Source: Neotamlana sargassicola (GTDB lineage: Bacteria; Bacteroidota; Bacteroidia; Flavobacteriales; Flavobacteriaceae). Taken from it: a stretch of 64,000 nucleotides of DNA. A program made the position numbers and the translations under genes. The notes beneath the pieces are model-generated. The model had not been told where the DNA came from. It saw only the letters and a list, made by a program, of their open reading frames with translations, and did not search any database. The stretch lies in the NCBI RefSeq assembly GCF_020523965.1, contig NZ_JAJAPX010000001.1, positions 930,001-994,000 of the forward strand, written 5' to 3'. Of the stretch, positions 1 through 64,000 are shown piece by piece (the first letter of the stretch is position 1; each line of letters opens with the position of its first letter).

Positions 1-18
1 GAACAGTTCTAGATTACT

Positions 19-936
19 CTACTTGTTCGAGGCTTTCAATGCTTCAACAATAGTTTTTACATTGTATTGAAACATGCCTATATAAGTGCCTTCTGCTGTT
101 CCTGCTGTTCCTAATGCATCGGAATATAAAGTTCCGCCAATAGCGACCTCGTGATTTTTCGATTTTACTGCGGCTTGCAAAGCTTCAATGGTACGTTTTG
201 GTACCGAGCTTTCTACAAAAATGGCTCGTACTTTATGTTCTATAATAAATGCGGCTAATTTTTGTACATCTTGCACGCCTGCTTCTGTTGCTGTTGAAAT
301 ACCCTGCAAACCAACAACTTCAAAATTAAAAGATTTTCCAAAATAATTAAATGCATCGTGGGCTGTTACTAAAATGCGTTGTTCTTTTGGTAAAGCTTCA
401 ATGGTTTTAGTTATTTCAGCTTTTAAAGTTATTAATTGCGCTTTGTAATTTTCCCAATTTTTTCTGAAAGTTTCTGCTTGTTCAGGTAATTCTGCTTCAA
501 GGGTTTTCGATACAAAAGCTCCGGCTTGTAACCAATAATCTATGTTAAACCAAATGTGCGGATCATAATTTGATGCAAAATACTCAGAGCCAATTAAGGT
601 GTTTTTATCTAAAGCATCGGCAATAGCAATGGTTTTTTTGTTTTTCATTTTTTCGAAAACTTCAACCAACTTACCTTCTAAATGTAAACCGTTATAAAAA
701 ATTATATCGGCATTGGCTAACTTAGTAACATCACCTTCGCTGGCTTTATAAAGGTGCGGATCGACACCGCTTCCCATTAAACCTTTTACATATACAACAT
801 CGCCACCAATGTTTTTAACCAAATCGGTTATCATGGTTGTTGTGGTTACTATTTGCAGTTTTCCTGATGCTTTTTTTTCGTTTTTACAGCTTAAAAGAAG
901 TAAACTTAAAATGAAAATAATGCTGTATTTTTTCAT
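19..936 (-). CDS. TroA-like Mn/Zn ABC transporter substrate-binding lipoprotein
   Basis: Periplasmic metal-binding component of a cluster A-1 ABC importer. Residues 1-17 form a lipoprotein signal ending in a lipobox (LLLSC, Cys17). The expected metal ligands are visible: His61 (VDPHLYK), His127 (DPHIW), His193 (TAHDAF) and Asp273 (YSDALG), the H-H-H-D set known from TroA. The His-rich loop of typical ZnuA proteins is absent. At 305 residues it has normal family length. It is the last gene visible of a minus-strand run: TonB receptor, thioredoxin-like protein, then this. The permease and ATPase are not in the window and would lie to the left. Because the run is headed by an MntR-type control site I infer manganese as the likely substrate; zinc cannot be excluded. 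Confidence 0.88.
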   Translation of the reverse strand: MKKYSIIFILSLLLLSCKNEKKASGKLQIVTTTTMITDLVKNIGGDVVYVKGLMGSGVDPHLYKASEGDVTKLANADIIFYNGLHLEGKLVEVFEKMKNKKTIAIADALDKNTLIGSEYFASNYDPHIWFNIDYWLQAGAFVSKTLEAELPEQAETFRKNWENYKAQLITLKAEITKTIEALPKEQRILVTAHDAFNYFGKSFNFEVVGLQGISTATEAGVQDVQKLAAFIIEHKVRAIFVESSVPKRTIEALQAAVKSKNHEVAIGGTLYSDALGTAGTAEGTYIGMFQYNVKTIVEALKASNK

Positions 937-1036
937 GTGTCTAAAAATTTATTACGAATGTACTAAAATTTGATTTATGCTGTGCGATTTATGTAGTTTG
1001 AAATGCTTTTAAACCGAAGTTGTATAATGATTTAGA

Positions 1037-1522
1037 CTATTTTCTAGATAAAAGGTCTAGTAGTTTTTCACTGTCTAAATATTCAAAAAAGCGTTCAGAT
1101 ATTATAAATTGTTCATTTAAAATTACAGTCGCTGGAAGTGAAAAAGGAATGTTTTTACGAGAAGCTAGTAGTAAAGGAATTTGATGTGTTGGATTTCGTT
1201 TTTTCCCTATTTCCTTATTAATAAAAGTCTCGTTACCAAAGGTTATAGTATCGGTAGTTTCGGCATTCATTTTTACAGCATAATAGTCTTTATTTAATTT
1301 TGAAATTACGCTCTTATCTTTAAAGGCAACCTTATCCTTTTTTTTGCAATAAACACACCAATCTGCATAGAAGTTAATAAATACTTTTTTAGGTTTTATG
1401 GCCAGAGAATCTTCTAATTGACTAAATGATAACCAATTTATGGCATTTGTGTTTTGGGCTATTATGGTTTGTTGAATATACAGCCCTAAAAGCGTAGAAA
1501 GTATAACTAATTTTAATTTCAT
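1037..1522 (-). CDS. Secreted thioredoxin-fold protein (CVYC)
   Basis: A 161-residue exported thioredoxin-like protein. The N-terminus is a signal peptide ending near IAQ (residues 1-23); the fold shows FYADWCVYCKKKD with redox cysteines 56 and 59, and a cis-proline region (LPATVIL) near the end. The reading frame is open for 16 more codons upstream, but the ATG at 1522 directly begins the signal peptide and is preferred. It lies 82 bp after the TonB receptor and 100 bp before the metal-binding lipoprotein on the same strand, so all three probably form one operon. A role in thiol redox or in metal handling during uptake is inference; the substrate is unknown. Confidence 0.82.
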   Translation of the reverse strand: MKLKLVILSTLLGLYIQQTIIAQNTNAINWLSFSQLEDSLAIKPKKVFINFYADWCVYCKKKDKVAFKDKSVISKLNKDYYAVKMNAETTDTITFGNETFINKEIGKKRNPTHQIPLLLASRKNIPFSLPATVILNEQFIISERFFEYLDSEKLLDLLSRK

Positions 1523-1604
1523 ATTAAAAAATAAAGACTGCATTACTAGTGTTTGGCTTTCAAATAACACTAAAAAGGAATACAGCCTTTAAGATAGTTT
1601 GTTA

Positions 1605-3965
1605 TTAATGAAACTTACCAAACTTTAGCCCCAAAAATAGTGTTCTTGGTTGGTTGGGGCCGTAAACATAATCGGAGTCACGACCTGCCCCCGTATCAAA
1701 ATCGTTTTGATAGCTGTTAAAAATGTTTTTAACGCCTCCAGAAATGGTAACCATAAAATCTTCGCTAAAATCGAAGTGACTTTCTAATTTTAAATTAAGA
1801 TCGAAAAACGGATTAACTTCATTTAAAGCTAAAAAGCCAGTGTCGCTAATTACCAATGGTACAGTCATTTTACCAGTGTAAGTACTTGTAAGGTCTACGT
1901 TAAATTTTTTACTAGGCAACCATGAAGTATTTAAATAACCGTAAACATTTGGTACACGAACAAATTCTTCAATAATAATATCGGTTTCTCCTGGAGTGCC
2001 ATCTGTTTCAAAAAGTGTTTGTGGGTTACTATATTTACTACGTTGCAAAGTGCCACCTAGTTGAAAACGCCATTCTGTATTTGGAGAAACTCCAAATTCG
2101 AAATTAGCCCCATAAACGTTTGCGCTTTCGCCGTTTCGTACTTCCTCTAAAATAGAACCGTTTTCTAGAGTTGCGCCAGTACTCACTAGGGTAAAAGGGT
2201 CTTGAATATTGGTGTAAAACCCTTCTAACAGAAAATCTAATTGTAATAAATTAATAGATTTTGAGTAATTAATAGAACTTGTAAAGGCGTTGGAGTATTC
2301 GGTATTTAAATCGTTCGATAAAATTACAAATTGTGGTTCGCCGCCAACGCTAGCAATGTGCAAATCTTCGTTAAAAGCTTGGGGCGCTCTAAATCCGCGC
2401 GCATAACCACCTCGCAGTCTAATTGCTTCTGTTATTAAATACGATAAAGTTAATCGTGGCGATATTGCTGTTTGGTTTAAATCTATTTCGCGAGATACAT
2501 CGCGAATAGTATAATTGCCATTAATATTTACATTGTCTAGCCTTGTTCCTATTAAAGCTGTAAATTTTTTGGTTGGTTTCCATTGGTATTGTGCATAGGC
2601 ACCAAGGGCATTTACGCTTTGGTCTATCAATCTGTTATAACCAGGAATTATATCTTCAGTATTTGTAATGTTATATTCGGCACCGGCCGTAAAAACATCG
2701 TTATTTTTTAGGTATTTTGTGTATTGTGCACCGTTAACCCACGCTAAATCTTTAGTTGTGCCAAAGGCGTTATTGGCTAATATGCTGTCTTCTGCTGTTC
2801 TTCCGCCACCAAGACCACCGTAATAACTACCACGGTTTGTGTATGATACCGATGTGTAAAGTTGAAATTTGTTGGTGTTATCTTTACTGTTTATTTCGTA
2901 ATCTGCCCCGGCAATAAAGGTGTCGTGATCTAACTCTTCGGTTATATCTGTAAACTGTGGTGCTAGATCTAGGCGATTACCTCCGCGGCGGTATTCGCGA
3001 ATGGCGTTTAAGTTTATTGAAATTCTGCTTTGATCGTTAGGCCTTACAAACGCTTTGGCACCAACGGTGGTATTGCGTAGTTTGGTTATTTCTGTAAATC
3101 CGTCGTTATTAGCATCGTATTCGTCTCTGTTTCTGTAAGTTCCGTATATTGTAATGCCACTATTTAAGTTATCAGCAACCGTTGATGTGTTGAACGTTAC
3201 ATTTCTATCTAAAGCATCGCCGTCTATAATTCCTAAACTACTACCAATTTCCCAGATGTTTAAAACAGGGTCTTTTGTAATAACATTTACAGTTCCTGCA
3301 ATAGCGTTAGAGCCGTAAAGTGCAGAACCGCCACTACGAACAACTTCAATTCTATCTATTATGTTGGTTGGTATTTGCTCTAAACCATAAACGCCCATAA
3401 GCGATGTAAAAACGGGACGACTGTTTAGTAAAATTTGAGTGTATCCGCCATCTAAACCGTTTAATCGTACTTGGGTAAACCCGCAGTTTTGGCAATTTGT
3501 TTCCACCCTAACACCTGGTGAAAATTTTAAGCCATCTGCTAAGGAAACCGATTGCGTTGCATTAAGTAAACGAGGTTTAATTGAAGACACTACAACAGGA
3601 GCAGTTTTGCGTTCTACACGGTTTCTTGTGGCGCTAACAACAACTTGTTCTAAATCCAAAATATCCTCAATAAGTGTGAAATCAAGTTTTATTTTTTCAT
3701 CATTATTAAGATTAATTTCTTTTTTTAAAGTACGGTAACCTTGCGATTTTACAACCAATACGTTTTTACCACTAGTTAGCTCTAGCGTGTAATTGCCATC
3801 TATATCTGTGTTAACCCCGTTCTCACCGTTTTCTACATAAACACTGGCATAAGGCACTGGGCCATTTTTAGATTCGATTTTGCCAAATACTATTGATTTT
3901 GATTCTTGGGCATGCATTGTTAAGCTTATAAAAATAGCCACAAGCATCAAACTAATTTTATTCAT
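1605..3965 (-). CDS. TonB-dependent outer-membrane receptor, metal-linked
   Basis: A 786-residue outer-membrane importer. In order: signal peptide (1-20, ending HAQ), a carboxypeptidase-like regulatory domain (about 22-105, GKIESKNGPVPYASVYV), a plug domain (about 120-235, with VRLNGLDGGYTQILLNSRP) and a 22-strand-type beta barrel ending in FLGLKFGKFH. The plug carries a CxxC pair (NCQNCGF, about residues 158-161), suggesting metal or redox sensitivity. The gene diverges from the MntR-like regulator with 96 bp between them, and its -7 box lies inside a dyad operator. I infer that it imports chelated manganese or another divalent metal under MntR control. The substrate is not proved by sequence. 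Confidence 0.9.
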   Translation of the reverse strand: MNKISLMLVAIFISLTMHAQESKSIVFGKIESKNGPVPYASVYVENGENGVNTDIDGNYTLELTSGKNVLVVKSQGYRTLKKEINLNNDEKIKLDFTLIEDILDLEQVVVSATRNRVERKTAPVVVSSIKPRLLNATQSVSLADGLKFSPGVRVETNCQNCGFTQVRLNGLDGGYTQILLNSRPVFTSLMGVYGLEQIPTNIIDRIEVVRSGGSALYGSNAIAGTVNVITKDPVLNIWEIGSSLGIIDGDALDRNVTFNTSTVADNLNSGITIYGTYRNRDEYDANNDGFTEITKLRNTTVGAKAFVRPNDQSRISINLNAIREYRRGGNRLDLAPQFTDITEELDHDTFIAGADYEINSKDNTNKFQLYTSVSYTNRGSYYGGLGGGRTAEDSILANNAFGTTKDLAWVNGAQYTKYLKNNDVFTAGAEYNITNTEDIIPGYNRLIDQSVNALGAYAQYQWKPTKKFTALIGTRLDNVNINGNYTIRDVSREIDLNQTAISPRLTLSYLITEAIRLRGGYARGFRAPQAFNEDLHIASVGGEPQFVILSNDLNTEYSNAFTSSINYSKSINLLQLDFLLEGFYTNIQDPFTLVSTGATLENGSILEEVRNGESANVYGANFEFGVSPNTEWRFQLGGTLQRSKYSNPQTLFETDGTPGETDIIIEEFVRVPNVYGYLNTSWLPSKKFNVDLTSTYTGKMTVPLVISDTGFLALNEVNPFFDLNLKLESHFDFSEDFMVTISGGVKNIFNSYQNDFDTGAGRDSDYVYGPNQPRTLFLGLKFGKFH

Positions 3966-3999
3966 AATAAATATTTTGTTTTATGTATCTAATTTAAAA

Positions 4000-4015
4000 T
4001 TTAGACAAATCTAAA
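4000..4015. promoter_or_regulatory. Probable MntR/DtxR-family operator dyad
   Basis: TTTAGACAAATCTAAA is a perfect 6-bp inverted repeat with a 4-bp spacer, the size and layout of DtxR/MntR/SirR-type sites (TTAGG-like half-sites facing CCTAA). It lies between the divergent regulator and receptor genes. A weaker overlapping arm (TCTAA at 3988-3992 facing TTAGA at 4001-4005) may give a second site. Binding by the adjacent MntR-like protein is inference. Confidence 0.75.
4006..4013 (-). promoter_or_regulatory. -7 box of the TonB receptor operon
   Basis: Read on the minus strand this is TAGATTTG, a perfect match to the Bacteroidota -7 consensus TAnnTTTG. It is wholly contained in the dyad operator, so a bound repressor would cover it. 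The predicted transcript start leaves about 34 nt of leader before the ATG at 3965. Confidence 0.75.
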
Positions 4016-4039
4016 AATATGTTTTTGATTAAAAAAATT

Positions 4040-4047
4040 TATCTTTG
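4040..4047 (+). promoter_or_regulatory. -7 box of the MntR-like regulator gene
   Basis: TATCTTTG matches TAnnTTTG. Its right end is only 14 bp from the TTG start at 4062, so the leader would be under about 10 nt. No convincing -33 TTG at normal spacing was found. Confidence 0.65.
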
Positions 4048-4061
4048 TGAAAAATTAGATT

Positions 4062-4715
4062 TTGACTTTAGCTGAAGAGAATTACATTAAAGCGATATAT
4101 CATTTAGGCTTTAATGGTACAGAAACTGTAAACACAAATGCCATTGCAGAGGCTATGAATACCAAAGCATCTTCTGTTACCGATATGATTAAAAAATTAT
4201 CTGAAAAGAATTTTGTGGATTATAAAAAGTATCAGGGTGTTACCTTAACCGATGATGGTAGGTTTATTGCGGTTAATATGATTAGAAAACACAGGTTGTG
4301 GGAAGTGTTTTTGGTAGAAAAATTAAATTTTAATTGGGATGAAGTACATGAGGTAGCAGAACATTTAGAGCACATTAAATCTAAAAAATTAATTAATCAG
4401 CTCGATAAGTTTTTGGGTTACCCAACACACGATCCGCATGGCGAACCAATTCCTGATGCTTCCGGTCAAATTAAAAAGATGGATAAAATACTGTTATCTG
4501 AAGCTTTAGAGAATAGCAGTTGTATTTGTGTTGGTGTTCAAGATTCTTCTGTTGAGTTTCTTCAGTATTTAGATAAAAATAATATAGCCTTGGGTGCTAC
4601 TTTAAAAGTTTTGCAAATAGAACCTTTTGATAATTCTGTTACTATTAAAATAAACGAAAAAGAATTGGTGGTTTCGAATGTAATTGCAAAAAACTTGTAT
4701 GTAAAAGTGCAGTAA
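4062..4715 (+). CDS. mntR: MntR/DtxR-family metal-dependent regulator
   Basis: A 217-residue metal-sensing repressor: winged helix (about 1-65), dimerisation and metal-binding helix (66-140), and a C-terminal FeoA-like SH3 domain (about 150-215). Ligand positions read His77, Glu81, Glu100, Glu103 and His104. The residue equivalent to DtxR Cys102 is Glu100, as in manganese-selective MntR, so manganese sensing is favoured over iron. The start is TTG: an in-frame TAG at 4056-4058 blocks any upstream start and the homologous N-terminus (TLAEENYIKAIYHL) begins right there. It faces the TonB receptor operon across a shared control region and probably represses it when manganese is plentiful. Confidence 0.88.
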   Translation: MTLAEENYIKAIYHLGFNGTETVNTNAIAEAMNTKASSVTDMIKKLSEKNFVDYKKYQGVTLTDDGRFIAVNMIRKHRLWEVFLVEKLNFNWDEVHEVAEHLEHIKSKKLINQLDKFLGYPTHDPHGEPIPDASGQIKKMDKILLSEALENSSCICVGVQDSSVEFLQYLDKNNIALGATLKVLQIEPFDNSVTIKINEKELVVSNVIAKNLYVKVQ

Positions 4716-4732
4716 TGCCTCTTTTAAAAAGT

Positions 4733-4776
4733 AAAAAAAAATCTCTTAGCAATTAATTTGTTAAGAGATTTTTTAA
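4733..4776. terminator. Bidirectional terminator after mntR
   Basis: Stem ATCTCTTA (4741-4748) pairs with TAAGAGAT (4762-4769), extended by an A-run on the left and a T-run on the right. It can stop mntR on the plus strand and the DUF1080 gene on the minus strand. Confidence 0.8.
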
Positions 4777-4796
4777 TTTAAAGGTATTAGTTAGCG

Positions 4797-5675
4797 TTAG
4801 CTTTTAAAGCGTACGTTTTTAGTTATAAATTTTGGAAACTTTTTTATTGGTGTTAACGTGAGTTGTTTGTAATAGCATTCGGCAGCTTCAGACTGTATTT
4901 GTATTTCGCCTTCGTTTAAAATAGTGCCGTCGTGTTTTCTAGCATTTTCTACCACCATTACAATTTCGCCGTTTACTAAATGTACCGCATTGTTGCCAAT
5001 AACATAAATTTCTAAAAGGTTCCATTCGCCATGTGGTTTATCGTGCTCTGAAGCCGCATGAATGTAGCCTTTGCCTACCGAGTAAACTTCAGAATTTGGG
5101 TCGAATCGTTTTTCTTCTTTAAAATCGCCTCTAATATCGGTAATTGGCGAACCTACTTTTGGTTTTGCTGAGTTTCCGCCTAAGGGAATAAAATCACCTA
5201 AATCACTTTCTTGCACTTGGTATTCTAAACAGGTTTTCCAGGTATTCCAAAAACGCCCATGCGGCCCGTAGCAATGGTATAAAATACCGCTATCGCGTTT
5301 TTTGTCTAATCGTGGTTCCCACTTTTTGTCGCCCCATTTAAATAATACACTTAAATGATAATTTGAGTAAGATGCTTTTGATGATATACAACCAAATATT
5401 TCGCCCGTAATTTTTAAAACAGGTTCACCATGTTCTTCAATAATAGAAAACACATTTTTTAAGTTGTTGTTTAAACCTATAGGTTCGCCCGAATTCATTT
5501 TATTCGATTGATAGGTGCCTTCTGGTAAATTTGTAACCGAGGAATGTGGAATGCTTAGCCAGATATCAAAATGGCTTAAATCTTTATCTAATAAAGCAAT
5601 AGATTGTCCTTTTTTTTGAGAAAAAGCTGCCATACCAATGCAGGCAAACAGCAAAAATAATTGTTTGGTTTTCAT
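4797..5675 (-). CDS. Secreted DUF1080 (3-keto-disaccharide hydrolase-like) protein
   Basis: A 292-residue exported protein. Signal peptide at 1-19 ([19 protein letters not shown]), followed by one DUF1080 domain (about 30-285) of concanavalin-like beta-sandwich type, with family features such as [28 protein letters not shown] and [25 protein letters not shown]1080 proteins are associated in Bacteroidota with glycoside breakdown, and some act on 3-keto sugars; the substrate here is unknown. The frame stays open 15 codons upstream, but the ATG at 5675 starts the signal peptide. It is not obviously in an operon: gnd upstream ends in a terminator hairpin at 5723-5755. Confidence 0.85.
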
Positions 5676-5722
5676 ATGTTTAGTTTGGTTTACACCAAAT
5701 ATATGAATTATGTAAAACAAAA

Positions 5723-5755
5723 AACCTGCAAATTTGTAAAATAAAATTGCAGGTT
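5723..5755 (-). terminator. Terminator of gnd
   Basis: AACCTGCAA (5723-5731) pairs with TTGCAGGTT (5747-5755). Read on the minus strand the stem is followed by TTTTTTG. It lies between the gnd stop and the start of the DUF1080 gene. Confidence 0.75.
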
Positions 5756-5781
5756 GGTTTTATGTTTTAAAACGTAATATT

Positions 5782-7197
5782 TTATTCCTTTTCCCATTCG
5801 GTATGGAAAATGCCTTCTATGTCTAATCTTTCGTAGGTATGCGAACCAAAATAATCGCGTTGCGCTTGTATTAAATTTAATGGTAAACGACTAGAGGTGT
5901 AAGCATCAAAATACGTTAACGAATTTGATAAACCTGGTACAGGAATTCCGCTTTTAGCAGCATAACTTACCAAGGTTCTTGCCGAAGCTACAGTAGACTG
6001 TACTTTTTCAACAAATTTTGGTGCTAAAAGTAAATTTTTAAGTTCTGGATTATCGTTGTAAGCTTCAGTAATATCGGCCAATAAAGCAGCTCTAATAATA
6101 CAACCGGCTCTCCAAATTTTGGCAATAACAGCTAAATCGCAGCCATAACCATATTCTTTCGATGCATCTGTTAATTGGTGTAAACCTTGTGCGTAGGTTA
6201 TAATAAATGCAAAATACAAGGCTTCTTCGGCTAGCTTAGTTAATTCAGCTTTATCAATAGGTTCGGGTGTTGGTCTGCCGTATAATTCATCAGCTAAAAT
6301 ACGTTCGTCTTTTAATGCCGAAATTTCACGCATGCTCACCGCAATATCTATACTTGGTACAGGAATTCCTAAATCCATGGCGTTTTGCGATGTCCATTTT
6401 CCAGTTCCTTTTTGTTTGGCTTTGTCTAGAATTTTATCAACTAAATCGCCATCACCTTTATCATCTTTTTCAGTAAAAATATCGGCAGTAATTTCAACTA
6501 AAAACGATTGTAATCTTCCCGAATTCCATTCAGAATATGTTTTATGAAGCTCGCTGTTAGTTAAACCACCTGCTTTTTTAAGTAAATCGTAAATTTCGCT
6601 AGTAAGTTGCATTAAGCCATACTCAATACCATTGTGTACCATTTTCACATAGTTTCCGGCCGATTTTTTACCCATGTAAGCCACACAAGGTTCGCCTTTG
6701 TATTTTGCAGAAACCGCTTCAAAAATGGGTTGCACTACTTTATAAGCCTCGGCATCGCCACCAGGCATAATACTTGGTCCTTTTCTGGCGCCTTTTGCGC
6801 CACCAGAAACACCAGCTCCAAAAAAGTGAATGCCTTTTTCTTCTAAATAGGCATCTCTACGATCGGTATCTGTGTAAAACGAGTTTCCGCCATCAACAAT
6901 AATATCACCTTTATCTAAATGCGGAATTAAGCTATCTATTACAATATCAACCACTTTTCCAGCAGGCACTAAAAGCATAATTTTTCGTGGTGTGCTAAGG
7001 GAGCCAATAAATGTTTTTAAATCGGACGAGGCATTTACTTTTTCTGTATTTCCGCCTTCTTCAATTAAAGCATCTACCTTTTCTTGATCTAAATCGTGGC
7101 CAAATGCCGAAAAGTTGTTGTCTGCTACATTTAATATAAAATTGCGGCCCATTACACCAAGACCAACTAATCCGAAATCGTATTTTTTATCGCTCAT
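5782..7197 (-). CDS. gnd: 6-phosphogluconate dehydrogenase, decarboxylating
   Basis: Oxidises 6-phosphogluconate to ribulose 5-phosphate with NADP and releases CO2, third step of the oxidative pentose phosphate path. The 471-residue length is standard. Visible features: Rossmann motif GLGVMGRN (12-19), the substrate loop GAGVSGGAKGARKGPSIMPGG, KMVHNGIEYG with the catalytic lysine region, and a C-terminal tail that closes the partner's active site. The gene is divergent from zwf, so the three genes of the branch sit together at this locus but on both strands. Confidence 0.97.
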   Translation of the reverse strand: MSDKKYDFGLVGLGVMGRNFILNVADNNFSAFGHDLDQEKVDALIEEGGNTEKVNASSDLKTFIGSLSTPRKIMLLVPAGKVVDIVIDSLIPHLDKGDIIVDGGNSFYTDTDRRDAYLEEKGIHFFGAGVSGGAKGARKGPSIMPGGDAEAYKVVQPIFEAVSAKYKGEPCVAYMGKKSAGNYVKMVHNGIEYGLMQLTSEIYDLLKKAGGLTNSELHKTYSEWNSGRLQSFLVEITADIFTEKDDKGDGDLVDKILDKAKQKGTGKWTSQNAMDLGIPVPSIDIAVSMREISALKDERILADELYGRPTPEPIDKAELTKLAEEALYFAFIITYAQGLHQLTDASKEYGYGCDLAVIAKIWRAGCIIRAALLADITEAYNDNPELKNLLLAPKFVEKVQSTVASARTLVSYAAKSGIPVPGLSNSLTYFDAYTSSRLPLNLIQAQRDYFGSHTYERLDIEGIFHTEWEKE

Positions 7198-7288
7198 AAT
7201 TTGTAGTTAAATTTAAGTGAAATCGACTAAAATCCTTTAAACACCTAGAAAATAAAGCGTATATTGAATGCCGAAAAACACAGTGTTT

Positions 7289-7296
7289 CAAAAGTA
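7289..7296 (-). promoter_or_regulatory. -7 box of gnd
   Basis: Minus-strand TACTTTTG, matching TAnnTTTG, about 90 bp upstream of the gnd ATG. On the plus strand the best zwf counterpart is TACTTTTC near 7342, one base off the consensus. Confidence 0.5.
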
Positions 7297-7367
7297 AAAT
7301 AAATTATTTAGTTATTAATGAAATAGGTTTTAAAAAAGCTTACTTTTCAATAAATTAACAAAACAAT

Positions 7368-8924
7368 ATGAAGTCTATGGACGAGCAGATGCTTATCATT
7401 TTTGGTGCATCGGGCGATTTAACAAAACGAAAATTAATACCTGCGCTTTACGATTTACATAAAGGTAACTTTTTACCGGAAAATTTCGTGGTTTTAGGAA
7501 CTAGTAGAAGTGATTTAACAGACGACGATTTTAGAAATCGAGTGGTTTTTAATAGTGAATTTTTAAATGATGAAGCAGAAAATAGCGACGAAACAAAAGC
7601 GGAATTTGCAAAAAAACTTTTTTATAAAGATTTAGGTGATGGCTACGATACTGATTTTACACCGCTAAAAGAGAGAATACACGAGCTTAATACCAAGTTT
7701 AAAATAAATCACAATTTTGTATTCTATTTTTCATTGCCACCAAGTATTTACGAAACCGTTGCTAAAAATTTAGCAGCTGTAGATTTAAGTGTTGAAGGTG
7801 TTGGATGGAAACGTTTAATTGTTGAAAAACCCTTTGGTTATAGCTTAGAAACAGCAAAACAATTAAACATTGGCTTACAAAAGTATTTTAAAGAATCGCA
7901 AATTTACCGAATAGACCACTATTTAGGTAAAGAAACGGTACAAAACTTATTGGTAACCCGTTTTTCTAATACCATTTTTGAGCCGCTTTGGAATCGAAAT
8001 TACATTCGTCACGTAGAAATTACAAATGCCGAAAGTGTTGGGGTTGGTAACCGCGGAGGGTATTACGACAAATCTGGTGCATTGCGAGATATGTTTCAAA
8101 ATCACTTAATGCAAATTGTATCTATAGTTGCTATGGAACCACCCATTAGCGACGATCCTGAAGAAATTAGAAACGAAAAGGTAAAAGCGTTAAAAGCACT
8201 GCGAATTATGGATGATGAGCAAACTCTTTTTGATCATACGATTCGCGGTCAATACACAAGTGCCATAATAAATGGCGAGACCGTAAAAGGTTACCGTGAA
8301 GAAGAAGGTGTAGATCCAGAATCGACCACAGAAACCTTTGCAGCTATTAAATTTTATATAGATAATTGGCGTTGGAAAGATGTGCCTTTTTATGTGCGTA
8401 CTGCTAAGCGAATGCCAACAAAAGTTACTGAAATTGTAATACATTTTAAACCGTCGCATCATCATATTTTTAAAGATCAAGATTTTGATACCGATAATAA
8501 ACTTATTATCCGTATTCAACCAGACGAAGGTATTTTAATGAAGTTTGGTGTAAAAGTTCCAGGACAAGGCTTTAATGTTGAGCGTGCTAATATGGATTTT
8601 TATTATTCCGATTTAGATGAAGGCGATAATATTATGGAAGCTTACGAACGCTTGTTGCTCGATGCTATGCAAGGCGATGCTACGCTTTATGCACGTGCCG
8701 ATGAGGTTGAAGCAGCTTGGGCTTTTGTAGACCCTATTTTAAAATATTGGAACGAAAGCAAATCGGCCATTGTACATGGTTATTCGGCTGGTGTTTGGGG
8801 GCCGTTGCATGCCGATGATTTAATTGAAGGACGTGGTTTTTGGAGAAACCCTTGTGAAAACTTAGCCGATGAGCCTTCGTATTGCGTATTAAATATAAAC
8901 AATAATGGAACTGAAAATTTATAA
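7368..8924 (+). CDS. zwf: Glucose-6-phosphate 1-dehydrogenase
   Basis: Oxidises glucose 6-phosphate to 6-phosphogluconolactone with NADP, the entry step of the oxidative pentose phosphate path. It is 518 residues long. The N-terminal nucleotide motif IIFGASGDLTKRK (10-22) and the active-site signature RIDHYLGKE (181-189) are intact, as is EKPFG. A second ATG three codons in (MDEQML) is an equally good start. The stop overlaps the pgl start by 20 bp, indicating translational coupling of dehydrogenase and lactonase. Confidence 0.97.
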   Translation: MKSMDEQMLIIFGASGDLTKRKLIPALYDLHKGNFLPENFVVLGTSRSDLTDDDFRNRVVFNSEFLNDEAENSDETKAEFAKKLFYKDLGDGYDTDFTPLKERIHELNTKFKINHNFVFYFSLPPSIYETVAKNLAAVDLSVEGVGWKRLIVEKPFGYSLETAKQLNIGLQKYFKESQIYRIDHYLGKETVQNLLVTRFSNTIFEPLWNRNYIRHVEITNAESVGVGNRGGYYDKSGALRDMFQNHLMQIVSIVAMEPPISDDPEEIRNEKVKALKALRIMDDEQTLFDHTIRGQYTSAIINGETVKGYREEEGVDPESTTETFAAIKFYIDNWRWKDVPFYVRTAKRMPTKVTEIVIHFKPSHHHIFKDQDFDTDNKLIIRIQPDEGILMKFGVKVPGQGFNVERANMDFYYSDLDEGDNIMEAYERLLLDAMQGDATLYARADEVEAAWAFVDPILKYWNESKSAIVHGYSAGVWGPLHADDLIEGRGFWRNPCENLADEPSYCVLNINNNGTENL

Positions 8925-9615
8925 AGACAAAGCCGAAGTTGCCAAATACTTCGCGATATATTTAAAAGAATTAATTAGAACTAACGATAAATTAACCATT
9001 GCCTTATCTGGTGGAAGTACACCAAAAGTGATTTTTGATTATATCGCCGAAAACTTTAACGATTTAGATTGGAGCAAAGTGTTTTTGTATTGGGGCGACG
9101 AGCGTTGCGTACCACCAACAAACGAGCAAAGTAATTACTTAATGACGGTAGAGCATTTAATATCTAAGATTGATATACCTAAAGAAAATATTTTTAGAGT
9201 TTTAGGTGAAGAGTGCCCAAATGAAGAAGCCAAACGCTACGCTATGGTTTTAAATGAAACTTTAGAAATAGAACATGATGTTCCGCAATTCGATTTAGTT
9301 ATTCTTGGAATGGGTGATGATGGGCATACTGCTTCTATTTTTCCTCACGAAATAAACCTTTGGGATGCTGCCGAAAGTTGCGTTGTGGCGACACATCCAG
9401 AATCGGCACAAAAACGTGTGTCTATTACCGGTAAAATTATTAATAATGCGAAGCAAGTAGCCTTTTTAGTAACCGGAGCGAGTAAAGCAGAAAAAGTGGA
9501 CGAAATTATTAATACTGCCGAAGTTTCTAAAAACTATCCTGCAACTTTAGTAAAGCCAACAAGTGGTAATTTATATTGGTTTTTAGATGAAGATGCAGCC
9601 GAAAAAATAAAATAA
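8905..9615 (+). CDS. pgl: 6-phosphogluconolactonase
   Basis: Hydrolyses 6-phosphogluconolactone, the product of zwf. The 236-residue protein has the family blocks ALSGGSTPK (about 33-41), YWGDERCVPP (61-70) and LGMGDDGHTASIFPH (about 135-149), and is of DevB type. It overlaps zwf by 20 bp and is co-transcribed with it. It converges on a tiny minus-strand gene whose stop codon begins just two bases past its own. Confidence 0.96.
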   Translation: MELKIYKDKAEVAKYFAIYLKELIRTNDKLTIALSGGSTPKVIFDYIAENFNDLDWSKVFLYWGDERCVPPTNEQSNYLMTVEHLISKIDIPKENIFRVLGEECPNEEAKRYAMVLNETLEIEHDVPQFDLVILGMGDDGHTASIFPHEINLWDAAESCVVATHPESAQKRVSITGKIINNAKQVAFLVTGASKAEKVDEIINTAEVSKNYPATLVKPTSGNLYWFLDEDAAEKIK

Positions 9616-9616
9616 T

Positions 9617-9751
9617 TTAGCAACCACAATCACCATTACCACACGACTTTTTTGAAGATTTTTTGCTTTTAAAAACAAATTTCTTCAATAAAAACACCAC
9701 TGCAACTACTAACGTAGATATAACGAGTATGTTTTGTATCAAGTTATTCAT
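9617..9751 (-). CDS. FeoB-associated Cys-rich membrane protein
   Basis: A 44-residue protein, easily missed by length. It has an N-terminal membrane helix (NILVISTLVVAVVFLL, about 7-22), a Lys/Ser-rich linker and a cysteine cluster at the end (CGNGDCGC, residues 37-44). This is the pattern of the FeoB_associated family. It starts 26 bp after the feoB stop on the same strand, so it is the third gene of feoA-feoB. A role in iron handling on the inner face, as proposed for FeoC-like partners, is inferred from context. The ATG at 9751 is the only start that gives the membrane helix. Confidence 0.85.
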   Translation of the reverse strand: MNNLIQNILVISTLVVAVVFLLKKFVFKSKKSSKKSCGNGDCGC

Positions 9752-9777
9752 GTGGTATTGGTCGTTTTATTTTCAAA

Positions 9778-11880
9778 TTATTTCAAAAACTGAAAAGCAA
9801 TTAGGGCGGTTACATAAGCTAAACCACTCATAAAAACCAGTTGAAGCATGGGCCATTTCCAACTGTTTGTTTCGCGTTTTACAATGGCTAGCGTACTCAT
9901 ACATTGCATAGCAAAGGCGTAAAACAACAATAGCGAAATACCACTTGCTAGAGTAAAAACTTTGGTGCCGTTGCTATACGTTTCGGCAGCCATTTTGTTT
10001 TTTATGGTGTCTTCATCTTCATTATCGTTGGCACTACCAACACTATAAATAGTTGCTAAAGTACCCACAAAAACCTCGCGAGCTGCAAACGATGTTACAA
10101 GCCCGATGCCTATTTTCCAATCGTAACCTAACGGGCGAATGGCAGGCTCAATGGCTCTTCCAACTATACCAATATAACTGTATTCCAGCTTGTGTGCTGC
10201 AATTTTATCGTCTAATTCGGTTTCAGAAAGTGTCGGATTTTCAGTTTTTACAATCGTTTCAGCATTATTAAAATTATCACCAGGGCCGTACGATGCAAGT
10301 ACCCAAAGCACAATGGAAATAGCTAAAATTATTTTACCAGCTTCTAAAATAAACGTTCGTGTTTTTTCGTAAACACTTAAAGCTACATTTTTAAATAACG
10401 GAATTTTATAACTTGGCATTTCCATTACAAAGTAACTTTTACTCTTAATTTTTAAAACTTTATTTAAAGCATAAGCCGAAATTATTGCTGTTAAAAAACC
10501 AATAATATAAAGCCCCATTAAGGTTAAAGCTTTGTAGCTCATTCCTAAAAATGTGCCTTCAGGAATTACTAGTGCAATAATTATAACGTAAACAGGCAAC
10601 CTTGCCGAACAGGTAGTAAACGGTGTAACTAAAATGGTAATAAGGCGTTCTTTCCAGTTTTCAATATTTCTAGCGGCCATAACAGCAGGAACAGCACAGG
10701 CGTTTCCAGAAATTAATGGCACAACGCTTTTTCCGCTTAGGCCAAAACGCTTCATAATATTGTCCATTAAAAATACCACGCGGCTCATATAACCACTTTC
10801 TTCCAGCAGGGCAATAAATAAAAATAAGAATGCAATTGGCGGAATAAAAACCATGACACCACCAATACCAGCAATAATACCTTCGGCTAATAAGTTGGTA
10901 AATACGCCTGGTGGCAAGGTGTTTTTAACCCAGTCTGCAAGGGCTGCAAAGCTTTCGTCTATAAAATCGGTTGGTGGTCCAGCCCAATCGTAAACGGCTT
11001 GAAACATTAAAAATAAAATTATAAAAAAGATGAGGTAACCCCAGACTTTATGCGTTAAAATTCTATCTAGTTTAATGCGTAAATCGGTAGCTTCAGATAA
11101 ATCTATTGTTAGCCCTTCTTTTAACACAGCATTTATAAACTGGTAGCGTTTTATAGTTTCTTTTTGTTGTAGTCGTTTTAAATCGGCAGTACTTTTGGTT
11201 TTAAAATCGTTAATATCATTAAAATCTTTACGCTGTATTTTTCCAAAATTTACATCTTGTGTAATTACTAACCAAAGTTTGTAAAGTAATTGGTTTGGAA
11301 AGGCTTTTTTTAAGTTGCTAAAGTAAGCATCATCAATAGTACTAATATTTAAACAAGGTGTTGTATTAAGTACGCCATAATTTGTAATAAGTTCTTTTAA
11401 CTCGTTAATACCTTCATTTTTACGTGTACTAACAACAGCAATTTTGGTGTGTAATTGTGCCTCTAGGTGTTCAATATTTAAAGAAATACCTTTTTTTACC
11501 ATTCTATCGGCCATATTAATTACCAAAAGTGTAGGTATTTCTAAATCTTTAATTTGCGTATAAAGTAATAAGTTACGTTTTAGGTTTTCAACATCGGTAA
11601 CCACTACGGCAACATCAGGAAAATCTTTGTCGTTTTTATTTAAAAGTAGCTCAATAACCACACTTTCATCAAGCGACGAAGCGTTTAAACTATAAGTTCC
11701 TGGTAAATCTAAAATATGCGCTTTAAGTCCGCGAGGCAGTTTGCAAATACCTTCTTTTTTATCAACCGTAATACCCGGATAATTACCAACCTTTTGGTTT
11801 AAACCCGTTAAGGCGTTAAAAACCGAAGTTTTACCCGTGTTAGGGTTACCAATTAAAGCAACGTTTATTTGTTTACTCAT
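9778..11880 (-). CDS. feoB: Ferrous iron transporter FeoB
   Basis: Inner-membrane Fe(II) permease of 700 residues. The N-terminal G-protein domain shows G1 GNPNTGKTS (11-19), G3 DLPG and G4 NMAD; a helical spacer follows (about 165-265); then two Gate domains (VFIPPIAFLFLFIALLEESGYMSR and SFAAREVFVGTLATIYS) with core CFeoB helices between them. Conserved cysteines in SGNACAVPA and TPFTTCSARLPVY are present. Its ATG overlaps the feoA stop by 4 bp. A long acidic linker (about 535-570) lies between membrane segments near the end. Confidence 0.97.
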   Translation of the reverse strand: MSKQINVALIGNPNTGKTSVFNALTGLNQKVGNYPGITVDKKEGICKLPRGLKAHILDLPGTYSLNASSLDESVVIELLLNKNDKDFPDVAVVVTDVENLKRNLLLYTQIKDLEIPTLLVINMADRMVKKGISLNIEHLEAQLHTKIAVVSTRKNEGINELKELITNYGVLNTTPCLNISTIDDAYFSNLKKAFPNQLLYKLWLVITQDVNFGKIQRKDFNDINDFKTKSTADLKRLQQKETIKRYQFINAVLKEGLTIDLSEATDLRIKLDRILTHKVWGYLIFFIILFLMFQAVYDWAGPPTDFIDESFAALADWVKNTLPPGVFTNLLAEGIIAGIGGVMVFIPPIAFLFLFIALLEESGYMSRVVFLMDNIMKRFGLSGKSVVPLISGNACAVPAVMAARNIENWKERLITILVTPFTTCSARLPVYVIIIALVIPEGTFLGMSYKALTLMGLYIIGFLTAIISAYALNKVLKIKSKSYFVMEMPSYKIPLFKNVALSVYEKTRTFILEAGKIILAISIVLWVLASYGPGDNFNNAETIVKTENPTLSETELDDKIAAHKLEYSYIGIVGRAIEPAIRPLGYDWKIGIGLVTSFAAREVFVGTLATIYSVGSANDNEDEDTIKNKMAAETYSNGTKVFTLASGISLLLFYAFAMQCMSTLAIVKRETNSWKWPMLQLVFMSGLAYVTALIAFQFLK

Positions 11881-12110
11881 TTAGCAGTTTTTTCAATTAA
11901 AATAAGTGCAGCCGTTTCTTTTCTAATAGCCAAATGTGAGCCATTTATGTTTAAATAAATAGGATCGGCCAGTGGTGCCACCTGTAATAACTCTACAGTA
12001 TTACCGGGTAAACACCCCATTTCTAAGAGTTTTAAAGGGATTTCGCGAGACGACACATCTGTAATTACAGCCGTTTCACCTTTTTTTAAATGAGCTAAAG
12101 TATCTTGCAA
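11877..12110 (-). CDS. feoA: Ferrous iron transport protein A
   Basis: Small cytoplasmic SH3-like protein, 77 residues, normal for FeoA. Family pattern: LKKGETAVITDVS, LKLLEMGCLPGNTVELLQVAPLADPIYLNINGSHLAIRKETAALILIE. It is required for FeoB function in other bacteria and overlaps feoB by 4 bp. The promoter is the -7 box at 12137-12144. Confidence 0.95.
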   Translation of the reverse strand: MQDTLAHLKKGETAVITDVSSREIPLKLLEMGCLPGNTVELLQVAPLADPIYLNINGSHLAIRKETAALILIEKTAK

Positions 12111-12136
12111 ACTTATTTAGATTGATTTTAAAGAAG

Positions 12137-12144
12137 CAAAAATA
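12137..12144 (-). promoter_or_regulatory. -7 box of the feoAB operon
   Basis: Minus-strand TATTTTTG, a match to TAnnTTTG, 27 bp upstream of the feoA ATG. I found no clear Fur-type palindrome next to it. Confidence 0.6.
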
Positions 12145-12150
12145 ATGTAA

Positions 12151-12186
12151 AAAGTTTCAGGTTCAAAGTTTCAGGTTTAAAGTTTT
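12151..12186. repeat. Short 14-bp tandem repeat
   Basis: Two nearly identical 14-bp units, AAAGTTTCAGGTT followed by C or T, and a partial third unit. They lie between the feoAB promoter and a dispersed repeat element. No coding function seen. Confidence 0.8.
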
Positions 12187-12205
12187 CTAAATATCACAGT
12201 GTTTT

Positions 12206-12301
12206 AGGGCATTCCCCTAAAGGGTCGGGCTTTTCGTTACTAGTTTTGGCTCGATGCGCGCCTCGCCAAAAGCTATCCACTGCAATCCCTAATGCGGCAG
12301 G
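12206..12301. repeat. Dispersed intergenic repeat element, copy 1
   Basis: About 95 bp, much more GC-rich than its surroundings. It shares a skeleton with 34067-34162: GGGCRTTCC near the left end, CGGGCTTT and a CG(T/C)TACT block, a variable hairpin, then CAATCCCTAAYGC. The internal hairpin here is TTTTGGC (12244-12250) facing GCCAAAA (12264-12270). It ends a few bases from the SCO gene stop. Similar elements are common between genes in Flavobacteriaceae. Confidence 0.7.
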
Positions 12302-12305
12302 CTAA

Positions 12306-12980
12306 CTACTGTTTGTATTCTTCCTTTAAAATATCGATATCGTTAAGTAAACGCTCAATTTCATCTTTATTCGTGCCATCGTAAAACCCACGAATTTGTC
12401 GTTTTTTATCAATAAGCATAAAGTTTTCGGTGTGTATCATATCAAAAGGGCCACCATCTCCAAAGTCTTTTACCGCTAAATAACTTTTTCTAGCAAGCTC
12501 ATAAATTTGTTTTTTATCGCCAGTAACTAAATTCCATTTACTATCAATAACACCTTTTTCTTTAGCATAACGCTTAAGCTGAGCAACAGTGTCAATTTCT
12601 GGAGTTACGCTGTGCGATAGTAGCATAACTTCATCGTCATCTTTAATTTCTTTTTGTATATCGGCCATGTTTTTTGTCATAATAGGGCAAATGGTTTGGC
12701 AAGTGGTAAAAAAGAAATCGGCTACATAAATTTTATCTTTATAATCATCTTGTGTAATGGTTTTACCATTTTGGTTTACAAGACTAAAATTGGCTATTTT
12801 ATGATATTTACGTTGGTGTTGTATGGTGCTATCTACCAATTGTTCATCAACCATAGCAGGTTGGTAAATGTTTAGCGGTTGGTAAACATTAAGTGTGTTA
12901 TAAATTAAAACTAGAATAATAACCGAAATAATGGCAAAAACTATGGCAAACTTCTTGTAAACTTTAAAAAACGACAACAT
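12306..12980 (-). CDS. SCO1/SenC-family copper chaperone or thiol reductase
   Basis: A 224-residue membrane-anchored protein with one N-terminal helix (about 11-28) and a thioredoxin-like SCO domain. The copper-binding motif TTCQTICP gives Cys94 and Cys98, and the distal His in DMIHTENFMLID (about residue 182) completes the site. SCO proteins deliver copper to the CuA centre of cytochrome c oxidase or reduce its cysteines. No oxidase genes are in the window. It has its own promoter at 12998-13005 and appears to be a single-gene unit. Confidence 0.9.
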   Translation of the reverse strand: MLSFFKVYKKFAIVFAIISVIILVLIYNTLNVYQPLNIYQPAMVDEQLVDSTIQHQRKYHKIANFSLVNQNGKTITQDDYKDKIYVADFFFTTCQTICPIMTKNMADIQKEIKDDDEVMLLSHSVTPEIDTVAQLKRYAKEKGVIDSKWNLVTGDKKQIYELARKSYLAVKDFGDGGPFDMIHTENFMLIDKKRQIRGFYDGTNKDEIERLLNDIDILKEEYKQ

Positions 12981-12997
12981 AACATTTAAATTTCACA

Positions 12998-13005
12998 CAA
13001 AAATA
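12998..13005 (-). promoter_or_regulatory. -7 box of the SCO-family gene
   Basis: Minus-strand TATTTTTG, 18 bp upstream of the ATG at 12980; a very short leader is predicted. Confidence 0.6.
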
Positions 13006-13102
13006 CATTGAAAATTAGAGCTTAAAAATTAATACTGAGCATAAATTAATGTTAAATGGTACTAGAGTAATTAATACTTTTTTTAAAGTTGGTTTAAAAG
13101 CT

Positions 13103-13110
13103 TACTTTTG
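13103..13110 (+). promoter_or_regulatory. -7 box of rseP
   Basis: TACTTTTG fits TAnnTTTG and lies 33 bp before the rseP ATG at 13143. Confidence 0.6.
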
Positions 13111-13142
13111 TGCGATTATAAAAAATTGACTGAAAACAAACT

Positions 13143-14486
13143 ATGGATTTTGTAATAAAAATATCTCAGTTTTTACTGAGCCTTTCCTTACTAATTATTT
13201 TACACGAATTAGGGCATTTTATTCCTGCAAAAGCATTTAAAACAAGAGTTGAAAAATTCTATCTGTTTTTCGATGTGAAATTCTCATTATTTAAAAAGAA
13301 AATAGGAGATACCGTTTACGGTATTGGTTGGTTACCACTTGGTGGCTATGTAAAAATTTCTGGAATGATTGATGAAAGTATGGATACCGAGCAAATGGCT
13401 CAAGAACCACAACCTTGGGAATTCCGATCTAAACCTGCATGGCAACGTTTAATTATTATGCTTGGTGGTGTAACCGTAAACTTTTTATTAGCAATTCTTA
13501 TTTATATTGGAATGAGTTATTATTACGGCGATAAATTTTTACCGGTAGAAAATATAAAAGATGGTTTGCTAATTGAAAACACTGTAGCTAACGAAGCTGG
13601 TTTAAAAACAGGCGATAATATTGTAGCTGTAGATGATGTAAAAGTTGAAAACTATTCTGAAATTTCTGAGAAAGTTTTATTTGGAAAAGAAATTACTATC
13701 GAAAGAAATGGTGTGCAATCAAAAGTTGCAATGCCACAAGATTTTTTAGCCCAATTAATCGATTCTAAGGAAAAAGACTTAATAAGTTTAAGAATGCCTT
13801 TTGCTGTAGTACAAGTGCCAGATACATCTAAGAATGTAAATAGCGGTATTAAAAAGGGTGATATAGTTGTTGGTATAAATGATTATGAAACTAAATATTC
13901 AGACCAAGTACAAGATGCCTTAACAAAGTTTAAAGGTCAAGAAGTACAAGCTACGATTTTGCGAGATGGTAATAAAACCACATTACCGATGCAAGTTAGT
14001 AAAGAAGGTAAATTTGGTATTGTAGTATCTGGGGTAACACAAGACAATCTTGAAAAATTAGGTTATTACAAATTCGAAACTAAAAAGTACGGCTTTTTCG
14101 AGTCTATTCCGGTTGGTTTTACAAAAACTAAAGAACGTTTAGTATCATATTGGGGGCAGTTAAAGGCGATATTTACACCTAGTACTGGTGCATATAAAGG
14201 TGTTGGAGGTTTTAAAGCTATTTACGATATATTTCCGGAATTTTGGAGCTGGCAAGTGTTTTGGGGAATTACTGCATTTTTATCTATTATGCTCGGTGTT
14301 TTAAATTTATTACCAATTCCAGCGCTAGATGGCGGACACGTTATGTTTTTACTATATGAAATGATTTCGGGAAGAAAACCTGGTGATAAGTTTATGGAAT
14401 ACGCCCAAATGGTTGGTTTCTTTATACTTATAGCTTTAGTTCTATTTGCTAACGGAAACGATATTTATAAAGCTATTTTTAATTAA
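13143..14486 (+). CDS. rseP: RIP site-2 metalloprotease RseP
   Basis: Intramembrane zinc protease of 447 residues that cuts anti-sigma factors and signal-peptide remnants. The active site HELGH is at 21-25 inside the first helix, and the second zinc motif NLLPIPALDGGH lies near residues 391-402. Two PDZ-type regions fill the periplasmic part (about 130-310), with the first one reading LIENTVANEAGLKTGDNIVAVDD. It is followed by tRNA-Asn. No anti-sigma partner gene is adjacent. Confidence 0.95.
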   Translation: MDFVIKISQFLLSLSLLIILHELGHFIPAKAFKTRVEKFYLFFDVKFSLFKKKIGDTVYGIGWLPLGGYVKISGMIDESMDTEQMAQEPQPWEFRSKPAWQRLIIMLGGVTVNFLLAILIYIGMSYYYGDKFLPVENIKDGLLIENTVANEAGLKTGDNIVAVDDVKVENYSEISEKVLFGKEITIERNGVQSKVAMPQDFLAQLIDSKEKDLISLRMPFAVVQVPDTSKNVNSGIKKGDIVVGINDYETKYSDQVQDALTKFKGQEVQATILRDGNKTTLPMQVSKEGKFGIVVSGVTQDNLEKLGYYKFETKKYGFFESIPVGFTKTKERLVSYWGQLKAIFTPSTGAYKGVGGFKAIYDIFPEFWSWQVFWGITAFLSIMLGVLNLLPIPALDGGHVMFLLYEMISGRKPGDKFMEYAQMVGFFILIALVLFANGNDIYKAIFN

Positions 14487-14530
14487 TAAAAACCGCAGAG
14501 AAAAAAATAAATATTTTTTTGTTTTTGTTT

Positions 14531-14560
14531 TTGCAGAATATAAAATAATATATATATTTG
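14531..14560 (+). promoter_or_regulatory. Promoter of tRNA-Asn
   Basis: TTG at 14531-14533, 19 bp spacer, and TATATTTG at 14553-14560: a full match to the Bacteroidota -33/-7 layout upstream of the tRNA. Confidence 0.7.
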
Positions 14561-14585
14561 CGCTCGCTAAGACAAAGCACAACCT

Positions 14586-14659
14586 TCCTCAGTAGCTCAG
14601 TTGGTTAGAGCATCTGACTGTTAATCAGAGGGTCGCTGGTTCGAGCCCAGCCTGAGGAG
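14586..14659 (+). tRNA. tRNA-Asn (anticodon GTT)
   Basis: A complete cloverleaf of 74 nt. Acceptor TCCTCAG pairs with CTGAGGA, discriminator G; D-arm GCTC...GAGC; anticodon arm TCTGA-CTGTTAA-TCAGA with anticodon GTT; T-arm GCTGG-TTCGAGC-CCAGC. CCA is not encoded. Confidence 0.97.
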
Positions 14660-14696
14660 CTAAAAGCCTAACAGAAATGTTAGGCTTTTTTTGTGG
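14647..14696 (+). repeat. Direct repeat flanking the GIY-YIG gene, left copy
   Basis: Fifty bases from the 3' half of tRNA-Asn through its terminator. They reappear at 15048-15097 with one difference by eye (T at 14661, G at 15062). The two copies bracket the GIY-YIG gene. Confidence 0.9.
14665..14692 (+). terminator. Terminator of tRNA-Asn
   Basis: Stem AGCCTAACA / TGTTAGGCT with a GAAA tetraloop, followed by a T-run. Confidence 0.92.
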
Positions 14697-14711
14697 ATAA
14701 AATTAAGATAG

Positions 14712-15020
14712 ATGACGTACTACATATATATAATATATTCTGAGCAATACGATAAATATTATGTTGGATATTCTCAAAACCCATGGGAACGCCTTATTAA
14801 ACATAACACGGTGCCATTTAATACGTTTACTTCAAAATATAGGCCTTGGTGTTTAAGGGCGGTTTTTAAAGTTGGTGAACTTAAAACCGAAGCCATAAAA
14901 CTAGAGAAATTCATAAAAAAACAAAAGAGTCGAATTTTATTAGAAAAGTTAATAGATTCCAATTTTATTTTAACGGGTAAATTGGCTCAGTTGGTTAGAG
15001 TTCCGCACATGCGGAATTAA
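14712..15020 (+). CDS. GIY-YIG nuclease-domain protein, tRNA-linked
   Basis: A 102-residue protein with one GIY-YIG domain of the small free-standing UvrC/URI type: YIYIIYS (4-10), YYVGYS (16-21), the arginine helix PWERLIKHN (24-32) and the metal-ligand helix LKTEAIKLEKFIKKQKSR. Its last residues (about GKLAQLVRVPHMRN) are translated from a degenerate copy of the upstream tRNA-Asn D-arm, so the original C-terminus has probably been replaced or extended. The gene begins 20 bp after the tRNA terminator. Such small GIY-YIG genes next to tRNA genes recur in Bacteroidota; the cellular role is unknown. Confidence 0.8.
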   Translation: MTYYIYIIYSEQYDKYYVGYSQNPWERLIKHNTVPFNTFTSKYRPWCLRAVFKVGELKTEAIKLEKFIKKQKSRILLEKLIDSNFILTGKLAQLVRVPHMRN

Positions 15021-15060
15021 TCAAAGGGGTCTGCCGATTATTCGGCACCAGCCTGAGGAG
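14984..15060 (+). pseudogene. Degenerate tRNA-Asn copy
   Basis: It repeats the D-arm of the intact tRNA (GGCTCAGTTGGTTAGAG, 14984-15000), part of the anticodon region (TTAATCA) and the 3' acceptor side (CCAGCCTGAGGAG, 15048-15060). The 5' acceptor strand is missing and the anticodon loop is gone. Two perfect hairpins stand in place of the lost arms: TTCCGCA-CA-TGCGGAA (15001-15016) and TGCCGA-TTAT-TCGGCA (15032-15047). It cannot be a working tRNA. Confidence 0.85.
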
Positions 15061-15097
15061 CGAAAAGCCTAACAGAAATGTTAGGCTTTTTTTGTGG
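15048..15097 (+). repeat. Direct repeat flanking the GIY-YIG gene, right copy
   Basis: Second copy of the tRNA 3' end plus terminator, matching 14647-14696 at all but one position. Confidence 0.9.
15066..15093 (+). terminator. Duplicated terminator after the tRNA remnant
   Basis: Same AGCCTAACA-GAAA-TGTTAGGCT hairpin and T-run as at 14665-14692; it can terminate the GIY-YIG transcript. From here to 15310 there is no gene, only AT-rich sequence with a small dyad TTATTTGA/TCAAATAA at 15130-15148 and a weak nested stem at 15192-15236. Confidence 0.88.
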
Positions 15098-15310
15098 GTT
15101 AAACTTTTCTTGATATTACAGGGTTTTTGTTATTTGAGTTTCAAATAAAACTTCTAATCTTAATTGCTTTTGGATAAAAAAGAGGAGAAAAAGGCGACTG
15201 TTAATAATAAGCAGTCTTATCTTCTTTTAAGCGCCTATTAAAAAGCTTTATTTCAATTATAATTCATAAAATATAGATTGAATTTGGTTAAAATAAAATG
15301 TAGTTTTCTT

Positions 15311-15318
15311 TATTTTTG
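15311..15318 (+). promoter_or_regulatory. -7 box just before the acyltransferase ATG
   Basis: TATTTTTG, a match to TAnnTTTG, ends 4 bp before the preferred ATG at 15323. If it is real, transcription would start at or next to the A of the start codon and the mRNA would be leaderless. Confidence 0.5.
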
Positions 15319-15322
15319 CCGT

Positions 15323-16057
15323 ATGCAAAAAATACTAGCTTATCAACTAACTATAGTTTATTTTATACTGTTTGGACTAACATTACTAATTTTTCATCCA
15401 ATTCAATGGTTTTGTAATAATGTTTTTGGTTACAAGGCTCACAAAATTAGCGTTGATTGGCTTCAATTTTTTATAATGAGAAGTTTAAATGCTTTAGGTA
15501 CGCGGTTTTCGTTTAACATGGCTCATAAAATTCCAGAAAATGAGCCACTTATTATTGTTGCGAACCACCAGAGTATGTACGATATTTCTCCAATAATGTG
15601 GTATTTACGTAAGCATCATGTAAAGTTTATTAGTAAAAAATCTTTAGGAAAAGGAATTCCAAGCGTGTCTTATAACCTGCGACATGGTGGTTCGGTTTTA
15701 ATTGAGAGGAAAAATCCGAGACAAGCTTTACCGGCAATTATGAAATTTGGGGAGTATATTGAGGAAACCAAACGTGCTGCCGCTATTTTTCCTGAAGGGA
15801 CTAGAAGTAAAAATGGTAAACCAAGAGCGTTTCAAACGAAAGGTTTGGAAATACTATTTAAAAAAGTACCTTCGGCTATTATTGTTCCAATAACGATAAA
15901 TAACTCGTGGAAATTGGTTAAATTTGGTAAATTCCCAATGGGTATTGGAGCGCACTTAAAGTTTCAAGTTCACGAACCATTAAAACTTTCCGATTTTGAA
16001 GATAAAATGGCGCTAATTAATCGCATTGAAGCAACCATAAAAGAGGCTATTCATTAA
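15323..16057 (+). CDS. plsC: 1-acyl-sn-glycerol-3-phosphate acyltransferase (PlsC-type)
   Basis: Membrane acyltransferase of phospholipid synthesis, 244 residues from the preferred ATG. N-terminal membrane helix (about 6-30), catalytic NHQSMYD (NHx4D motif, about residues 82-88) and the glycerophosphate motif FPEGTRSKNG (about 156-165). The frame extends to a TTG at 15278, but the ATG at 15323 gives the usual N-terminus. It heads a likely operon with an acyl-ACP desaturase and an HD hydrolase (gaps 12 and 5 bp), suggesting coordinated membrane-lipid remodelling. Confidence 0.9.
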   Translation: MQKILAYQLTIVYFILFGLTLLIFHPIQWFCNNVFGYKAHKISVDWLQFFIMRSLNALGTRFSFNMAHKIPENEPLIIVANHQSMYDISPIMWYLRKHHVKFISKKSLGKGIPSVSYNLRHGGSVLIERKNPRQALPAIMKFGEYIEETKRAAAIFPEGTRSKNGKPRAFQTKGLEILFKKVPSAIIVPITINNSWKLVKFGKFPMGIGAHLKFQVHEPLKLSDFEDKMALINRIEATIKEAIH

Positions 16058-16069
16058 AAAAATATAAAA

Positions 16070-17062
16070 ATGTCATTAAAAAATGTACGTTTAGAAGTGA
16101 TGCAATTTCTTGAAAAAGATGTTGAAGAACTAATAGAAAAATATTTAATTCCTATTGATAAAATTTGGCAACCTACAGATTTTTTACCGAACTCTGAAGG
16201 TGATACATTTTTTGAAGAAATTGAAGAAATACGCGAGTTATCAAAAGAATTACCTTACGATTTTTGGGTGGTTTTAGTTGGCGATATGATTACAGAAGAA
16301 GCTTTGCCAACCTACGAATCGTGGTTGATGGATGTTGAAGGCGTAGATCAAGTAGGAAAACCTAACGGATGGTCTAAATGGGTAAAGCATTGGACCGCAG
16401 AAGAAAACCGACATGGAGATGTGCTTAATAAATATTTATACCTTTCAGGGAGAGTGAATATGAGAGAAATTGAAAAAACAACGCAATATTTAATTTCTGA
16501 TGGTTTTGACATTGGAACCGACAGAGATCCTTATAAAAACTTTGTGTACACTAGTTTTCAAGAGTTAGCTACTTACATTTCTCATAACCGTGTAGCAAAA
16601 ATTGCAAAAAAAGCGGGTAATAAACAACTGGGTAAAATGTGTCAAATTATTTCTGGAGACGAAATGCGTCATCATCACGCGTATTCAGAGTTTGTTGAAC
16701 GCATTTTTAAAGTAGACCCAAGCCAAATGATGATGGCGTTTTACTACATGATGAAACAAAAAATTACCATGCCTGCTCACTTTTTAAGAGAATCTGGTGA
16801 TAAAATTAGTACGGCTTTCGAAGAGTTTTCAAATACAGCACAGCGCATTGGTGTATACACATCAAACGACTATGTAGATATTTTACAAAAGCTTATTAAT
16901 AGATGGGAAATTGATAAAATAACGAACTTAACCGATGAGGCCGAAAAAGCAAGAGATTACCTTATGAAACTTCCAGGTCGTATGTATCGCTTGGCCGAAC
17001 GTATAAAAATTCCTGAAAATTCGTATCAATTTAAATGGGTAGAACCAGCTAGGGTAAAATAG
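16070..17062 (+). CDS. Acyl-ACP desaturase (ferritin-like di-iron)
   Basis: Soluble fatty-acid desaturase of the plant stearoyl-ACP type, 330 residues. The two di-iron motifs are visible as EENRHGD (111-117) and DEMRHH (197-202), with further Glu ligands upstream (TEEALPTYES, about 76-84) and at FQELATY (about 163-169). It introduces a double bond into acyl-ACP using oxygen and ferredoxin. It lies between plsC and an HD hydrolase in one direction with 12 and 5 bp gaps. Confidence 0.93.
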   Translation: MSLKNVRLEVMQFLEKDVEELIEKYLIPIDKIWQPTDFLPNSEGDTFFEEIEEIRELSKELPYDFWVVLVGDMITEEALPTYESWLMDVEGVDQVGKPNGWSKWVKHWTAEENRHGDVLNKYLYLSGRVNMREIEKTTQYLISDGFDIGTDRDPYKNFVYTSFQELATYISHNRVAKIAKKAGNKQLGKMCQIISGDEMRHHHAYSEFVERIFKVDPSQMMMAFYYMMKQKITMPAHFLRESGDKISTAFEEFSNTAQRIGVYTSNDYVDILQKLINRWEIDKITNLTDEAEKARDYLMKLPGRMYRLAERIKIPENSYQFKWVEPARVK

Positions 17063-17067
17063 TTTAA

Positions 17068-17724
17068 ATGTCGCAGGAAGAAATTATTAATAAAACCAAA
17101 GCTTTTGTAAAAGATACACTGTTAAATGCCGAAGGTGGTCATGATTGGTTTCATGTTTTAAGAGTTTATAATAACGCATTACTTATTGCAAAAAATGAAA
17201 CAGTTGATGGTTTTGTTGTTGCTCTAGGAGCGTTATTACACGATATTGCCGATAGTAAGTTTTATGATGGCGACGAATCTGTTGGTCCTAAAATGGCTCG
17301 TGAATTTTTATTTAATTTAAATGTAGATTCTTTAGTTATCGAGCATGTTGTAAATATTATTAAACATATATCATTTAAAAATTCACTTTCTGGAGAAACA
17401 ACATTTACATCGAAGGAATTAAAGGTTGTTCAAGATGCTGATAGGTTAGATGCTATTGGAGCGATTGGAATTGCTAGATGTTTTAATTATGGCGGATTTA
17501 AAAACAGGCCAATGTTCGATCCAAGCATTGCACCAAATTTAAATATGACGAAGGCGGAATATAAAAACTCTACCGCGCCAACAATAAATCATTTTTACGA
17601 AAAATTATTGCTATTAAAAGATAAAATGAATACGGCAACGGGTAAAAAAATAGCAAGCAAGCGTCATAACTACATGCTTGAATTTTTAGATCAATTTTAC
17701 AACGAATGGGACGGTAAATGTTAA
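17068..17724 (+). CDS. HD-domain phosphohydrolase
   Basis: A 218-residue metal-dependent hydrolase of the YedJ/YpgQ type. Metal ligands: HDWFH (25-29) ahead of LLHDIADSKF (His/Asp at about 57-58), and a late Asp in QDADRLDAIGAIGIAR. Members act as nucleotide or phosphate hydrolases; the substrate cannot be told from sequence. It starts 5 bp after the desaturase. Its stop codon overlaps the stop of the convergent AraC-type regulator gene. Confidence 0.85.
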   Translation: MSQEEIINKTKAFVKDTLLNAEGGHDWFHVLRVYNNALLIAKNETVDGFVVALGALLHDIADSKFYDGDESVGPKMAREFLFNLNVDSLVIEHVVNIIKHISFKNSLSGETTFTSKELKVVQDADRLDAIGAIGIARCFNYGGFKNRPMFDPSIAPNLNMTKAEYKNSTAPTINHFYEKLLLLKDKMNTATGKKIASKRHNYMLEFLDQFYNEWDGKC

Positions 17725-18608
17725 ACGGCCTCCGATTGTTGTATTATTAACTTAATTTCTTTTCGGTAGTTTGATGCCGTTTTTCCTGTAATTTCGGTAA
17801 ACTGTTTATTAAAATGCGAAAAGTTGTTAAATCCACATTCGTAACAAATATCTGCAATGCTCATTTGGCTTTCGTTAAGCAGTTTGGTGGCATGAACTAC
17901 ACGATACTCGTTAACTAATTGAGTAAATGTTTTTCCGGTTGCTTTTTTAAAGTATCTACAAAATGCAGGAACAGTCATGCTTACTTTATCTGCTATTTCA
18001 TCTAAAGAGATATGGTTCTGGAAATTTTGATTTACATATTTAAAAACAACATCAATTTTCGAGCTATCTTGGGCTTCGGCCTCAAAAGCAAATCCATCTG
18101 CGTTTAATAATTCATAGTCGTCTGTAGTGGCCAAGTATTCTAAAATCTCTAAAAATTTAATCACTTTTTTTAATCCTTCATAATTATTCAGTGCTTCAAT
18201 TTTCGGACCTAACTCTTGTTTGGTTTCTACTTTAAAACGAATACCTTTTTTTGCTCTATCGAATAAACCTGCTAAATTGGCGCTTTCAGGAACTTGCAAA
18301 AAGCCTTCACCTAGAAAGTCCGCTTTAAACTGTATGGTGGTTTCAGTTCCTGTTGCGGTTAATCTATCTGTAAATCCATTATGAGGTAAATTAGACCCCA
18401 TTAAAATTAATTGACTATTATTAAAGTAAGATAAATGGTTTCCTATGTGGGTTTTACCTTGGCCTTTATTTACATATATAAGTTCTAACTCTGGGTGAAA
18501 ATGCCAATATGCAGTATTCTTATCAACAGTATCTACATGTTGTTTAACTAATATCGAACTACCAAAACTAGGCGTAAGTTTTCTAAATGTAGGTTTTTTG
18601 TTAATCAT
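17721..18608 (-). CDS. AraC-family transcriptional regulator
   Basis: A 295-residue regulator. The N-terminal cupin sensor region (about 20-150) includes HFHPELELIYVNKGQG and a second barrel half. The C-terminal AraC domain (about 195-290) has both helix-turn-helix units, DEIADKVSMTVPAFCRYFKKATGKTF and SIADICYECGFNNFSHFNKQFTEITGKTAS. The frame is open 13 codons further upstream; the ATG at 18608 (MINKKPTF) fits the family better. It diverges from two tandem small-RNA units whose promoters share a box containing TAGC, a typical AraC half-site core. Control of those units is a hypothesis; the inducer is unknown. Confidence 0.9.
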   Translation of the reverse strand: MINKKPTFRKLTPSFGSSILVKQHVDTVDKNTAYWHFHPELELIYVNKGQGKTHIGNHLSYFNNSQLILMGSNLPHNGFTDRLTATGTETTIQFKADFLGEGFLQVPESANLAGLFDRAKKGIRFKVETKQELGPKIEALNNYEGLKKVIKFLEILEYLATTDDYELLNADGFAFEAEAQDSSKIDVVFKYVNQNFQNHISLDEIADKVSMTVPAFCRYFKKATGKTFTQLVNEYRVVHATKLLNESQMSIADICYECGFNNFSHFNKQFTEITGKTASNYRKEIKLIIQQSEAV

Positions 18609-18644
18609 AATAATTAGTATTTTAAGGACAGTGCTATTATTATA

Positions 18645-18652
18645 CAAAATTA
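18645..18652 (-). promoter_or_regulatory. -7 box of the AraC-family gene
   Basis: Minus-strand TAATTTTG, fitting TAnnTTTG, 36 bp upstream of the ATG at 18608. Confidence 0.5.
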
Positions 18653-18738
18653 GTATTTATTATGCGCACATTGTATATAAATTTCCCAAAATTGTGTGTT
18701 ATTTTAACATTATCAGCATTTAACATTTTATTAATGGT

Positions 18739-18754
18739 TAATATAGCATATAAA
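18739..18754 (+). promoter_or_regulatory. Conserved upstream box, unit 1
   Basis: TAATATAGCATATAAA. The same 16 bp lie at 19129-19144. In both places the box starts exactly 55 bp before the -7 element and ends 13 bp before a -33 TTG. This puts its centre near -60, a usual activator position. Confidence 0.75.
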
Positions 18755-18767
18755 TTAGATAAAATAT

Positions 18768-18801
18768 TTGTTTCGGTCGTTGAAATACATAACTATCTTT
18801 G
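18768..18801 (+). promoter_or_regulatory. Promoter of small-RNA unit 1
   Basis: TTG at 18768-18770, a 23-bp spacer and TATCTTTG at 18794-18801 (TAnnTTTG). Spacing is identical in unit 2. Confidence 0.7.
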
Positions 18802-18807
18802 AGGTGT

Positions 18808-19007
18808 ATATTATTTGAAATAACCTCTTAAGATTAACTAAATAAAAATACCTTAATAAAAACAGTTTTATTGCTTTATTAAGGTACTTTTAGGTAATCG
18901 TAGACAATATAAACTCTAAAAATAGAGTAAAAATATTCATTAATAATTAGTTTAATGTCTTATTTAGTTTAGTTGGTAAAAGTGAGCTGTGGTGGCTCAC
19001 TTTTTTT
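18808..19007 (+). ncRNA. Candidate small RNA, unit 1
   Basis: About 200 nt from the predicted start to the terminator. In order: a weak 5' stem (GAGGT at 18801-18805 with ACCTC at 18823-18827), a 12-bp hairpin TACCTTAATAAA / TTTATTAAGGTA (18849-18860, 18875-18886), a small CTCT/AGAG hairpin (18914-18927), then a module almost identical to unit 2 ending in the terminator AGTGAGC-TGTGGTG-GCTCACT (18981-19001) and a T-run. The only conserved reading frame is a five-codon ATG TCT TAT TTA GTT TAG, too short to argue for a protein. A further loose copy of GTCTTATTTAGTTTAGTT follows at 19011-19028. Start site and boundaries are inferred. Confidence 0.7.
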
Positions 19008-19128
19008 ATTGTCTTATTTAGTTTAGTTAATATTTTGTGAAAATAATACAAAAAATGAATTACACAAAACATTTTCTACTTTTTTAACTATAAACTATGC
19101 TATTTTACCCCAAGTATTTAAAAATTGA

Positions 19129-19144
19129 TAATATAGCATATAAA
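19129..19144 (+). promoter_or_regulatory. Conserved upstream box, unit 2
   Basis: TAATATAGCATATAAA, identical to 18739-18754, same distance to promoter elements. A partial inverted copy (CTATGCTATTTT, 19095-19106) lies just upstream of this one. Confidence 0.75.
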
Positions 19145-19157
19145 CCAATCAATTCTA

Positions 19158-19191
19158 TTGATTTTTATGAGTCCCTTTTAGTGTACTTTTG
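19158..19191 (+). promoter_or_regulatory. Promoter of small-RNA unit 2
   Basis: TTG at 19158-19160, a 23-bp spacer and TACTTTTG at 19184-19191 (TAnnTTTG). Confidence 0.7.
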
Positions 19192-19197
19192 TATTGT

Positions 19198-19391
19198 TAA
19201 ACATTATTAAAAGATTTCGATTTAATTTAATGTTTTCAGATTTAAAAAAATTGGTGGTAGATTTTTTTAAATCTATTAAATAAAAATCGATAAAAATATA
19301 CTCTACAGAGTAAAAACATTCATTAATAATTAGTTTAATGTCTTATTTAGTTTAGTTGGTAAAGTGAGCTGTGGTGGCTCACTTTTTTTTT
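19198..19391 (+). ncRNA. Candidate small RNA, unit 2
   Basis: About 194 nt, same plan as unit 1 with a different 5' half. A 5' stem AAACATT/AATGTTT may form (about 19199-19205 with 19229-19235). A perfect 14-bp hairpin AGATTTAAAAAAAT / ATTTTTTTAAATCT (19238-19251, 19261-19274) sits at nearly the same offset from the promoter as the unit 1 hairpin though its sequence is unrelated. Then CTCT-AC-AGAG (19301-19310), the shared module, and the terminator AGTGAGC-TGTGGTG-GCTCACT (19363-19383) with a long T-run. From AGAG to the end the two units differ by one substitution and one indel by eye. Confidence 0.72.
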
Positions 19392-19444
19392 GTTATAAAA
19401 ATTAACTTTTTTAATGGAGTCAAGTCATTTTTATTAAAAATCGG

Positions 19445-19546
19445 GCATAAAAAAACTGATTAATAAGTAATAAAATATTAACAATTAAAAAAATTGAGTG
19501 AATTTTAAAACCTATTAATCAGTTTCTAATTTGTTTATTTTTATGC
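19445..19546. repeat. Large inverted repeat between unit 2 and the bacilliredoxin gene
   Basis: Outer arms GCATAAAAA (19445-19453) and TTTTTATGC (19538-19546); inner arms AAACTGATTAATA (19453-19465) and TATTAATCAGTTT (19513-19525), a perfect 13-bp match about 47 bp apart. No T-run of terminator type follows immediately. It could be a structured 3' region of the bacilliredoxin mRNA, another RNA, or a small inverted-repeat element. Confidence 0.6.
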
Positions 19547-19602
19547 TTTAAGTTTACAAAGCACTCGCAATAAAAGCTCTAAAATAATTTTAAAATAATA
19601 AA

Positions 19603-20013
19603 TTAACAGAACTCGTTGTAGGCGTCCATTAAGTTTTCTGCAATTAATTCAGCAGGACGACCTTCAATATGGTGGCGTTCTAACATGTGTACTAATTCAC
19701 CGTCTTTAAATAAAGCCATACTTGGTGAACTTGGTGGAAACGGAACCATGTGCCCTCTAGCAGCATCAACAGCTTCTTTATCTACACCTGCAAAAACGGT
19801 TACTATTTGGTCTGGTTTTTTTGCGTTTTGTAAGCTTAATTTAGCTCCTGGGCGTGCATTTGCTGCTGCACAACCACAAACCGAGTTTACTACAACTAAT
19901 GTAGTGCCTTCCTGAGCTAAAGCTTTGGTTACGGCTTCAGGAGTGTGTAATTCTTTAAAACCAGCGCTCACTAAATCTTCACGCATTGGCTTTACTAATT
20001 CTGCTGGATACAT
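19603..20013 (-). CDS. Bacilliredoxin (BrxA/BrxB, YphP/YqiW family)
   Basis: A 136-residue cytoplasmic thiol-disulfide protein that removes bacillithiol from proteins in Firmicutes; many Bacteroidota also carry it. The active site is the atypical CGC motif in VNSVCGCAAANARPGA (about residues 45-47). The rest matches the family: PPSSPSMALFKDGELVHMLERHHIEGR. It has its own promoter box (20068-20075) and no neighbour in its direction upstream. Whether the organism makes bacillithiol cannot be judged here. Confidence 0.92.
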   Translation of the reverse strand: MYPAELVKPMREDLVSAGFKELHTPEAVTKALAQEGTTLVVVNSVCGCAAANARPGAKLSLQNAKKPDQIVTVFAGVDKEAVDAARGHMVPFPPSSPSMALFKDGELVHMLERHHIEGRPAELIAENLMDAYNEFC

Positions 20014-20067
20014 ATTATATTTTTTTTAATTAACAAATTTTAATTTTGTTCATTTCGAACTGGAATA

Positions 20068-20075
20068 CAAAGATA
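20068..20075 (-). promoter_or_regulatory. -7 box of the bacilliredoxin gene
   Basis: Minus-strand TATCTTTG, 54 bp upstream of the ATG. Confidence 0.55.
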
Positions 20076-20152
20076 TCAATTGTGTAACAAAAACGCTGTG
20101 ATATCTACAAACAAATATTATATTTAACCATAATAAAAATTTATACTATTAC

Positions 20153-20932
20153 ATGAGTTTTTCGAAATGGATAGGCGGCGCATTAGGATGGTCGTTTGGA
20201 GGGCCAATAGGAGCCATAATAGGTTTAGCTTTAGGAAGTTTAATAGATAACTTATCTGCTGAAGGCGGTAGCCCGTTTATTGGACAAGGTGAACCAAATA
20301 CCAGAAGAAGGCAAACCACTTACCGTACACAACCGAGACAACGACCACAAACCCAATCGGGCGATTTTGAAGTTAGCTTGCTAATTTTAGCATCGGTAAT
20401 AATTAAAGCAGATGGAAAGCAAGACCAGCGAGAACTCGATTATGTGCGTCAGCAATTTGTTAGTATGTACGGAAAAGATCGAGCAAATCAAGCTTTTAAA
20501 TTATTTAAAAATATTAGCAAACAACAAGTTTCGGTTAGGCCAGTTTGTTTACAAATAAAACAAATGATGGATCATGCATCGCGCTTACAGCTCATTCATT
20601 TTTTATTTGGTATAGCCAAAGCAGATGGCATGGTAACTCAAGACGAAGAACGTCAAATTTATACCATGGCAGGTTATTTAGGAATAAGTTCTGTAGATTA
20701 CCAGAGCATTAAAGCTATGTTTTTTAATAGCAGTGACAACGCTTATAAGGTTTTAGAAATTGAAAAATCGGCAACGGTTGATGAAATTAAAAAAGCATAC
20801 CGAAAAATGGCCAAAAAATACCATCCAGATCGTGTTATTCATTTAGGTAAAGAACACCAAGAAGGTGCCGAAGAAAAGTTTAGGCAAGTACAAGCGGCAT
20901 ACGAGCAGCTGCAGAAGGAACTTGGATTTTAA
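20153..20932 (+). CDS. TerB-DnaJ (DjlA-like) co-chaperone
   Basis: A 259-residue protein with a Gly-rich hydrophobic N-terminus ([25 protein letters not shown], about 7-31) that probably touches the membrane, a TerB domain (about 75-185, [20 protein letters not shown] and [17 protein letters not shown]) and a C-terminal J-domain (about 195-259) with the HPD motif in KKYHPDRV. The order TerB then J-domain is that of DjlA. It is expected to stimulate DnaK. It is followed by a strong terminator. Confidence 0.9.
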
Positions 20933-20934
20933 AA

Positions 20935-20967
20935 AAAAGCCAACATTTATTATAGATGTTGGCTTTT
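20935..20967 (+). terminator. Terminator after the TerB-DnaJ gene
   Basis: AAAAGCCAACAT / ATGTTGGCTTTT hairpin, 12 bp. Confidence 0.85.
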
Positions 20968-21116
20968 ATATTTTCACTTAGTACATAACTGATTACCGGT
21001 GTAAATTTTTTGTACTATTATCTTTATCGAAAACATAAACAATTTTATTACTGTTATTTAAGTAAACAGAAGCGAATTACCAGCCTTCGCTTTGTGCTGC
21101 TTCTGTAAGATGTTTT

Positions 21117-22136
21117 TTATTCGTTAAAAACAATCGAAGACTGTTCTTTACTTACCGTAAGTTTTACAGTTCTTCCTAAAATTAAAGCTCTATTATCTTT
21201 TTCATGACCAGCAGGCATGTTAAATGCAATAGGAAAATTGTATTCTGCCAATGCATCTAAAACCAGTTGCTCAATGCTAGAACCCCAAGGTGTGGTATTT
21301 TTTCGCATTTTACTCATATCACCTACAATTACACCTTTGCAGTTATCGAAATAACCGGCACGTTTCATACTTTGTAACATTCTGTCGATATGATATTTAT
21401 ATTCACCAATTTCTTCAATAAATAAAATTTTTCCAGAAGTATTAATGCTAGTGTTAGAGCCTAACATGGTGTGAATTAGTGTTAGGTTTCCTCCAACTAT
21501 TTGGCCTGCAGCTGTTCCGATTTTATTGTATGCACTTCCTGTTAAAGTGTAATTTAGTGAAGTGCCAAAAAGCGCATTTTTAAATGTTGAAACGGTTTCG
21601 GCAATTTCAGATAAATCGTCGCGCATACTAGTACACATCATGGCGTGTATAGTTTCAACACCTTCGTTATGTATTTGGCTGTGTAAAGCAGTAATGTCAG
21701 AATAACCAATAAGCCATTTTGGGTTGGCATTAAATTTAGTCCAGTTTAATTTATCTAAAACTCTTACGGTACCATAGCCACCTCGTGCACACCAAATAGC
21801 GCTTATTGTTGGGTCGTCCATAGCTTTTTGTAGGTCTTCGCAACGTTCGTCGTCGGTTCCAGCAAAATGGTTGGCTTTACTAAAAACATGTTTGCCAATT
21901 ACCGTATGTAAGCCCCAACTTTTCATTAAGTTTTGGGCTTGTTGTAATTCTTTTTCTCGATTTTTTAAAATACCAGATGGAGCTACAATAGCCACGGTGT
22001 CTCCTGGTTTTAAGTATGGAGGTTGCTTTAAAGTCATACTTTTTGTTTCAGTTGTGGTGTTTTGCGCAAAAGCAGATGGGTTTTCAACCAAAAAACTAGC
22101 GAAAAACAAGCTTAAAGTAATAAGATATTTGTACAT
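21117..22136 (-). CDS. LD-carboxypeptidase (peptidase S66)
   Basis: A 339-residue exported protein that trims the terminal D-residue from murein tetrapeptides during peptidoglycan recycling. Signal peptide at 1-24 (ending AFAQ). Family blocks: GDTVAIVAPSG, AIWCARGGYGTVRVLDKL, the serine nucleophile in LIGYSDITALH, FIEEIGEYKYHIDRML with the catalytic Glu, and a late His in FNMPAGHEKDNRALILG. The ATG at 22136 (MYKYLITLSLFF) is preferred over one five codons upstream because the signal peptide starts there. Confidence 0.92.
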   Translation of the reverse strand: MYKYLITLSLFFASFLVENPSAFAQNTTTETKSMTLKQPPYLKPGDTVAIVAPSGILKNREKELQQAQNLMKSWGLHTVIGKHVFSKANHFAGTDDERCEDLQKAMDDPTISAIWCARGGYGTVRVLDKLNWTKFNANPKWLIGYSDITALHSQIHNEGVETIHAMMCTSMRDDLSEIAETVSTFKNALFGTSLNYTLTGSAYNKIGTAAGQIVGGNLTLIHTMLGSNTSINTSGKILFIEEIGEYKYHIDRMLQSMKRAGYFDNCKGVIVGDMSKMRKNTTPWGSSIEQLVLDALAEYNFPIAFNMPAGHEKDNRALILGRTVKLTVSKEQSSIVFNE

Positions 22137-22207
22137 AACGTAAATGTACATTTTTTTTCTAAATAGTAGTCAAAATGCGTACTTTTACGGCTTCAAAACA
22201 AAATATA

Positions 22208-24271
22208 ATGTCAAAAAGATATACCATTACAACTGCGTTACCTTATACTAACGGTCCTATACATATTGGGCATTTAGCAGGGGTTTACGTACCAGCCGAT
22301 ATTTATGCACGCTATTTACGATTAACAGGAAACGATGTGGTGTTAATTGGTGGTAGTGATGAGCACGGTGTACCAATTACAATAAAAGCAAAAAATGAAG
22401 GTGTAACACCGCAAGATATAGTAGATAAATATCATGCTATTATAAAAAAGTCTTTTGAAGATTTTGGTATTTCTTTTGATAATTATTCGCGTACATCGGC
22501 GTCAATTCATCATAAAACAGCATCGGAGTTTTTTAAAACTTTAAATGAAAAAGGTGAATTTATTGAAGAAACCACAGAGCAGTTGTACGATGCAGAAGCT
22601 AATCAGTTTTTAGCCGATAGATTTGTTACGGGTACATGCCCTAAATGTGGTAATGAAGAAGCTTATGGCGATCAATGTGAAAAATGCGGAACTAGTTTAA
22701 ACGCAACCGATTTAATAAATCCGAAGTCAACCTTAACCGGAAATACACCAACTTTAAAAGAAACCAAACACTGGTTTTTACCTTTAAATAAACATGAAGA
22801 CTTCTTAAAAAAATGGATTCTTGAAGGGCATAAAAAAGATTGGAAACCTAATGTTTACGGACAAGTAAAATCGTGGATAGACGATGGTTTACGCCCAAGA
22901 GCAGTAACCCGTGATTTAGATTGGGGAATTCCTGTGCCTGCCGAAGGAGGAGAAGGTAAAGTGCTTTACGTATGGTTCGATGCACCAATTGGTTATATTT
23001 CATCAACTATCGAGTGGGCAGAACGCGAAGGTAAAGACTGGGAACCGTATTGGAAAGATGAGAACACGAAGCTTATTCATTTTATAGGAAAAGATAATAT
23101 TGTGTTTCACTGCATTATTTTCCCAAGTATGTTAAAAGCCGAAGGCAGTTACATATTACCAGAAAATGTTCCTGCAAACGAGTTTTTAAATTTAGAAGGA
23201 AATAAACTATCAACCTCTAAAAATTGGGCGGTGTGGTTACCAGAATATTTAGAAGAATTTCCAGACCAACAAGATGTGTTGCGTTATGTGTTAACGGCTA
23301 ATGCGCCAGAAACTAAGGATAACGATTTTACTTGGAAGGATTTTCAAGCCAGAAATAATAACGAGTTAGTAGCCATTTTTGGAAACTTTATAAACCGCGT
23401 GGTAGTTTTAACAAACAAGTATTACGACGGTGTTGTTCCAGAACCTAACGATTTTACAGATGTAGATTTAGAAACACTAGCTGCAGTAAAAGCATATCCA
23501 AACGTTATAGCAAGTTCTATAGAACGTTACCGTTTTAGAGAAGCAGGTCAAGAACTTATGAATTTAGCACGTTTAGGAAATAAATATTTAGCCGATGCCG
23601 AACCTTGGAAAGTAATTAAAGAAGACGAAGCAAGAACTAAAACCATAATGTACGTGGCATTGCAAATTGCAAGTGCTTTAGCAACATTAAGCGAGCCGTT
23701 TTTACCATTTACTTCAAAAAAATTGAAAAGCATTCTTAAAGTCAGTTCGAGTGCAGTCGAGAATTCATGGAATGATATTTCAGAAAAAGAAGTACTACTT
23801 CCAGCAAACCACCAAATTGGTAAAGCTGAACTTTTATTCAGTAAAATTGAAGACAAAACTATCCAGGAGCAACTAGATAAGTTAGAAGCAAGTAAAAAAG
23901 CAAACGAAGCGGCTAATAAAACGATAGAACCTCAAAAAGACGTTATTACTTTTGAAGATTTTACGAAACTTGATATTCGTGTAGGAACTATTCTTGAAGC
24001 TGAAAAAATGCCAAAAACTAAAAAATTATTGGTTTTAAAAGTTGATACAGGTATTGATACAAGAACCATAGTTTCAGGTATTGCCGAAAGTTTTTCCCCA
24101 GAAGAAGTGGTTGGTAAAAAAGTTACTGTTTTGGTAAACTTAGCGCCAAGAAAATTAAGAGGTGTAGAGAGTCAAGGTATGATTTTAATGACCGAGACTC
24201 CAGAAGGTAAATTGGTTTTTGTAAATCCAGATGATAATGATAGTGTGAAACCAGGATTACAGATAAGTTAA
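22208..24271 (+). CDS. metG: Methionyl-tRNA synthetase
   Basis: Charges tRNA-Met. 687 residues from the preferred ATG ([22 protein letters not shown]). HIGH motif within PIHIGHLAG (about 15-23); zinc knuckle CPKCG...CEKCG (about 144-160); the KMSKS loop is the degenerate KLSTS form ([10 protein letters not shown]), as is usual in Bacteroidota; C-terminal tRNA-binding OB domain (about 580-687, [24 protein letters not shown]). The frame opens 11 codons earlier, but that ATG lacks homology. A segment near 505-525 ([14 protein letters not shown]) looks like a lineage-specific insertion. Confidence 0.97.
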
Positions 24272-24300
24272 TCAATAAAAACAGATATAATTATAATTTG

Positions 24301-24328
24301 AAAAGCACCTTTAATAGGTGCTTTTTTT
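24301..24328 (+). terminator. Terminator of metG
   Basis: AAAAGCACCT - TTAAT - AGGTGCTTTTTTT. The 170 bp from here to the next gene are AT-rich with nothing recognised. Confidence 0.9.
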
Positions 24329-24497
24329 GTTAAACTATAGTTAAAAATATTTAAACAAAACAAGATGTAAAACTCTGTTTTATAGTGATTTTAGTGAGTA
24401 ATCTTTAAACTTCACAAACTCTTAAAATAAAGTAAAAGTAAAACCAATAGGTTATTTGGTATCGTAAATAAAGTAGTTATGAATCAAAAACAACTTT

Positions 24498-24965
24498 ATG
24501 AAACGAATACTTTTATTATTTACACTTATTGGATTAATGTCTTGCGGATCATCAAAAGTCGTGCGGCAATCAAATAAGGTAATCAAAGGAAGTTGGTCGT
24601 TAAATTCAATTACCTACAGCCAACCGGGAACTTACAATGTTACTTTATTAAACGATGTTTCAAAATATTGCTTCGAAGGCAGTACATGGCAATTTGTGCC
24701 AAATAACAATACAGGAATTTATAGTATAAATAATACCGATTGTTCTGCAGGAGAACGCCATTTTGTATTTACAATTCAAGAAATTGATGAAACCACAGGA
24801 CTTTACGACTTTTTGTTAAAGCCAACCACCGAGAAGTACAAATCGGAAACTAATGTAGGTTTCAGATTTAGTTTAACAAATCTATCTGAAACTACAATGC
24901 AGTGGCAGCAAACTTTAAATGTAGATGGACAACCATTTACAATAACCATGAATTTTTCAAAATAA
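24498..24965 (+). CDS. Lipocalin-like lipoprotein
   Basis: A 155-residue lipoprotein: signal with lipobox LMSC (Cys16), then a small beta-rich domain reading IKGSWSLNSITY near the start and FTIQEIDETTGLYDFLLKP in the middle, the style of lipocalin-like proteins of Bacteroidota. It precedes an OmpA-type lipoprotein by 24 bp and may be co-transcribed with it. Function unknown; binding of a small hydrophobic ligand would be a guess. Confidence 0.75.
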   Translation: MKRILLLFTLIGLMSCGSSKVVRQSNKVIKGSWSLNSITYSQPGTYNVTLLNDVSKYCFEGSTWQFVPNNNTGIYSINNTDCSAGERHFVFTIQEIDETTGLYDFLLKPTTEKYKSETNVGFRFSLTNLSETTMQWQQTLNVDGQPFTITMNFSK

Positions 24966-24989
24966 CAAGCTATCAAAAAAACAATAAAT

Positions 24990-25694
24990 ATGAAAAGAAT
25001 AATAAATATAACCGGAATAACAATACTTGCAATAGTAACAGTAATAGCGTTTACCAACTGTAAATCTGTACAAAATGCTAATAATAAGCAAAAAGGAGCT
25101 GTAATAGGTGCTACTAGTGGTGCTGTAATTGGGGCTATTTTAGGAAATAACCTTGGTAAGGGTGGCAACGGTGAACTAGGGGCTGTTATTGGTGGCGTTG
25201 TTGGTGGTGGTGCCGGTGTGCTTATTGGTAACAAAATGGATAAGCAAGCCCAACAAATAGAAGAAGAAGTTCCAGGAGCTGAAGTAGAACGTGTAGACGA
25301 TGGTATTGTAGTAACCTTCGATGAAAATAGCGGTGTTTACTTTGCAACGAATAAATACAATATTAATGCAGCCTCAGAGGATAACTTAAACAAGTTAATA
25401 GGTGTTTTTAAAGAATATCCAGACACTAATATTTTGGTGGTTGGGCATACCGATAGCCAAGGAGCAGAAGAATATAACATGACATTATCGAAAAACAGGG
25501 CGTATGCCGTTACAAATTATTTGTCGGGTCATGGCATTAGTAATGGTAGATTAACAACCAATTGGTTTGGTGAAACTCAGCCTATGTACGATAATGCTAC
25601 TGCCGATGGTAGAGCAAAAAATCGTCGTGTAAACATAGCTATTCTTCCAAACGAAAAAATGATTGAAGATGCTAAACAACAAGCAGGAAGTTAA
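24990..25694 (+). CDS. OmpA-family lipoprotein with glycine zipper
   Basis: A 234-residue envelope protein. The N-terminal hydrophobic signal ends in FTNC (Cys24, probable lipobox). A glycine-zipper region follows (about 36-85, GAVIGATSGAVIGAILG repeated). The C-terminal OmpA peptidoglycan-binding domain (about 110-225) has ILVVGHTDSQGAEEYNMTLSKNRA and the closing arginine motif GRAKNRRVNI. It probably tethers the outer membrane to the cell wall, like YiaD. A terminator hairpin follows directly. Confidence 0.92.
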   Translation: MKRIINITGITILAIVTVIAFTNCKSVQNANNKQKGAVIGATSGAVIGAILGNNLGKGGNGELGAVIGGVVGGGAGVLIGNKMDKQAQQIEEEVPGAEVERVDDGIVVTFDENSGVYFATNKYNINAASEDNLNKLIGVFKEYPDTNILVVGHTDSQGAEEYNMTLSKNRAYAVTNYLSGHGISNGRLTTNWFGETQPMYDNATADGRAKNRRVNIAILPNEKMIEDAKQQAGS

Positions 25695-25729
25695 TTTATT
25701 TATAAGGGATTACTATTTAATTTAACTTT

Positions 25730-25758
25730 AAAAAGCCACACAATTCGTGTGGCTTTTT
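25730..25758 (+). terminator. Terminator of the OmpA-family gene
   Basis: AAAAAGCCACAC - AATTC - GTGTGGCTTTTT. Confidence 0.88.
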
Positions 25759-25851
25759 AAGTTTTACTTATTTACAATGTTTTTCTAATAGAAATTATTT
25801 ATGGCTATTAAATTTTAACAATGTATTTTATTTAGATTAATTAAAAACAAG

Positions 25852-25859
25852 TATTTTTG
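25852..25859 (+). promoter_or_regulatory. -7 box of the small Cys-rich gene
   Basis: TATTTTTG, 24 bp before the ATG at 25884. It overlaps an upstream TTG at 25857, which therefore cannot be the start. Confidence 0.6.
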
Positions 25860-25883
25860 CTAAAATTATTTCTCTGTAAAACT

Positions 25884-26060
25884 ATGGGAAAGAAGAAGAA
25901 AGAAAAAAAACAGCAAAAAAAAGCGCTTAAAACTTTACATGAAGCAGGCATAATTAATGCCAAAAAAGTAAAGAGCAAATGTTGTGAAAAATATAAAAAA
26001 GGCGAAAAAAAACGCTGTGGTAAATGCCCATGTTTCGATTTGCTTAAAAAGGTCGCTTAA
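25884..26060 (+). CDS. Small basic Cys-rich protein, uncharacterised
   Basis: A 58-residue cytoplasmic protein. The N-terminal half is extremely lysine-rich (MGKKKKEKKQQKKALK). The C-terminal half has five cysteines in CCEKYKKGEKKRCGKCPCFD, a spacing that could hold one zinc ion. No known domain is recognised, though similar short proteins with a CCxKYxKG...RCxxCP pattern seem familiar from Flavobacteriia. The promoter box fixes the start at 25884, not the TTG nine codons upstream. It may bind nucleic acid given its charge; this is inference. Confidence 0.75.
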   Translation: MGKKKKEKKQQKKALKTLHEAGIINAKKVKSKCCEKYKKGEKKRCGKCPCFDLLKKVA

Positions 26061-26124
26061 AAAATTATAGAATATTTCGTTTTCTGCTAACAGTTTTTTA
26101 TTTTCTATTATAAGAAAATGAAAC

Positions 26125-26745
26125 TTAACTATACTTAGATTTAAAATATTGAACCATACCTCTAATAAATAAAAAAGGTAAAATTATAAGTACTGAACCC
26201 AATAAATTTGTTGGTGTAAATGTTTCAGGAAAATTACGAACCACAAACAACATAATAATTACGCCTAAAATAATGGAAGCATGTAGAACTAACATGTTTG
26301 GTGTAAAAACTCCAAAACTTATTTTTAAAGGTTGTTGTGTGCGGTGAAGTATAATACGCTCTACAAGAAGAAATAAAAGATTAATATTAAAAAACCAATT
26401 TCTGAAAAATAATATTTTCATGTTAGTGAAAATAAGTACATCGTTATTCCAGTTAGCCATAAACGCAAAGAAAACTACAATAAAAACAAAATAAACACCC
26501 ATTTGAAATAATGAACTTATAATAGACGTTTTGTTACTTAAAATTACAGCATTTTTGTTTCTTTTATAAAGTAATCTATCAATTATTAATCTAATAAGTT
26601 CATTCCACCAAAAAAAGAAAATAACATAAAACACAGTGGTTTGTCCGTTTCCAATAGATAAAGTAGTAAGTAGCATAAACACTAAAAAATCCCATTGTGC
26701 ATAATGTTTTAACGGCTTATCTATAAGAGAAAAAAAACTATTCAT
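26125..26745 (-). CDS. Uncharacterised multi-pass membrane protein
   Basis: A 206-residue protein with about five or six hydrophobic helices (around 19-48, 70-92, 102-122, 145-166, 177-196) and Trp-rich segments such as VIFFFWWNELIRLIIDRLLYKRN. It resembles DUF6498-type membrane proteins, but I am not sure. It closes a minus-strand cluster of four envelope-associated genes (26125-31254), 58 bp after its neighbour. No function can be given. Confidence 0.72.
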   Translation of the reverse strand: MNSFFSLIDKPLKHYAQWDFLVFMLLTTLSIGNGQTTVFYVIFFFWWNELIRLIIDRLLYKRNKNAVILSNKTSIISSLFQMGVYFVFIVVFFAFMANWNNDVLIFTNMKILFFRNWFFNINLLFLLVERIILHRTQQPLKISFGVFTPNMLVLHASIILGVIIMLFVVRNFPETFTPTNLLGSVLIILPFLFIRGMVQYFKSKYS

Positions 26746-26803
26746 AAGGTTAATATTTTCTGTTGGTAAAATTTAAAATGTTGTTTTTTGTACTGTGTTC
26801 AAC

Positions 26804-27805
26804 CTATATATGTTCATCAAAACTTACGTCATACATAATATTTATAATAGATGCTTTATGTAAATTTATATATTGAGAGGCTTGTATTTTATTATAAACA
26901 AGTGCAGTAACATTAATAATGCCGTTGTTAGTTTTAATTTTAAAACCAGTAGAATGTTTGTTTGAGGTTGTTTTTAATTTATCTATTACCTGCACTTTAC
27001 TAATTGTTTTTAAACATCCATTCCGTTTAAATTTAGCATATTGATTTAGCTGAATGAGTGCCGTAATGGCATAATATATAAACGCAATTATTAATGGAAT
27101 TAGAAACAAAATAAAACCCGTCCAAAGCACAAAAAGTAACATGGCACTTAGTAGAAAATAGATTGTTTTTTTTCTAATTTTTTTGAAAACTAATTTTTTT
27201 ACTAATTCAATTTCTTGTTGGCGCATAGGTTTGGTAATACTTTTACTTTTAAAAGGAATAACATGCAATGAGTTGGTAATGTTATTAGCCGAATTTAGAT
27301 GTTTTTCTAAAATAGTAAACGCTAAAACCGTTTTGCTTTTAGGGCTAGATTCTAAATATACTTTATCATTTACGCTTACTTTTGCATATTCTGAATATGG
27401 TACACTATGTTCGTTGTTATCAATACTTATATAATAATATGTTCTGCTAGACTTGTGTCTTGTTTTTGTTCCAAATCCTGTATTATAACTTCTTGATTTA
27501 GTAGTGTGTTTATCTATACGTTTGTCGGTAATATTACCTGTGTAACAGTGTTTAACACCTCGTTTTAAATCGATGTAGGTATTCCAAAATATATAAGAAA
27601 AAATACCAGCAAAGAATAACATGAATATAGAAAACATTACAATAGGAATTGTGCTAAAGTTATCTGGTTTTATAACAAAGGCATATATAAAATAAAATAT
27701 AGCACTTGCTACAAGTAAAAATAAAATAGCAAATAGGTATTGCTTTTTAAGTTTGTTTCTGTCTTGAGAGGATAGTGGCTTTATTTCAAAATTGCTAGTT
27801 GTCAT
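26804..27805 (-). CDS. Uncharacterised membrane protein with two SH3-like loops
   Basis: A 333-residue protein built as two similar halves. Each has a pair of membrane helices (about 24-45 and 52-77; then about 212-255) followed by a soluble stretch of small beta strands. The first soluble part is rich in Tyr, Ser and Arg (HTTKSRSYNTGFGTKTRHKSSRTYYYISID). The layout is like DUF3592-type proteins. It sits 10 bp after the preceding gene. Function unknown. Confidence 0.72.
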   Translation of the reverse strand: MTTSNFEIKPLSSQDRNKLKKQYLFAILFLLVASAIFYFIYAFVIKPDNFSTIPIVMFSIFMLFFAGIFSYIFWNTYIDLKRGVKHCYTGNITDKRIDKHTTKSRSYNTGFGTKTRHKSSRTYYYISIDNNEHSVPYSEYAKVSVNDKVYLESSPKSKTVLAFTILEKHLNSANNITNSLHVIPFKSKSITKPMRQQEIELVKKLVFKKIRKKTIYFLLSAMLLFVLWTGFILFLIPLIIAFIYYAITALIQLNQYAKFKRNGCLKTISKVQVIDKLKTTSNKHSTGFKIKTNNGIINVTALVYNKIQASQYINLHKASIINIMYDVSFDEHI

Positions 27806-27815
27806 TTAATAAATG

Positions 27816-28832
27816 TTAAGGAATATTTATAAACGTAATATCTTCTTTAAATTCAGAAAATGCTTTACTATCAAAAGCTGTACTACCTACAACATTATTG
27901 TTTTTAAAGGTTGTTTTGTAAAAACTAATACTTGTAATGGTTTTTGTTTTTATGTTTACTAGTGCTTCGGCATATTTTATATTATTACCCGAAGCATCTT
28001 TTTTATACTTGTGAATTTTTATTTCAAAAGGGATTACTTTGTCTAAATTTTTATTGTAAAACTGCCAAGTTTGGTTACAATGCTTTTGTAGATTGAACGG
28101 AAGATTATCTTTAGGCGCTTCTTTGTTAAATCGTTGAATGCCTCTATCTAGTTTGCTTTTAATACGCTCGTCGTCTATAAGTTCAAAACCAATGTATACG
28201 TTTTCATTATAGATATGTGCTTTATAATGGTTTTTTGGCGCTGTGCAAGAGAAAATTTCTTTATTTTCTAAATAAAAGTGTTTGGAAATAACATTTGTTT
28301 TGTCAGTTCCTTTCTTAGAGTATACTTTTTTAAATAAATGCCCTTTTTGGCTATAGTGATATGTAGTTATACTCTCATTGGTGCTACTGCTAACTTTGTG
28401 AAGTAAATTATTTTTATACTCAAATTTCAAAGTATTAGTATTTCCGTTATTTAAACGAATTTGTTCATTGATTAGATAACCATTGTCATCATAGGTGTAG
28501 TAATACTTTTTATTTAGGGTAGAATTAGTATTCTTACAAGTTCTTTTGTGTAATTTTCCCTTCTTATAAATGTTTTTTTCTTTTTCCCACAACTTGTTTT
28601 GCTTATTTCGGTTTTCATAGCTTTCAATATTACCTTCATTGTTAAAGCTGTAGCTACTAATTTCTAACGCCACTGCACTGTCATTATCAATATTGTAGTT
28701 TGTAATTTCAACTTGTTTGGTGTTAGGGTCAAATCCGTAATCTTTTGCATTTATATTTGTTACAGATTGTGCAATTGTATTTAAACTAAGTAGTAATAGG
28801 CTAGTTAAAAATATTTTAATTTTTAGGCACAT
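27816..28832 (-). CDS. Secreted protein with YD/RHS-like repeats
   Basis: A 338-residue exported protein with a signal peptide (1-22, ending TIAQ). The first half has tyrosine-rich hairpin repeats of the kind KKYYYTYDDNGYLINEQIRLNNGNTNTLKFEYKNN, recalling YD/RHS-type repeats. The second half looks like a separate mixed alpha/beta domain. Its start overlaps the end of the MORN-repeat gene by 17 bp, so the two are translationally coupled and share the repeat type at their N-termini. Function unknown. Confidence 0.75.
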   Translation of the reverse strand: MCLKIKIFLTSLLLLSLNTIAQSVTNINAKDYGFDPNTKQVEITNYNIDNDSAVALEISSYSFNNEGNIESYENRNKQNKLWEKEKNIYKKGKLHKRTCKNTNSTLNKKYYYTYDDNGYLINEQIRLNNGNTNTLKFEYKNNLLHKVSSSTNESITTYHYSQKGHLFKKVYSKKGTDKTNVISKHFYLENKEIFSCTAPKNHYKAHIYNENVYIGFELIDDERIKSKLDRGIQRFNKEAPKDNLPFNLQKHCNQTWQFYNKNLDKVIPFEIKIHKYKKDASGNNIKYAEALVNIKTKTITSISFYKTTFKNNNVVGSTAFDSKAFSEFKEDITFINIP

Positions 28833-31254
28833 ATTGTTCTTTTAATTTATATTGACTAGAAAACCGCTTAGATTCTTCTCGCATGAAAGTTCGTTCTTCA
28901 TTACTAAATTCGGTTAAAATTTTGCTTGTATTGGCATTTGCATAAGGGTTTGGTAAGTATAATAAGTATCTATGAGCGACTACTTTATCTAATTGAAATA
29001 GGTGTTTAATAAATAATGCATGTAGTTTATTTAACTTATCAATGCTCATTGTTTGTGTGAAATTATTATGTTGTTTAACTACAATTTTCTTAAACTCAGA
29101 ATTACTTTTGTAGTATAGGCTTATTAATGAATTTGCTGCGGTTATCATTGCTTTTTCTGCTTGTTTTGAGGCAGAACTGTTATTTTTTGTAGTGGCTGTG
29201 GATGTATGGCTCTTGGCATAATCTACAACCAATTTCCCGCTTTTAAACTCACCATAGCTTTTAGTGTTTGTTTTTTTATCTAGTTTTACACCAAGTCCTG
29301 TAATAAATCCATTGTGTGCAAAAGCACCTTTATACAGATAGGTATCTGTAAAAAATTGGCCGGTATAATTAATTTTACCCAAATCGTCCCAATCACCCAT
29401 ATAACTATTGCCGTTAGTCCACATATAAGTACCAGCTTTGTATGGCTTACCGTTTTTAAATAATCCCTCATAAACATCACCTTGATCGTAGGTGATAGAC
29501 CCATAGCCATTGGTACAATTACCGAGACAATTTCCACTAGACTTGCCGTTAGAAAAGTCGGTTAAAAGATTGGTTATCAATTTCCCTTCGTTATAGATAC
29601 CAGCTTCAACTGTTTCTCCATTTTTTACAAAATATCCGTAACCGTGTTGCTTTGTATCTTTCCAATGGCCATAATACAGTAAGTTTTTCTGTTTCCAGTG
29701 ATAAATGCCATAACCATCGAGTTGACCGTCAAGGTAATTACCATTATAAGTGTCGCCATTAGCGTAAATAAACTCTCCGTAACCGTCAAGTTTCCCATTC
29801 TTAAAAAAACCTTCTACTTTAGCACCGCTTTCATAAGTATATGTTCCGTAGCCGTCTGCACAATTTCCTGTAATACAAGAAGCGGTTGATGATTTGTTTT
29901 GTGATGTAGTTGAATTTGTATTTGATGTGCTTGAAACTTTATCAACTGTAGCATTAAAATAACGGCCTTTACTAAATTGTTGTGGCTTAGAATTGCTATA
30001 GTTGCTTAAAACATAAGTAGGTTTCCCGTTTGTAGTAAGCACAAAATCTACTGAGCCATCAATATAACCTGCTACTCCATAACCTTTAATTTCTTCTCCT
30101 TTAACATAAAGATTTACTCCTTTTTTTGTTGTGTTTGGTATGTACCACACTTCGCTATCTTTTGTATTCATAGAAATAGCATGATAGGCTTTAGTTTCGT
30201 TAGTACCTTTTCCCAAAGCGTTTGGAACAAAATAAACATCGCCACTTTTTGTGTCTCTGACTATGATGTTTTTATATTTAGCTTCGTACTTCCATTCTCT
30301 ATTTGCAAACATTGTTGACGTTCCTTGCTCTATTAGCAATACAGTTTTACCATCACTAATAAGTATGTTTTCTCCCTCTATTAAAGGCTTAAACGGAATG
30401 TTTTGGTTAAGAGCAATTGACTCGTTAAAAGCATTTTTTGCTACGTAATATTTAGAAGTAAGCGGATTATAGAATATATAATCGTTATTGAATTTATTCC
30501 ACAAATTTGTAAAGTCTAATTTACCATTAATATACAAATGAGGTATAGCTACTCCACCTTTTAAATTTAAATCTCCAGTGGTTTTTTTAAGTACTGCATT
30601 TTTATTAAACTCTTTATATTCACTATGGTAAATAATGCTAGATAAATCTTGATTTATTAAATTTCCTGCTGCACCTGTTTCCATGCTTTCAATCAAGTTG
30701 CCTTTTTCATCGTACTTATATTTAAAGAAAGTTTTTTTACGCTCTTTGCCTTTCTTTCTTGCTGTTAATACACCTTTGTTATAGTATTCTATTTGGGTAG
30801 TTGGTGCTTTATCTTTTGCTTTATGTGTCATAGTTACTATAATAATATCGCCTTGTTTTGTATAGCTGTATTCCACAATTTCCCAATTATAGTTTGCTTT
30901 TATTATTCTGTTTTGGTTGTCATATTTATAAATTATTCCATCATCATATATTAGATTACCAGAAGCATCGTATTTATATTCTTTTATAGTTCCGTTAGGG
31001 TAGGTTATAGAAATAGGTCTATTCAACTGGTCGTAAGAAATATGCTTTCTTTTTTCTAAATCAAGCCTTTTTCCATTAGTGTCATAAAATGTCAAATTAT
31101 GTTGAAAAACATCGCCTTTAAGCTGTGTTTTCTCTAAATTAACTCCTAATGGTAAAGGGTTTTTAGGTGCATTTACAAAATCTACTTTTTGCGAATAAGC
31201 ATTAAATGCTAAGAGTAGTGTAATTAAGAAACTTAAATCTTTCAGAGTTTTCAT
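28816..31254 (-). CDS. Large secreted MORN-repeat protein
   Basis: An 812-residue exported protein with a signal peptide (1-21, ending AYSQ). Region about 60-200 has YD/RHS-like repeats (IKEYKYDASGNLIYDDGIIYKYDNQN). Region about 290-435 has unclassified beta repeats. Region about 455-680 has MORN motifs of the type DGYGxYxxxxGxxYxGxxxxGxxxG, with a paired GNCADGYG / GNCTNGYG insertion containing cysteine. The C-terminal 130 residues are helical. MORN repeats usually bind membranes or other proteins. It is the first gene of the four-gene minus-strand cluster and diverges from tex. Confidence 0.85.
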   Translation of the reverse strand: MKTLKDLSFLITLLLAFNAYSQKVDFVNAPKNPLPLGVNLEKTQLKGDVFQHNLTFYDTNGKRLDLEKRKHISYDQLNRPISITYPNGTIKEYKYDASGNLIYDDGIIYKYDNQNRIIKANYNWEIVEYSYTKQGDIIIVTMTHKAKDKAPTTQIEYYNKGVLTARKKGKERKKTFFKYKYDEKGNLIESMETGAAGNLINQDLSSIIYHSEYKEFNKNAVLKKTTGDLNLKGGVAIPHLYINGKLDFTNLWNKFNNDYIFYNPLTSKYYVAKNAFNESIALNQNIPFKPLIEGENILISDGKTVLLIEQGTSTMFANREWKYEAKYKNIIVRDTKSGDVYFVPNALGKGTNETKAYHAISMNTKDSEVWYIPNTTKKGVNLYVKGEEIKGYGVAGYIDGSVDFVLTTNGKPTYVLSNYSNSKPQQFSKGRYFNATVDKVSSTSNTNSTTSQNKSSTASCITGNCADGYGTYTYESGAKVEGFFKNGKLDGYGEFIYANGDTYNGNYLDGQLDGYGIYHWKQKNLLYYGHWKDTKQHGYGYFVKNGETVEAGIYNEGKLITNLLTDFSNGKSSGNCLGNCTNGYGSITYDQGDVYEGLFKNGKPYKAGTYMWTNGNSYMGDWDDLGKINYTGQFFTDTYLYKGAFAHNGFITGLGVKLDKKTNTKSYGEFKSGKLVVDYAKSHTSTATTKNNSSASKQAEKAMITAANSLISLYYKSNSEFKKIVVKQHNNFTQTMSIDKLNKLHALFIKHLFQLDKVVAHRYLLYLPNPYANANTSKILTEFSNEERTFMREESKRFSSQYKLKEQYVPKN

Positions 31255-31309
31255 AAAAAATACGTGTTGTTGAGGGAAACAAAACTACTTTTTAATGAAA
31301 TAGGAAGTA

Positions 31310-31327
31310 ATACGATGAATGTCGTAT
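31310..31327. promoter_or_regulatory. Dyad ATACG-N8-CGTAT
   Basis: An 18-bp inverted repeat between the divergent MORN-protein and tex genes. The same half-sites with the same 8-bp spacer recur at 62335-62352 upstream of the TPR histidine kinase. A regulator site is possible. Confidence 0.35.
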
Positions 31328-31347
31328 ATTTTAATAAAGTAACTTTC

Positions 31348-31355
31348 TATATTTG
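31348..31355 (+). promoter_or_regulatory. -7 box of tex
   Basis: TATATTTG (TAnnTTTG), 27 bp before the ATG at 31383. Confidence 0.55.
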
Positions 31356-31382
31356 CTTTTTTACAGAATAAGAACACCTTTT

Positions 31383-33506
31383 ATGTTAATAACCGATTAT
31401 ATTTTCTCGCATACCCAACTGCCCAAAACCGCAATACAAAACACCATTAATTTACTTAATGATGCATGTACCGTACCGTTTATTTCCCGTTACCGGAAGG
31501 AAGCCACAGGAAATTTAGATGAGGTACAAATTGGTGAGATTGTAAAATATAAAGAACAATTTGAAGCTCTAGAAAAACGAAAAGCAGCCATTTTAAAAGC
31601 TTTAGAAGAGCAAGGTGTTTTAACTTCAGAATTAGAACATAAAATAACATCAACAACAGATTTAACGACGCTTGAAGATTTATACTTGCCTTACAAAAAA
31701 AGCCGAAAAACAAAAGCAGAAAAAGCGCGCCAGTTAGGTTTGGAACCGTTGGCCAAAATAATAATGGGCCAGAATGCCAGAGATGTCGAGTCGGTGGCAT
31801 TTCGTTATGTAAAAGGAGACGTTAATTCGGTTGAAGATGCTTTGGAAGGTGCGCGCCACATAATTGCCGAATGGATAAATGAGCGCAGCGATATTCGTAA
31901 TAACATCCGATATCAATTAGAACGTTTTGCTATTATTTCAACAAAGGTTGTAAAAACAAAAGAAAACGAAGAAGATGCCCAAAAATTTAAAGATTATTTT
32001 AATTGGGAAGAATCGCTAAGCAGAATTCCGTCGCACCGTTTACTCGCCATTCTTAGAGCAGAAAAGGAAGGTTTTATTCGTGTAAAAATTGAAATTGATG
32101 ACGACAGAGCGTTAAATAAAATTGAACAACGCATTATAAAATCGAATAACGACTGCGCCGAACAAATAGAAATAGCCATAAAAGATGCTTACAAACGTTT
32201 GTTGTTACCATCGTTAAGTAACGAAGCGTTGCAACAAGCTAAACAAAAAGCCGACGAAGCTGCTATAACCGTGTTTGCTAAAAACTTAAAGCAATTATTA
32301 TTAGGTTCGCCGTTAGGAGAAAAGCGTGTTTTAGCAATCGACCCAGGATTTCGTACAGGTTGTAAAATTGTGTGTTTAGATGCGCAAGGGCAATTAAAAC
32401 ACAACGAAACCATTTATCCGCATCCGCCAAAAAATGATAGCACAGGTGCTATTAAAAAAATTAGCACGTTAGCCGAAGCTTATAAAATTGAAGCTATAGC
32501 TATTGGAAACGGAACAGCCTCACGCGAAACCGAAGCTTTAGTGCGTAAAATTAGGTTTAAAAACGAAATGCAAGTATTTGTGGTTAGCGAAGCAGGAGCA
32601 AGTATTTATTCGGCATCAAAAATTGCGCGCGACGAATTCCCGAATTACGATGTTACCGTGCGCGGAAGCGTTTCTATTGGGCGCCGCTTACAAGACCCGT
32701 TGGCAGAATTGGTTAAAATTGATGCTAAAAGTATTGGTGTTGGGCAATATCAGCACGATGTAGATCAAACTAAATTAAAAAGCGAGCTTGATACCGTTGT
32801 AGAGCATTGTGTAAATGCTGTTGGCGTAAATTTAAATACAGCTAGTAAAAGTTTGTTAAGTTATGTGTCTGGCATTGGCCCAAAACTTGCCGAAAATATT
32901 GTGAGTTATCGTGATGAAAACGGAGCATTTAAGTCGCGTACAGATTTAAAAAGTGTACCACGCCTTGGCGGAAAGGCTTTCGAGCAAGGTTCGGCCTTTC
33001 TTCGAATTAAAGACGCTAAAAATCCGTTAGACGATTCTGCAGTTCATCCAGAAAGTTATCATATTGTAAAAACTATTGCTAAAAACGAAGGCAAAACAGT
33101 TAGCGAACTTATTGGTAATGCTTCGGTTTTAAAAAATATTAATTTAAAACAGTATGTTTCAGATAAAGTGGGATTGCCAACGCTTCAAGATATTGTAAAA
33201 GAATTAGAAAAACCTGGTTTAGATATTCGTGAGCAGGCTAAGGTTTTTACCTTCAATCAAAACATAAAAACCATAACCGATGTGCAAGAAGGGCAATTAT
33301 TACCAGGAATTGTAAATAATGTTACCAATTTTGGTGCTTTTGTAGATATTGGTATTAAGGAAAGCGGCTTAATTCATATTTCAAATTTATCCGATGGTTT
33401 TGTAAGCGATGTAAACGAGCACGTTAGTTTGCATCAGCAAGTTATTGTTAAGGTTTTAGAAGTAGATCTTCCGCGAAAGCGTATTCAATTAAAATTAGAG
33501 AAATAA
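31383..33506 (+). CDS. tex: Tex-family RNA-binding transcription accessory protein
   Basis: A 707-residue nucleic-acid-binding protein. In order: Tex N-terminal helical domain (1-190), YqgF-type RNase H fold (about 315-440, VLAIDPGFRTGCKIVCLDAQG), two helix-hairpin-helix units (about 480-555, LSYVSGIGPKLAENIVSYRDENG) and a C-terminal S1 domain (about 637-707, GIVNNVTNFGAFVDIGIKESGLIHIS). The frame opens 10 codons earlier at a TTG that overlaps the -7 promoter box, so the ATG at 31383 (MLITDYIF) is the start. It is a single-gene unit with its own terminator. Confidence 0.95.
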   Translation: MLITDYIFSHTQLPKTAIQNTINLLNDACTVPFISRYRKEATGNLDEVQIGEIVKYKEQFEALEKRKAAILKALEEQGVLTSELEHKITSTTDLTTLEDLYLPYKKSRKTKAEKARQLGLEPLAKIIMGQNARDVESVAFRYVKGDVNSVEDALEGARHIIAEWINERSDIRNNIRYQLERFAIISTKVVKTKENEEDAQKFKDYFNWEESLSRIPSHRLLAILRAEKEGFIRVKIEIDDDRALNKIEQRIIKSNNDCAEQIEIAIKDAYKRLLLPSLSNEALQQAKQKADEAAITVFAKNLKQLLLGSPLGEKRVLAIDPGFRTGCKIVCLDAQGQLKHNETIYPHPPKNDSTGAIKKISTLAEAYKIEAIAIGNGTASRETEALVRKIRFKNEMQVFVVSEAGASIYSASKIARDEFPNYDVTVRGSVSIGRRLQDPLAELVKIDAKSIGVGQYQHDVDQTKLKSELDTVVEHCVNAVGVNLNTASKSLLSYVSGIGPKLAENIVSYRDENGAFKSRTDLKSVPRLGGKAFEQGSAFLRIKDAKNPLDDSAVHPESYHIVKTIAKNEGKTVSELIGNASVLKNINLKQYVSDKVGLPTLQDIVKELEKPGLDIREQAKVFTFNQNIKTITDVQEGQLLPGIVNNVTNFGAFVDIGIKESGLIHISNLSDGFVSDVNEHVSLHQQVIVKVLEVDLPRKRIQLKLEK

Positions 33507-33542
33507 AAAAAGCGAGTTCTTACTATTAAGAACTCGCTTTTC
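33507..33542. terminator. Terminator between tex and the TerB-like gene
   Basis: AGCGAGTTCTTA (33511-33522) pairs with TAAGAACTCGCT (33527-33538), flanked by A- and T-runs; works in both directions. Confidence 0.9.
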
Positions 33543-33565
33543 TGTTTCAACAAATAACTTTACAA

Positions 33566-33997
33566 TTATTTATTCATATTTTTCATTTCGTCAATAAAAG
33601 TATCTAAATCAACACCAGCAGTAACCAGAGTTAAAGCTTTATCAACAATATATTTTACATTTTCTGGATGAAACCCTAAACCAACACCAATTTTTTTAAG
33701 TAAATTTTGTTCATCCTCATCCTTAATGGTATCAACATGTACCATTCTAGCCAAATCATACAAGCGCTCAAGGCGTAAATCGTAAGAATGCGGCGCATTA
33801 ATTGGGTGTTTTTTGTAGTCTTTTAAAATAGTTTCGTAATCAATCTCACTAATATTTAAATTACGAGCAAGTCTATCTAAAAACGCTTTTTCTTCTGGGG
33901 TAATAATACCATCATCCATAGCAACGCGAACAATAGCAGCGAAATGGTCTTCATTACGCTTTTTAAAACCACTATCAAATAAATCTGAAAACGACAT
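33566..33997 (-). CDS. TerB-like protein
   Basis: A 143-residue soluble helical protein with one TerB-type domain (about 15-125): AAIVRVAMDDGIITPEEKAFLDRLARNLNIS is the acidic paired-helix motif of the family. No J-domain is attached, unlike the TerB-DnaJ protein at 20153. Family members respond to metal or phage stress in other bacteria; here there is no ter operon nearby, so no role is assigned. The ATG at 33997 (MSFSDLF) is preferred to a TTG three codons upstream. Confidence 0.82.
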   Translation of the reverse strand: MSFSDLFDSGFKKRNEDHFAAIVRVAMDDGIITPEEKAFLDRLARNLNISEIDYETILKDYKKHPINAPHSYDLRLERLYDLARMVHVDTIKDEDEQNLLKKIGVGLGFHPENVKYIVDKALTLVTAGVDLDTFIDEMKNMNK

Positions 33998-34066
33998 AAG
34001 TATCAATTTTTTAAGTGTTGCAAACCTACATATTTTTTTAATAAATTAACTTAAAAATTTAAAAAT

Positions 34067-34162
34067 TTGGGCGTTCCTAACGGGCGGGCTTTCGCTACTC
34101 GCTGCCTCCTGCGTCGGCGAGCTCAAACATACCGCTCAATCCCTAACGCGGGTTCAGCCCAA
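34067..34162. repeat. Dispersed intergenic repeat element, copy 2
   Basis: About 96 bp between the TerB-like gene and mfd. It begins TTGGGCGTT and ends AACGC followed by GCCCAA, giving split terminal inverted repeats. It has an internal CTCGC/GCGAG stem (34098-34102, 34117-34121) and the shared block CAATCCCTAACGC. It corresponds to 12206-12301; the hairpin loops differ. Confidence 0.7.
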
Positions 34163-34212
34163 TAAACTTTGCAATTTAATGCAGTATATTACTAAAAATA
34201 AAGTGCATACCT

Positions 34213-34220
34213 TATCTTTG
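34213..34220 (+). promoter_or_regulatory. -7 box of mfd
   Basis: TATCTTTG (TAnnTTTG), 21 bp before the GTG start at 34242. Confidence 0.6.
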
Positions 34221-34241
34221 CAACTTTAAAAACAAAATTAG

Positions 34242-37200
34242 GTGAGTAAAACCCATATCTCTCAAACCTATTTACAGGATTTGCAAACGCATAATCTGCA
34301 AGACGCCCTATCCCAAAACCAAACAAAAACACATATAAAAGGCCTAGTAGGGTCATCGTTATCCTTTGTTTTAGCCAATGCGTTTAAACAAGCAAACAAG
34401 CCATTTTTATTGGTGTTCGAAGATAAAGAAGAAGCCGCACATTACCTTAACGATTTCGAGCAACTCTGCGATAAAACCAATGTGCTTTTTTATCCAGGTA
34501 GTTACCGCAGACCTTACGAAATAGAAGAAACCGATAATGCCAATGTATTATTACGTGCCGAGGTTTTAAACCGTATAAACTCGCAAAAAAAACCAGCGTT
34601 AATAGTTACTTATCCCGATGCACTTTTCGAGCAAGTAGTAACCCGAAAAGAGTTAGAGCGTAATACTTTAAAAATAGCTGTAAGCGATAATATTTCTTTA
34701 GATTTTGTAAACGAAGTTCTTTTCGAGTACAAATTTAAACGTGTAGATTTTGTAACCGAACCTGGCGAATTTTCAGTGCGCGGTGGTATAGTAGACGTGT
34801 TTTCGTTTAGTAACGACGAGCCTTACCGTATCGAGTTTTTTGGCGATGAAGTCGACACCATTCGTACCTTCGATGTAGAAACGCAGTTATCCATAAATCA
34901 GTTAAAAAAAATCAATATTATTCCCAATGTGGCGAATAAAATGATTGAGGAAAAACGCCAAAGTTTCCTAAAATATATTGCACAAAAAACAGTAATTGGT
35001 ATAAAAAATGCCGATTTACTATTTTCAAGAATAGACGATTTTTACTCCAAAGCCCAAGAAGCATTTGCTGGACTTTCATCCGATATAAAACACGCTAAAC
35101 CCAACGAGTTGTTTTGCGATTCTGCATTACTAAAAAAGCAATTGCTAGATTTTTCAATTGTCGAGTTTGGTAATGCATCGGTTATGTTAAGCCAAATTGA
35201 AACTTCAAAAAATACACTTTTAGAGTTTAACACCACACCGCAACCATCGTTTAATAAACAGTTTAATTTACTTATTGAAGATTTAAACAGCAATCACAAT
35301 AAAGGTTACACTAATTACATAGCTTGTGTAAGCGAGCAACAAGCCAAACGTTTTCACGATATTTTCGACGATTCAAACCTTGAAGTTAGTCCGTATAACA
35401 CCATAATTTTATCGCTTCATCAAGGGTTTGTCGATCATCAAAATAAAATAGTTTGCTACACCGATCATGAAATTTTTGAACGCTATCATAAATTTCACAT
35501 TAAAAATGGCTACGCAAAAAAACAAGCCATAAGTTTAAAAGAGCTTACTAATTTAGAAATTGGCGATTACGTAACACACATCGATCATGGAGTTGGGCGT
35601 TTTGGTGGCTTACAAAAAATAGATGTAGAAGGCAACAAGCAAGAAGCTATAAAACTGGTGTATGGCGAGCGCGATGTATTGTATTTAAGCATTCACTCTT
35701 TACACAAAATAACCAAGTTTAATGGTAAAGACGGCAAACCACCTAAAATTTACAAATTAGGTAGCACCGCCTGGAAAAAGCTCAAACAAAAAACTAAAGC
35801 ACGAGTTAAACACGTGGCGTTTAACTTAATAAAACTTTACGCAAAACGTAAAACCGAAAAAGGGTTTCAATACCAACCCGATAGTTATTTACAACACGAA
35901 CTAGAAGCCTCATTTATTTACGAAGATACGCCAGACCAAAGTAGCGCAACGGCCGATATTAAAGCCGATATGGAAAGCGAACGCCCAATGGACAGACTTG
36001 TTTGTGGCGATGTTGGTTTTGGTAAAACCGAAGTAGCCATTCGTGCTGCTTTTAAAGCTGTAGATAACGGCAAACAAGTGGCTGTTTTGGTGCCAACAAC
36101 AATTTTAGCATACCAGCATGCGCGAACGTTTAGAAAACGTTTAGAAGATTTCCCTGTAACCGTAGATTACGTGAATCGTTTTAGAACCGCCAAACAAAAA
36201 CGCGAAACTTTAGAACAGTTAGAAAAAGGCGCTGTCGATATTATTATTGGTACACACCAATTGGTAAATAAAAACGTAAAGTTTAAAGATTTAGGGCTTT
36301 TAATTGTAGACGAAGAACAAAAATTTGGAGTAGCAGTAAAAGAAAAGCTAAAAACCATAAAAGAAAACGTAGATGTATTAACGCTTACCGCAACACCAAT
36401 ACCTCGAACGCTTCAGTTTAGTTTAATGGCGGCGCGCGATTTATCGGTAATTACAACGCCACCGCCAAATCGTTATCCTATAGAAAGTCATGTTATTCGC
36501 TTTAACGAAGAAACTATTCGCGATGCAGTAAGTTATGAGATAGAACGTGGTGGGCAAATTTTCTTCATTCACAATCGTATAGAAAATATTAAAGAAGTTG
36601 CTGGCATGATTCAGCGTTTAGTTCCCGATGCGAAAGTGGCTGTTGGCCATGGGCAAATGGATGGAAAAAAACTCGAAGAGCTTATGCTTCAATTTATGGA
36701 TGGCGCTTTCGATGTGTTGGTAAGTACAACTATTATTGAAAGCGGATTAGATGTGCCAAACGCCAATACCATTTTTATAAACAATGCCAATAATTTTGGG
36801 CTGAGCGATTTACACCAAATGCGCGGTAGAGTAGGGCGAAGCAATAAAAAAGCATTTTGTTATTTTATTACACCAGAATATTCGGCAATGACCGAAGATG
36901 CTAGAAAACGAATTACAGCCTTAGCGCAATTTACAGAACTGGGTAGCGGTTTTAATATCGCAATGAAAGATCTTGAAATTCGTGGTGCGGGCGATTTACT
37001 TGGTGGAGAACAAAGCGGATTTATTAACGAAATAGGTTTCGATACCTATCAAAAAATATTAAGCGAAGCTATTGATGAGCTTAAAGAAAACGAGTTTAAA
37101 GATTTGTATGATGAACCCGAAGAAAATAAGGTTTATGTAAAAGATGTAACCATCGATACCGATTTCGAGCTCCTTTTTCCAGATAGTTACGTAAATAATA

Positions 37201-37601
37201 TTGCAGAGCGTTTAAGTTTATACACTCAACTTAACGAGTTAAAAACAGATGAGGAATTGCAAAAGTTTGAAGCTAACTTAATAGATAGATTTGGTGAATT
37301 ACCAGAACAAGTGACCGATTTGTTAAACAGTGTCCAAATAAAGTGGTTAGCAACCAAAATTGGTTTCGAAAAAATAATAATGAAACAAGGCAAGCTTATA
37401 GGTTATTTTGTTACCGATCAGCAAAGTAGTTTTTATCAAAGTACTAATTTTACCAAAGTGTTACAATTTGTACAAAAACACCCCGAAGCTTGTAAGATGA
37501 AAGAAAAACAAACCCGAAACGGATTGCGATTGTTGCTTACTTTTAGTAACATAAAAACCGTAAAACAAGCCTTAAATGCTTTAAAACCCATTGTGGCTTA
37601 A
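34242..37601 (+). CDS. mfd: Transcription-repair coupling factor
   Basis: Removes RNA polymerase stalled at DNA damage and recruits UvrA. 1119 residues. UvrB-like N-domain (about 1-340), RNA-polymerase-interacting CarD-like domain (about 445-545, IGDYVTHIDHGVGRFGGLQKI), RecG-type translocase with Walker A GDVGFGKTE, DEEQ box (LLIVDEEQKFG), LTLTATPIPRTL, QMRGRVGRS, and the C-terminal TRCF domain. The start is GTG: the codon before it is an in-frame TAG (34239-34241), so no longer form exists. Confidence 0.97.
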   Translation: MSKTHISQTYLQDLQTHNLQDALSQNQTKTHIKGLVGSSLSFVLANAFKQANKPFLLVFEDKEEAAHYLNDFEQLCDKTNVLFYPGSYRRPYEIEETDNANVLLRAEVLNRINSQKKPALIVTYPDALFEQVVTRKELERNTLKIAVSDNISLDFVNEVLFEYKFKRVDFVTEPGEFSVRGGIVDVFSFSNDEPYRIEFFGDEVDTIRTFDVETQLSINQLKKINIIPNVANKMIEEKRQSFLKYIAQKTVIGIKNADLLFSRIDDFYSKAQEAFAGLSSDIKHAKPNELFCDSALLKKQLLDFSIVEFGNASVMLSQIETSKNTLLEFNTTPQPSFNKQFNLLIEDLNSNHNKGYTNYIACVSEQQAKRFHDIFDDSNLEVSPYNTIILSLHQGFVDHQNKIVCYTDHEIFERYHKFHIKNGYAKKQAISLKELTNLEIGDYVTHIDHGVGRFGGLQKIDVEGNKQEAIKLVYGERDVLYLSIHSLHKITKFNGKDGKPPKIYKLGSTAWKKLKQKTKARVKHVAFNLIKLYAKRKTEKGFQYQPDSYLQHELEASFIYEDTPDQSSATADIKADMESERPMDRLVCGDVGFGKTEVAIRAAFKAVDNGKQVAVLVPTTILAYQHARTFRKRLEDFPVTVDYVNRFRTAKQKRETLEQLEKGAVDIIIGTHQLVNKNVKFKDLGLLIVDEEQKFGVAVKEKLKTIKENVDVLTLTATPIPRTLQFSLMAARDLSVITTPPPNRYPIESHVIRFNEETIRDAVSYEIERGGQIFFIHNRIENIKEVAGMIQRLVPDAKVAVGHGQMDGKKLEELMLQFMDGAFDVLVSTTIIESGLDVPNANTIFINNANNFGLSDLHQMRGRVGRSNKKAFCYFITPEYSAMTEDARKRITALAQFTELGSGFNIAMKDLEIRGAGDLLGGEQSGFINEIGFDTYQKILSEAIDELKENEFKDLYDEPEENKVYVKDVTIDTDFELLFPDSYVNNIAERLSLYTQLNELKTDEELQKFEANLIDRFGELPEQVTDLLNSVQIKWLATKIGFEKIIMKQGKLIGYFVTDQQSSFYQSTNFTKVLQFVQKHPEACKMKEKQTRNGLRLLLTFSNIKTVKQALNALKPIVA

Positions 37602-37633
37602 TAATTGTAAACATTAAACAAAGCTAAGTTTAA

Positions 37634-38962
37634 ATGAAACGCATACTATTTATAACTCTTTTTTTACCCGCAATTTTAATTGCACAACACTCTGTAAAAG
37701 GTGTATTTTCGCCAGCAGGCGAATTTCGTGCTACTATTTTGTATAAAGTAACACCAACAGTGTCGAAATACGTTGCTAGTTACGAGTTGGAAAAAGATGG
37801 TTCGTTTAATATAAAACTAGATTCTACGGTAACTAAAGGCATGTATCGATTGGTGTATGCCATTCCGCAAGAAGATTACAATTTCGATATTATTTACAAC
37901 GGAAAGGAAGATATTGAGTTAACCTTTAATTCTGAAACAGGTGTAACTTTTGTAAAATCTGTTGAAAACAAGTTGCTGGCATCATACACCAATAGCATGT
38001 CAATGATTACGCAAAGCTTAAGCAATTATTATGGCAGTAATAGTAAGGATACTTTAGCTTTAAAAGCTATTTTTAAAACTCAAAAAGAGACACAGGCTAA
38101 TTTTGAAAAAGCGGCTCAAAACACCATTGCGTTACATTTTATTAAAGCCAATAAACCGTATATACCAACAAAAGTTGAAGATGTAAAGACTTATATCGGC
38201 AATTTAAGAAAGCATTATTTCGATAATATCGACTTTACTAATACAACGTTGCAAAGCTCTAATTTTTTAGACGAAAAAATGCTTAATTACGTTTTTGGTA
38301 TAAGCGACGAAACCAAAGACGATGTTACTAATTACAAACAAAACATTAGCATATTTTGTAAAGCCATGCAAAAAGTGCCCATAAAAACTAAACGTATTAT
38401 GTTGGTAGATTTATGGCAGCAAATGGTAGATTTAGGCTTGGAACCGGTGGCAAATTACATTTCGGAGAATTATTTAATGGATATTGCCGTAGAGCTTAAC
38501 GATCAAGAGCTTTTACATAATTTAATTTTGTATAAAAATTTATCGAATGGTAGTGTAGCACCAGACTTTTCAATTGAGTTTAAAAAAGAAAATACAGTAA
38601 CTACCAAAAAGTTAAGCGAATTAAAGCTGGCCGAAAATTATATTATTGTGTTTTGGAGCAGTGGCTGTTCGCATTGTTTAGAGGAAATTCCAGAGTTACA
38701 CAAATTCGTTAATACTTTCCAAAAAGGTAAATTAAAAGTGATTGCTATTGGTTTAGAAGACCAAATTTACGGTTGGAAAACGCTAACCTACGATTACCCC
38801 GAGTTTATTCATGTTTATGGTGAAGGTAAATGGGATAATCAAATAGGAAACGACTACAATGTTACAGCAACTCCAACTTATTTTGTGCTCGATAAGAATA
38901 AAAAAATCATAGTAAAACCAGAAAATTTCGAGGCATTAAAAGATTTTTTTGAGGCAGAATAG
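37634..38962 (+). CDS. TlpA-like thioredoxin lipoprotein/periplasmic protein
   Basis: A 442-residue exported protein with a signal peptide (1-18, ending LIAQ). The N-terminal part (about 20-120) is a small beta domain like DUF4369; a helical middle follows; the C-terminal thioredoxin/AhpC-TSA domain (about 310-442) carries the CxxC site in WSSGCSHCLEEIPEL and the cis-Pro region VTATPTYFVLDK. This fusion is common in Bacteroidota. It probably acts in periplasmic disulfide reduction. It begins 32 bp after mfd. Confidence 0.88.
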   Translation: MKRILFITLFLPAILIAQHSVKGVFSPAGEFRATILYKVTPTVSKYVASYELEKDGSFNIKLDSTVTKGMYRLVYAIPQEDYNFDIIYNGKEDIELTFNSETGVTFVKSVENKLLASYTNSMSMITQSLSNYYGSNSKDTLALKAIFKTQKETQANFEKAAQNTIALHFIKANKPYIPTKVEDVKTYIGNLRKHYFDNIDFTNTTLQSSNFLDEKMLNYVFGISDETKDDVTNYKQNISIFCKAMQKVPIKTKRIMLVDLWQQMVDLGLEPVANYISENYLMDIAVELNDQELLHNLILYKNLSNGSVAPDFSIEFKKENTVTTKKLSELKLAENYIIVFWSSGCSHCLEEIPELHKFVNTFQKGKLKVIAIGLEDQIYGWKTLTYDYPEFIHVYGEGKWDNQIGNDYNVTATPTYFVLDKNKKIIVKPENFEALKDFFEAE

Positions 38963-39069
38963 TTTTTCTGCTTTAAAAATGCCAGAGCGCAAACAATAGT
39001 TTGTATTTAAATAAGTCTTCATCAGTATTGCCTTAAAAATATCAGAATAATAAATCTTATTTTAGTGAT

Positions 39070-39429
39070 ATGGCAAAACACAACGAATTAGGGAATAAAG
39101 GCGAGCAAATGGCGGTAGATTTTTTAATTGAAAACAACTACGCTATTTTAGAACGCAATTACCGTTTTAATAAAGCTGAAGTCGATATTATTGCCCAAAA
39201 AGAAGATATTCTTGCCATAATTGAAGTTAAAACCCGCTCTACTACCGATTTTGGGAATCCGCAAGATTTTGTAAAACCTAAACAAATAAATAACCTAGTT
39301 AAAGCAGTTGATGAATATGTTACAATAAACGAATTAGATGTAGAAGTTCGTTTTGATATAATAGCGATTGTTAAAGAAGGAAAACAATTTAAATTAGAGC
39401 ATTTAGAAGATGCTTTTTATCATTTTTAA
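39070..39429 (+). CDS. YraN/UPF0102 endonuclease-like protein
   Basis: A 119-residue protein of the restriction-endonuclease-like fold. The signature is complete: GNKGEQMAVDFLIENNY, LERNYRF, the PD-ExK site in EVDIIAQKEDILAIIEVKTRS, and a conserved tail. Its cellular role is not firmly known. It appears to be transcribed alone. Confidence 0.92.
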   Translation: MAKHNELGNKGEQMAVDFLIENNYAILERNYRFNKAEVDIIAQKEDILAIIEVKTRSTTDFGNPQDFVKPKQINNLVKAVDEYVTINELDVEVRFDIIAIVKEGKQFKLEHLEDAFYHF

Positions 39430-39513
39430 TAATGATATCTATAAATTAATTGCTCAATTTTCACCGCCTTGTTCAAGTTTTGTAACCTAATTAAGCTTTG
39501 TGTTAAAAAAACA

Positions 39514-39565
39514 TCGAAGCACCTAAAAAAACATTAAAATTATGTTTTAAAATTAGGTGCTTCGA
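39514..39565 (-). terminator. Long terminator of the arsenic-response operon
   Basis: TCGAAGCACCTAA (39514-39526) pairs with TTAGGTGCTTCGA (39553-39565), with an inner AAACAT/ATGTTT stem. Read on the minus strand it is followed by a T-run (TGTTTTTTT), so it ends the arsR operon. Confidence 0.85.
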
Positions 39566-39589
39566 AGAATTCTTATTTAAATGGATTTG

Positions 39590-40207
39590 CTAAATATTAG
39601 CAAAAATATATTTCATTTCGGTAGCGATTTGTAAGCTACGTTCGGCATAAACTTTAGTTTGCTCTGGTGTTCCGTCTGATGCTTTTGGATCTTCATAGGT
39701 AATAGCAATACGTTTATCGCAACCAGCTACAAACGGGCAGCCACCATCGGCAGACGAGCAGGTCATTATGGCTGCAAAGTCGCTTTCAGGATTAAAAACA
39801 TCACTATAAATTTTAGAAAAAGCAATAACGGCAGGATTGTTTTTAGCGTATTTTATGGCATAAACAGGATTGTCGCTATCAGATAATTTTAAAACTTGAA
39901 AACCTTGATTTTGTAATGTTTCACCAACTTTTGGGAACATAGCCGTGGTTTCTGTTCCACCAGAATAACAAGTTACATTATCAATATTAAAAAAAGTAGC
40001 CATAGCTTGCGCCCAAATTTGGGTTAAATGGCTTCGGCGAGAATTGTGCGTACAAATAAAATTAATATTAATTGGTGCTTTGGCTTCAATTTTGGCCTTA
40101 ATATATTCGGTTAACGGATTTAAAACGGCTTTTCTTTCTTCAGAAATTGTATCAGTGTTTAATGAAACTATGGTTTGGTTAATAGTTTCAAAAAGGGGTG
40201 TTTTCAT
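39590..40207 (-). CDS. ArsC-like arsenate reductase / low-molecular-weight phosphatase
   Basis: A 205-residue protein of the low-molecular-weight tyrosine phosphatase fold. The P-loop is CTHNSRRS (Cys52 to Ser59) and the Asp-Pro of the general acid is in YEDPKASDGT (Asp173). Three further cysteines lie in CSSADGGCPFVAGC (Cys150, 157, 163), fitting the redox relay of thioredoxin-coupled ArsC. An N-terminal extension of about 45 residues precedes the core. It is the third gene after arsR and the DUF6428 gene, which supports arsenate as substrate. Confidence 0.85.
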   Translation of the reverse strand: MKTPLFETINQTIVSLNTDTISEERKAVLNPLTEYIKAKIEAKAPININFICTHNSRRSHLTQIWAQAMATFFNIDNVTCYSGGTETTAMFPKVGETLQNQGFQVLKLSDSDNPVYAIKYAKNNPAVIAFSKIYSDVFNPESDFAAIMTCSSADGGCPFVAGCDKRIAITYEDPKASDGTPEQTKVYAERSLQIATEMKYIFANI

Positions 40208-40252
40208 GGTGTTTAAATTAAATATATCTTTTTTTGAATGATAAATTTATGC

Positions 40253-40753
40253 TTAACAGCAGTTTCCATCTGGAGAACAACAAGGTTCGTTGCTTGTATT
40301 TTCTAAAACAGGAGCTTCTTCTGGTACTCCGCAAATACCTTTTGCTTTACAATCGGTTTTTTCTACGGCTAACTTAAAAATGATATTATTGTTTCGTATT
40401 TCAAAATCGTTAACAAATAGTTGTGCTGTATGAAAATTAGCGTTGCTATATTCAAATTTTACTTCCGCATTGGCTTCATACGATTTTAGTTTTCCAACTT
40501 TATTTAAAATGCCTAAAGCTTTTAAAACAGTCATATATTCCGTTTTTCCTAATTCACTAGGGCTTTCCCAAAGCTGAATTACGGTTTCTTTCCAAGCATC
40601 GGTTTGTGCACCACAGTCCACAGATTCGATAGTAACATGTTTAACTTCGGTGATATGATAATTTGCGCCAACTAATAAATTTGGAGCATATTCAAATAGT
40701 AAACTTTTATTTTTATTTTGATTTAAAACGTTTAATAACTCTTGTGTTTTCAT
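40253..40753 (-). CDS. DUF6428-type Cys-tailed protein of the arsenic operon
   Basis: A 166-residue cytoplasmic protein. The body (1-125) reads as mixed alpha/beta and resembles DUF6428 proteins, which I recall from arsenic loci of Flavobacteriia. The tail has two cysteine groups, DCKAKGICG and EPCCSPDGNCC, good candidates for soft-metal or arsenite binding. It lies between arsR and the ArsC-like gene in one operon (gaps about 45 bp). The biochemical role is unknown. Confidence 0.75.
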   Translation of the reverse strand: MKTQELLNVLNQNKNKSLLFEYAPNLLVGANYHITEVKHVTIESVDCGAQTDAWKETVIQLWESPSELGKTEYMTVLKALGILNKVGKLKSYEANAEVKFEYSNANFHTAQLFVNDFEIRNNNIIFKLAVEKTDCKAKGICGVPEEAPVLENTSNEPCCSPDGNCC

Positions 40754-40797
40754 GATTTTACTATTTAAAAGTTAAGTTGCATTTTAATGAGTATGAT

Positions 40798-41121
40798 TTA
40801 ACAACAATTGGATTTTGTGTTGTTAAAAAACAGGTTTAAATGTTGTTGAATTTCGTTCCAACGTTCTACGTTTATGCAATAACACATGCTTTTACCTTCA
40901 ATTTCTCCTTTTAATAGGCCAATACTTTTAAGCTCTTTTAAATGTTGCGAAATGGTGGCTTGTGCTAAACCAATTTCGTCTACCAAGTCACTGCAAATAC
41001 ATGAATTTTGATTGCCTATATATTGAAGAATAGCTACTCTGGCAGGATGCCCAAGAACTTTAAAAAATTGTGCTAAGTCGTTTTGTTTGGTGGTGAAAAT
41101 GTCTGATTTTGTAATGCCCAT
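40798..41121 (-). CDS. arsR: ArsR/SmtB-family arsenic-responsive repressor
   Basis: A 107-residue winged-helix repressor. Core HTH: CICSDLVDEIGLAQATISQHLKELK. The metal site is Cys41-Ile-Cys43 at the start of the recognition region, matching the CxC of As(III)-sensing ArsR. An extra CC ends the protein (residues 106-107) and a Cys80-Tyr-Cys82 pair is nearby. First gene of the operon with DUF6428 and ArsC-like genes. Confidence 0.92.
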   Translation of the reverse strand: MGITKSDIFTTKQNDLAQFFKVLGHPARVAILQYIGNQNSCICSDLVDEIGLAQATISQHLKELKSIGLLKGEIEGKSMCYCINVERWNEIQQHLNLFFNNTKSNCC

Positions 41122-41137
41122 AATTTTGTTTAGTTGT

Positions 41138-41149
41138 ATATTGCAATAT
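41138..41149. promoter_or_regulatory. Palindrome upstream of arsR, candidate operator
   Basis: ATATTGCAATAT is a perfect 12-bp palindrome 17 bp before the arsR ATG. It overlaps a near-match to a minus-strand -7 box (TAATATTG, one mismatch). Self-repression by ArsR is expected for the family. Confidence 0.5.
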
Positions 41150-41169
41150 TACGATGATAAATTGAATTA

Positions 41170-41201
41170 AAAAAGTCAAAATGCTTAAATTTTGACTTTT
41201 T
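41170..41201 (-). terminator. Terminator after the TM2 gene
   Basis: AAAAAGTCAAAA (41170-41181) pairs with TTTTGACTTTTT (41190-41201); on the minus strand it lies just past the TM2 stop and is followed by T-rich sequence. Confidence 0.8.
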
Positions 41202-41217
41202 AAATATATTTTAACGC

Positions 41218-41646
41218 TTAAAACCAGCCTTTTTTACCTATTTGGTAGGTGTTGTAAAACTCGTCGTCGGATTTTGTTAAATAAATAATGCCTTCAATAA
41301 AAGGTACAATTCCTGCTAATCCACATGTTACGAATGTAAGAACTATTTGAATAATTCCTTCTTTATTGTATCCAAGTATAAACTTATGAATTCCTAGAGA
41401 GCCTATAACAATAGCCAATATACCAGCTAATACTTTTTTGTTTTCTCCAGTTACCTCGTTAAAAGTTTCTTTGGCGTTGTTTGCGAACTCCGATGCTGTT
41501 TCTTTAGCATCATCTGCAAATTCCTTTGCTTTCTCTTTGGCTTCCCCAGCAAATTCTTCGGCTTTACCGGCCGCTTTTTTTGCGCCATCTTTGGCGTCGT
41601 CTAACATTTCGTTTAGGTCGTCGCTTAAATTTTTTTCATCAGACAT
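41218..41646 (-). CDS. TM2-domain membrane protein with helical N-terminus
   Basis: A 142-residue protein. Residues 1-70 are an Ala/Lys/Glu-rich amphipathic helix with repeats of the form KAKEFADDAKETASEFANNAK, like YtxH or LEA-type stress proteins. Residues 75-140 form a TM2 domain of two helices (AGILAIVIGSLGIHKFILGYNKEG and VLTFVTCGLAGIVPFIEGIIYL). The role of TM2 proteins is unknown. It stands alone between two gene-sized gaps. Confidence 0.85.
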   Translation of the reverse strand: MSDEKNLSDDLNEMLDDAKDGAKKAAGKAEEFAGEAKEKAKEFADDAKETASEFANNAKETFNEVTGENKKVLAGILAIVIGSLGIHKFILGYNKEGIIQIVLTFVTCGLAGIVPFIEGIIYLTKSDDEFYNTYQIGKKGWF

Positions 41647-41744
41647 GATTAGTGTGTATTTTGTAATTGATTAGTGCTTAAATTTAGTAAAAAATTTAAA
41701 CCAGTTGTATTAGTTTGTAGTTGTTATTGCAATTTTGTTACAAT

Positions 41745-42509
41745 TTATCGAATAAATAACAGTATACCAGCAATAGCGGTAATTATTAAAATAAACTTTC
41801 TGTAGTTTACATTCGAAATAAGTTTAACAATATAAGCTCCTGTAAAAAATCCTATTATTGAGGCAGGAATGAGTACCGAATTTAAAACCAATGTTTTAAC
41901 TGTAACGGTTTCCCAAACAAAAATGTGAAACGGTAATTTAAATAGGTTTATTAAAAAAAATAACCAAGCTGCAGTGCCAATAAATTCATTTTTTTTAAAT
42001 CTTATAGCTAAAAAATACACATTAGAAATGGGGCCTGCCAAATTACCAACCATTGTAGTAAAACCTGTTAAAAACCCCATGATTGCCGAGAAAAATTTAT
42101 TGTTTGGCATATTGTTGGTTTGCAACCGCTCTGTAAAAAGCATGATGCCAACAGATATTAAAACAATGATTGCCATAAGGCGTTTAAAAACCATTTCGGA
42201 AATATCGTTACCAACCCAAACACCAACTAAAACACCAACAATCATCCAGGGAATTAGCTTTTTTATAATACTCCAATTGGCATGTTGATTGTAATAGGTT
42301 ACGGCTAAGATATCGGCAATAATTAGCATGGGAAGTAAAACGCCTGTCGAGGCCTTTTCGCCAAAAACAAAGGCCATAATTATTACAATAAATATGCTTA
42401 TGCCTTTTAATCCTGCTTTTGAAACGCCTAAAATAAACACGGCAAAACTAATGGCTAGCCATTGTAAAGTAGATAAATTATACGATTCTAAAATTTCGAT
42501 GTAAGTCAA
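41745..42509 (-). CDS. TauE/SafE-family permease
   Basis: A 254-residue inner-membrane protein with eight predicted helices and the family repeats, including ILGVSKAGLKG near the N-terminus and FLTGFTTMVGNLAGP in the second half. TauE/SafE proteins export sulfite, sulfoacetate or other anions; the substrate here is unknown. It may share a transcript with the acetyltransferase 32 bp upstream. Confidence 0.9.
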   Translation of the reverse strand: MTYIEILESYNLSTLQWLAISFAVFILGVSKAGLKGISIFIVIIMAFVFGEKASTGVLLPMLIIADILAVTYYNQHANWSIIKKLIPWMIVGVLVGVWVGNDISEMVFKRLMAIIVLISVGIMLFTERLQTNNMPNNKFFSAIMGFLTGFTTMVGNLAGPISNVYFLAIRFKKNEFIGTAAWLFFLINLFKLPFHIFVWETVTVKTLVLNSVLIPASIIGFFTGAYIVKLISNVNYRKFILIITAIAGILLFIR

Positions 42510-42541
42510 TATATGTTGTTTAAGAAAAAGATTAATAACGA

Positions 42542-42994
42542 TTAAAGTTGAAGTTTTAAGCCTTCATGCGATGCCGTAAAACCTAATTTTTCGTAAAATT
42601 TTATGGCTTCGGGGCGTTTTTTATCAGAGGTGAGTTGTATTAAAACAGCGCCTTGTTCTTTAGCGCGATTTATGGCCCATTCGAACATGGTTTTTCCATA
42701 ACCTTTACCGCGATATTCTTTTTTTATGTGCACCGATTCTATTTGCGCGCGCAAGCTTCCTAAGCGGTTTAAATATTGCAAAAAGGTAAGTTGAAGTGTT
42801 CCTATTATTTCGTTTAACTCGTTAACTACAACTATAAGTTCTTGGTTTTTGTCTTCATTTATCCGTTTAAAAGCATCGGTATAAACTTTGGGTAAAGGGT
42901 TTTCGAAACGTTCGCGAGTTTTGCCTAACTTGTCGTCGGCAAACATAGCAATTATTGAAGGTAAATCTTCTAAAGTAGCTTTTCTAAAAATCAT
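42542..42994 (-). CDS. GNAT-family N-acetyltransferase
   Basis: A 150-residue GNAT enzyme. Acetyl-CoA loop in HIKKEYRGKGYGKTMFEWAINRAKEQG, followed by LTSDKKRPEAIKFYEKLGFTASHEGLKL. The acceptor is not predictable. It is part of a minus-strand run with a DUF4286 protein, a second GNAT and a TPR protein (gaps 24, 2 and 2 bp). Confidence 0.88.
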   Translation of the reverse strand: MIFRKATLEDLPSIIAMFADDKLGKTRERFENPLPKVYTDAFKRINEDKNQELIVVVNELNEIIGTLQLTFLQYLNRLGSLRAQIESVHIKKEYRGKGYGKTMFEWAINRAKEQGAVLIQLTSDKKRPEAIKFYEKLGFTASHEGLKLQL

Positions 42995-43018
42995 AGTTTT
43001 TACGATTGATTCTTATAT

Positions 43019-43363
43019 TTAATTTTGAGAAAACTTATTGGTGAAATTCACAGTAAATTCGTCTATTATTTCCAATTCGGTACGGAAGGAAAGCATTTTG
43101 TCGGCAAATTTTTTTAGCCCTTCACTGCGCAATGTTTCGGCATGCAAATTGTAATAATTTTCTAGGTCTTCGCGCGAATTGGCGCGGTATTGTACCGAGT
43201 AGGTAACACCACCCATATCTTCTTTTACTAATACTTTGGTTAGTGTTGCACTAGTAAATTTTCCGGTAGCCAAAACCTGCGGAATATGTTCCTGTTTCAT
43301 CCAGTTTAACCACGCTTCGTGAATGCTTTCGTCTATGTTTGAGGTTACATTATATATGTACAT
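43019..43363 (-). CDS. DUF4286 protein
   Basis: A 114-residue soluble protein with a dimeric alpha/beta-barrel appearance: MYIYNVTSNIDESIHEAWLNWMKQEHIPQVLATGKF at the start is typical for DUF4286, found throughout Bacteroidota. No reaction is known. It is tightly packed between two acetyltransferase genes. Confidence 0.88.
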   Translation of the reverse strand: MYIYNVTSNIDESIHEAWLNWMKQEHIPQVLATGKFTSATLTKVLVKEDMGGVTYSVQYRANSREDLENYYNLHAETLRSEGLKKFADKMLSFRTELEIIDEFTVNFTNKFSQN

Positions 43364-43365
43364 AA

Positions 43366-43878
43366 TTATATTTTTTTTGTAAATAATTTAAGTTCTTTGC
43401 CGTCGTTAAACGGAATAATTATTTTTTTAAATACAAATCCTAATTTACTTAATAGCTTAATTGAATTTTTGTTTTCTGCTTGTACAATGGCTAAAAGTAT
43501 TTTTAAACCGTATTTATTTTTGGCTAGTTTTATTACTTCCTCTGAAGCTTCAAAGCCAAAACCTTCGCCTTCATATTCTGGCAAAAAGGCAAAACCTAAG
43601 TCTGCGTCGGGTAATTCTTCTCGCTTTATTAACCCACAAGTACCAATAGGTTTCTGGTTTTCAGATTTTAAAAGCACCTTGTAAAAGCCAAAACCGTGAT
43701 TTTTATAACTTTGTAAATGCCCTTTTGTTATGCGAATTTCGGCATCTTTTATGGTTTTAGTGTTTCTATCTCCAATATATTTTATCCAATTTGGGGAATT
43801 TACTAATTCTAGAAAAAATGGCGCGTCGTTTAAAGTAAATGTTTCTAATATTAAACGTTCTGTTTCGGCTACTTTCAT
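43366..43878 (-). CDS. GNAT-family N-acetyltransferase (RimJ/RimL type)
   Basis: A 170-residue enzyme of the GNAT_3 subgroup: ETERLILETFTLNDAPFFLELVNSPNWIKYIG at the N-terminus, PIGTCGLIKREELPDADLGFAFLPEYEGEGFGFEA as substrate/CoA region, and NKNSIKLLSKLGF. The acceptor is unknown. It lies 2 bp from both neighbours in the operon. Confidence 0.88.
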   Translation of the reverse strand: MKVAETERLILETFTLNDAPFFLELVNSPNWIKYIGDRNTKTIKDAEIRITKGHLQSYKNHGFGFYKVLLKSENQKPIGTCGLIKREELPDADLGFAFLPEYEGEGFGFEASEEVIKLAKNKYGLKILLAIVQAENKNSIKLLSKLGFVFKKIIIPFNDGKELKLFTKKI

Positions 43879-43880
43879 CT

Positions 43881-45674
43881 TTAATTTATAGCATCGCCGC
43901 GTAAAGTCCTGAAGCGTTTTCGGGCATCGACAAAATAAATACTATCGGCATGATTAAATATAATTTGCTCGTATAGTTGTTTTGCTTTTTCTGGTAAGTT
44001 TAGTTCGGTTTCGTAAATCTTCGCTAAATAAAAATAAGCATCGTCTACTAAAATACCATCGCGATAGTTTTCAATTAACACTTCGTAATTTGCTTTGGCC
44101 TTATTAAATTCTTTTTTAAGTTCGAATAGTTGGGCTTGTTTAAATAAAGTTTGGGCAATTATGGGTTCGGTTTTATGGGCTTCTAAAATGTTATTTAGTA
44201 ACTGTATAGCTTCGTCGTTTCGGTTTTGAAACGCTAACAAATCGGCTTTGGCATAAATTTTTAATGCGGTTTGCAGCGAATCTTCATATTTGTTATCTGT
44301 AATAAGTAATTTTAAATTTAAGGCGTCGTTTGCAATGAGTTGTGATGTAGACGATTTTAAAATTTTAAGCTGAGATTCTGCCCATTTAAAGTCGCCTTTA
44401 TAATAACTTGTTTTAGCTACTTTAAACCGGGCTTCTTGCGATAAAGTACTGTTTTTTAAGTTACGCTGAATTTGTGTGTAATAAATTAAAGCCTGATTAA
44501 ATTTTTCTTGTAGCACCAAAATATCGGCGAGTTCTAATTTAACCTCGGCTGCTTGAAATTTAGACAAAGGTAATTCGAGCATGCTCGTTAATATACGTGT
44601 TGCCTCATTTGTGTCTTGTAAGTAAAATGCTAAAAAATGCGCGTAGGCAATTTTTAGGTTTAAAACTTCTTTTTCCTGGATAGTTTCAGTGCTGTTTTTA
44701 GTGGTAGCTAATAATTCTAAATAGGTCGCTTTAATTTCTGGATATGCTTTAGGCTGGGCTTCTCTAATTTTTAATTGAAGGAGTTCATGGTGTGCCTGTA
44801 ATTTGTCTTCGTTAAATTCAGATATTTCAATGAGGTATTCGTAAATATCTTGAGCTATGTTAATTTCATTTTCTCTTACAGCAATGTCGGCCAATTCTTT
44901 TATTCTGCCAGTTCCAATTCGCTCTCGTTTGTAAATTGCTTTTTCTTGTATAAAGGCCTTTTCAAACTGCTTTTGTTTAATAAATAGCCAACTTAACATT
45001 TCATTCCAAACTAATTGTGGCTGTTGCTGCATGTTTTTTAGCAGCATTTTTCTTAATAAAATATTGTTGTCGGTAAAAGCATCTTCGCTAATAAAATCGT
45101 TAATGGCGCGTTTTACATCCCGTGCTAAAGCGGGTTGTTTTTCAATATAGCTTAAATAACTAGCAAACATTTTTTCAATATTACCTTGCTCGCCGTAAAT
45201 TTGAGCTAGCTGCAAACTAAAATTATATTTTGGATTAACAATCATTGCCTTTTCGTAGGCTTCAATGGCTTCTTTTAATAAACTATGGCTTTGAAAACTT
45301 CGGGCTACAGCATAAACATTGCTTGCACGTTTATCTATACTATTTAAAGCTTCTTTGTAATGTTTTTGCGCAGAAATAGTATCGTTTTTTAATTGGAAAT
45401 TATAACCAAGTTCAACAATAAAAGCAGCATATTTAATACGTGCCATTAGTTGGGTTAAAAAAGCTTGGGCTTCGTTGTATTGTTCTAATTGTTGGTGGGT
45501 GGCAACTATTTGATTTACGATAGTAATGTTTGATGGTGATGCTTTGTATAGCTTTTTATACTCAACAAGCGCTTTTTCGTATTCACCATTTTTAAAGTAG
45601 GCTTTGGCAATAGCATCGTTTTGAGCAAAACCTAATGTTGTAATTAAAAGAAATAAGAAAGCTAATAATCTCAT
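43881..45674 (-). CDS. TPR-repeat exported protein
   Basis: A 597-residue exported protein with a signal peptide (1-17, ending GFAQ) and a nearly continuous array of tetratricopeptide units (about 20-590), clear examples being YFKNGEYEKALVEYKKLYKASP and ALIYYTQIQRNLKNS. No catalytic domain. Probably a scaffold in the periplasm, in the style of gliding or BamD-like TPR proteins, but no partner is visible. It is the first gene of a four-gene run. Confidence 0.85.
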   Translation of the reverse strand: MRLLAFLFLLITTLGFAQNDAIAKAYFKNGEYEKALVEYKKLYKASPSNITIVNQIVATHQQLEQYNEAQAFLTQLMARIKYAAFIVELGYNFQLKNDTISAQKHYKEALNSIDKRASNVYAVARSFQSHSLLKEAIEAYEKAMIVNPKYNFSLQLAQIYGEQGNIEKMFASYLSYIEKQPALARDVKRAINDFISEDAFTDNNILLRKMLLKNMQQQPQLVWNEMLSWLFIKQKQFEKAFIQEKAIYKRERIGTGRIKELADIAVRENEINIAQDIYEYLIEISEFNEDKLQAHHELLQLKIREAQPKAYPEIKATYLELLATTKNSTETIQEKEVLNLKIAYAHFLAFYLQDTNEATRILTSMLELPLSKFQAAEVKLELADILVLQEKFNQALIYYTQIQRNLKNSTLSQEARFKVAKTSYYKGDFKWAESQLKILKSSTSQLIANDALNLKLLITDNKYEDSLQTALKIYAKADLLAFQNRNDEAIQLLNNILEAHKTEPIIAQTLFKQAQLFELKKEFNKAKANYEVLIENYRDGILVDDAYFYLAKIYETELNLPEKAKQLYEQIIFNHADSIYFVDARKRFRTLRGDAIN

Positions 45675-45731
45675 AATGTAAAGATAACAATTGTTGGTTT
45701 TACATACCCGTTAATTTACACTTTTAATAAA

Positions 45732-45758
45732 AAGTGCCCGATAGAATACCGGGCACTT
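45732..45758 (-). terminator. Terminator of the small-protein transcript
   Basis: AAGTGCCCG (45732-45740) pairs with CGGGCACTT (45750-45758), 9 bp, followed on the minus strand by TTTTTATT. It separates the TPR gene from whatever is transcribed upstream on that strand. The 240 bp between this and 46001 show no gene or clear signal. Confidence 0.75.
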
Positions 45759-46000
45759 ACCAACCAAAAATAATTTTCTATTAACTTTACATTAAATGAT
45801 AATCGATTGGGGACAGTCGTAAATTTCTATAAATTAAGAAATGACTAGTTTGAAAAAATTGTGATTTTGTTTTTATTCGATGGTTAAACTTTAAAAAACG
45901 CTTAGTCTATTTTAAAAATTAAAAAGAAGTAGAATTAAAAATGATAGAAAATTCGTTTTTAAAAAATGTTTAAACTAGATATAAAACAAATGAAGTAAGT

Positions 46001-46123
46001 TTATTTACTTACTACGGCGGTTTCATTATTTTTAGATTTTACTATTTCGAAGTCTGAAAATAATACTTTGCTTGCTACCAGAGCTAGCGCAACTATAAGT
46101 ATAATGCGTTTTAAATTTTTCAT
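46001..46123 (-). CDS. Small hydrophobic-leader protein, 40 residues
   Basis: A short frame in the only large gap of this region. It reads MKNLKRIILIVALALVASKV, a positively charged start and one hydrophobic helix (about 7-22), then the polar tail LFSDFEIVKSKNNETAVVSK. This is the shape of a small membrane or secreted peptide. It is isolated: serS lies 145 bp upstream and a terminator 240 bp downstream on the same strand. No known family is recognised. Support is the signal-like composition and the terminator; a chance frame is possible. Confidence 0.5.
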   Translation of the reverse strand: MKNLKRIILIVALALVASKVLFSDFEIVKSKNNETAVVSK

Positions 46124-46267
46124 GGCTAAGTAGGTTAACGGTTTTTGGTTAAGCTAACTTGATAAAAATTTTAAAAAACACAAAGAAACACACAATAAAA
46201 TCGTTAAACAACGATAATTATGTGTATTTCGTCGATAAAAATAATCTTTTATTTAATAAAACTAAGG

Positions 46268-47539
46268 CTACTCGATTATTTTAAAACCGGTGTAAGGTTG
46301 TAAAACTTCTGGAATTTCTATACCATTTTCGGTTTGATAGTTTTCTAAAATACCAGCTAGTACTCTTGGTAATGCCAGTGAACTACCGTTTAAAGTATGT
46401 GCTAACTCGTTTTTACCGTCGCTATTTTTAAAACGTAACTTTAAGCGATTAGCTTGAAAGGTTTCGAAATTTGAAACTGACGAAATTTCTAACCAACGGT
46501 CTTGCGCTGTCGAGAACACTTCAAAATCGTAAGTAAGGGCAGAGGTAAACCCTAAATCGCCACCACATAAACGTAAAATACGATATGGTAACTTTAATTC
46601 GTTTAAAATACTTTTTACATGTTCTACCATGCCTGTTAAAGCATCATAAGAATTACTTGGGTGTTCTACACGAATAATTTCAACTTTATCGAATTGATGT
46701 AAACGGTTTAAACCACGAACATGTGCACCATAACTTCCGGCTTCACGACGAAAACACGGTGTATAACCTGTAATGCTAATAGGTAAATCGGTTTCGTTTA
46801 AAACAACATCGCGAAATATATTGGTTCCTGGAACCTCTCCTGTTGGAATTAGATATAAATTGTCGCCTGTAACATGATACATTTGCCCTTCTTTATCGGG
46901 TAATTGACCAGTACCAAAACCTGAAGCTTCGTTTACCAAATGCGGTAGTTGGTATTCGGTGTAGCCTGCTTCTGTATTTTTATCTAAAAAATAAGCAATT
47001 AAAGCACGTTGTAATCGTGCACCTTTTCCTTTGTAAACAGGAAAACCGGCACCTGTAATTTTATTACCAAGCTCAAAATCTATAATATCGTATTTTTTAG
47101 CAAGTTCCCAATGTGGTTCTGCTTTATCGTATAATTTCGGAATAGCGCCAGCTTCAAAAACAACTTCGTTATCTTCATCCGAGTTTCCACTAGGCACAAT
47201 CTCATTTGGTACATTTGGTATTTTGTACAACAATTCGTTTAATGCTTCGGCTTTAGTGTTTAAAGCTTCAGTTAAGGTTTTAGAGGTTTCTTTAAGCTGC
47301 GAAGTTTTTTCTTTTAAAGCATTAGCTTCCTGCGCTTTTCCCGATTTGTATAAGTTTCCTATTTCTTTCGATAAAGAGTTCGATTCAGCTAAAGTATTAT
47401 CTAATTGTGCTTGAATACTTCGGCGTTCTTCATCAAATGTTAAAACGTCAGCTATCATTTGCGCAGCATCAATGTTACGCTTTTTTAAACGCTCAATAAT
47501 TAAATCTTTATTCTCTCTAATAAAAGGAACTTGTAACAT
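46268..47539 (-). CDS. serS: Seryl-tRNA synthetase
   Basis: Charges tRNA-Ser. 423 residues. N-terminal coiled-coil arm (about 30-100), class II motif 2 (FRREAGSYGAHVRGLNRLHQF) and motif 3 (NGSSLALPRVLAGILENYQ). Length and motifs are normal. Monocistronic, with a -7 box at 47558-47565. Confidence 0.97.
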   Translation of the reverse strand: MLQVPFIRENKDLIIERLKKRNIDAAQMIADVLTFDEERRSIQAQLDNTLAESNSLSKEIGNLYKSGKAQEANALKEKTSQLKETSKTLTEALNTKAEALNELLYKIPNVPNEIVPSGNSDEDNEVVFEAGAIPKLYDKAEPHWELAKKYDIIDFELGNKITGAGFPVYKGKGARLQRALIAYFLDKNTEAGYTEYQLPHLVNEASGFGTGQLPDKEGQMYHVTGDNLYLIPTGEVPGTNIFRDVVLNETDLPISITGYTPCFRREAGSYGAHVRGLNRLHQFDKVEIIRVEHPSNSYDALTGMVEHVKSILNELKLPYRILRLCGGDLGFTSALTYDFEVFSTAQDRWLEISSVSNFETFQANRLKLRFKNSDGKNELAHTLNGSSLALPRVLAGILENYQTENGIEIPEVLQPYTGFKIIE

Positions 47540-47557
47540 GGGTTAAATTTTAAGTGA

Positions 47558-47565
47558 CAAATTTA
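47558..47565 (-). promoter_or_regulatory. -7 box of serS
   Basis: Minus-strand TAAATTTG (TAnnTTTG), 19 bp upstream of the ATG; a very short leader is predicted. Confidence 0.55.
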
Positions 47566-47616
47566 ATGAAATACCCCAAGTAACGAAATATTTATGCTTT
47601 AGTTTATAAAGTAAAA

Positions 47617-48933
47617 TTATTTGGGTTTATATGGCAAAATCCAATCGCTATGTTTTAAGGGTTGCCACTCCACATTTGCTAAATCTACCTTCGGGTTTAT
47701 AAACATTTTGTAAGGTTTGCGGTTTACACTAACACGGCAAGTAACGTATACTTCAATATCTTGGTTTTTTGCTTTAAATTCCTGTTTTAAATGTTGCGCA
47801 AATTGCCAAATTGCGTCGGGCGCAATGGCTAATTTTCGCTTTTGTTTTTTGGTTAAATAGTGGTTTAAATTAATCCTTATGCGTTCGCCAGTAGTTTTAT
47901 TCTCTACGTGGTAAGATATTATACCGCTTTTAGAGCGTAGCATCATGCGCCACGATAGGCGATGGCCTTCTTCGGTCCAGAGTACATCGTCTTTAAAAAA
48001 GTGATGGCGTAATGGTAGCCCAATTTGCACAATAAAATAAACTGAAAATATTGCAATAAAAAAACTACTGCTTTTTGGAATAATAATCTCATTTGAATTG
48101 TACAGCGGTTTTTTCTTTAAAAATAAATTTTGAATGGTTTCTGCTTCAAAGAAAAACAAGGTAAATGCTAAAGCTAAATAGGGGAATATGCCAATTTGAA
48201 GCACAAACGAGTTGAACAAATGAAATATAATTGAAACTATAAAAATGAATTTTCTCGTGGGTTTAAATAGTAATAAAGGAACCACTAAACCATCAAATAA
48301 AATACCTCCATAAGTTAAAGTATAATGAAACCATTTTTGCTGAAGCAAAGGGCCAACTAATGGGTAATCTGCTTTTCCGCTCATTAAATTGGCAATAAAA
48401 GTGGTGTTTAACCAATCGGGGTAAAACTTAGCTAACGATGCGTAGGTGTAAACAATAAATAATTGCAAAACAATAACCCATTTACACCATTGCGGCATGG
48501 CATTGCTTTTAATTTTAGGGTTTATTTTCGCATCTAACGAGGCGTATTTATGAGCGGGCATAAACACCATAATACTGCTAATTAAAATTAACAAATAGTA
48601 ATGGTTGTTGTACGAGGTTTTTTGCATTAAATAACTCGCTGTCCACATAAGTGTAAAGCTAATTATGGCTAAACGGTATTTGTAGCCTAACATTACCAGC
48701 AAGCCGAAAATGCCCATTAAGGCGTAGTAAAAATACATGCCGTTTCCGGGAAGTGGTTGTAGCCATTCGAAACCTATAAACGAAAATGTAAACTTAGGCG
48801 TTACCAAATTTACTCTTACCCATCCGGTAAAAATGGCGCCAACCGACTCTAAAAAACACAGTAAACCAAAACATATTCGGAAAACAATTAAAGCCGAATT
48901 ATCGATGTGTTTAAATAAAAACGATTTAAGCAT
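47617..48933 (-). CDS. HTTM-domain (vitamin K-dependent carboxylase-like) membrane protein
   Basis: A 438-residue membrane protein with four to seven helices in the first 300 residues, including the HTTM pattern SALIVFRICFGLLCFLESV and YNNHYYLLILISSIMVFMPAHKY. The C-terminal 130 residues are soluble. HTTM proteins are related to vertebrate gamma-glutamyl carboxylase, but the bacterial reaction is mostly unknown. Its start overlaps ribF by 8 bp, so the two are translationally coupled. Confidence 0.88.
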   Translation of the reverse strand: MLKSFLFKHIDNSALIVFRICFGLLCFLESVGAIFTGWVRVNLVTPKFTFSFIGFEWLQPLPGNGMYFYYALMGIFGLLVMLGYKYRLAIISFTLMWTASYLMQKTSYNNHYYLLILISSIMVFMPAHKYASLDAKINPKIKSNAMPQWCKWVIVLQLFIVYTYASLAKFYPDWLNTTFIANLMSGKADYPLVGPLLQQKWFHYTLTYGGILFDGLVVPLLLFKPTRKFIFIVSIIFHLFNSFVLQIGIFPYLALAFTLFFFEAETIQNLFLKKKPLYNSNEIIIPKSSSFFIAIFSVYFIVQIGLPLRHHFFKDDVLWTEEGHRLSWRMMLRSKSGIISYHVENKTTGERIRINLNHYLTKKQKRKLAIAPDAIWQFAQHLKQEFKAKNQDIEVYVTCRVSVNRKPYKMFINPKVDLANVEWQPLKHSDWILPYKPK

Positions 48934-49861
48934 TTTGGGTTGCTATAAATTGTAACGAGGTTTCTTTATCTTTTTTTAATTGCTGTGTTAAGGCTTCAAC
49001 CGATTCAAATTTTTGCTCGTCGCGAATGCGCTTTAACAGCTCAATTTGAAGGTTTTTGTTGTAAATGTCGTTGTTAAAGTTAAAAAAGTGTACTTCAATA
49101 GTTTGTGTATTTCCGTTTACAGTTGGGTTTACACCAATATTCATCATACCATAAACTAGAGTGTTTTCAATAACAGATTTTACAACATAAGAACCTTGTT
49201 TTGGTATAATTTTATAGTCTTCAGAAATTAAAATATTGGCGGTTGGGAAATTTATGGTTTTCCCCAATCCTTTTCCTTTTGCTACTATGCCGTTAAGCAT
49301 AAAATTATAACCTAAATAATTATTTGCCGTGGTAATATCGCCCTCTATAAGCGCTTTTCTAATTTTTGTAGAACTTACCGAAACATCGTCAATGTCTTGC
49401 GCAGCTATTTCTTCCACTGCAAATCCGTAAGTTTCTCCAAATACTTTTAAGTTATTAATATCGGCATTTCGGTTGCGACCAAAGCGATGATCGTAACCAA
49501 TTATTACTTTTTTGGCATTAAGTTTATCTACCAAAATTTGTTTTACAAAATCTTCGGCCGATAAACGCGAGAATTCCTTGGTAAAGGTTTTAATAAGTAA
49601 ATAGTCTAACCCTAAACTATTTAAAATGTCATAACGCTCGTTTATGGTATTTATAAGTTTAATATTCGATTCCTTTTGCAATACCATTCTGGGGTGCGGA
49701 AAAAAGGTAAGTACTACCGATTTTAACCCTTCCAATTTGGAGGTGTTTACAAGTTGCTTTATAATTTTTTGATGCCCAATATGTACGCCATCAAAAGTGC
49801 CAATGGTAACTACCGAAGGTTGATTAATTGAATATTTTTCTATATTTTTAGTTTGACTCAC
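48926..49861 (-). CDS. ribF: Bifunctional riboflavin kinase / FAD synthetase
   Basis: Makes FMN and FAD from riboflavin and ATP. 311 residues. N-terminal FAD synthetase domain (about 15-160) with TIGTFDGVHIGHQKI and YDHRFGRNR; C-terminal riboflavin kinase domain (about 185-305) with GKTINFPTANI and GMMNIGVNPT. The start codon appears to be GTG at 49861. It is divergent from the secreted protease and overlaps the HTTM gene. Confidence 0.96.
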   Translation of the reverse strand: MSQTKNIEKYSINQPSVVTIGTFDGVHIGHQKIIKQLVNTSKLEGLKSVVLTFFPHPRMVLQKESNIKLINTINERYDILNSLGLDYLLIKTFTKEFSRLSAEDFVKQILVDKLNAKKVIIGYDHRFGRNRNADINNLKVFGETYGFAVEEIAAQDIDDVSVSSTKIRKALIEGDITTANNYLGYNFMLNGIVAKGKGLGKTINFPTANILISEDYKIIPKQGSYVVKSVIENTLVYGMMNIGVNPTVNGNTQTIEVHFFNFNNDIYNKNLQIELLKRIRDEQKFESVEALTQQLKKDKETSLQFIATQNA

Positions 49862-49895
49862 TTGGTTTTAAAAGTCAATTTATATTAAGATTTAT

Positions 49896-49903
49896 TATAT
49901 TTG
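49896..49903 (+). promoter_or_regulatory. -7 box of the secreted metalloprotease
   Basis: TATATTTG (TAnnTTTG), 21 bp before the ATG at 49925. Confidence 0.6.
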
Positions 49904-49924
49904 GAGTAATTAATAGCCCCAACC

Positions 49925-52588
49925 ATGAAAACAAATCTACGTTATGTTTTATCAATAGCAATGCTTTTGACGATTTTTTCGGCTTCAGGTCAAGCATTTT
50001 TTTTAAAAAAAGAGTCTTCGCAAAGTAAAACTTCAAATAATTTAAAATCGGTTATAAGTGGTAGCGTTTATCAATTCGATAACACGGCGCTTTCTCAATA
50101 TTTGCAAAAACAAAGTGCGGGCTTAAATAAGGAGGTAGACCTAACTTTAATGTTACCCGATAGTGATGATAATTTAGTGGAATACATAGTTGAAGAAGCC
50201 TCTGTAATGCATCCCGATTTGCAAGCTAAATATCCTGAGATAAGATCTTATGTTGGATATCAAACTAATAATCCTTCGGTTGTTGTGCGCTTTAGTTTAT
50301 CTCCAAATAAAGGGTTTACTGGACTGGTGTTAGGTGGCGAACAAACTTTAACCATGTTACCAGACGAAAATAATTCTAATCTAATTTCGGTTAAAAATAA
50401 GTCTGATTTGTTAAAGGAAAATAGTTTTTTATGTAAAACTATAGATAACTTTAAAAATCAAACAACACAAAAATCTGGTGAGCTTAAAGATGCCGACGAT
50501 AGCCAAAAACGTACGTATCGAATTGCTATTTCGGTTACGGGTGAATATGCAGCCTATCATGGTGGTACTTTATCTGGTGTTAATGCTGCCTTGGCGGCAA
50601 GTTTAACCAACGTAAATGCCATTTTTGAGAATGAATTTAACGTGTCTTTACAATTAATTGCTAATAATGATGATATTATTTATTTGAATGCAAGCACCGA
50701 TCCGTATTCAAATATTAACAATTATAATAGTGAAGTAGCTAATGTAATGAATACCGAAATTTTAGATGCTAATTATGATGTTGGGCATTTATTAGCGACA
50801 TCTACTGGTTACGATGGTGATGCTGGGTGTATTGGTTGTGTTTGTAATAACGGGGGTACCGTGGGTGTAAATCATAAAGGGAGTGCATTTACAGCAAGTG
50901 AAACTCCTGGAGGTGTTATATTTGATGTTGATTTATTTGCGCACGAATTAGGGCATCAACTAGGAGCTAGCCATACATGGACTTTTGGTGGTAATGAAGG
51001 GTTTAATTCCCAAATGGAACCTGGAAGTGGTTCTACAATAATGGGGTATGCTGGTATTGCTGGGTCTTACAATGTACAGGCTAATAGTGATGCTTATTTT
51101 CATGCCATTTCAATAGATCAAGTTGTTACAACTATACAGGGAACAAGCTGTGCAACCATTACAAATACAGGAAATACAACGCCTACAGCAAATGCAGGAC
51201 CAGATTTAATATTACCTATTGGTACAGCATTTAAGTTAATTGGTTCGAGCAGTGATGCCGATGGCGATGCTATAACATATTGCTGGGAGCAGTTTAATGA
51301 AAATAATGCTGCAACTACATTACCAAATTCAAATTCAACTAATTCAAATTCGGTATTATTTAGGTCCTTTGCTCCAACTACTAGTAGTGAAAGGTATTTT
51401 CCTAATTTAAAGGATTTAAAGTTTGGAATTGAGGCTAATAAATGGGAAAAAGTACCAAATGTAAATAGAACGGTCGATTTTAGATTAACCGTTAGAGATA
51501 ACAAACCAGGTGGTGCCAATAATACACACGACGATATGGTAGTAACTTTTAGTACAAGTTATGGGCCTTTCGAAATCACATCTCAAAACACCACAGGAAT
51601 TGTTTGGACTGGCGGTAGTACAGAAACCATTACCTGGAATGTAAATAATACTAATAGCTTAACTGGTGCTTCGAATGTAAACATACTATTATCGACCGAT
51701 GGAGGTGTAACTTACACCGAAATTGCCAATAACATACCTAATAATGGAAGTTACTCCATTACGGTTCCCAATACGCCTTCACCATATTGTAGAATAATGA
51801 TTGAGCCTACAAACAACTATTTTTTTGCAATAAACACCGAAGATTTTGCCATAGATTACAGTGTTGGTACAACATGTTCAACTTACAATTCTTCGTCAAA
51901 TTTAAACTTAACAATTACAGATAATACGGGTTCTTTTAGTCAAAGTAGTTCAATTTTTATTGGAGATTCTGGTGTAATTGAAGATTTAAATATTGGCATT
52001 GATATTACGCACCCATACATTGGCGACTTGGTAATAGCATTAACAAGTCCAGATGGTACCACAAAGTTGCTAAAATCTTTTGATGATTGTTCTAATGAAG
52101 ACGATATGTTAATGGTTTTTAATGATAATGAGCAACCGCTAGATTGCAGCGATTCGGCAAGCAACAAATCCTATGAATCTATACGTAGTTTATTGTCTAG
52201 CTTTAATGGTGAAAATTTAAATGGAAACTGGACGCTTTCTTTAGGCGATTTTGGCAACGGAGATGTTGGTACTTTAAATTCGTGGTATGTTGAGGTTTGT
52301 GAAACAACAGAAACACAGTTAGATGTTGAAGATTTTGAAATAGGAGACTTAAAAGTTTACCCTAACCCTAACAAAGGAGAGTTTACCGTGCAATTAGGTA
52401 ATTCTGAATCTGATTTTTTAAATCTTAAAGTTGTTGATGTTAGAGGTAGAGTTATTTATAAAAACACCCTTGAAAATCGAGGTTATTTTAAAGAAATAAT
52501 ACAATTAAAAACCGCTCAAACAGGTGTGTATTTTTTAAGTGTTGATGATGGAAAAAACCAGTCGATAAAAAAGCTTATTGTAAAATAG
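49925..52588 (+). CDS. Secreted reprolysin-like metalloprotease with T9SS sorting domain
   Basis: An 887-residue exported zinc protease. Signal peptide (1-23), propeptide (about 25-190), M12-type catalytic domain (about 195-415) with the zinc site HELGHQLGASH (His340-His350) and the Met-turn TIMGYAG. Then a short Ser/Thr beta domain of Kre9/Knh1 type (about 540-635), a proprotein-convertase P-domain (about 650-795), and a C-terminal type IX sorting domain (about 805-887, LKVYPNPNKGEF). It should be secreted and anchored by the Por system and degrade external protein. Followed 63 bp later by a lipoprotein gene. Confidence 0.95.
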   Translation: MKTNLRYVLSIAMLLTIFSASGQAFFLKKESSQSKTSNNLKSVISGSVYQFDNTALSQYLQKQSAGLNKEVDLTLMLPDSDDNLVEYIVEEASVMHPDLQAKYPEIRSYVGYQTNNPSVVVRFSLSPNKGFTGLVLGGEQTLTMLPDENNSNLISVKNKSDLLKENSFLCKTIDNFKNQTTQKSGELKDADDSQKRTYRIAISVTGEYAAYHGGTLSGVNAALAASLTNVNAIFENEFNVSLQLIANNDDIIYLNASTDPYSNINNYNSEVANVMNTEILDANYDVGHLLATSTGYDGDAGCIGCVCNNGGTVGVNHKGSAFTASETPGGVIFDVDLFAHELGHQLGASHTWTFGGNEGFNSQMEPGSGSTIMGYAGIAGSYNVQANSDAYFHAISIDQVVTTIQGTSCATITNTGNTTPTANAGPDLILPIGTAFKLIGSSSDADGDAITYCWEQFNENNAATTLPNSNSTNSNSVLFRSFAPTTSSERYFPNLKDLKFGIEANKWEKVPNVNRTVDFRLTVRDNKPGGANNTHDDMVVTFSTSYGPFEITSQNTTGIVWTGGSTETITWNVNNTNSLTGASNVNILLSTDGGVTYTEIANNIPNNGSYSITVPNTPSPYCRIMIEPTNNYFFAINTEDFAIDYSVGTTCSTYNSSSNLNLTITDNTGSFSQSSSIFIGDSGVIEDLNIGIDITHPYIGDLVIALTSPDGTTKLLKSFDDCSNEDDMLMVFNDNEQPLDCSDSASNKSYESIRSLLSSFNGENLNGNWTLSLGDFGNGDVGTLNSWYVEVCETTETQLDVEDFEIGDLKVYPNPNKGEFTVQLGNSESDFLNLKVVDVRGRVIYKNTLENRGYFKEIIQLKTAQTGVYFLSVDDGKNQSIKKLIVK

Positions 52589-52651
52589 TAGTTTTTAGAA
52601 CACATTTAAATGGAATGCACAATAGGCATTGGAAAAACACGATTATCTAAC

Positions 52652-53503
52652 ATGAAATTCTTTAAGCTAATTATATTAATCGCGGCAGTTTTTTTAACAT
52701 CAGGTTGTGAAACAGGTAATGATAATTCTGGAAGTTCAGGTAGTGAAAATTTTGTGTTCCAAGACGGTTTTGAAACTCTAAATAATACTTTAGATGAACT
52801 TTTTCCATTAAATGGAAGTCGTTGGACATCAATACAACAAGTTAATCCAAGCAATTCAATTAATGAAATTTCAATATCTCAAAGCATATTTATAGAAGGG
52901 GAAAGTGCCTTACGTTTATTTGCTAATTCATCTGATAACACATTGTCAAAAATGAATATTGAGAAAGAAGGCTTCAATGCCTTTGAAAATGATAAGGTTC
53001 TTATTAAAGCAGATTTTTATGTAAATAGCGATGCCAATATTGAAAACTTACTTTTAATTGATTTGGAATGTTGTTCTTGCTGGGATAATACCGCAAATGT
53101 GGATAATCAATGTCCAGGAGTTAGATTACAAATGTCGGGCGGAAACGATTATCTGTCTATTGAAAGGGGTAAAATTGGAGAAAGTACAATTCAGCAAACG
53201 TCATTTAAATTTCCAAGAAATGAATGGGTAACAGTTCAATGGGAACTTATTTTGGCTAATAACGACAGTGGAGTTAATAAACTTTTAGTAAATGGTACCG
53301 AAATAATACATACCACTGGAATAAATATGCCTAATCCCGAAAAGTTTCGCGATTTATTTGCACAGGAAGGAATAGATTTTAACTTGCAAGAGCCTATTTC
53401 TTATGAAAGAATTCAAATTGGAGCTACGGCAAATCCTACTTCTGAGAACATAGAACTATTCGTTGATAATTTTTCATTATCTATTGAAAAATATGAGCCT
53501 TAA
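52652..53503 (+). CDS. Lipoprotein with concanavalin-like beta-sandwich, uncharacterised
   Basis: A 283-residue lipoprotein: lipobox LTSGC (about Cys18), a Ser/Gly-rich linker, then an all-beta domain (about 40-280). Segments such as ESALRLFANSSDNT, VLIKADFYVN and ERIQIGATANPTSENIELFVDNFSL recall polysaccharide-lyase or LamG-type sandwiches. An odd cysteine cluster ECCSCWDN...QCPG lies in the middle. The ATG at 52652 begins the signal peptide; an earlier one 14 codons upstream is not credible. The function is not known. Confidence 0.75.
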   Translation: MKFFKLIILIAAVFLTSGCETGNDNSGSSGSENFVFQDGFETLNNTLDELFPLNGSRWTSIQQVNPSNSINEISISQSIFIEGESALRLFANSSDNTLSKMNIEKEGFNAFENDKVLIKADFYVNSDANIENLLLIDLECCSCWDNTANVDNQCPGVRLQMSGGNDYLSIERGKIGESTIQQTSFKFPRNEWVTVQWELILANNDSGVNKLLVNGTEIIHTTGINMPNPEKFRDLFAQEGIDFNLQEPISYERIQIGATANPTSENIELFVDNFSLSIEKYEP

Positions 53504-53599
53504 CAATTCAATAACTCTTTTCGGTTGAATTGCTTAAATCGGAATTTATTTTCAATTGCTAAGAAATCATACCCGATTTTATGAATTATATTATAGCGT

Positions 53600-54226
53600 T
53601 TATTTACCATTAAAGGTGTTCATAGTATTGTTTACACCTGCTAAAACAAAGGATTTAATAAGTTCTACCGATTTTTCTAAACGTTCTGGAAGTTGGTTTT
53701 CTTCTTCGTTGGTCCATTCACCTAAAACATAATCTACCTGCCGACCTTTGCTAAAAGCATCACTAATACCGAACCTAAAACGGTTGTATTTAGTCGTATT
53801 TAATTTAGCTTGTATGTCTTTTAAACCGTTATGTCCGCCGTCGCTTCCTTTAGTTTTTAAGCGAATGCTTCCAAAAGGTAAATTTAAATCATCTGTTATA
53901 ACTAATACATTTTCTAGCGGAATTTTTTCTTGAGTTTGCCAATACAAAACTGCTTTTCCGCTTAAGTTCATAAACGTATTAGGTTTTAAAAATATAAATG
54001 TTCTGCCTTTAAGTTTATACAAAGCGACATCTCCTAATTTTTTAGTTTCAAAGGTTAAATTTTCTTGTTTTGCAAAAAAATCTAATACTTTAAAACCAAT
54101 ATTGTGTCTTGTGTTTTCATATTTATCACCAATATTTCCTAAACCAACAATTAAAAACTTTTTCATAGGATTTTGTTCGTCTGTAACGTTTTTATTTCCA
54201 AATAACTTATACAAAAATTGAAACAT
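53600..54226 (-). CDS. pth: Peptidyl-tRNA hydrolase
   Basis: Releases peptidyl-tRNA stalled after drop-off. The core (about residues 21-208) starts KKFLIVGLGNIGDKYENTRHNIGF with the catalytic His and Asn, and has FLKPNTFMNLSGKAV and DDLNLPFGSIRLKTKGSDGGHNG. The first 20 residues (MFQFLYKLFGNKNVTDEQNP) are an extension; a second ATG at 54166 would give the classic protein. I keep the longer form because a similar extension seems usual in Flavobacteriia. It is the last gene of prs-rplY-pth. Confidence 0.94.
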   Translation of the reverse strand: MFQFLYKLFGNKNVTDEQNPMKKFLIVGLGNIGDKYENTRHNIGFKVLDFFAKQENLTFETKKLGDVALYKLKGRTFIFLKPNTFMNLSGKAVLYWQTQEKIPLENVLVITDDLNLPFGSIRLKTKGSDGGHNGLKDIQAKLNTTKYNRFRFGISDAFSKGRQVDYVLGEWTNEEENQLPERLEKSVELIKSFVLAGVNNTMNTFNGK

Positions 54227-54250
54227 AAATTACATTTTTGTAAAAATAAA

Positions 54251-54291
54251 AAAGCATTCCGAATCTTAATAATTTCGATTCGGAATGCTTT
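54251..54291 (-). terminator. Terminator between rplY and pth
   Basis: A 15-bp perfect stem AAAGCATTCCGAATC / GATTCGGAATGCTTT with a T-rich tail on the minus strand. pth must then be read through or have its own promoter. Confidence 0.85.
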
Positions 54292-54313
54292 ATGTTTTAA
54301 TTTAAGACTATGC

Positions 54314-54934
54314 TTATTCTGCTGCCGTAGCTTCTGCTTCTGCACCACCTTCAGCTTCATCTTCATCTTCGTCATCATCAGCAACAGCTGTTCTAGACGT
54401 TTTAATTTGTGTAACTACAGTGTTATCAGAATGTAAGAATGTGTAATCTTCTGCAGGTAACGAACCAACATAAACTTTATCACCAATTTTTAAAGGCGTA
54501 ATGTCTATTTCGATAAAATCTGGTAAGTTAGCTGGTAATGCTTTAATACGAAGTTTTCTTAAGTTTCTTCTTAAAACACCACCATTTTTAACACCACGAG
54601 AGTTACCTACTAACTGTACTGGAATATCAAGAGCGATTTCTTTATCATCGAATAACTGATAGAAGTCAACATGTAAAATTCGGTCTGTTACTGGGTGAAA
54701 TTGAATGTCTTGAAGTACAGCGTTTAAAGTTGTACCATTGTCTAGCTCAATCACAACTGTATGCGCATTTGGTGTGTATACAAGTTTAGAGAAAGCCAAT
54801 TCTGCCGCAGAGAAATGTACTGGCTTATCTCCTCCGTATAATACGCAAGGAACCTGACCAGCATTACGTAAGGCTTTTGTTGCTTTTTTGCCCACGCTTT
54901 CTCTTTGAGATCCATTGATTGTAATTGATTTCAT
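54314..54934 (-). CDS. rplY: 50S ribosomal protein L25 / CTC-type
   Basis: Binds 5S rRNA. 206 residues, so it is the long CTC form with an N-terminal L25 domain (1-95, [28 protein letters not shown]) and a C-terminal beta domain (96-180), plus a very acidic tail ([21 protein letters not shown]-like, last 25 residues). It is 24 bp downstream of prs, the usual neighbour. Confidence 0.96.
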
Positions 54935-54958
54935 TTTCTATTTATATTAATTATTAAA

Positions 54959-55900
54959 TTACATTAAAAATTTTGATGAAATGGATTGGTTGTTATGAAC
55001 CTTATCCATTACTTCAGCAAACAATTCTGCACAGCTTAAAACCCTAACTTTATTGCTTAAAGGTTTTACTGGAATAGAATCGGTTACAATTAACTCTTCT
55101 AATTTCGAGTTGTTTAGTTTCTCGTAAGCATCGCCCGATAACAGTGGATGTGTACAAATTGCTCTAACACTTAATGCGCCACGTTCCATCATTAAATCGG
55201 CTGCTTTTGTTAAGGTACCGGCTGTATCGACCATGTCGTCTACTAAAACCACGTTTTTTCCTGTAACATCACCAATTAATTCCATGTGTGAAATAACATT
55301 GGCTTTAGCGCGTTGCTTATAACAAATAACCACATCGCTTTTTAAGGCTTTTGCATATGAATATGCTCTTTTTGAACCTCCCATATCTGGAGAAGCAATG
55401 GTTAAATTTTCTAGATTTAAGCTTTCTAAATAAGGTAGAAAAATAGTAGATGCAAATAAATGATCGACTGGTTTTTCAAAAAAACCTTGAATTTGGTCTG
55501 CATGCAAATCCATTGTTATAATTCGTGTTGCTCCTGCTGCTTCAAGCATTTTGGCAACCAATTTTGCTGCAATTGGCACTCTTGGTTTGTCTTTACGATC
55601 TTGCCTAGCCCAACCAAAATATGGTAAAACGGCTGTAATATGTCTTGCCGATGCGCGTTTGGCAGCATCAATCATTAACAACATTTCCATTAAATTTTCT
55701 GGCCCTGGATTGGTGGAACCTATAATGAAAATACGTGTGCCACGAATTGACTCCTCGTAAGATGGTTGAAACTCACCATCGCTATAAGTTGATGTAATGA
55801 CGTTTCCTAGTTTGGCACCAAATGCCTTAGCTATTTTTTCGCCTAAGACTTTACTTTGCTTACATGCAAAAATTTTGGCTTCGGTAATAACAATAGGCAT
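54959..55900 (-). CDS. prs: Ribose-phosphate pyrophosphokinase
   Basis: Makes PRPP for nucleotide, His and Trp synthesis. 313 residues. Catalytic flexible loop region FGWARQDRKDKPRVPI, metal site DLHADQIQGFF, and the PRPP-binding loop VVLVDDMVDTAGTL are all intact. First gene of prs-rplY-pth. Confidence 0.97.
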   Translation of the reverse strand: MPIVITEAKIFACKQSKVLGEKIAKAFGAKLGNVITSTYSDGEFQPSYEESIRGTRIFIIGSTNPGPENLMEMLLMIDAAKRASARHITAVLPYFGWARQDRKDKPRVPIAAKLVAKMLEAAGATRIITMDLHADQIQGFFEKPVDHLFASTIFLPYLESLNLENLTIASPDMGGSKRAYSYAKALKSDVVICYKQRAKANVISHMELIGDVTGKNVVLVDDMVDTAGTLTKAADLMMERGALSVRAICTHPLLSGDAYEKLNNSKLEELIVTDSIPVKPLSNKVRVLSCAELFAEVMDKVHNNQSISSKFLM

Positions 55901-55953
55901 AGTTAACTTGTTGTTTTAGAGTGAGCAAACACTGCGTTATTTTTAACGAGGTG

Positions 55954-55961
55954 CAAATTTA
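55954..55961 (-). promoter_or_regulatory. -7 box of prs
   Basis: Minus-strand TAAATTTG (TAnnTTTG), 53 bp upstream of the ATG. Confidence 0.55.
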
Positions 55962-56000
55962 TACATTTATTTTAACCTATAAAGTTTTTAGTGGTTAATT

Positions 56001-56033
56001 TTGGCTTAAATATTAAAATTATATTTATTTTTG
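56001..56033 (+). promoter_or_regulatory. Promoter of tRNA-Leu
   Basis: TTG at 56001-56003, 22-bp spacer, TATTTTTG at 56026-56033. Confidence 0.65.
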
Positions 56034-56063
56034 CAGACTAATAACCAAATTGGTTGTTAAAAC

Positions 56064-56145
56064 GCTCAAGTGGCGGAATTGGTAGACGCGCTGGATTCAA
56101 AATCCAGTTTCTTCGGAAGTGTGGGTTCGATTCCCACCTTGAGTA
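56064..56145 (+). tRNA. tRNA-Leu (anticodon CAA)
   Basis: Complete class II tRNA with a variable arm (TTTCTTCGGAAGT region). Acceptor GCTCAAG pairs with CTTGAGT, including one G-T pair; anticodon stem CTGGA/TCCAG with loop TTCAAAA; T-arm GTGGG-TTCGATT-CCCAC. Discriminator A; CCA not encoded. Confidence 0.96.
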
Positions 56146-56150
56146 CTAAA

Positions 56151-56186
56151 AAAGCAGATTAAAATTTATTTAATCTGCTTTTTTTT
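56151..56186. terminator. Terminator between tRNA-Leu and olsF-like gene
   Basis: AAAGCAGATTAAA (56151-56163) pairs with TTTAATCTGCTTT (56169-56181) with a T-run. It also overlaps the stop of the convergent acyltransferase gene and may serve both strands. Confidence 0.88.
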
Positions 56187-58014
56187 ATACCTTATTTTCA
56201 CCATGAATTTTGCGTTCCAATTCGGCTTGAAATTCTTCCATTACCGGGCGCACGGTGCTTTCGGGTAAATCGGCAATTTTAATATACATTAATCCATCAA
56301 CCGAGTTGTTAAATAGCGGGTCTACATTAAATGCGACCAATTTGGCATTTTGTTTTATGTATTTTTTTAAGAGTACGGGTAGGCGTAATGCACCTGGTTC
56401 TATTTCATCAATAAACTTATCGAATTTATTTAAATCGGCTTCGGTTTCATCGAAAACAAAGTCTTTATCGGCATCTTTAAGTTTTACTTTAAATTCTTTT
56501 TTCGGGCGCACGTATTGTGCAATGTAAGGGTCGTAGTAATGCGATTTCATAAACTCAATCATTAACGATTTTGAAAAGTTTGAAAACTGATTACTAATGC
56601 TAACACCACCAATTAAATAATTGTGTTCTGGGTAGCGAAGTGTTGTGTGTACAATACCTTTCCAAAGTAAAAATAAAGGCATTGGTTTTTGTTGGTATTC
56701 TTTAATAATGAAGGCTCTTCCCATTTCTATAGATTCGCTCATCATTTTATAAAGTTCGGGCTCGAAACGAAATAAATCTTGTAGATAAAAGCCGTTAATA
56801 CCAAATTTTTCGAAAATTTTATCGCCTAACCCCATGCGGTAGGCACCTGCAATAAGTTTTTGTTCGCTATCCCATAAAAACATATGGTGGTAATAGGTAT
56901 CGAAGGTGTCTAAATCTATAGCTTCATTAGTGCCTTCGCCCACTTCTCTAAAGGTAATTTCGCGTAAACGCCCAATTTCTCGTAAAATATTTGGAATATG
57001 TTGAGCTGGTGCTAAAAACACTTCGTAATTTTTACTTTTTAATAGCCTAAAACCATTTTTAAAAAGGGTTTTAACTTCGGTTTCCATAAGTTGTGCGTCA
57101 ACGGGAGTTACAATACGCTTAGGTATTTTATGGGGTTTTAGCGATGAGGAAATATTATCTAGAATTTTAGGTTTTTCTTCAAAAGAATTGGATAGTAAAT
57201 ACGTTTTACGGCGTAAAAACTCGGTAAAATCTTTTAGGCTGGTGTGTTCTTTTTGGTCTGCTACTGTAATAGGGCGACCAATTCTTACTTTAATTACACG
57301 GCGTTTTTGGGTTAACAGTTCTGATGGTAGTTTTGCGGTTCTAAACGTATCGCTAATTTTTGAAAGCTTATAAAATAATTTGCTATTCTTGGCATGAAAG
57401 TAAATAGGGACCACAGGCACTTCGGCTTTTTTTACCAGTTTCATGGCGGCTTCTTCCCAAGGCTTGTCTACAACTAGCTTGCCATCGCGATAGGTTGATA
57501 CTTCTCCTGCTGGAAAAATACCAAGCGGATGCCCTTCTTTTAAATGTAAAATGGAGTTTTTGAAACCAGAAAGACTAGATTTTGCATCTTTTCTGTCTTC
57601 AAAAGGGTTTACAGGCATTATATAAGGCTTTAATGGCTCTATACGGTGCAGTAAAAAATTGGCAATAATTTTAAAGTCGCTGCGCTGTTCAAGCATTAAT
57701 TTTAATAATAAAATGCCATCAATTCCTCCCAGCGGATGGTTTGATATGGTTATGTATGCGCCATCTTTTGGTAAACGTTTTAAGTCTTTTTCTGGAATTT
57801 CGAATTTTATTTGAAAATCGTTTAAAATGGCATTTAAAAAATCAAGATCAGATAGGTGTTTGTTATTGTTATAAACGCGATTTAGTTTCGAAATTTTTAA
57901 AACTTTCATTAATAACCAACCAATAAAAGTACCAATAAAACCGTACTTGTTGAGTTGTATTGCTTTCGCGACTTCTTTGGCGGTAACCAATCCTGTATCT
58001 TGTGGCTTATTCAT
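56185..58014 (-). CDS. olsF: Bifunctional acyltransferase, OlsF-like ornithine lipid synthase
   Basis: A 609-residue fusion of two acyltransferases. The N-terminal PlsC-like part (about 60-290) has NHPLGGIDG (NHx4D variant) and IFPAGEVSTYRDG. The C-terminal part (about 315-600) is a GNAT-like OlsB/hemolysin-type N-acyltransferase with EVGEGTNEAIDLDTFDTYYHHMFLWD and SIEMGRAFIIKEYQQKPMPLFLLWKGI. This order matches OlsF, which adds both acyl chains to ornithine in Flavobacterium and Serratia; the activity here is inferred. Ornithine lipids matter under phosphate limitation. It stands alone. Confidence 0.8.
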   Translation of the reverse strand: MNKPQDTGLVTAKEVAKAIQLNKYGFIGTFIGWLLMKVLKISKLNRVYNNNKHLSDLDFLNAILNDFQIKFEIPEKDLKRLPKDGAYITISNHPLGGIDGILLLKLMLEQRSDFKIIANFLLHRIEPLKPYIMPVNPFEDRKDAKSSLSGFKNSILHLKEGHPLGIFPAGEVSTYRDGKLVVDKPWEEAAMKLVKKAEVPVVPIYFHAKNSKLFYKLSKISDTFRTAKLPSELLTQKRRVIKVRIGRPITVADQKEHTSLKDFTEFLRRKTYLLSNSFEEKPKILDNISSSLKPHKIPKRIVTPVDAQLMETEVKTLFKNGFRLLKSKNYEVFLAPAQHIPNILREIGRLREITFREVGEGTNEAIDLDTFDTYYHHMFLWDSEQKLIAGAYRMGLGDKIFEKFGINGFYLQDLFRFEPELYKMMSESIEMGRAFIIKEYQQKPMPLFLLWKGIVHTTLRYPEHNYLIGGVSISNQFSNFSKSLMIEFMKSHYYDPYIAQYVRPKKEFKVKLKDADKDFVFDETEADLNKFDKFIDEIEPGALRLPVLLKKYIKQNAKLVAFNVDPLFNNSVDGLMYIKIADLPESTVRPVMEEFQAELERKIHGENKV

Positions 58015-58155
58015 GACTGTAAAAGTACTAAATAAACTATTTAGTTACTATTATAATGGTTTGTTGAGTATATAATTTAAAAGTATGCGTTTTTATGGTT
58101 TTATTTAACAATACTCTTAATTTAATAGTAGTTAAAAGTTATCTTAGTTTTATTA

Positions 58156-58635
58156 TTAAATTTTAGAAAGATAATTTTTAATTCCTGTTTCGCTTAGCTG
58201 CACAACATCCCAATCGCGCATTACGTTCGCGCCTTTACTTTCGTAAAATTTAATAGCAGGTTCGTTCCAATCGAGTACTTCCCAATTTATGCGTTTTACA
58301 CCAATGCTATGGCCGTATTTTACAACTTGGTTTAAAAGGGCAGTACCTAAACCTTTACCTCGCATTTTTTGGCTAACAATTAAATCTTCTAAATGAATAA
58401 TTTTACCTTTCCAGGTAGAATAACGATTGTAAATTAATGCAATACCTTCAACCTTATTATCAATTTCGGCAACAAAGCATAAAAACGCAGGATTTTCGCC
58501 AAAACCATCGTTTTCTAGATCTTTAAGAGTAACTTCAACGGCATCGGGTTCTTTTTCGTAAATGGCAAGTTCGTTAATTAAATCGAGCACTTGCGGCATA
58601 TCGGATTTTACAGATTTTCTTATTGTATAATTCAT
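58156..58635 (-). CDS. GNAT-family N-acetyltransferase (diamine type)
   Basis: A 159-residue GNAT similar to spermidine/spermine or thialysine acetyltransferases: IRKSVKSDMPQVLDLINELAIYEKEPDAVEVT, YSTWKGKIIHLEDLIVSQKMRGKGLGTALLNQV, WEVLDWNEPAIKFYESKGA. A small amine is the likely acceptor. Its -7 box lies at 58654-58661. Confidence 0.9.
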   Translation of the reverse strand: MNYTIRKSVKSDMPQVLDLINELAIYEKEPDAVEVTLKDLENDGFGENPAFLCFVAEIDNKVEGIALIYNRYSTWKGKIIHLEDLIVSQKMRGKGLGTALLNQVVKYGHSIGVKRINWEVLDWNEPAIKFYESKGANVMRDWDVVQLSETGIKNYLSKI

Positions 58636-58653
58636 ATTTCTTAAAAATTAAAG

Positions 58654-58661
58654 CAAATATA
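58654..58661 (-). promoter_or_regulatory. -7 box of the diamine-type acetyltransferase
   Basis: Minus-strand TATATTTG, 19 bp upstream of the ATG at 58635; short leader predicted. Confidence 0.55.
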
Positions 58662-58752
58662 AGTTAAAGTAAAAAAATTACTTAATCCGAAGCGAAAACG
58701 TTGTAGTTTGTTAAAAAAAGATGTTAATTTGTATACACGCAAATAAAATTTT

Positions 58753-59757
58753 ATGTCTTTAAAAAAACAAACTTTAGGAGAATTTATAATTGAAAATCAA
58801 TCATCTTTTAAATATTCTTCTGGAGAATTGTCCAGTTTACTAAACTCCATAAGACTGGCTGCAAAAGTAGTAAATCACGAAGTTAATAAAGCCGGATTGG
58901 TGGATATAATTGGGGCTGCTGGTGATACAAATATTCAAGGTGAAGATCAGCAAAAACTAGATGTTTATGCTAACGAAAAATTTATTCAAACCTTAACTAA
59001 ACGTAATATTGTTTGTGGTATTGCGAGTGAAGAAGAAGATGACTACATAACAATTAATAGTCAAGATGAACAACACCAAAATAAATACGTGGTTTTAATT
59101 GATCCTTTAGATGGTTCGTCGAATATTGATGTAAACGTATCGGTTGGAACTATTTTTTCTATTTACAGACGTGTAACACCAATTGGTACGCCTGTGCAAC
59201 TTGAAGATTTTTTACAAAAAGGAAACCAACAAGTGGCAGCTGGTTATGTTGTTTATGGTACATCTACAATGCTTGTTTATACAACAGGTGACGGTGTAAA
59301 CGGATTTACTTTAAACCCTGCCATTGGGTCGTTTTACTTGTCGCATCCAGATATGCAATTTCCTGAAGACGGATCGATTTACTCAGTAAACGAAGGGAAT
59401 TACGTGCATTTTCCGCAAGGTGTAAAAAATTATATTAAATATTGCCAACAAGAGGAAGGCGATCGCCCATATACGTCTAGATATATTGGTTCTTTGGTGT
59501 CCGATTTTCATAGAAACATGATAAAAGGAGGTATTTATATGTATCCTGAAACCTCTAAAAACCCAAAAGGAAAGTTACGTTTGTTATACGAATGTAACCC
59601 TATGGCTTTTTTAGCAGAACAAGCTAATGGTAAAGCAAGCGACGGGTTTACAAGAATTTTAGATTTAGAACCTACCGAACTTCACCAGCGCGCGCCATTA
59701 ATTTGTGGAAGTAAAAATATGGTTGAAAAGGCTGAAGAGTTTATGAAAAACGCTTAA
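58753..59757 (+). CDS. fbp: Fructose-1,6-bisphosphatase class 1
   Basis: Hydrolyses fructose 1,6-bisphosphate in gluconeogenesis. 334 residues. The metal and substrate motif [31 protein letters not shown] upstream, [25 protein letters not shown] and [20 protein letters not shown] are all present. Monocistronic with a strong terminator. Confidence 0.97.
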
Positions 59758-59781
59758 AAAAAACTCATATAATTAAATAAG

Positions 59782-59812
59782 AAAAGCGGGCTAAAAGCCC
59801 GCTTTTTCAGTC
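59782..59812 (+). terminator. Terminator of fbp
   Basis: AAAAGCGGGCT - AAA - AGCCCGCTTTTT. Confidence 0.92.
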
Positions 59813-59930
59813 CCTAAAAATTAACTAGCAATTTTTAACTAAGTGACTAACCTAGTTTTTTAGTATTGTGTGCTTAAGTTGTCATCTTTATTGAGAGAAT
59901 AAATAATTACTTAATTTTACTTAATAGCTG

Positions 59931-61625
59931 TTATTTTAATTGTTCAATAGTCTGTTTTAATAATGCCGCAATATTTCGAGCATTTTCAATATCGGTTGCT
60001 TGTATAGCAAGTTTATAGGAATAGCTTTTTATGTTGCCATCTTCGTAGGTTTTTATAATTTTTTCTAAATGATTAGTGTTTAGTTCCACCAAAGTCGATT
60101 TACCTGCTGTGGCAATACTTATGTTCTTCGGGTTTATATCGGCTAAACCAAACTCAAAAATACCTTCTACACTTTTTTTAAGGTTAGAAAACACTTCGGT
60201 TAATTTTACGGTATAAGGATTTGTACTAACAATTTCGAAGGTTTGATCGAAATTATCGTCACCAATTTTAACAATAGTAATTTCTTTTTTTAATGCCTCT
60301 AATCCAGATGAAACCGATGTAACGTTAGGCGTGCCTTGGTAATCTTCGCAATTTCTAGTTATGGTTTGCAAAGCTTCTTTTGCTGTTAAGGCGTCTTCAA
60401 TATTTTCGAAATATATTTTAAACGAATCGGTGTAGTTTTGTAATTCATCGTTTTTTAAATGACGGATAAATTTTGCTTTTTTACGTGTGTTTATCTCAAG
60501 AAAAAGCTGTGTTTTGCTAGAATCGTAATCAATATTATCAGTATTGATATCGCTAAAATTAAAGGTGTATAAATTATCTGTTGATCCTTTAGGGTTGGTT
60601 TCTTTTACAATAATTTTAGAAACGCAATCGCCTTCAATACTTTGAGTGTACGAGGTTTCGTTACTTGAAATATTTGCAATAACTTTATTTAAATAGCTCA
60701 CTGCATTTGCTGTAGTATTTATGCTTGGTTTTGATGCTTCCAAGGCCTTTTCGGCTAACGGAATACTTTGCGAGAGAACTTTATACAGGTCCTTGGCGTT
60801 TTCTATAGAGTTGCAGTAAAAGTAAATAACGTTGGTATAACTTTGCTGAACACCATCTTGAAAAACTTTTATAGCCTTTATGTTTCTACGGTTTGAGGCT
60901 TGAATAAAAAATTCTTCACCACTAATTTTATACATTAAACTATTTGGGTTTAAAGTTGCTAAGTTAAACTCGGCATCAATAGCTTTCGTTTTACTTTTAG
61001 AATTAATTGTGGTACTTAATTTAATATGGCCGTCGTTTTTTGTGCTTCCTTCAATTTTTTGAATGATTTGAGTTTTTACATTATCTACATCTTGCACATT
61101 TTTTTCCAACCAATTAATATGATCTTGATAACTGGTTAATGCCAGTTTATTTTTTTCTAAAGTTTCGTTTGTTGGTATAATGTTTTTTATGGCATCTACT
61201 AAATCTCTAGCATTATCTATGTTTTTTGCAAAAAAGGCTAGATTATCGGTATAACTTATTTTATCGCCATTATTTGAAACTTCTTTAATCAATTTTTGCT
61301 TGCTATTTATAAGTAATTGAACAATAATTACGTCTTTTTTGGTTACCGATCTAACGGTATTTATATCAATATCGCCGAAGCTAAAATTGTAAATAACTTC
61401 TTCTGTATTGCCTTTTGCATCTATAGCGGTTAGGCTATAGTTAACATAATTGTTTTCTAATAGTTTTAAGCTTTGGCTGTATTCTTGTTTTGCGGCTTCA
61501 ACTGTTTGTAAAGAAGTGGCTAGTGTTTCAACCAAATTATTTAAATTTTGGGCATTTACTGTTTTTATTAGTAAGCCAAAACAAAATAAAATGAAAAACG
61601 AGATGGTTTGTTTTTTAATTATCAT
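59931..61625 (-). CDS. Secreted four-repeat protein, uncharacterised
   Basis: A 564-residue exported protein (signal peptide 1-25, ending NAQ). It contains four tandem copies of a domain of about 125-135 residues (roughly 30-150, 165-290, 305-425, 435-564). Each copy has a strand FxFxDINxxxI (for example NFSFGDIDINTV, NFSDINTDNI, FGLADINPKNI), a strand with LxxNxRxKxIK, a SYTD or SYS turn, and closes with a helix like NIENAKDLYKVLSQSIP. I do not recognise the domain. It is followed on the same strand by nothing; upstream lies an outer-membrane protein gene. Confidence 0.8.
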   Translation of the reverse strand: MIIKKQTISFFILFCFGLLIKTVNAQNLNNLVETLATSLQTVEAAKQEYSQSLKLLENNYVNYSLTAIDAKGNTEEVIYNFSFGDIDINTVRSVTKKDVIIVQLLINSKQKLIKEVSNNGDKISYTDNLAFFAKNIDNARDLVDAIKNIIPTNETLEKNKLALTSYQDHINWLEKNVQDVDNVKTQIIQKIEGSTKNDGHIKLSTTINSKSKTKAIDAEFNLATLNPNSLMYKISGEEFFIQASNRRNIKAIKVFQDGVQQSYTNVIYFYCNSIENAKDLYKVLSQSIPLAEKALEASKPSINTTANAVSYLNKVIANISSNETSYTQSIEGDCVSKIIVKETNPKGSTDNLYTFNFSDINTDNIDYDSSKTQLFLEINTRKKAKFIRHLKNDELQNYTDSFKIYFENIEDALTAKEALQTITRNCEDYQGTPNVTSVSSGLEALKKEITIVKIGDDNFDQTFEIVSTNPYTVKLTEVFSNLKKSVEGIFEFGLADINPKNISIATAGKSTLVELNTNHLEKIIKTYEDGNIKSYSYKLAIQATDIENARNIAALLKQTIEQLK

Positions 61626-61637
61626 AAGTGAGAATTA

Positions 61638-61663
61638 AAGCGCTAGTAGTAAAACTAGCGCTT
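61638..61663 (-). terminator. Hairpin between the barrel protein and four-repeat protein genes
   Basis: AAGCGCTAGT / ACTAGCGCTT, a perfect 10-bp stem with a 6-nt loop just upstream of the four-repeat protein gene. Its minus-strand 3' flank is only moderately T-rich (TTTAATTC), so it may attenuate rather than fully stop transcription. Confidence 0.55.
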
Positions 61664-61687
61664 GAAAAAAAAGATTTATTTTTAAAA

Positions 61688-62191
61688 TTAAAAGTAGTAG
61701 TGCACGCCTATACCAACGAAGGCTTTACGATAACTGCTGTAATAGCCGAAAGAACCACCAGTTCCATAACCAACTTCGGCGTTTAAACCTAATTGCTCTA
61801 GGCCATCGAACGAATATTCACCTCCGCCACCTACACCAAAAGCTACCGAAGAGTACTTGTTACCGCTATAATCGAATTTAACCGACCAGTAACCTAATTG
61901 TCCGAAACCATATGTTTTTAGGTTTATACCATCTAAAAATAGAAAGTTATACAAGTAACGACCGGTTGCTGTGAACGAACTATAGTCGCTAGAATAACCG
62001 TAATTGGCGCCACCTACAATAAATTGTGCATTGTGCACATCGGTAATGTTGTATTTAGCACTAATACCGTAAAACAAGGTATTAAATTGCGCTCCAACAC
62101 CAATAGAGCCTCCTTCAAGCATTTGGGCATTGGTTTTGTTAGAAAATGTAAATGCAAATACGGTAAATGTTAATAAAATTAATTTTTTCAT
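61688..62191 (-). CDS. Outer-membrane beta-barrel protein
   Basis: A 167-residue protein with a signal peptide (1-22, ending TNAQ) and about eight alternating, glycine- and tyrosine-rich strands (for example SIGVGAQFNTLFYGISAKYNI, GFGQLGYWSVKF, AFGVGGGGEYSF), ending in a terminal aromatic residue (GVHYYF), the signal for barrel insertion. The size suits a small OmpX/OmpW-like barrel. Function unknown. It may be co-transcribed with the four-repeat protein gene. Confidence 0.82.
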   Translation of the reverse strand: MKKLILLTFTVFAFTFSNKTNAQMLEGGSIGVGAQFNTLFYGISAKYNITDVHNAQFIVGGANYGYSSDYSSFTATGRYLYNFLFLDGINLKTYGFGQLGYWSVKFDYSGNKYSSVAFGVGGGGEYSFDGLEQLGLNAEVGYGTGGSFGYYSSYRKAFVGIGVHYYF

Positions 62192-62334
62192 GATTGTTAT
62201 TTAATTATTGGTTAATAGCTAAACCATAATTAATAAGCACGAAAAGTATTTGGTTAGATGTTTTGGGGAAAGAACGTGGAAAAAAGAGTCATTTTTTATA
62301 CATCTAATATACTTACCATAGTGTATGTATAGCA

Positions 62335-62352
62335 ATACGTAAATTCCCGTAT
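62335..62352. promoter_or_regulatory. Dyad ATACG-N8-CGTAT upstream of the histidine kinase
   Basis: Same half-sites and spacing as at 31310-31327. It lies between the barrel gene and the kinase gene, which diverge. Confidence 0.35.
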
Positions 62353-62416
62353 TTTTCAGATTATCAGGTGTTTTTAATCGAATATTCTGTAATTTGGTAG
62401 AGCAATTGTATTTTTA

Positions 62417-64000
62417 ATGAATCCACATCTTTACCTTTTATTCATTTTATTAAATGTTGTAATGTCATTTGGTCAAAACCAAAAGGTCAAACAAAATTTG
62501 GATACAGTCCAAGGGTTAATTAAACAAGGTGATAGCTTAAAAAAAATAAATAAAGATGATGCTTTAAAAATCTTTAATAATGCATTAGTTATTGCTTTAG
62601 ATAGTAATTTATTCGATCAAGCAAGTATTCTTTGTAAAAAAGCAGGTGTAATTTATCATACAAAACACGACTATGTAACGGCCGAAAATTTTTATAAAAA
62701 AGGTATTCGTTTGGATAGTTTATCGATAACCACTGCCGATTTGCTTTACAATATTTCTTTAATAAAAAGCGCTAAAAATCAACAAGATAGTGCTTTGTTT
62801 TATTTGCAAAATAGTATTTCTTTATATGAAAAATTTAAACTAAATCAAGCGGCATATAAAGCTTTTTTACGGGCAGGAATTTTGTATAAAGACAGACAAT
62901 TATACGAGCAAGCTTTAAATTATTCTATTAAAGCATATAAAGGTTTCGATAGTATTAATAATAAACAAAAATTGGCCGATGCTTGTACGGTAATTGGTAG
63001 TGTTCAAAATCATTTAAAAAATTATAACCAATCGTTGCAATATCATTTTGAAGCTTTGGAGCTTAACTCAATATTAAAAAATAACTTCGGAAAGGCTATT
63101 TGTTACACAAATATTGGTAATGTTTATAGTAGTTTAAATGAGACAGATTCAACTATTATAAATTATAAAAAGGCGCTTACATTATTTAAACCAACCGCGC
63201 CACAGTACACTGGACTTTTAAATAATTTAGGAGGTGTTTATTTTGGTTTAGACGATTTTAATGCCTCTAAAAACTACTATCTAGAAGCCATTAATTTAAA
63301 TAAGAATTTAAAAGATACTATTTCCTTGATGTATAGTTTTAATGGAATTACAAGTTTGTATTTAAAACGTAATGATTTAAAAAACACGAACGAATATTTA
63401 AAAAAAGCGAGCGAAATATTACCAAGAATTACCGATAAAAATTTACAGCTTGGTTATTATAATAATGAAGCTAGTTATTACGAGAAAACTAAAAATTACC
63501 AAAAAGCCATACAGAGCTTAAAACAATACAATACGTTATACGAGGAAGTATATAATTTAGAAATGAGTCAAATAGCACAAAAGCTTCAAGCTCAATTCGA
63601 TTATAATAAAAAAGAAAACCAAATATTAAAATTAAAGCTAAAGGATAACGAAAACCAATTTTTGCTCGAAGAAAAAACGAAAAATATTAGGGAAAAAAAC
63701 TTAACGCTTATAGTTTTAGTTGTCATTCTGTTATTGTTAATTGTACTATATTATTTATTTCTACAAAGACAAAAAACTACAAATCAAAAAATAAAAATTG
63801 AAAAATTAGAAGCAATTTATAACGGGCAAGAAAGCATTAAAAAGCGTATTTCTAGAGACTTACACGATATAATAACAACAAATTTTGATGGTTTGCGTTT
63901 ACGCGTGTTAGCTTTAAAACGTTCTGATAATATTAGTGAAAAAATTGATGGAATTACAACCGATTTAAAAAAAATGAACAATCAAATTCGTACGGTTTCA
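62417..64000 (+). CDS. TPR sensor histidine kinase (NarL-partner type), partial
   Basis: The gene runs off the right edge; 528 codons are visible. Signal peptide (1-21, ending MSFGQ), periplasmic tetratricopeptide repeats (about 30-400, with units such as ALNYSIKAYKGFDSINNK), one coiled-coil stretch, a membrane helix (about 429-450, LIVLVVILLLLIVLYYLFL) and the start of a HisKA_3 domain with the phosphorylated histidine in SRDLHDII (His483). The ATP-binding domain must lie beyond the window. Kinases of this type pair with LuxR/NarL response regulators, usually encoded next door. Signal unknown. Confidence 0.9.
   Translation, partial: MNPHLYLLFILLNVVMSFGQNQKVKQNLDTVQGLIKQGDSLKKINKDDALKIFNNALVIALDSNLFDQASILCKKAGVIYHTKHDYVTAENFYKKGIRLDSLSITTADLLYNISLIKSAKNQQDSALFYLQNSISLYEKFKLNQAAYKAFLRAGILYKDRQLYEQALNYSIKAYKGFDSINNKQKLADACTVIGSVQNHLKNYNQSLQYHFEALELNSILKNNFGKAICYTNIGNVYSSLNETDSTIINYKKALTLFKPTAPQYTGLLNNLGGVYFGLDDFNASKNYYLEAINLNKNLKDTISLMYSFNGITSLYLKRNDLKNTNEYLKKASEILPRITDKNLQLGYYNNEASYYEKTKNYQKAIQSLKQYNTLYEEVYNLEMSQIAQKLQAQFDYNKKENQILKLKLKDNENQFLLEEKTKNIREKNLTLIVLVVILLLLIVLYYLFLQRQKTTNQKIKIEKLEAIYNGQESIKKRISRDLHDIITTNFDGLRLRVLALKRSDNISEKIDGITTDLKKMNNQIRTVS

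Follow-up and report, generated by a model that had tools for sequence, protein, structure and literature searches.

Related small RNAs and novelty of the family

Multi-copy paralogous small RNAs are known in Bacteroidota from FopS and GibS of Bacteroides thetaiotaomicron, with one FopS being derived from a 3′UTR, and FopS has been proposed to pair with SusC mRNAs beside the start codon (PMC11697453). FopS RNAs are 65–70 nt long, carry a 5′-end seed, are driven by plain sigma-ABfr promoters, and are scattered over the genome (PMC11697453). Binding by the RRM protein RbpB is a further characteristic of FopS. The 3′UTR-derived small RNAs CpxQ, SdhX, and FarS share an mRNA 3′ end, including its terminator, and are processed from intact mRNA (PMC9438474). 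The sibling small RNAs OmrA/OmrB, Qrr, and LhrC occur in tandem or in multiple copies and share a promoter type and part of their sequence (PMC11697453). Closer to the organism analyzed here, Rfp18 of Flavobacterium psychrophilum is a structured small RNA that is widely conserved in Flavobacterium and tied to secreted or surface functions (PMC9723704), and Flavo-1 (RF01705) is also an RNA of Flavobacteriaceae.

We analyzed 2 neighboring units in a 64,000-nt stretch of the Neotamlana sargassicola genome (the window), for which we computed conservation, promoter and box geometry, mRNA 3′-end origin, selection on the shared 3′ module, and the enrichment of its complement in SusC leaders. The units resemble FopS in that they come from Bacteroidota, are paralogous and multi-copy, and are apparently 3′UTR-derived; SusC start regions are a tentative candidate for their pairing sites. 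In contrast to the 65–70 nt and 5′ seed of FopS, however, they have a predicted length of ~200 nt and an invariant part at the 3′ end, and they are tandem, AraC-linked, and different in sequence. They share the mRNA 3′ end and terminator in the manner of CpxQ, SdhX, and FarS, but in many species no coding part is left, and they carry their own copy of the parental promoter. No sequence relation to OmrA/OmrB, Qrr, or LhrC was found, and the regulator of the units would belong to the AraC family. Rfp18, compared by description only, is likewise a conserved, structured RNA of Flavobacteriaceae with ties to secreted or surface functions.

The earlier note had pointed to Rfam, and to Flavo-1 in particular, as the place where a known family might be recognized. 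Rfam 15 gave no match at the gathering score in positions 18650–19500, and the best matches at E ≤ 5 were noise far below the cut-off; Flavo-1 does not match the units at either threshold. The sole Flavo-1 match (49.1 bits) lies at window positions 12219–12307 (−) and is unrelated to the units. Our verdict is a hitherto undescribed family of predicted small RNAs that are linked to AraC and apparently derived from an mRNA 3′ end.

Architecture of the two units

The 2 units lie on the forward strand and follow one plan, much as the earlier note had described it. The identical 16-bp box TAATATAGCATATAAA was read at 18739–18754 in unit 1 and at 19129–19144 in unit 2, in both cases starting exactly 55 bp before a TAnnTTTG −7 element (TATCTTTG at 18794..18801 and TACTTTTG at 19184..19191, respectively), a spacing that is fixed in relatives. 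A TTG with a 23-bp spacer is present in both (at 18768 and 19158). The limit of 16 bp was too narrow: the conserved promoter block reads GtTAAtaTAGCAtAtAAA...AAaat.gaTGTTTT...TAnnTTTG, and the unit 1 box is the core of a probable operator of ~40 bp that is likewise conserved. Promoter and terminator positions delimit a predicted small RNA of ~200 nt at 18806..19007 for unit 1, and the corresponding RNA of unit 2, of ~195 nt, spans 19196..19390, both with inferred 5′ ends. The folds of both units beat all 200 shuffles (unit 1, z −3.66; unit 2, z −3.94).

Each unit contains a long perfect hairpin, at ~18849–18886 in unit 1, where the stem shows compensatory changes in 4 species and the loop is free, and at ~19238–19274 in unit 2, where the folds place a conserved loop, UUGGUGGUAGA. 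An ACTCT/AGAGT mini-hairpin follows at 18913–18928 (unit 1) and at 19300–19312 (unit 2, from fold and alignment). The invariant 3′ module with its terminator occupies 18936..19009 in unit 1, as delimited by alignments and a match to the covariance model R1, and 19319..19391 in unit 2, where the terminator reads GTGAGC-TGTGGTG-GCTCAC; the near-identity noted for the 3′ ends amounts to 97.6% over 84 nt. A partial second copy of TGTCTTATTTAGTTTAGTT lies downstream of the unit 1 terminator at 19005..19028 (+). The stem-loop GCTGTGGTGGC occurs 3 times in the genome and is confined to this RNA family. A long-range 5′–3′ stem of unit 2, joining GUUAAACAUUAUUAA to the module, was discarded, having appeared in single folds only and not being kept outside the genus.

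The statement that no protein frame explains the pair needs qualifying, because a 17-codon open reading frame, MFSDLKKLVVDFFKSIK, runs across the unit 2 hairpin at 19230–19283 (+). If it were translated, unit 2 would encode a short amphipathic peptide, and the frame is present in 5 of the 9 unit-2-type copies. In the other 4 sister copies the start codon is missing, for which reason we judged that the frame is not a gene; it is also shifted in g3c/g3d, sequence changes follow the hairpin stem, and neither unit 1 nor other genera have such a frame, all of which makes a peptide very improbable. As predicted from sequence, the units have the attributes of stand-alone small RNA genes, namely their own promoter, an intrinsic terminator, and no conserved reading frame.

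Box-promoter and AraC-family regulator

Upstream of the units, a gene on the reverse strand (17721..18611) encodes an AraC-family regulator, a probable activator of the units, with Pfam domain HTH_18 (3.5e-22) and an N-terminus that weakly matches AraC_binding/Cupin; in relatives, this gene is divergent from the units. It has a weaker box of its own, TAAAATAACACACAAT, at 18691..18706 (−), with the same geometry, and an element TAATTTTG at 18652–18645 (−), 54 bp from the start of that box. The search for box + N39 + TAnnTTTG with at most 1 mismatch returned 5 sites in the 3.6-Mb genome, against 0 for the reversed control, and all 5 precede the units or genes for secreted proteins.

Across 87 araC loci of relatives, box and TAnnTTTG were spaced by 55 bp 129 times and by 54 bp 23 times, and the reversed box occurred 6 times at these spacings. 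The 54-bp type precedes araC itself (found in 24 relatives) and the 55-bp type precedes the target units, with the divergent boxes lying 33 bp apart in 26 of 27 pairs. Since the box precedes both the divergent araC gene and the target genes, it is most likely the operator of the neighboring AraC-family regulator. Synteny and geometry suggest that the AraC protein itself would bind the box, and we consider control of the units by this regulator to be likely, with good confidence.

Copy number and genomic distribution

Described at first as a tandem pair, the 2 units are both real, but they are not the only ones in the genome, as a third copy was identified at C10:911593-911862 (−). The R1 model of the 3′ module matched exactly 3 copies, the 2 window units and C10:911593-911666 (−), compared with 2 to 6 copies in congeners. 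Module matches, some of them weak, were obtained in 53 of 330 good-quality genomes of the family and in 39 of 237 genera, usually with 1 to 4 copies per genome lying close together. The longest array (G003 C8, L029 504-2711) holds 6 tandem units ~400 bp apart, 1 of unit-1 type followed by 5 of unit-2 type, and 2 pairs are nearly identical, indicating recent amplification. In the N. sargassicola genome (C10:911593-949391), copies 1 and 2 are separated from copy 3 by 37 kb and have the opposite orientation, unlike the congeners, in which a single array adjoins the secreted-protein genes; the arrangement resembles an inversion, one of whose ends falls within the RNA array.

Tandem copies, together with an apparent inversion one of whose ends falls between copies 2 and 3, are what mobile elements or recombination sites acting at the DNA level, with no RNA function, could leave behind. 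Such elements offer a most improbable account of the repeats, as the copies stay at the araC locus, their promoter keeps a fixed spacing, and the stem of their terminator covaries; neither flanking duplications nor a transposase were seen.

Units of related build were also observed. At L054, L057, L058, and L060, a short unit of TTAATTAGTTTAGTTTGTTAG + hairpin + T-run lies ~550–590 nt after the stop codon of box-controlled genes; it resembles a degenerate module, and the host genomes have no full module. Winogradskyella-type loci (L081 7907(−), L099 9888(−), and L100 9892(−)) have box-controlled units without a reading frame, whose tail, TTGTTTATATATTAGTTTATTTAGTT + terminator, is different but similarly built; these are possibly a parallel RNA family.

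Conservation and selection on the 3′ module

Across 13 units from 4 congeneric species, the module shows practically no variation, whereas fourfold-degenerate sites of araC are only 42–44% identical between these congeners, which argues that the RNA itself is under selection, as judged from sequence comparison. In other genera, the module is almost letter-identical in coding and noncoding contexts alike, and the ~35 nt that precede the terminator vary no more than the terminator itself does. Among 22 sequences of the terminator, 1 stem pair was changed on both sides in 6 and another in 1, and the UGUGGUG loop was fixed apart from its closing base. The mini-hairpin is part of the codons in coding copies, where the unit 1 version sits in N-S-x-x-K-E-Y, and persists with a variable loop in many noncoding ones.

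The claim of a divergent 5′ half with conserved structure stood within the genus, where the stems keep compensatory changes, but not outside it, where the 5′ half is wholly different; the family is therefore defined by its 3′ module. The order of box, promoter, variable 5′ part, 3′ module, and terminator is conserved in many relatives, and compensatory base changes are present in the terminator and in 5′ stems; the earlier note had named such changes as support for an RNA and the lack of a conserved order as a refutation. This conserved order, the compensatory changes, and the lack of an Rfam match make sibling noncoding RNAs the best reading of the 2 units, as predicted from sequence, and we regard it as highly probable that they specify a functional noncoding RNA.

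A terminator loop that is invariant while its stem covaries could also reflect a protein sponge, in which an RNA-binding protein would be captured by the UGUGGUG loop and, in unit 2, by the UUGGUGGUAGA loop, with the degree of titration set by the number of copies. The GGUGG motif in 2 hairpin loops of the unit-2 type and the arrays of up to 6 copies (G003) fit this idea. We consider it unlikely, given that the second GGUGG loop is restricted to 1 genus and that the exposed stretch UUUAGUUUAGUU is equally fixed, which binding through the loop does not explain.

Probable origin from the 3′ end of a secreted-protein mRNA

Most boxes at the araC loci of relatives precede genes for proteins of 185–205 aa with a signal peptide, which weakly match DUF3244 and the T9SS sorting domain. 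The predicted model of the secreted protein has 2 beta domains (mean pLDDT 86.8) that appear Ig/FnIII-like from weak PDB matches to the model; a search of solved structures with the protein returned nothing useful. In coding copies from the Algibacter/Tamlana group, the module consists of the last codons (FINN-stop), the 3′UTR, and the terminator of the first divergent unit, and sequence shared with an mRNA 3′ end including the terminator was found at L034, L038, L040–L043, and others. At least 17 genomes have a first divergent unit with box, promoter, and module and without a reading frame; these noncoding first units include those in the window, 3 congeners, Aestuariibaculum, Mariniflexile, Confluentibacter, Hyunsoonleella, Jejuia, Seonamhaeicola, and Algibacter species. 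T. fucoidanivorans (L045) has a broken frame, MKNVITNTKK with an early stop, as a still readable remnant. The RNA family is most likely derived from the 3′ end of a secreted-protein mRNA, the coding part having decayed while promoter, 3′UTR, and terminator were kept.

Since coding genes naturally end in the module, it could instead be a cis-acting mRNA end, combining terminator and stability element, and the noncoding units could be pseudogenes that keep it through recency or gene conversion. L045 is a clear pseudogene, and tandem copies may convert each other. However, the genus of the window and L039, L051, and L059 have no module-bearing coding gene at the fetched locus, yet their module is invariant at saturated divergence. 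On the araC tree, the noncoding state requires ~5 changes, at least 2 of them forced by well-supported branches, and is common to a 9-row group of 4 genera (support 88). The equally fixed ~35 nt upstream of the terminator also argue against a cis-acting end. The 3′UTRs of sister paralogues that share the promoter are unrelated, so the constancy of the module is not the general behavior of 3′ ends here. We regard the cis-acting end as an improbable, though not negligible, account.

Candidate targets

Several searches for pairing partners were negative. Pairing of the module with 5′UTRs of its own regulon was no better than that of a shuffled module, and ranks were scattered for conserved pairing of the module with araC or neighboring genes. 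A genome scan with the 18-nt complement showed no excess near starts, with 6 of 26 non-self sites compared with 5 of 30 for the reversed pattern. One match of the start-site scan was positioned directly ahead of a SusC-like gene's start codon, and the SusC-leader analysis arose from that single match, so that the hypothesis is post hoc.

We compared SusC leaders from the N. sargassicola genome and 3 other module-bearing genomes with those from 3 module-lacking genomes, a sample that is not phylogenetically independent. AACTAAA, which is complementary to the invariant, exposed module stretch UUUAGUUUAGUU, was present in the 40 nt preceding the start in 33 of 69 module-bearing and 12 of 70 module-lacking leaders (p 1e-4, uncorrected for relatedness). 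For held-out SusC genes alone, the counts were 8 of 18 and 8 of 40 (borderline, p 0.056), and the shuffle-corrected duplex score also differed between the leader sets (p 0.003). Most anagrams of ACTAAA show no excess; the overlapping anagram AAACTA is also enriched, and a mild enrichment over background is seen in the SusC leaders of module-lacking genomes too. Two SusC leaders of G087 hold CAACTAAACTAAAT, which is perfectly complementary to the module over 14 nt. Taken from sequence, pairing of the module with SusC leaders is a real possibility that falls short of being probable. A FopS-like role is the leading, still hypothetical mechanism by analogy, because FopS RNAs of Bacteroides are proposed to work by SusC pairing (PMC11697453).

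Two other leaders were noted. The leader of a permease gene, which sits behind a sugar-kinase-like gene, holds AACTAAACTAAACATTAATG, another strong complement of the module (L162 1501-1518; own C10:156422). A stretch of 201 nt that spans the start of a transaldolase-like gene (L185–L187; own C21:65466-65666 and congeners) is 100% identical in 3 congeners despite the 42–44% identity of araC fourfold sites, raising the possibility of recent gene exchange. The transaldolase leader was rejected as a target, since the identity extends over the coding sequence and is thus uninformative on pairing.

Proposed model and significance

We lean, with modest confidence, toward an AraC-controlled, multi-copy family of noncoding RNAs that is derived from an mRNA 3′ end and acts in trans by base pairing. 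The AraC-family regulator would control the units, its own gene, and genes for secreted 2-domain Ig-like proteins of ~200 aa. The family would have arisen from the first secreted-protein gene, which lost its coding sequence while promoter, 3′UTR, and terminator stayed. Its functional part would be the invariant ~73-nt 3′ module, comprising a small hairpin, the exposed UCUUAUUUAGUUUAGUUGG, and the terminator hairpin with the UGUGGUG loop. We infer that the active regulator would bind the box and the RNA would then be transcribed, most likely to act in trans; the best target lead is the AACTAAA-type sequences that closely precede the start codons of genes for SusC-like TonB-dependent transporters, and pairing there would block translation and so repress SusC. 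A bolder reading, which we hold as tentative and rather doubtful, is that of an RNA that in several lineages has outlived its own protein, with an invariant tail amplified to as many as 6 copies, and that now works as a small RNA dedicated to tuning glycan transporters of the SusC type, a counterpart of FopS in Flavobacteriaceae of independent origin.

Flavobacteriia are major degraders of marine polymers, and few of their small RNAs have been characterized. For this family, a candidate regulator and a box are available, along with a regulon of secreted proteins and a target class that can be tested, which together make direct experiments possible. It would represent a new combination of 2 known themes, paralogous and 3′UTR-derived small RNAs, with the protein-coding part gone and the RNA tail retained, and the series of intermediates, from the intact gene with module through the pseudogene and the pure noncoding unit to the array, may trace the steps by which an mRNA 3′ end turns into a regulatory RNA in its own right.
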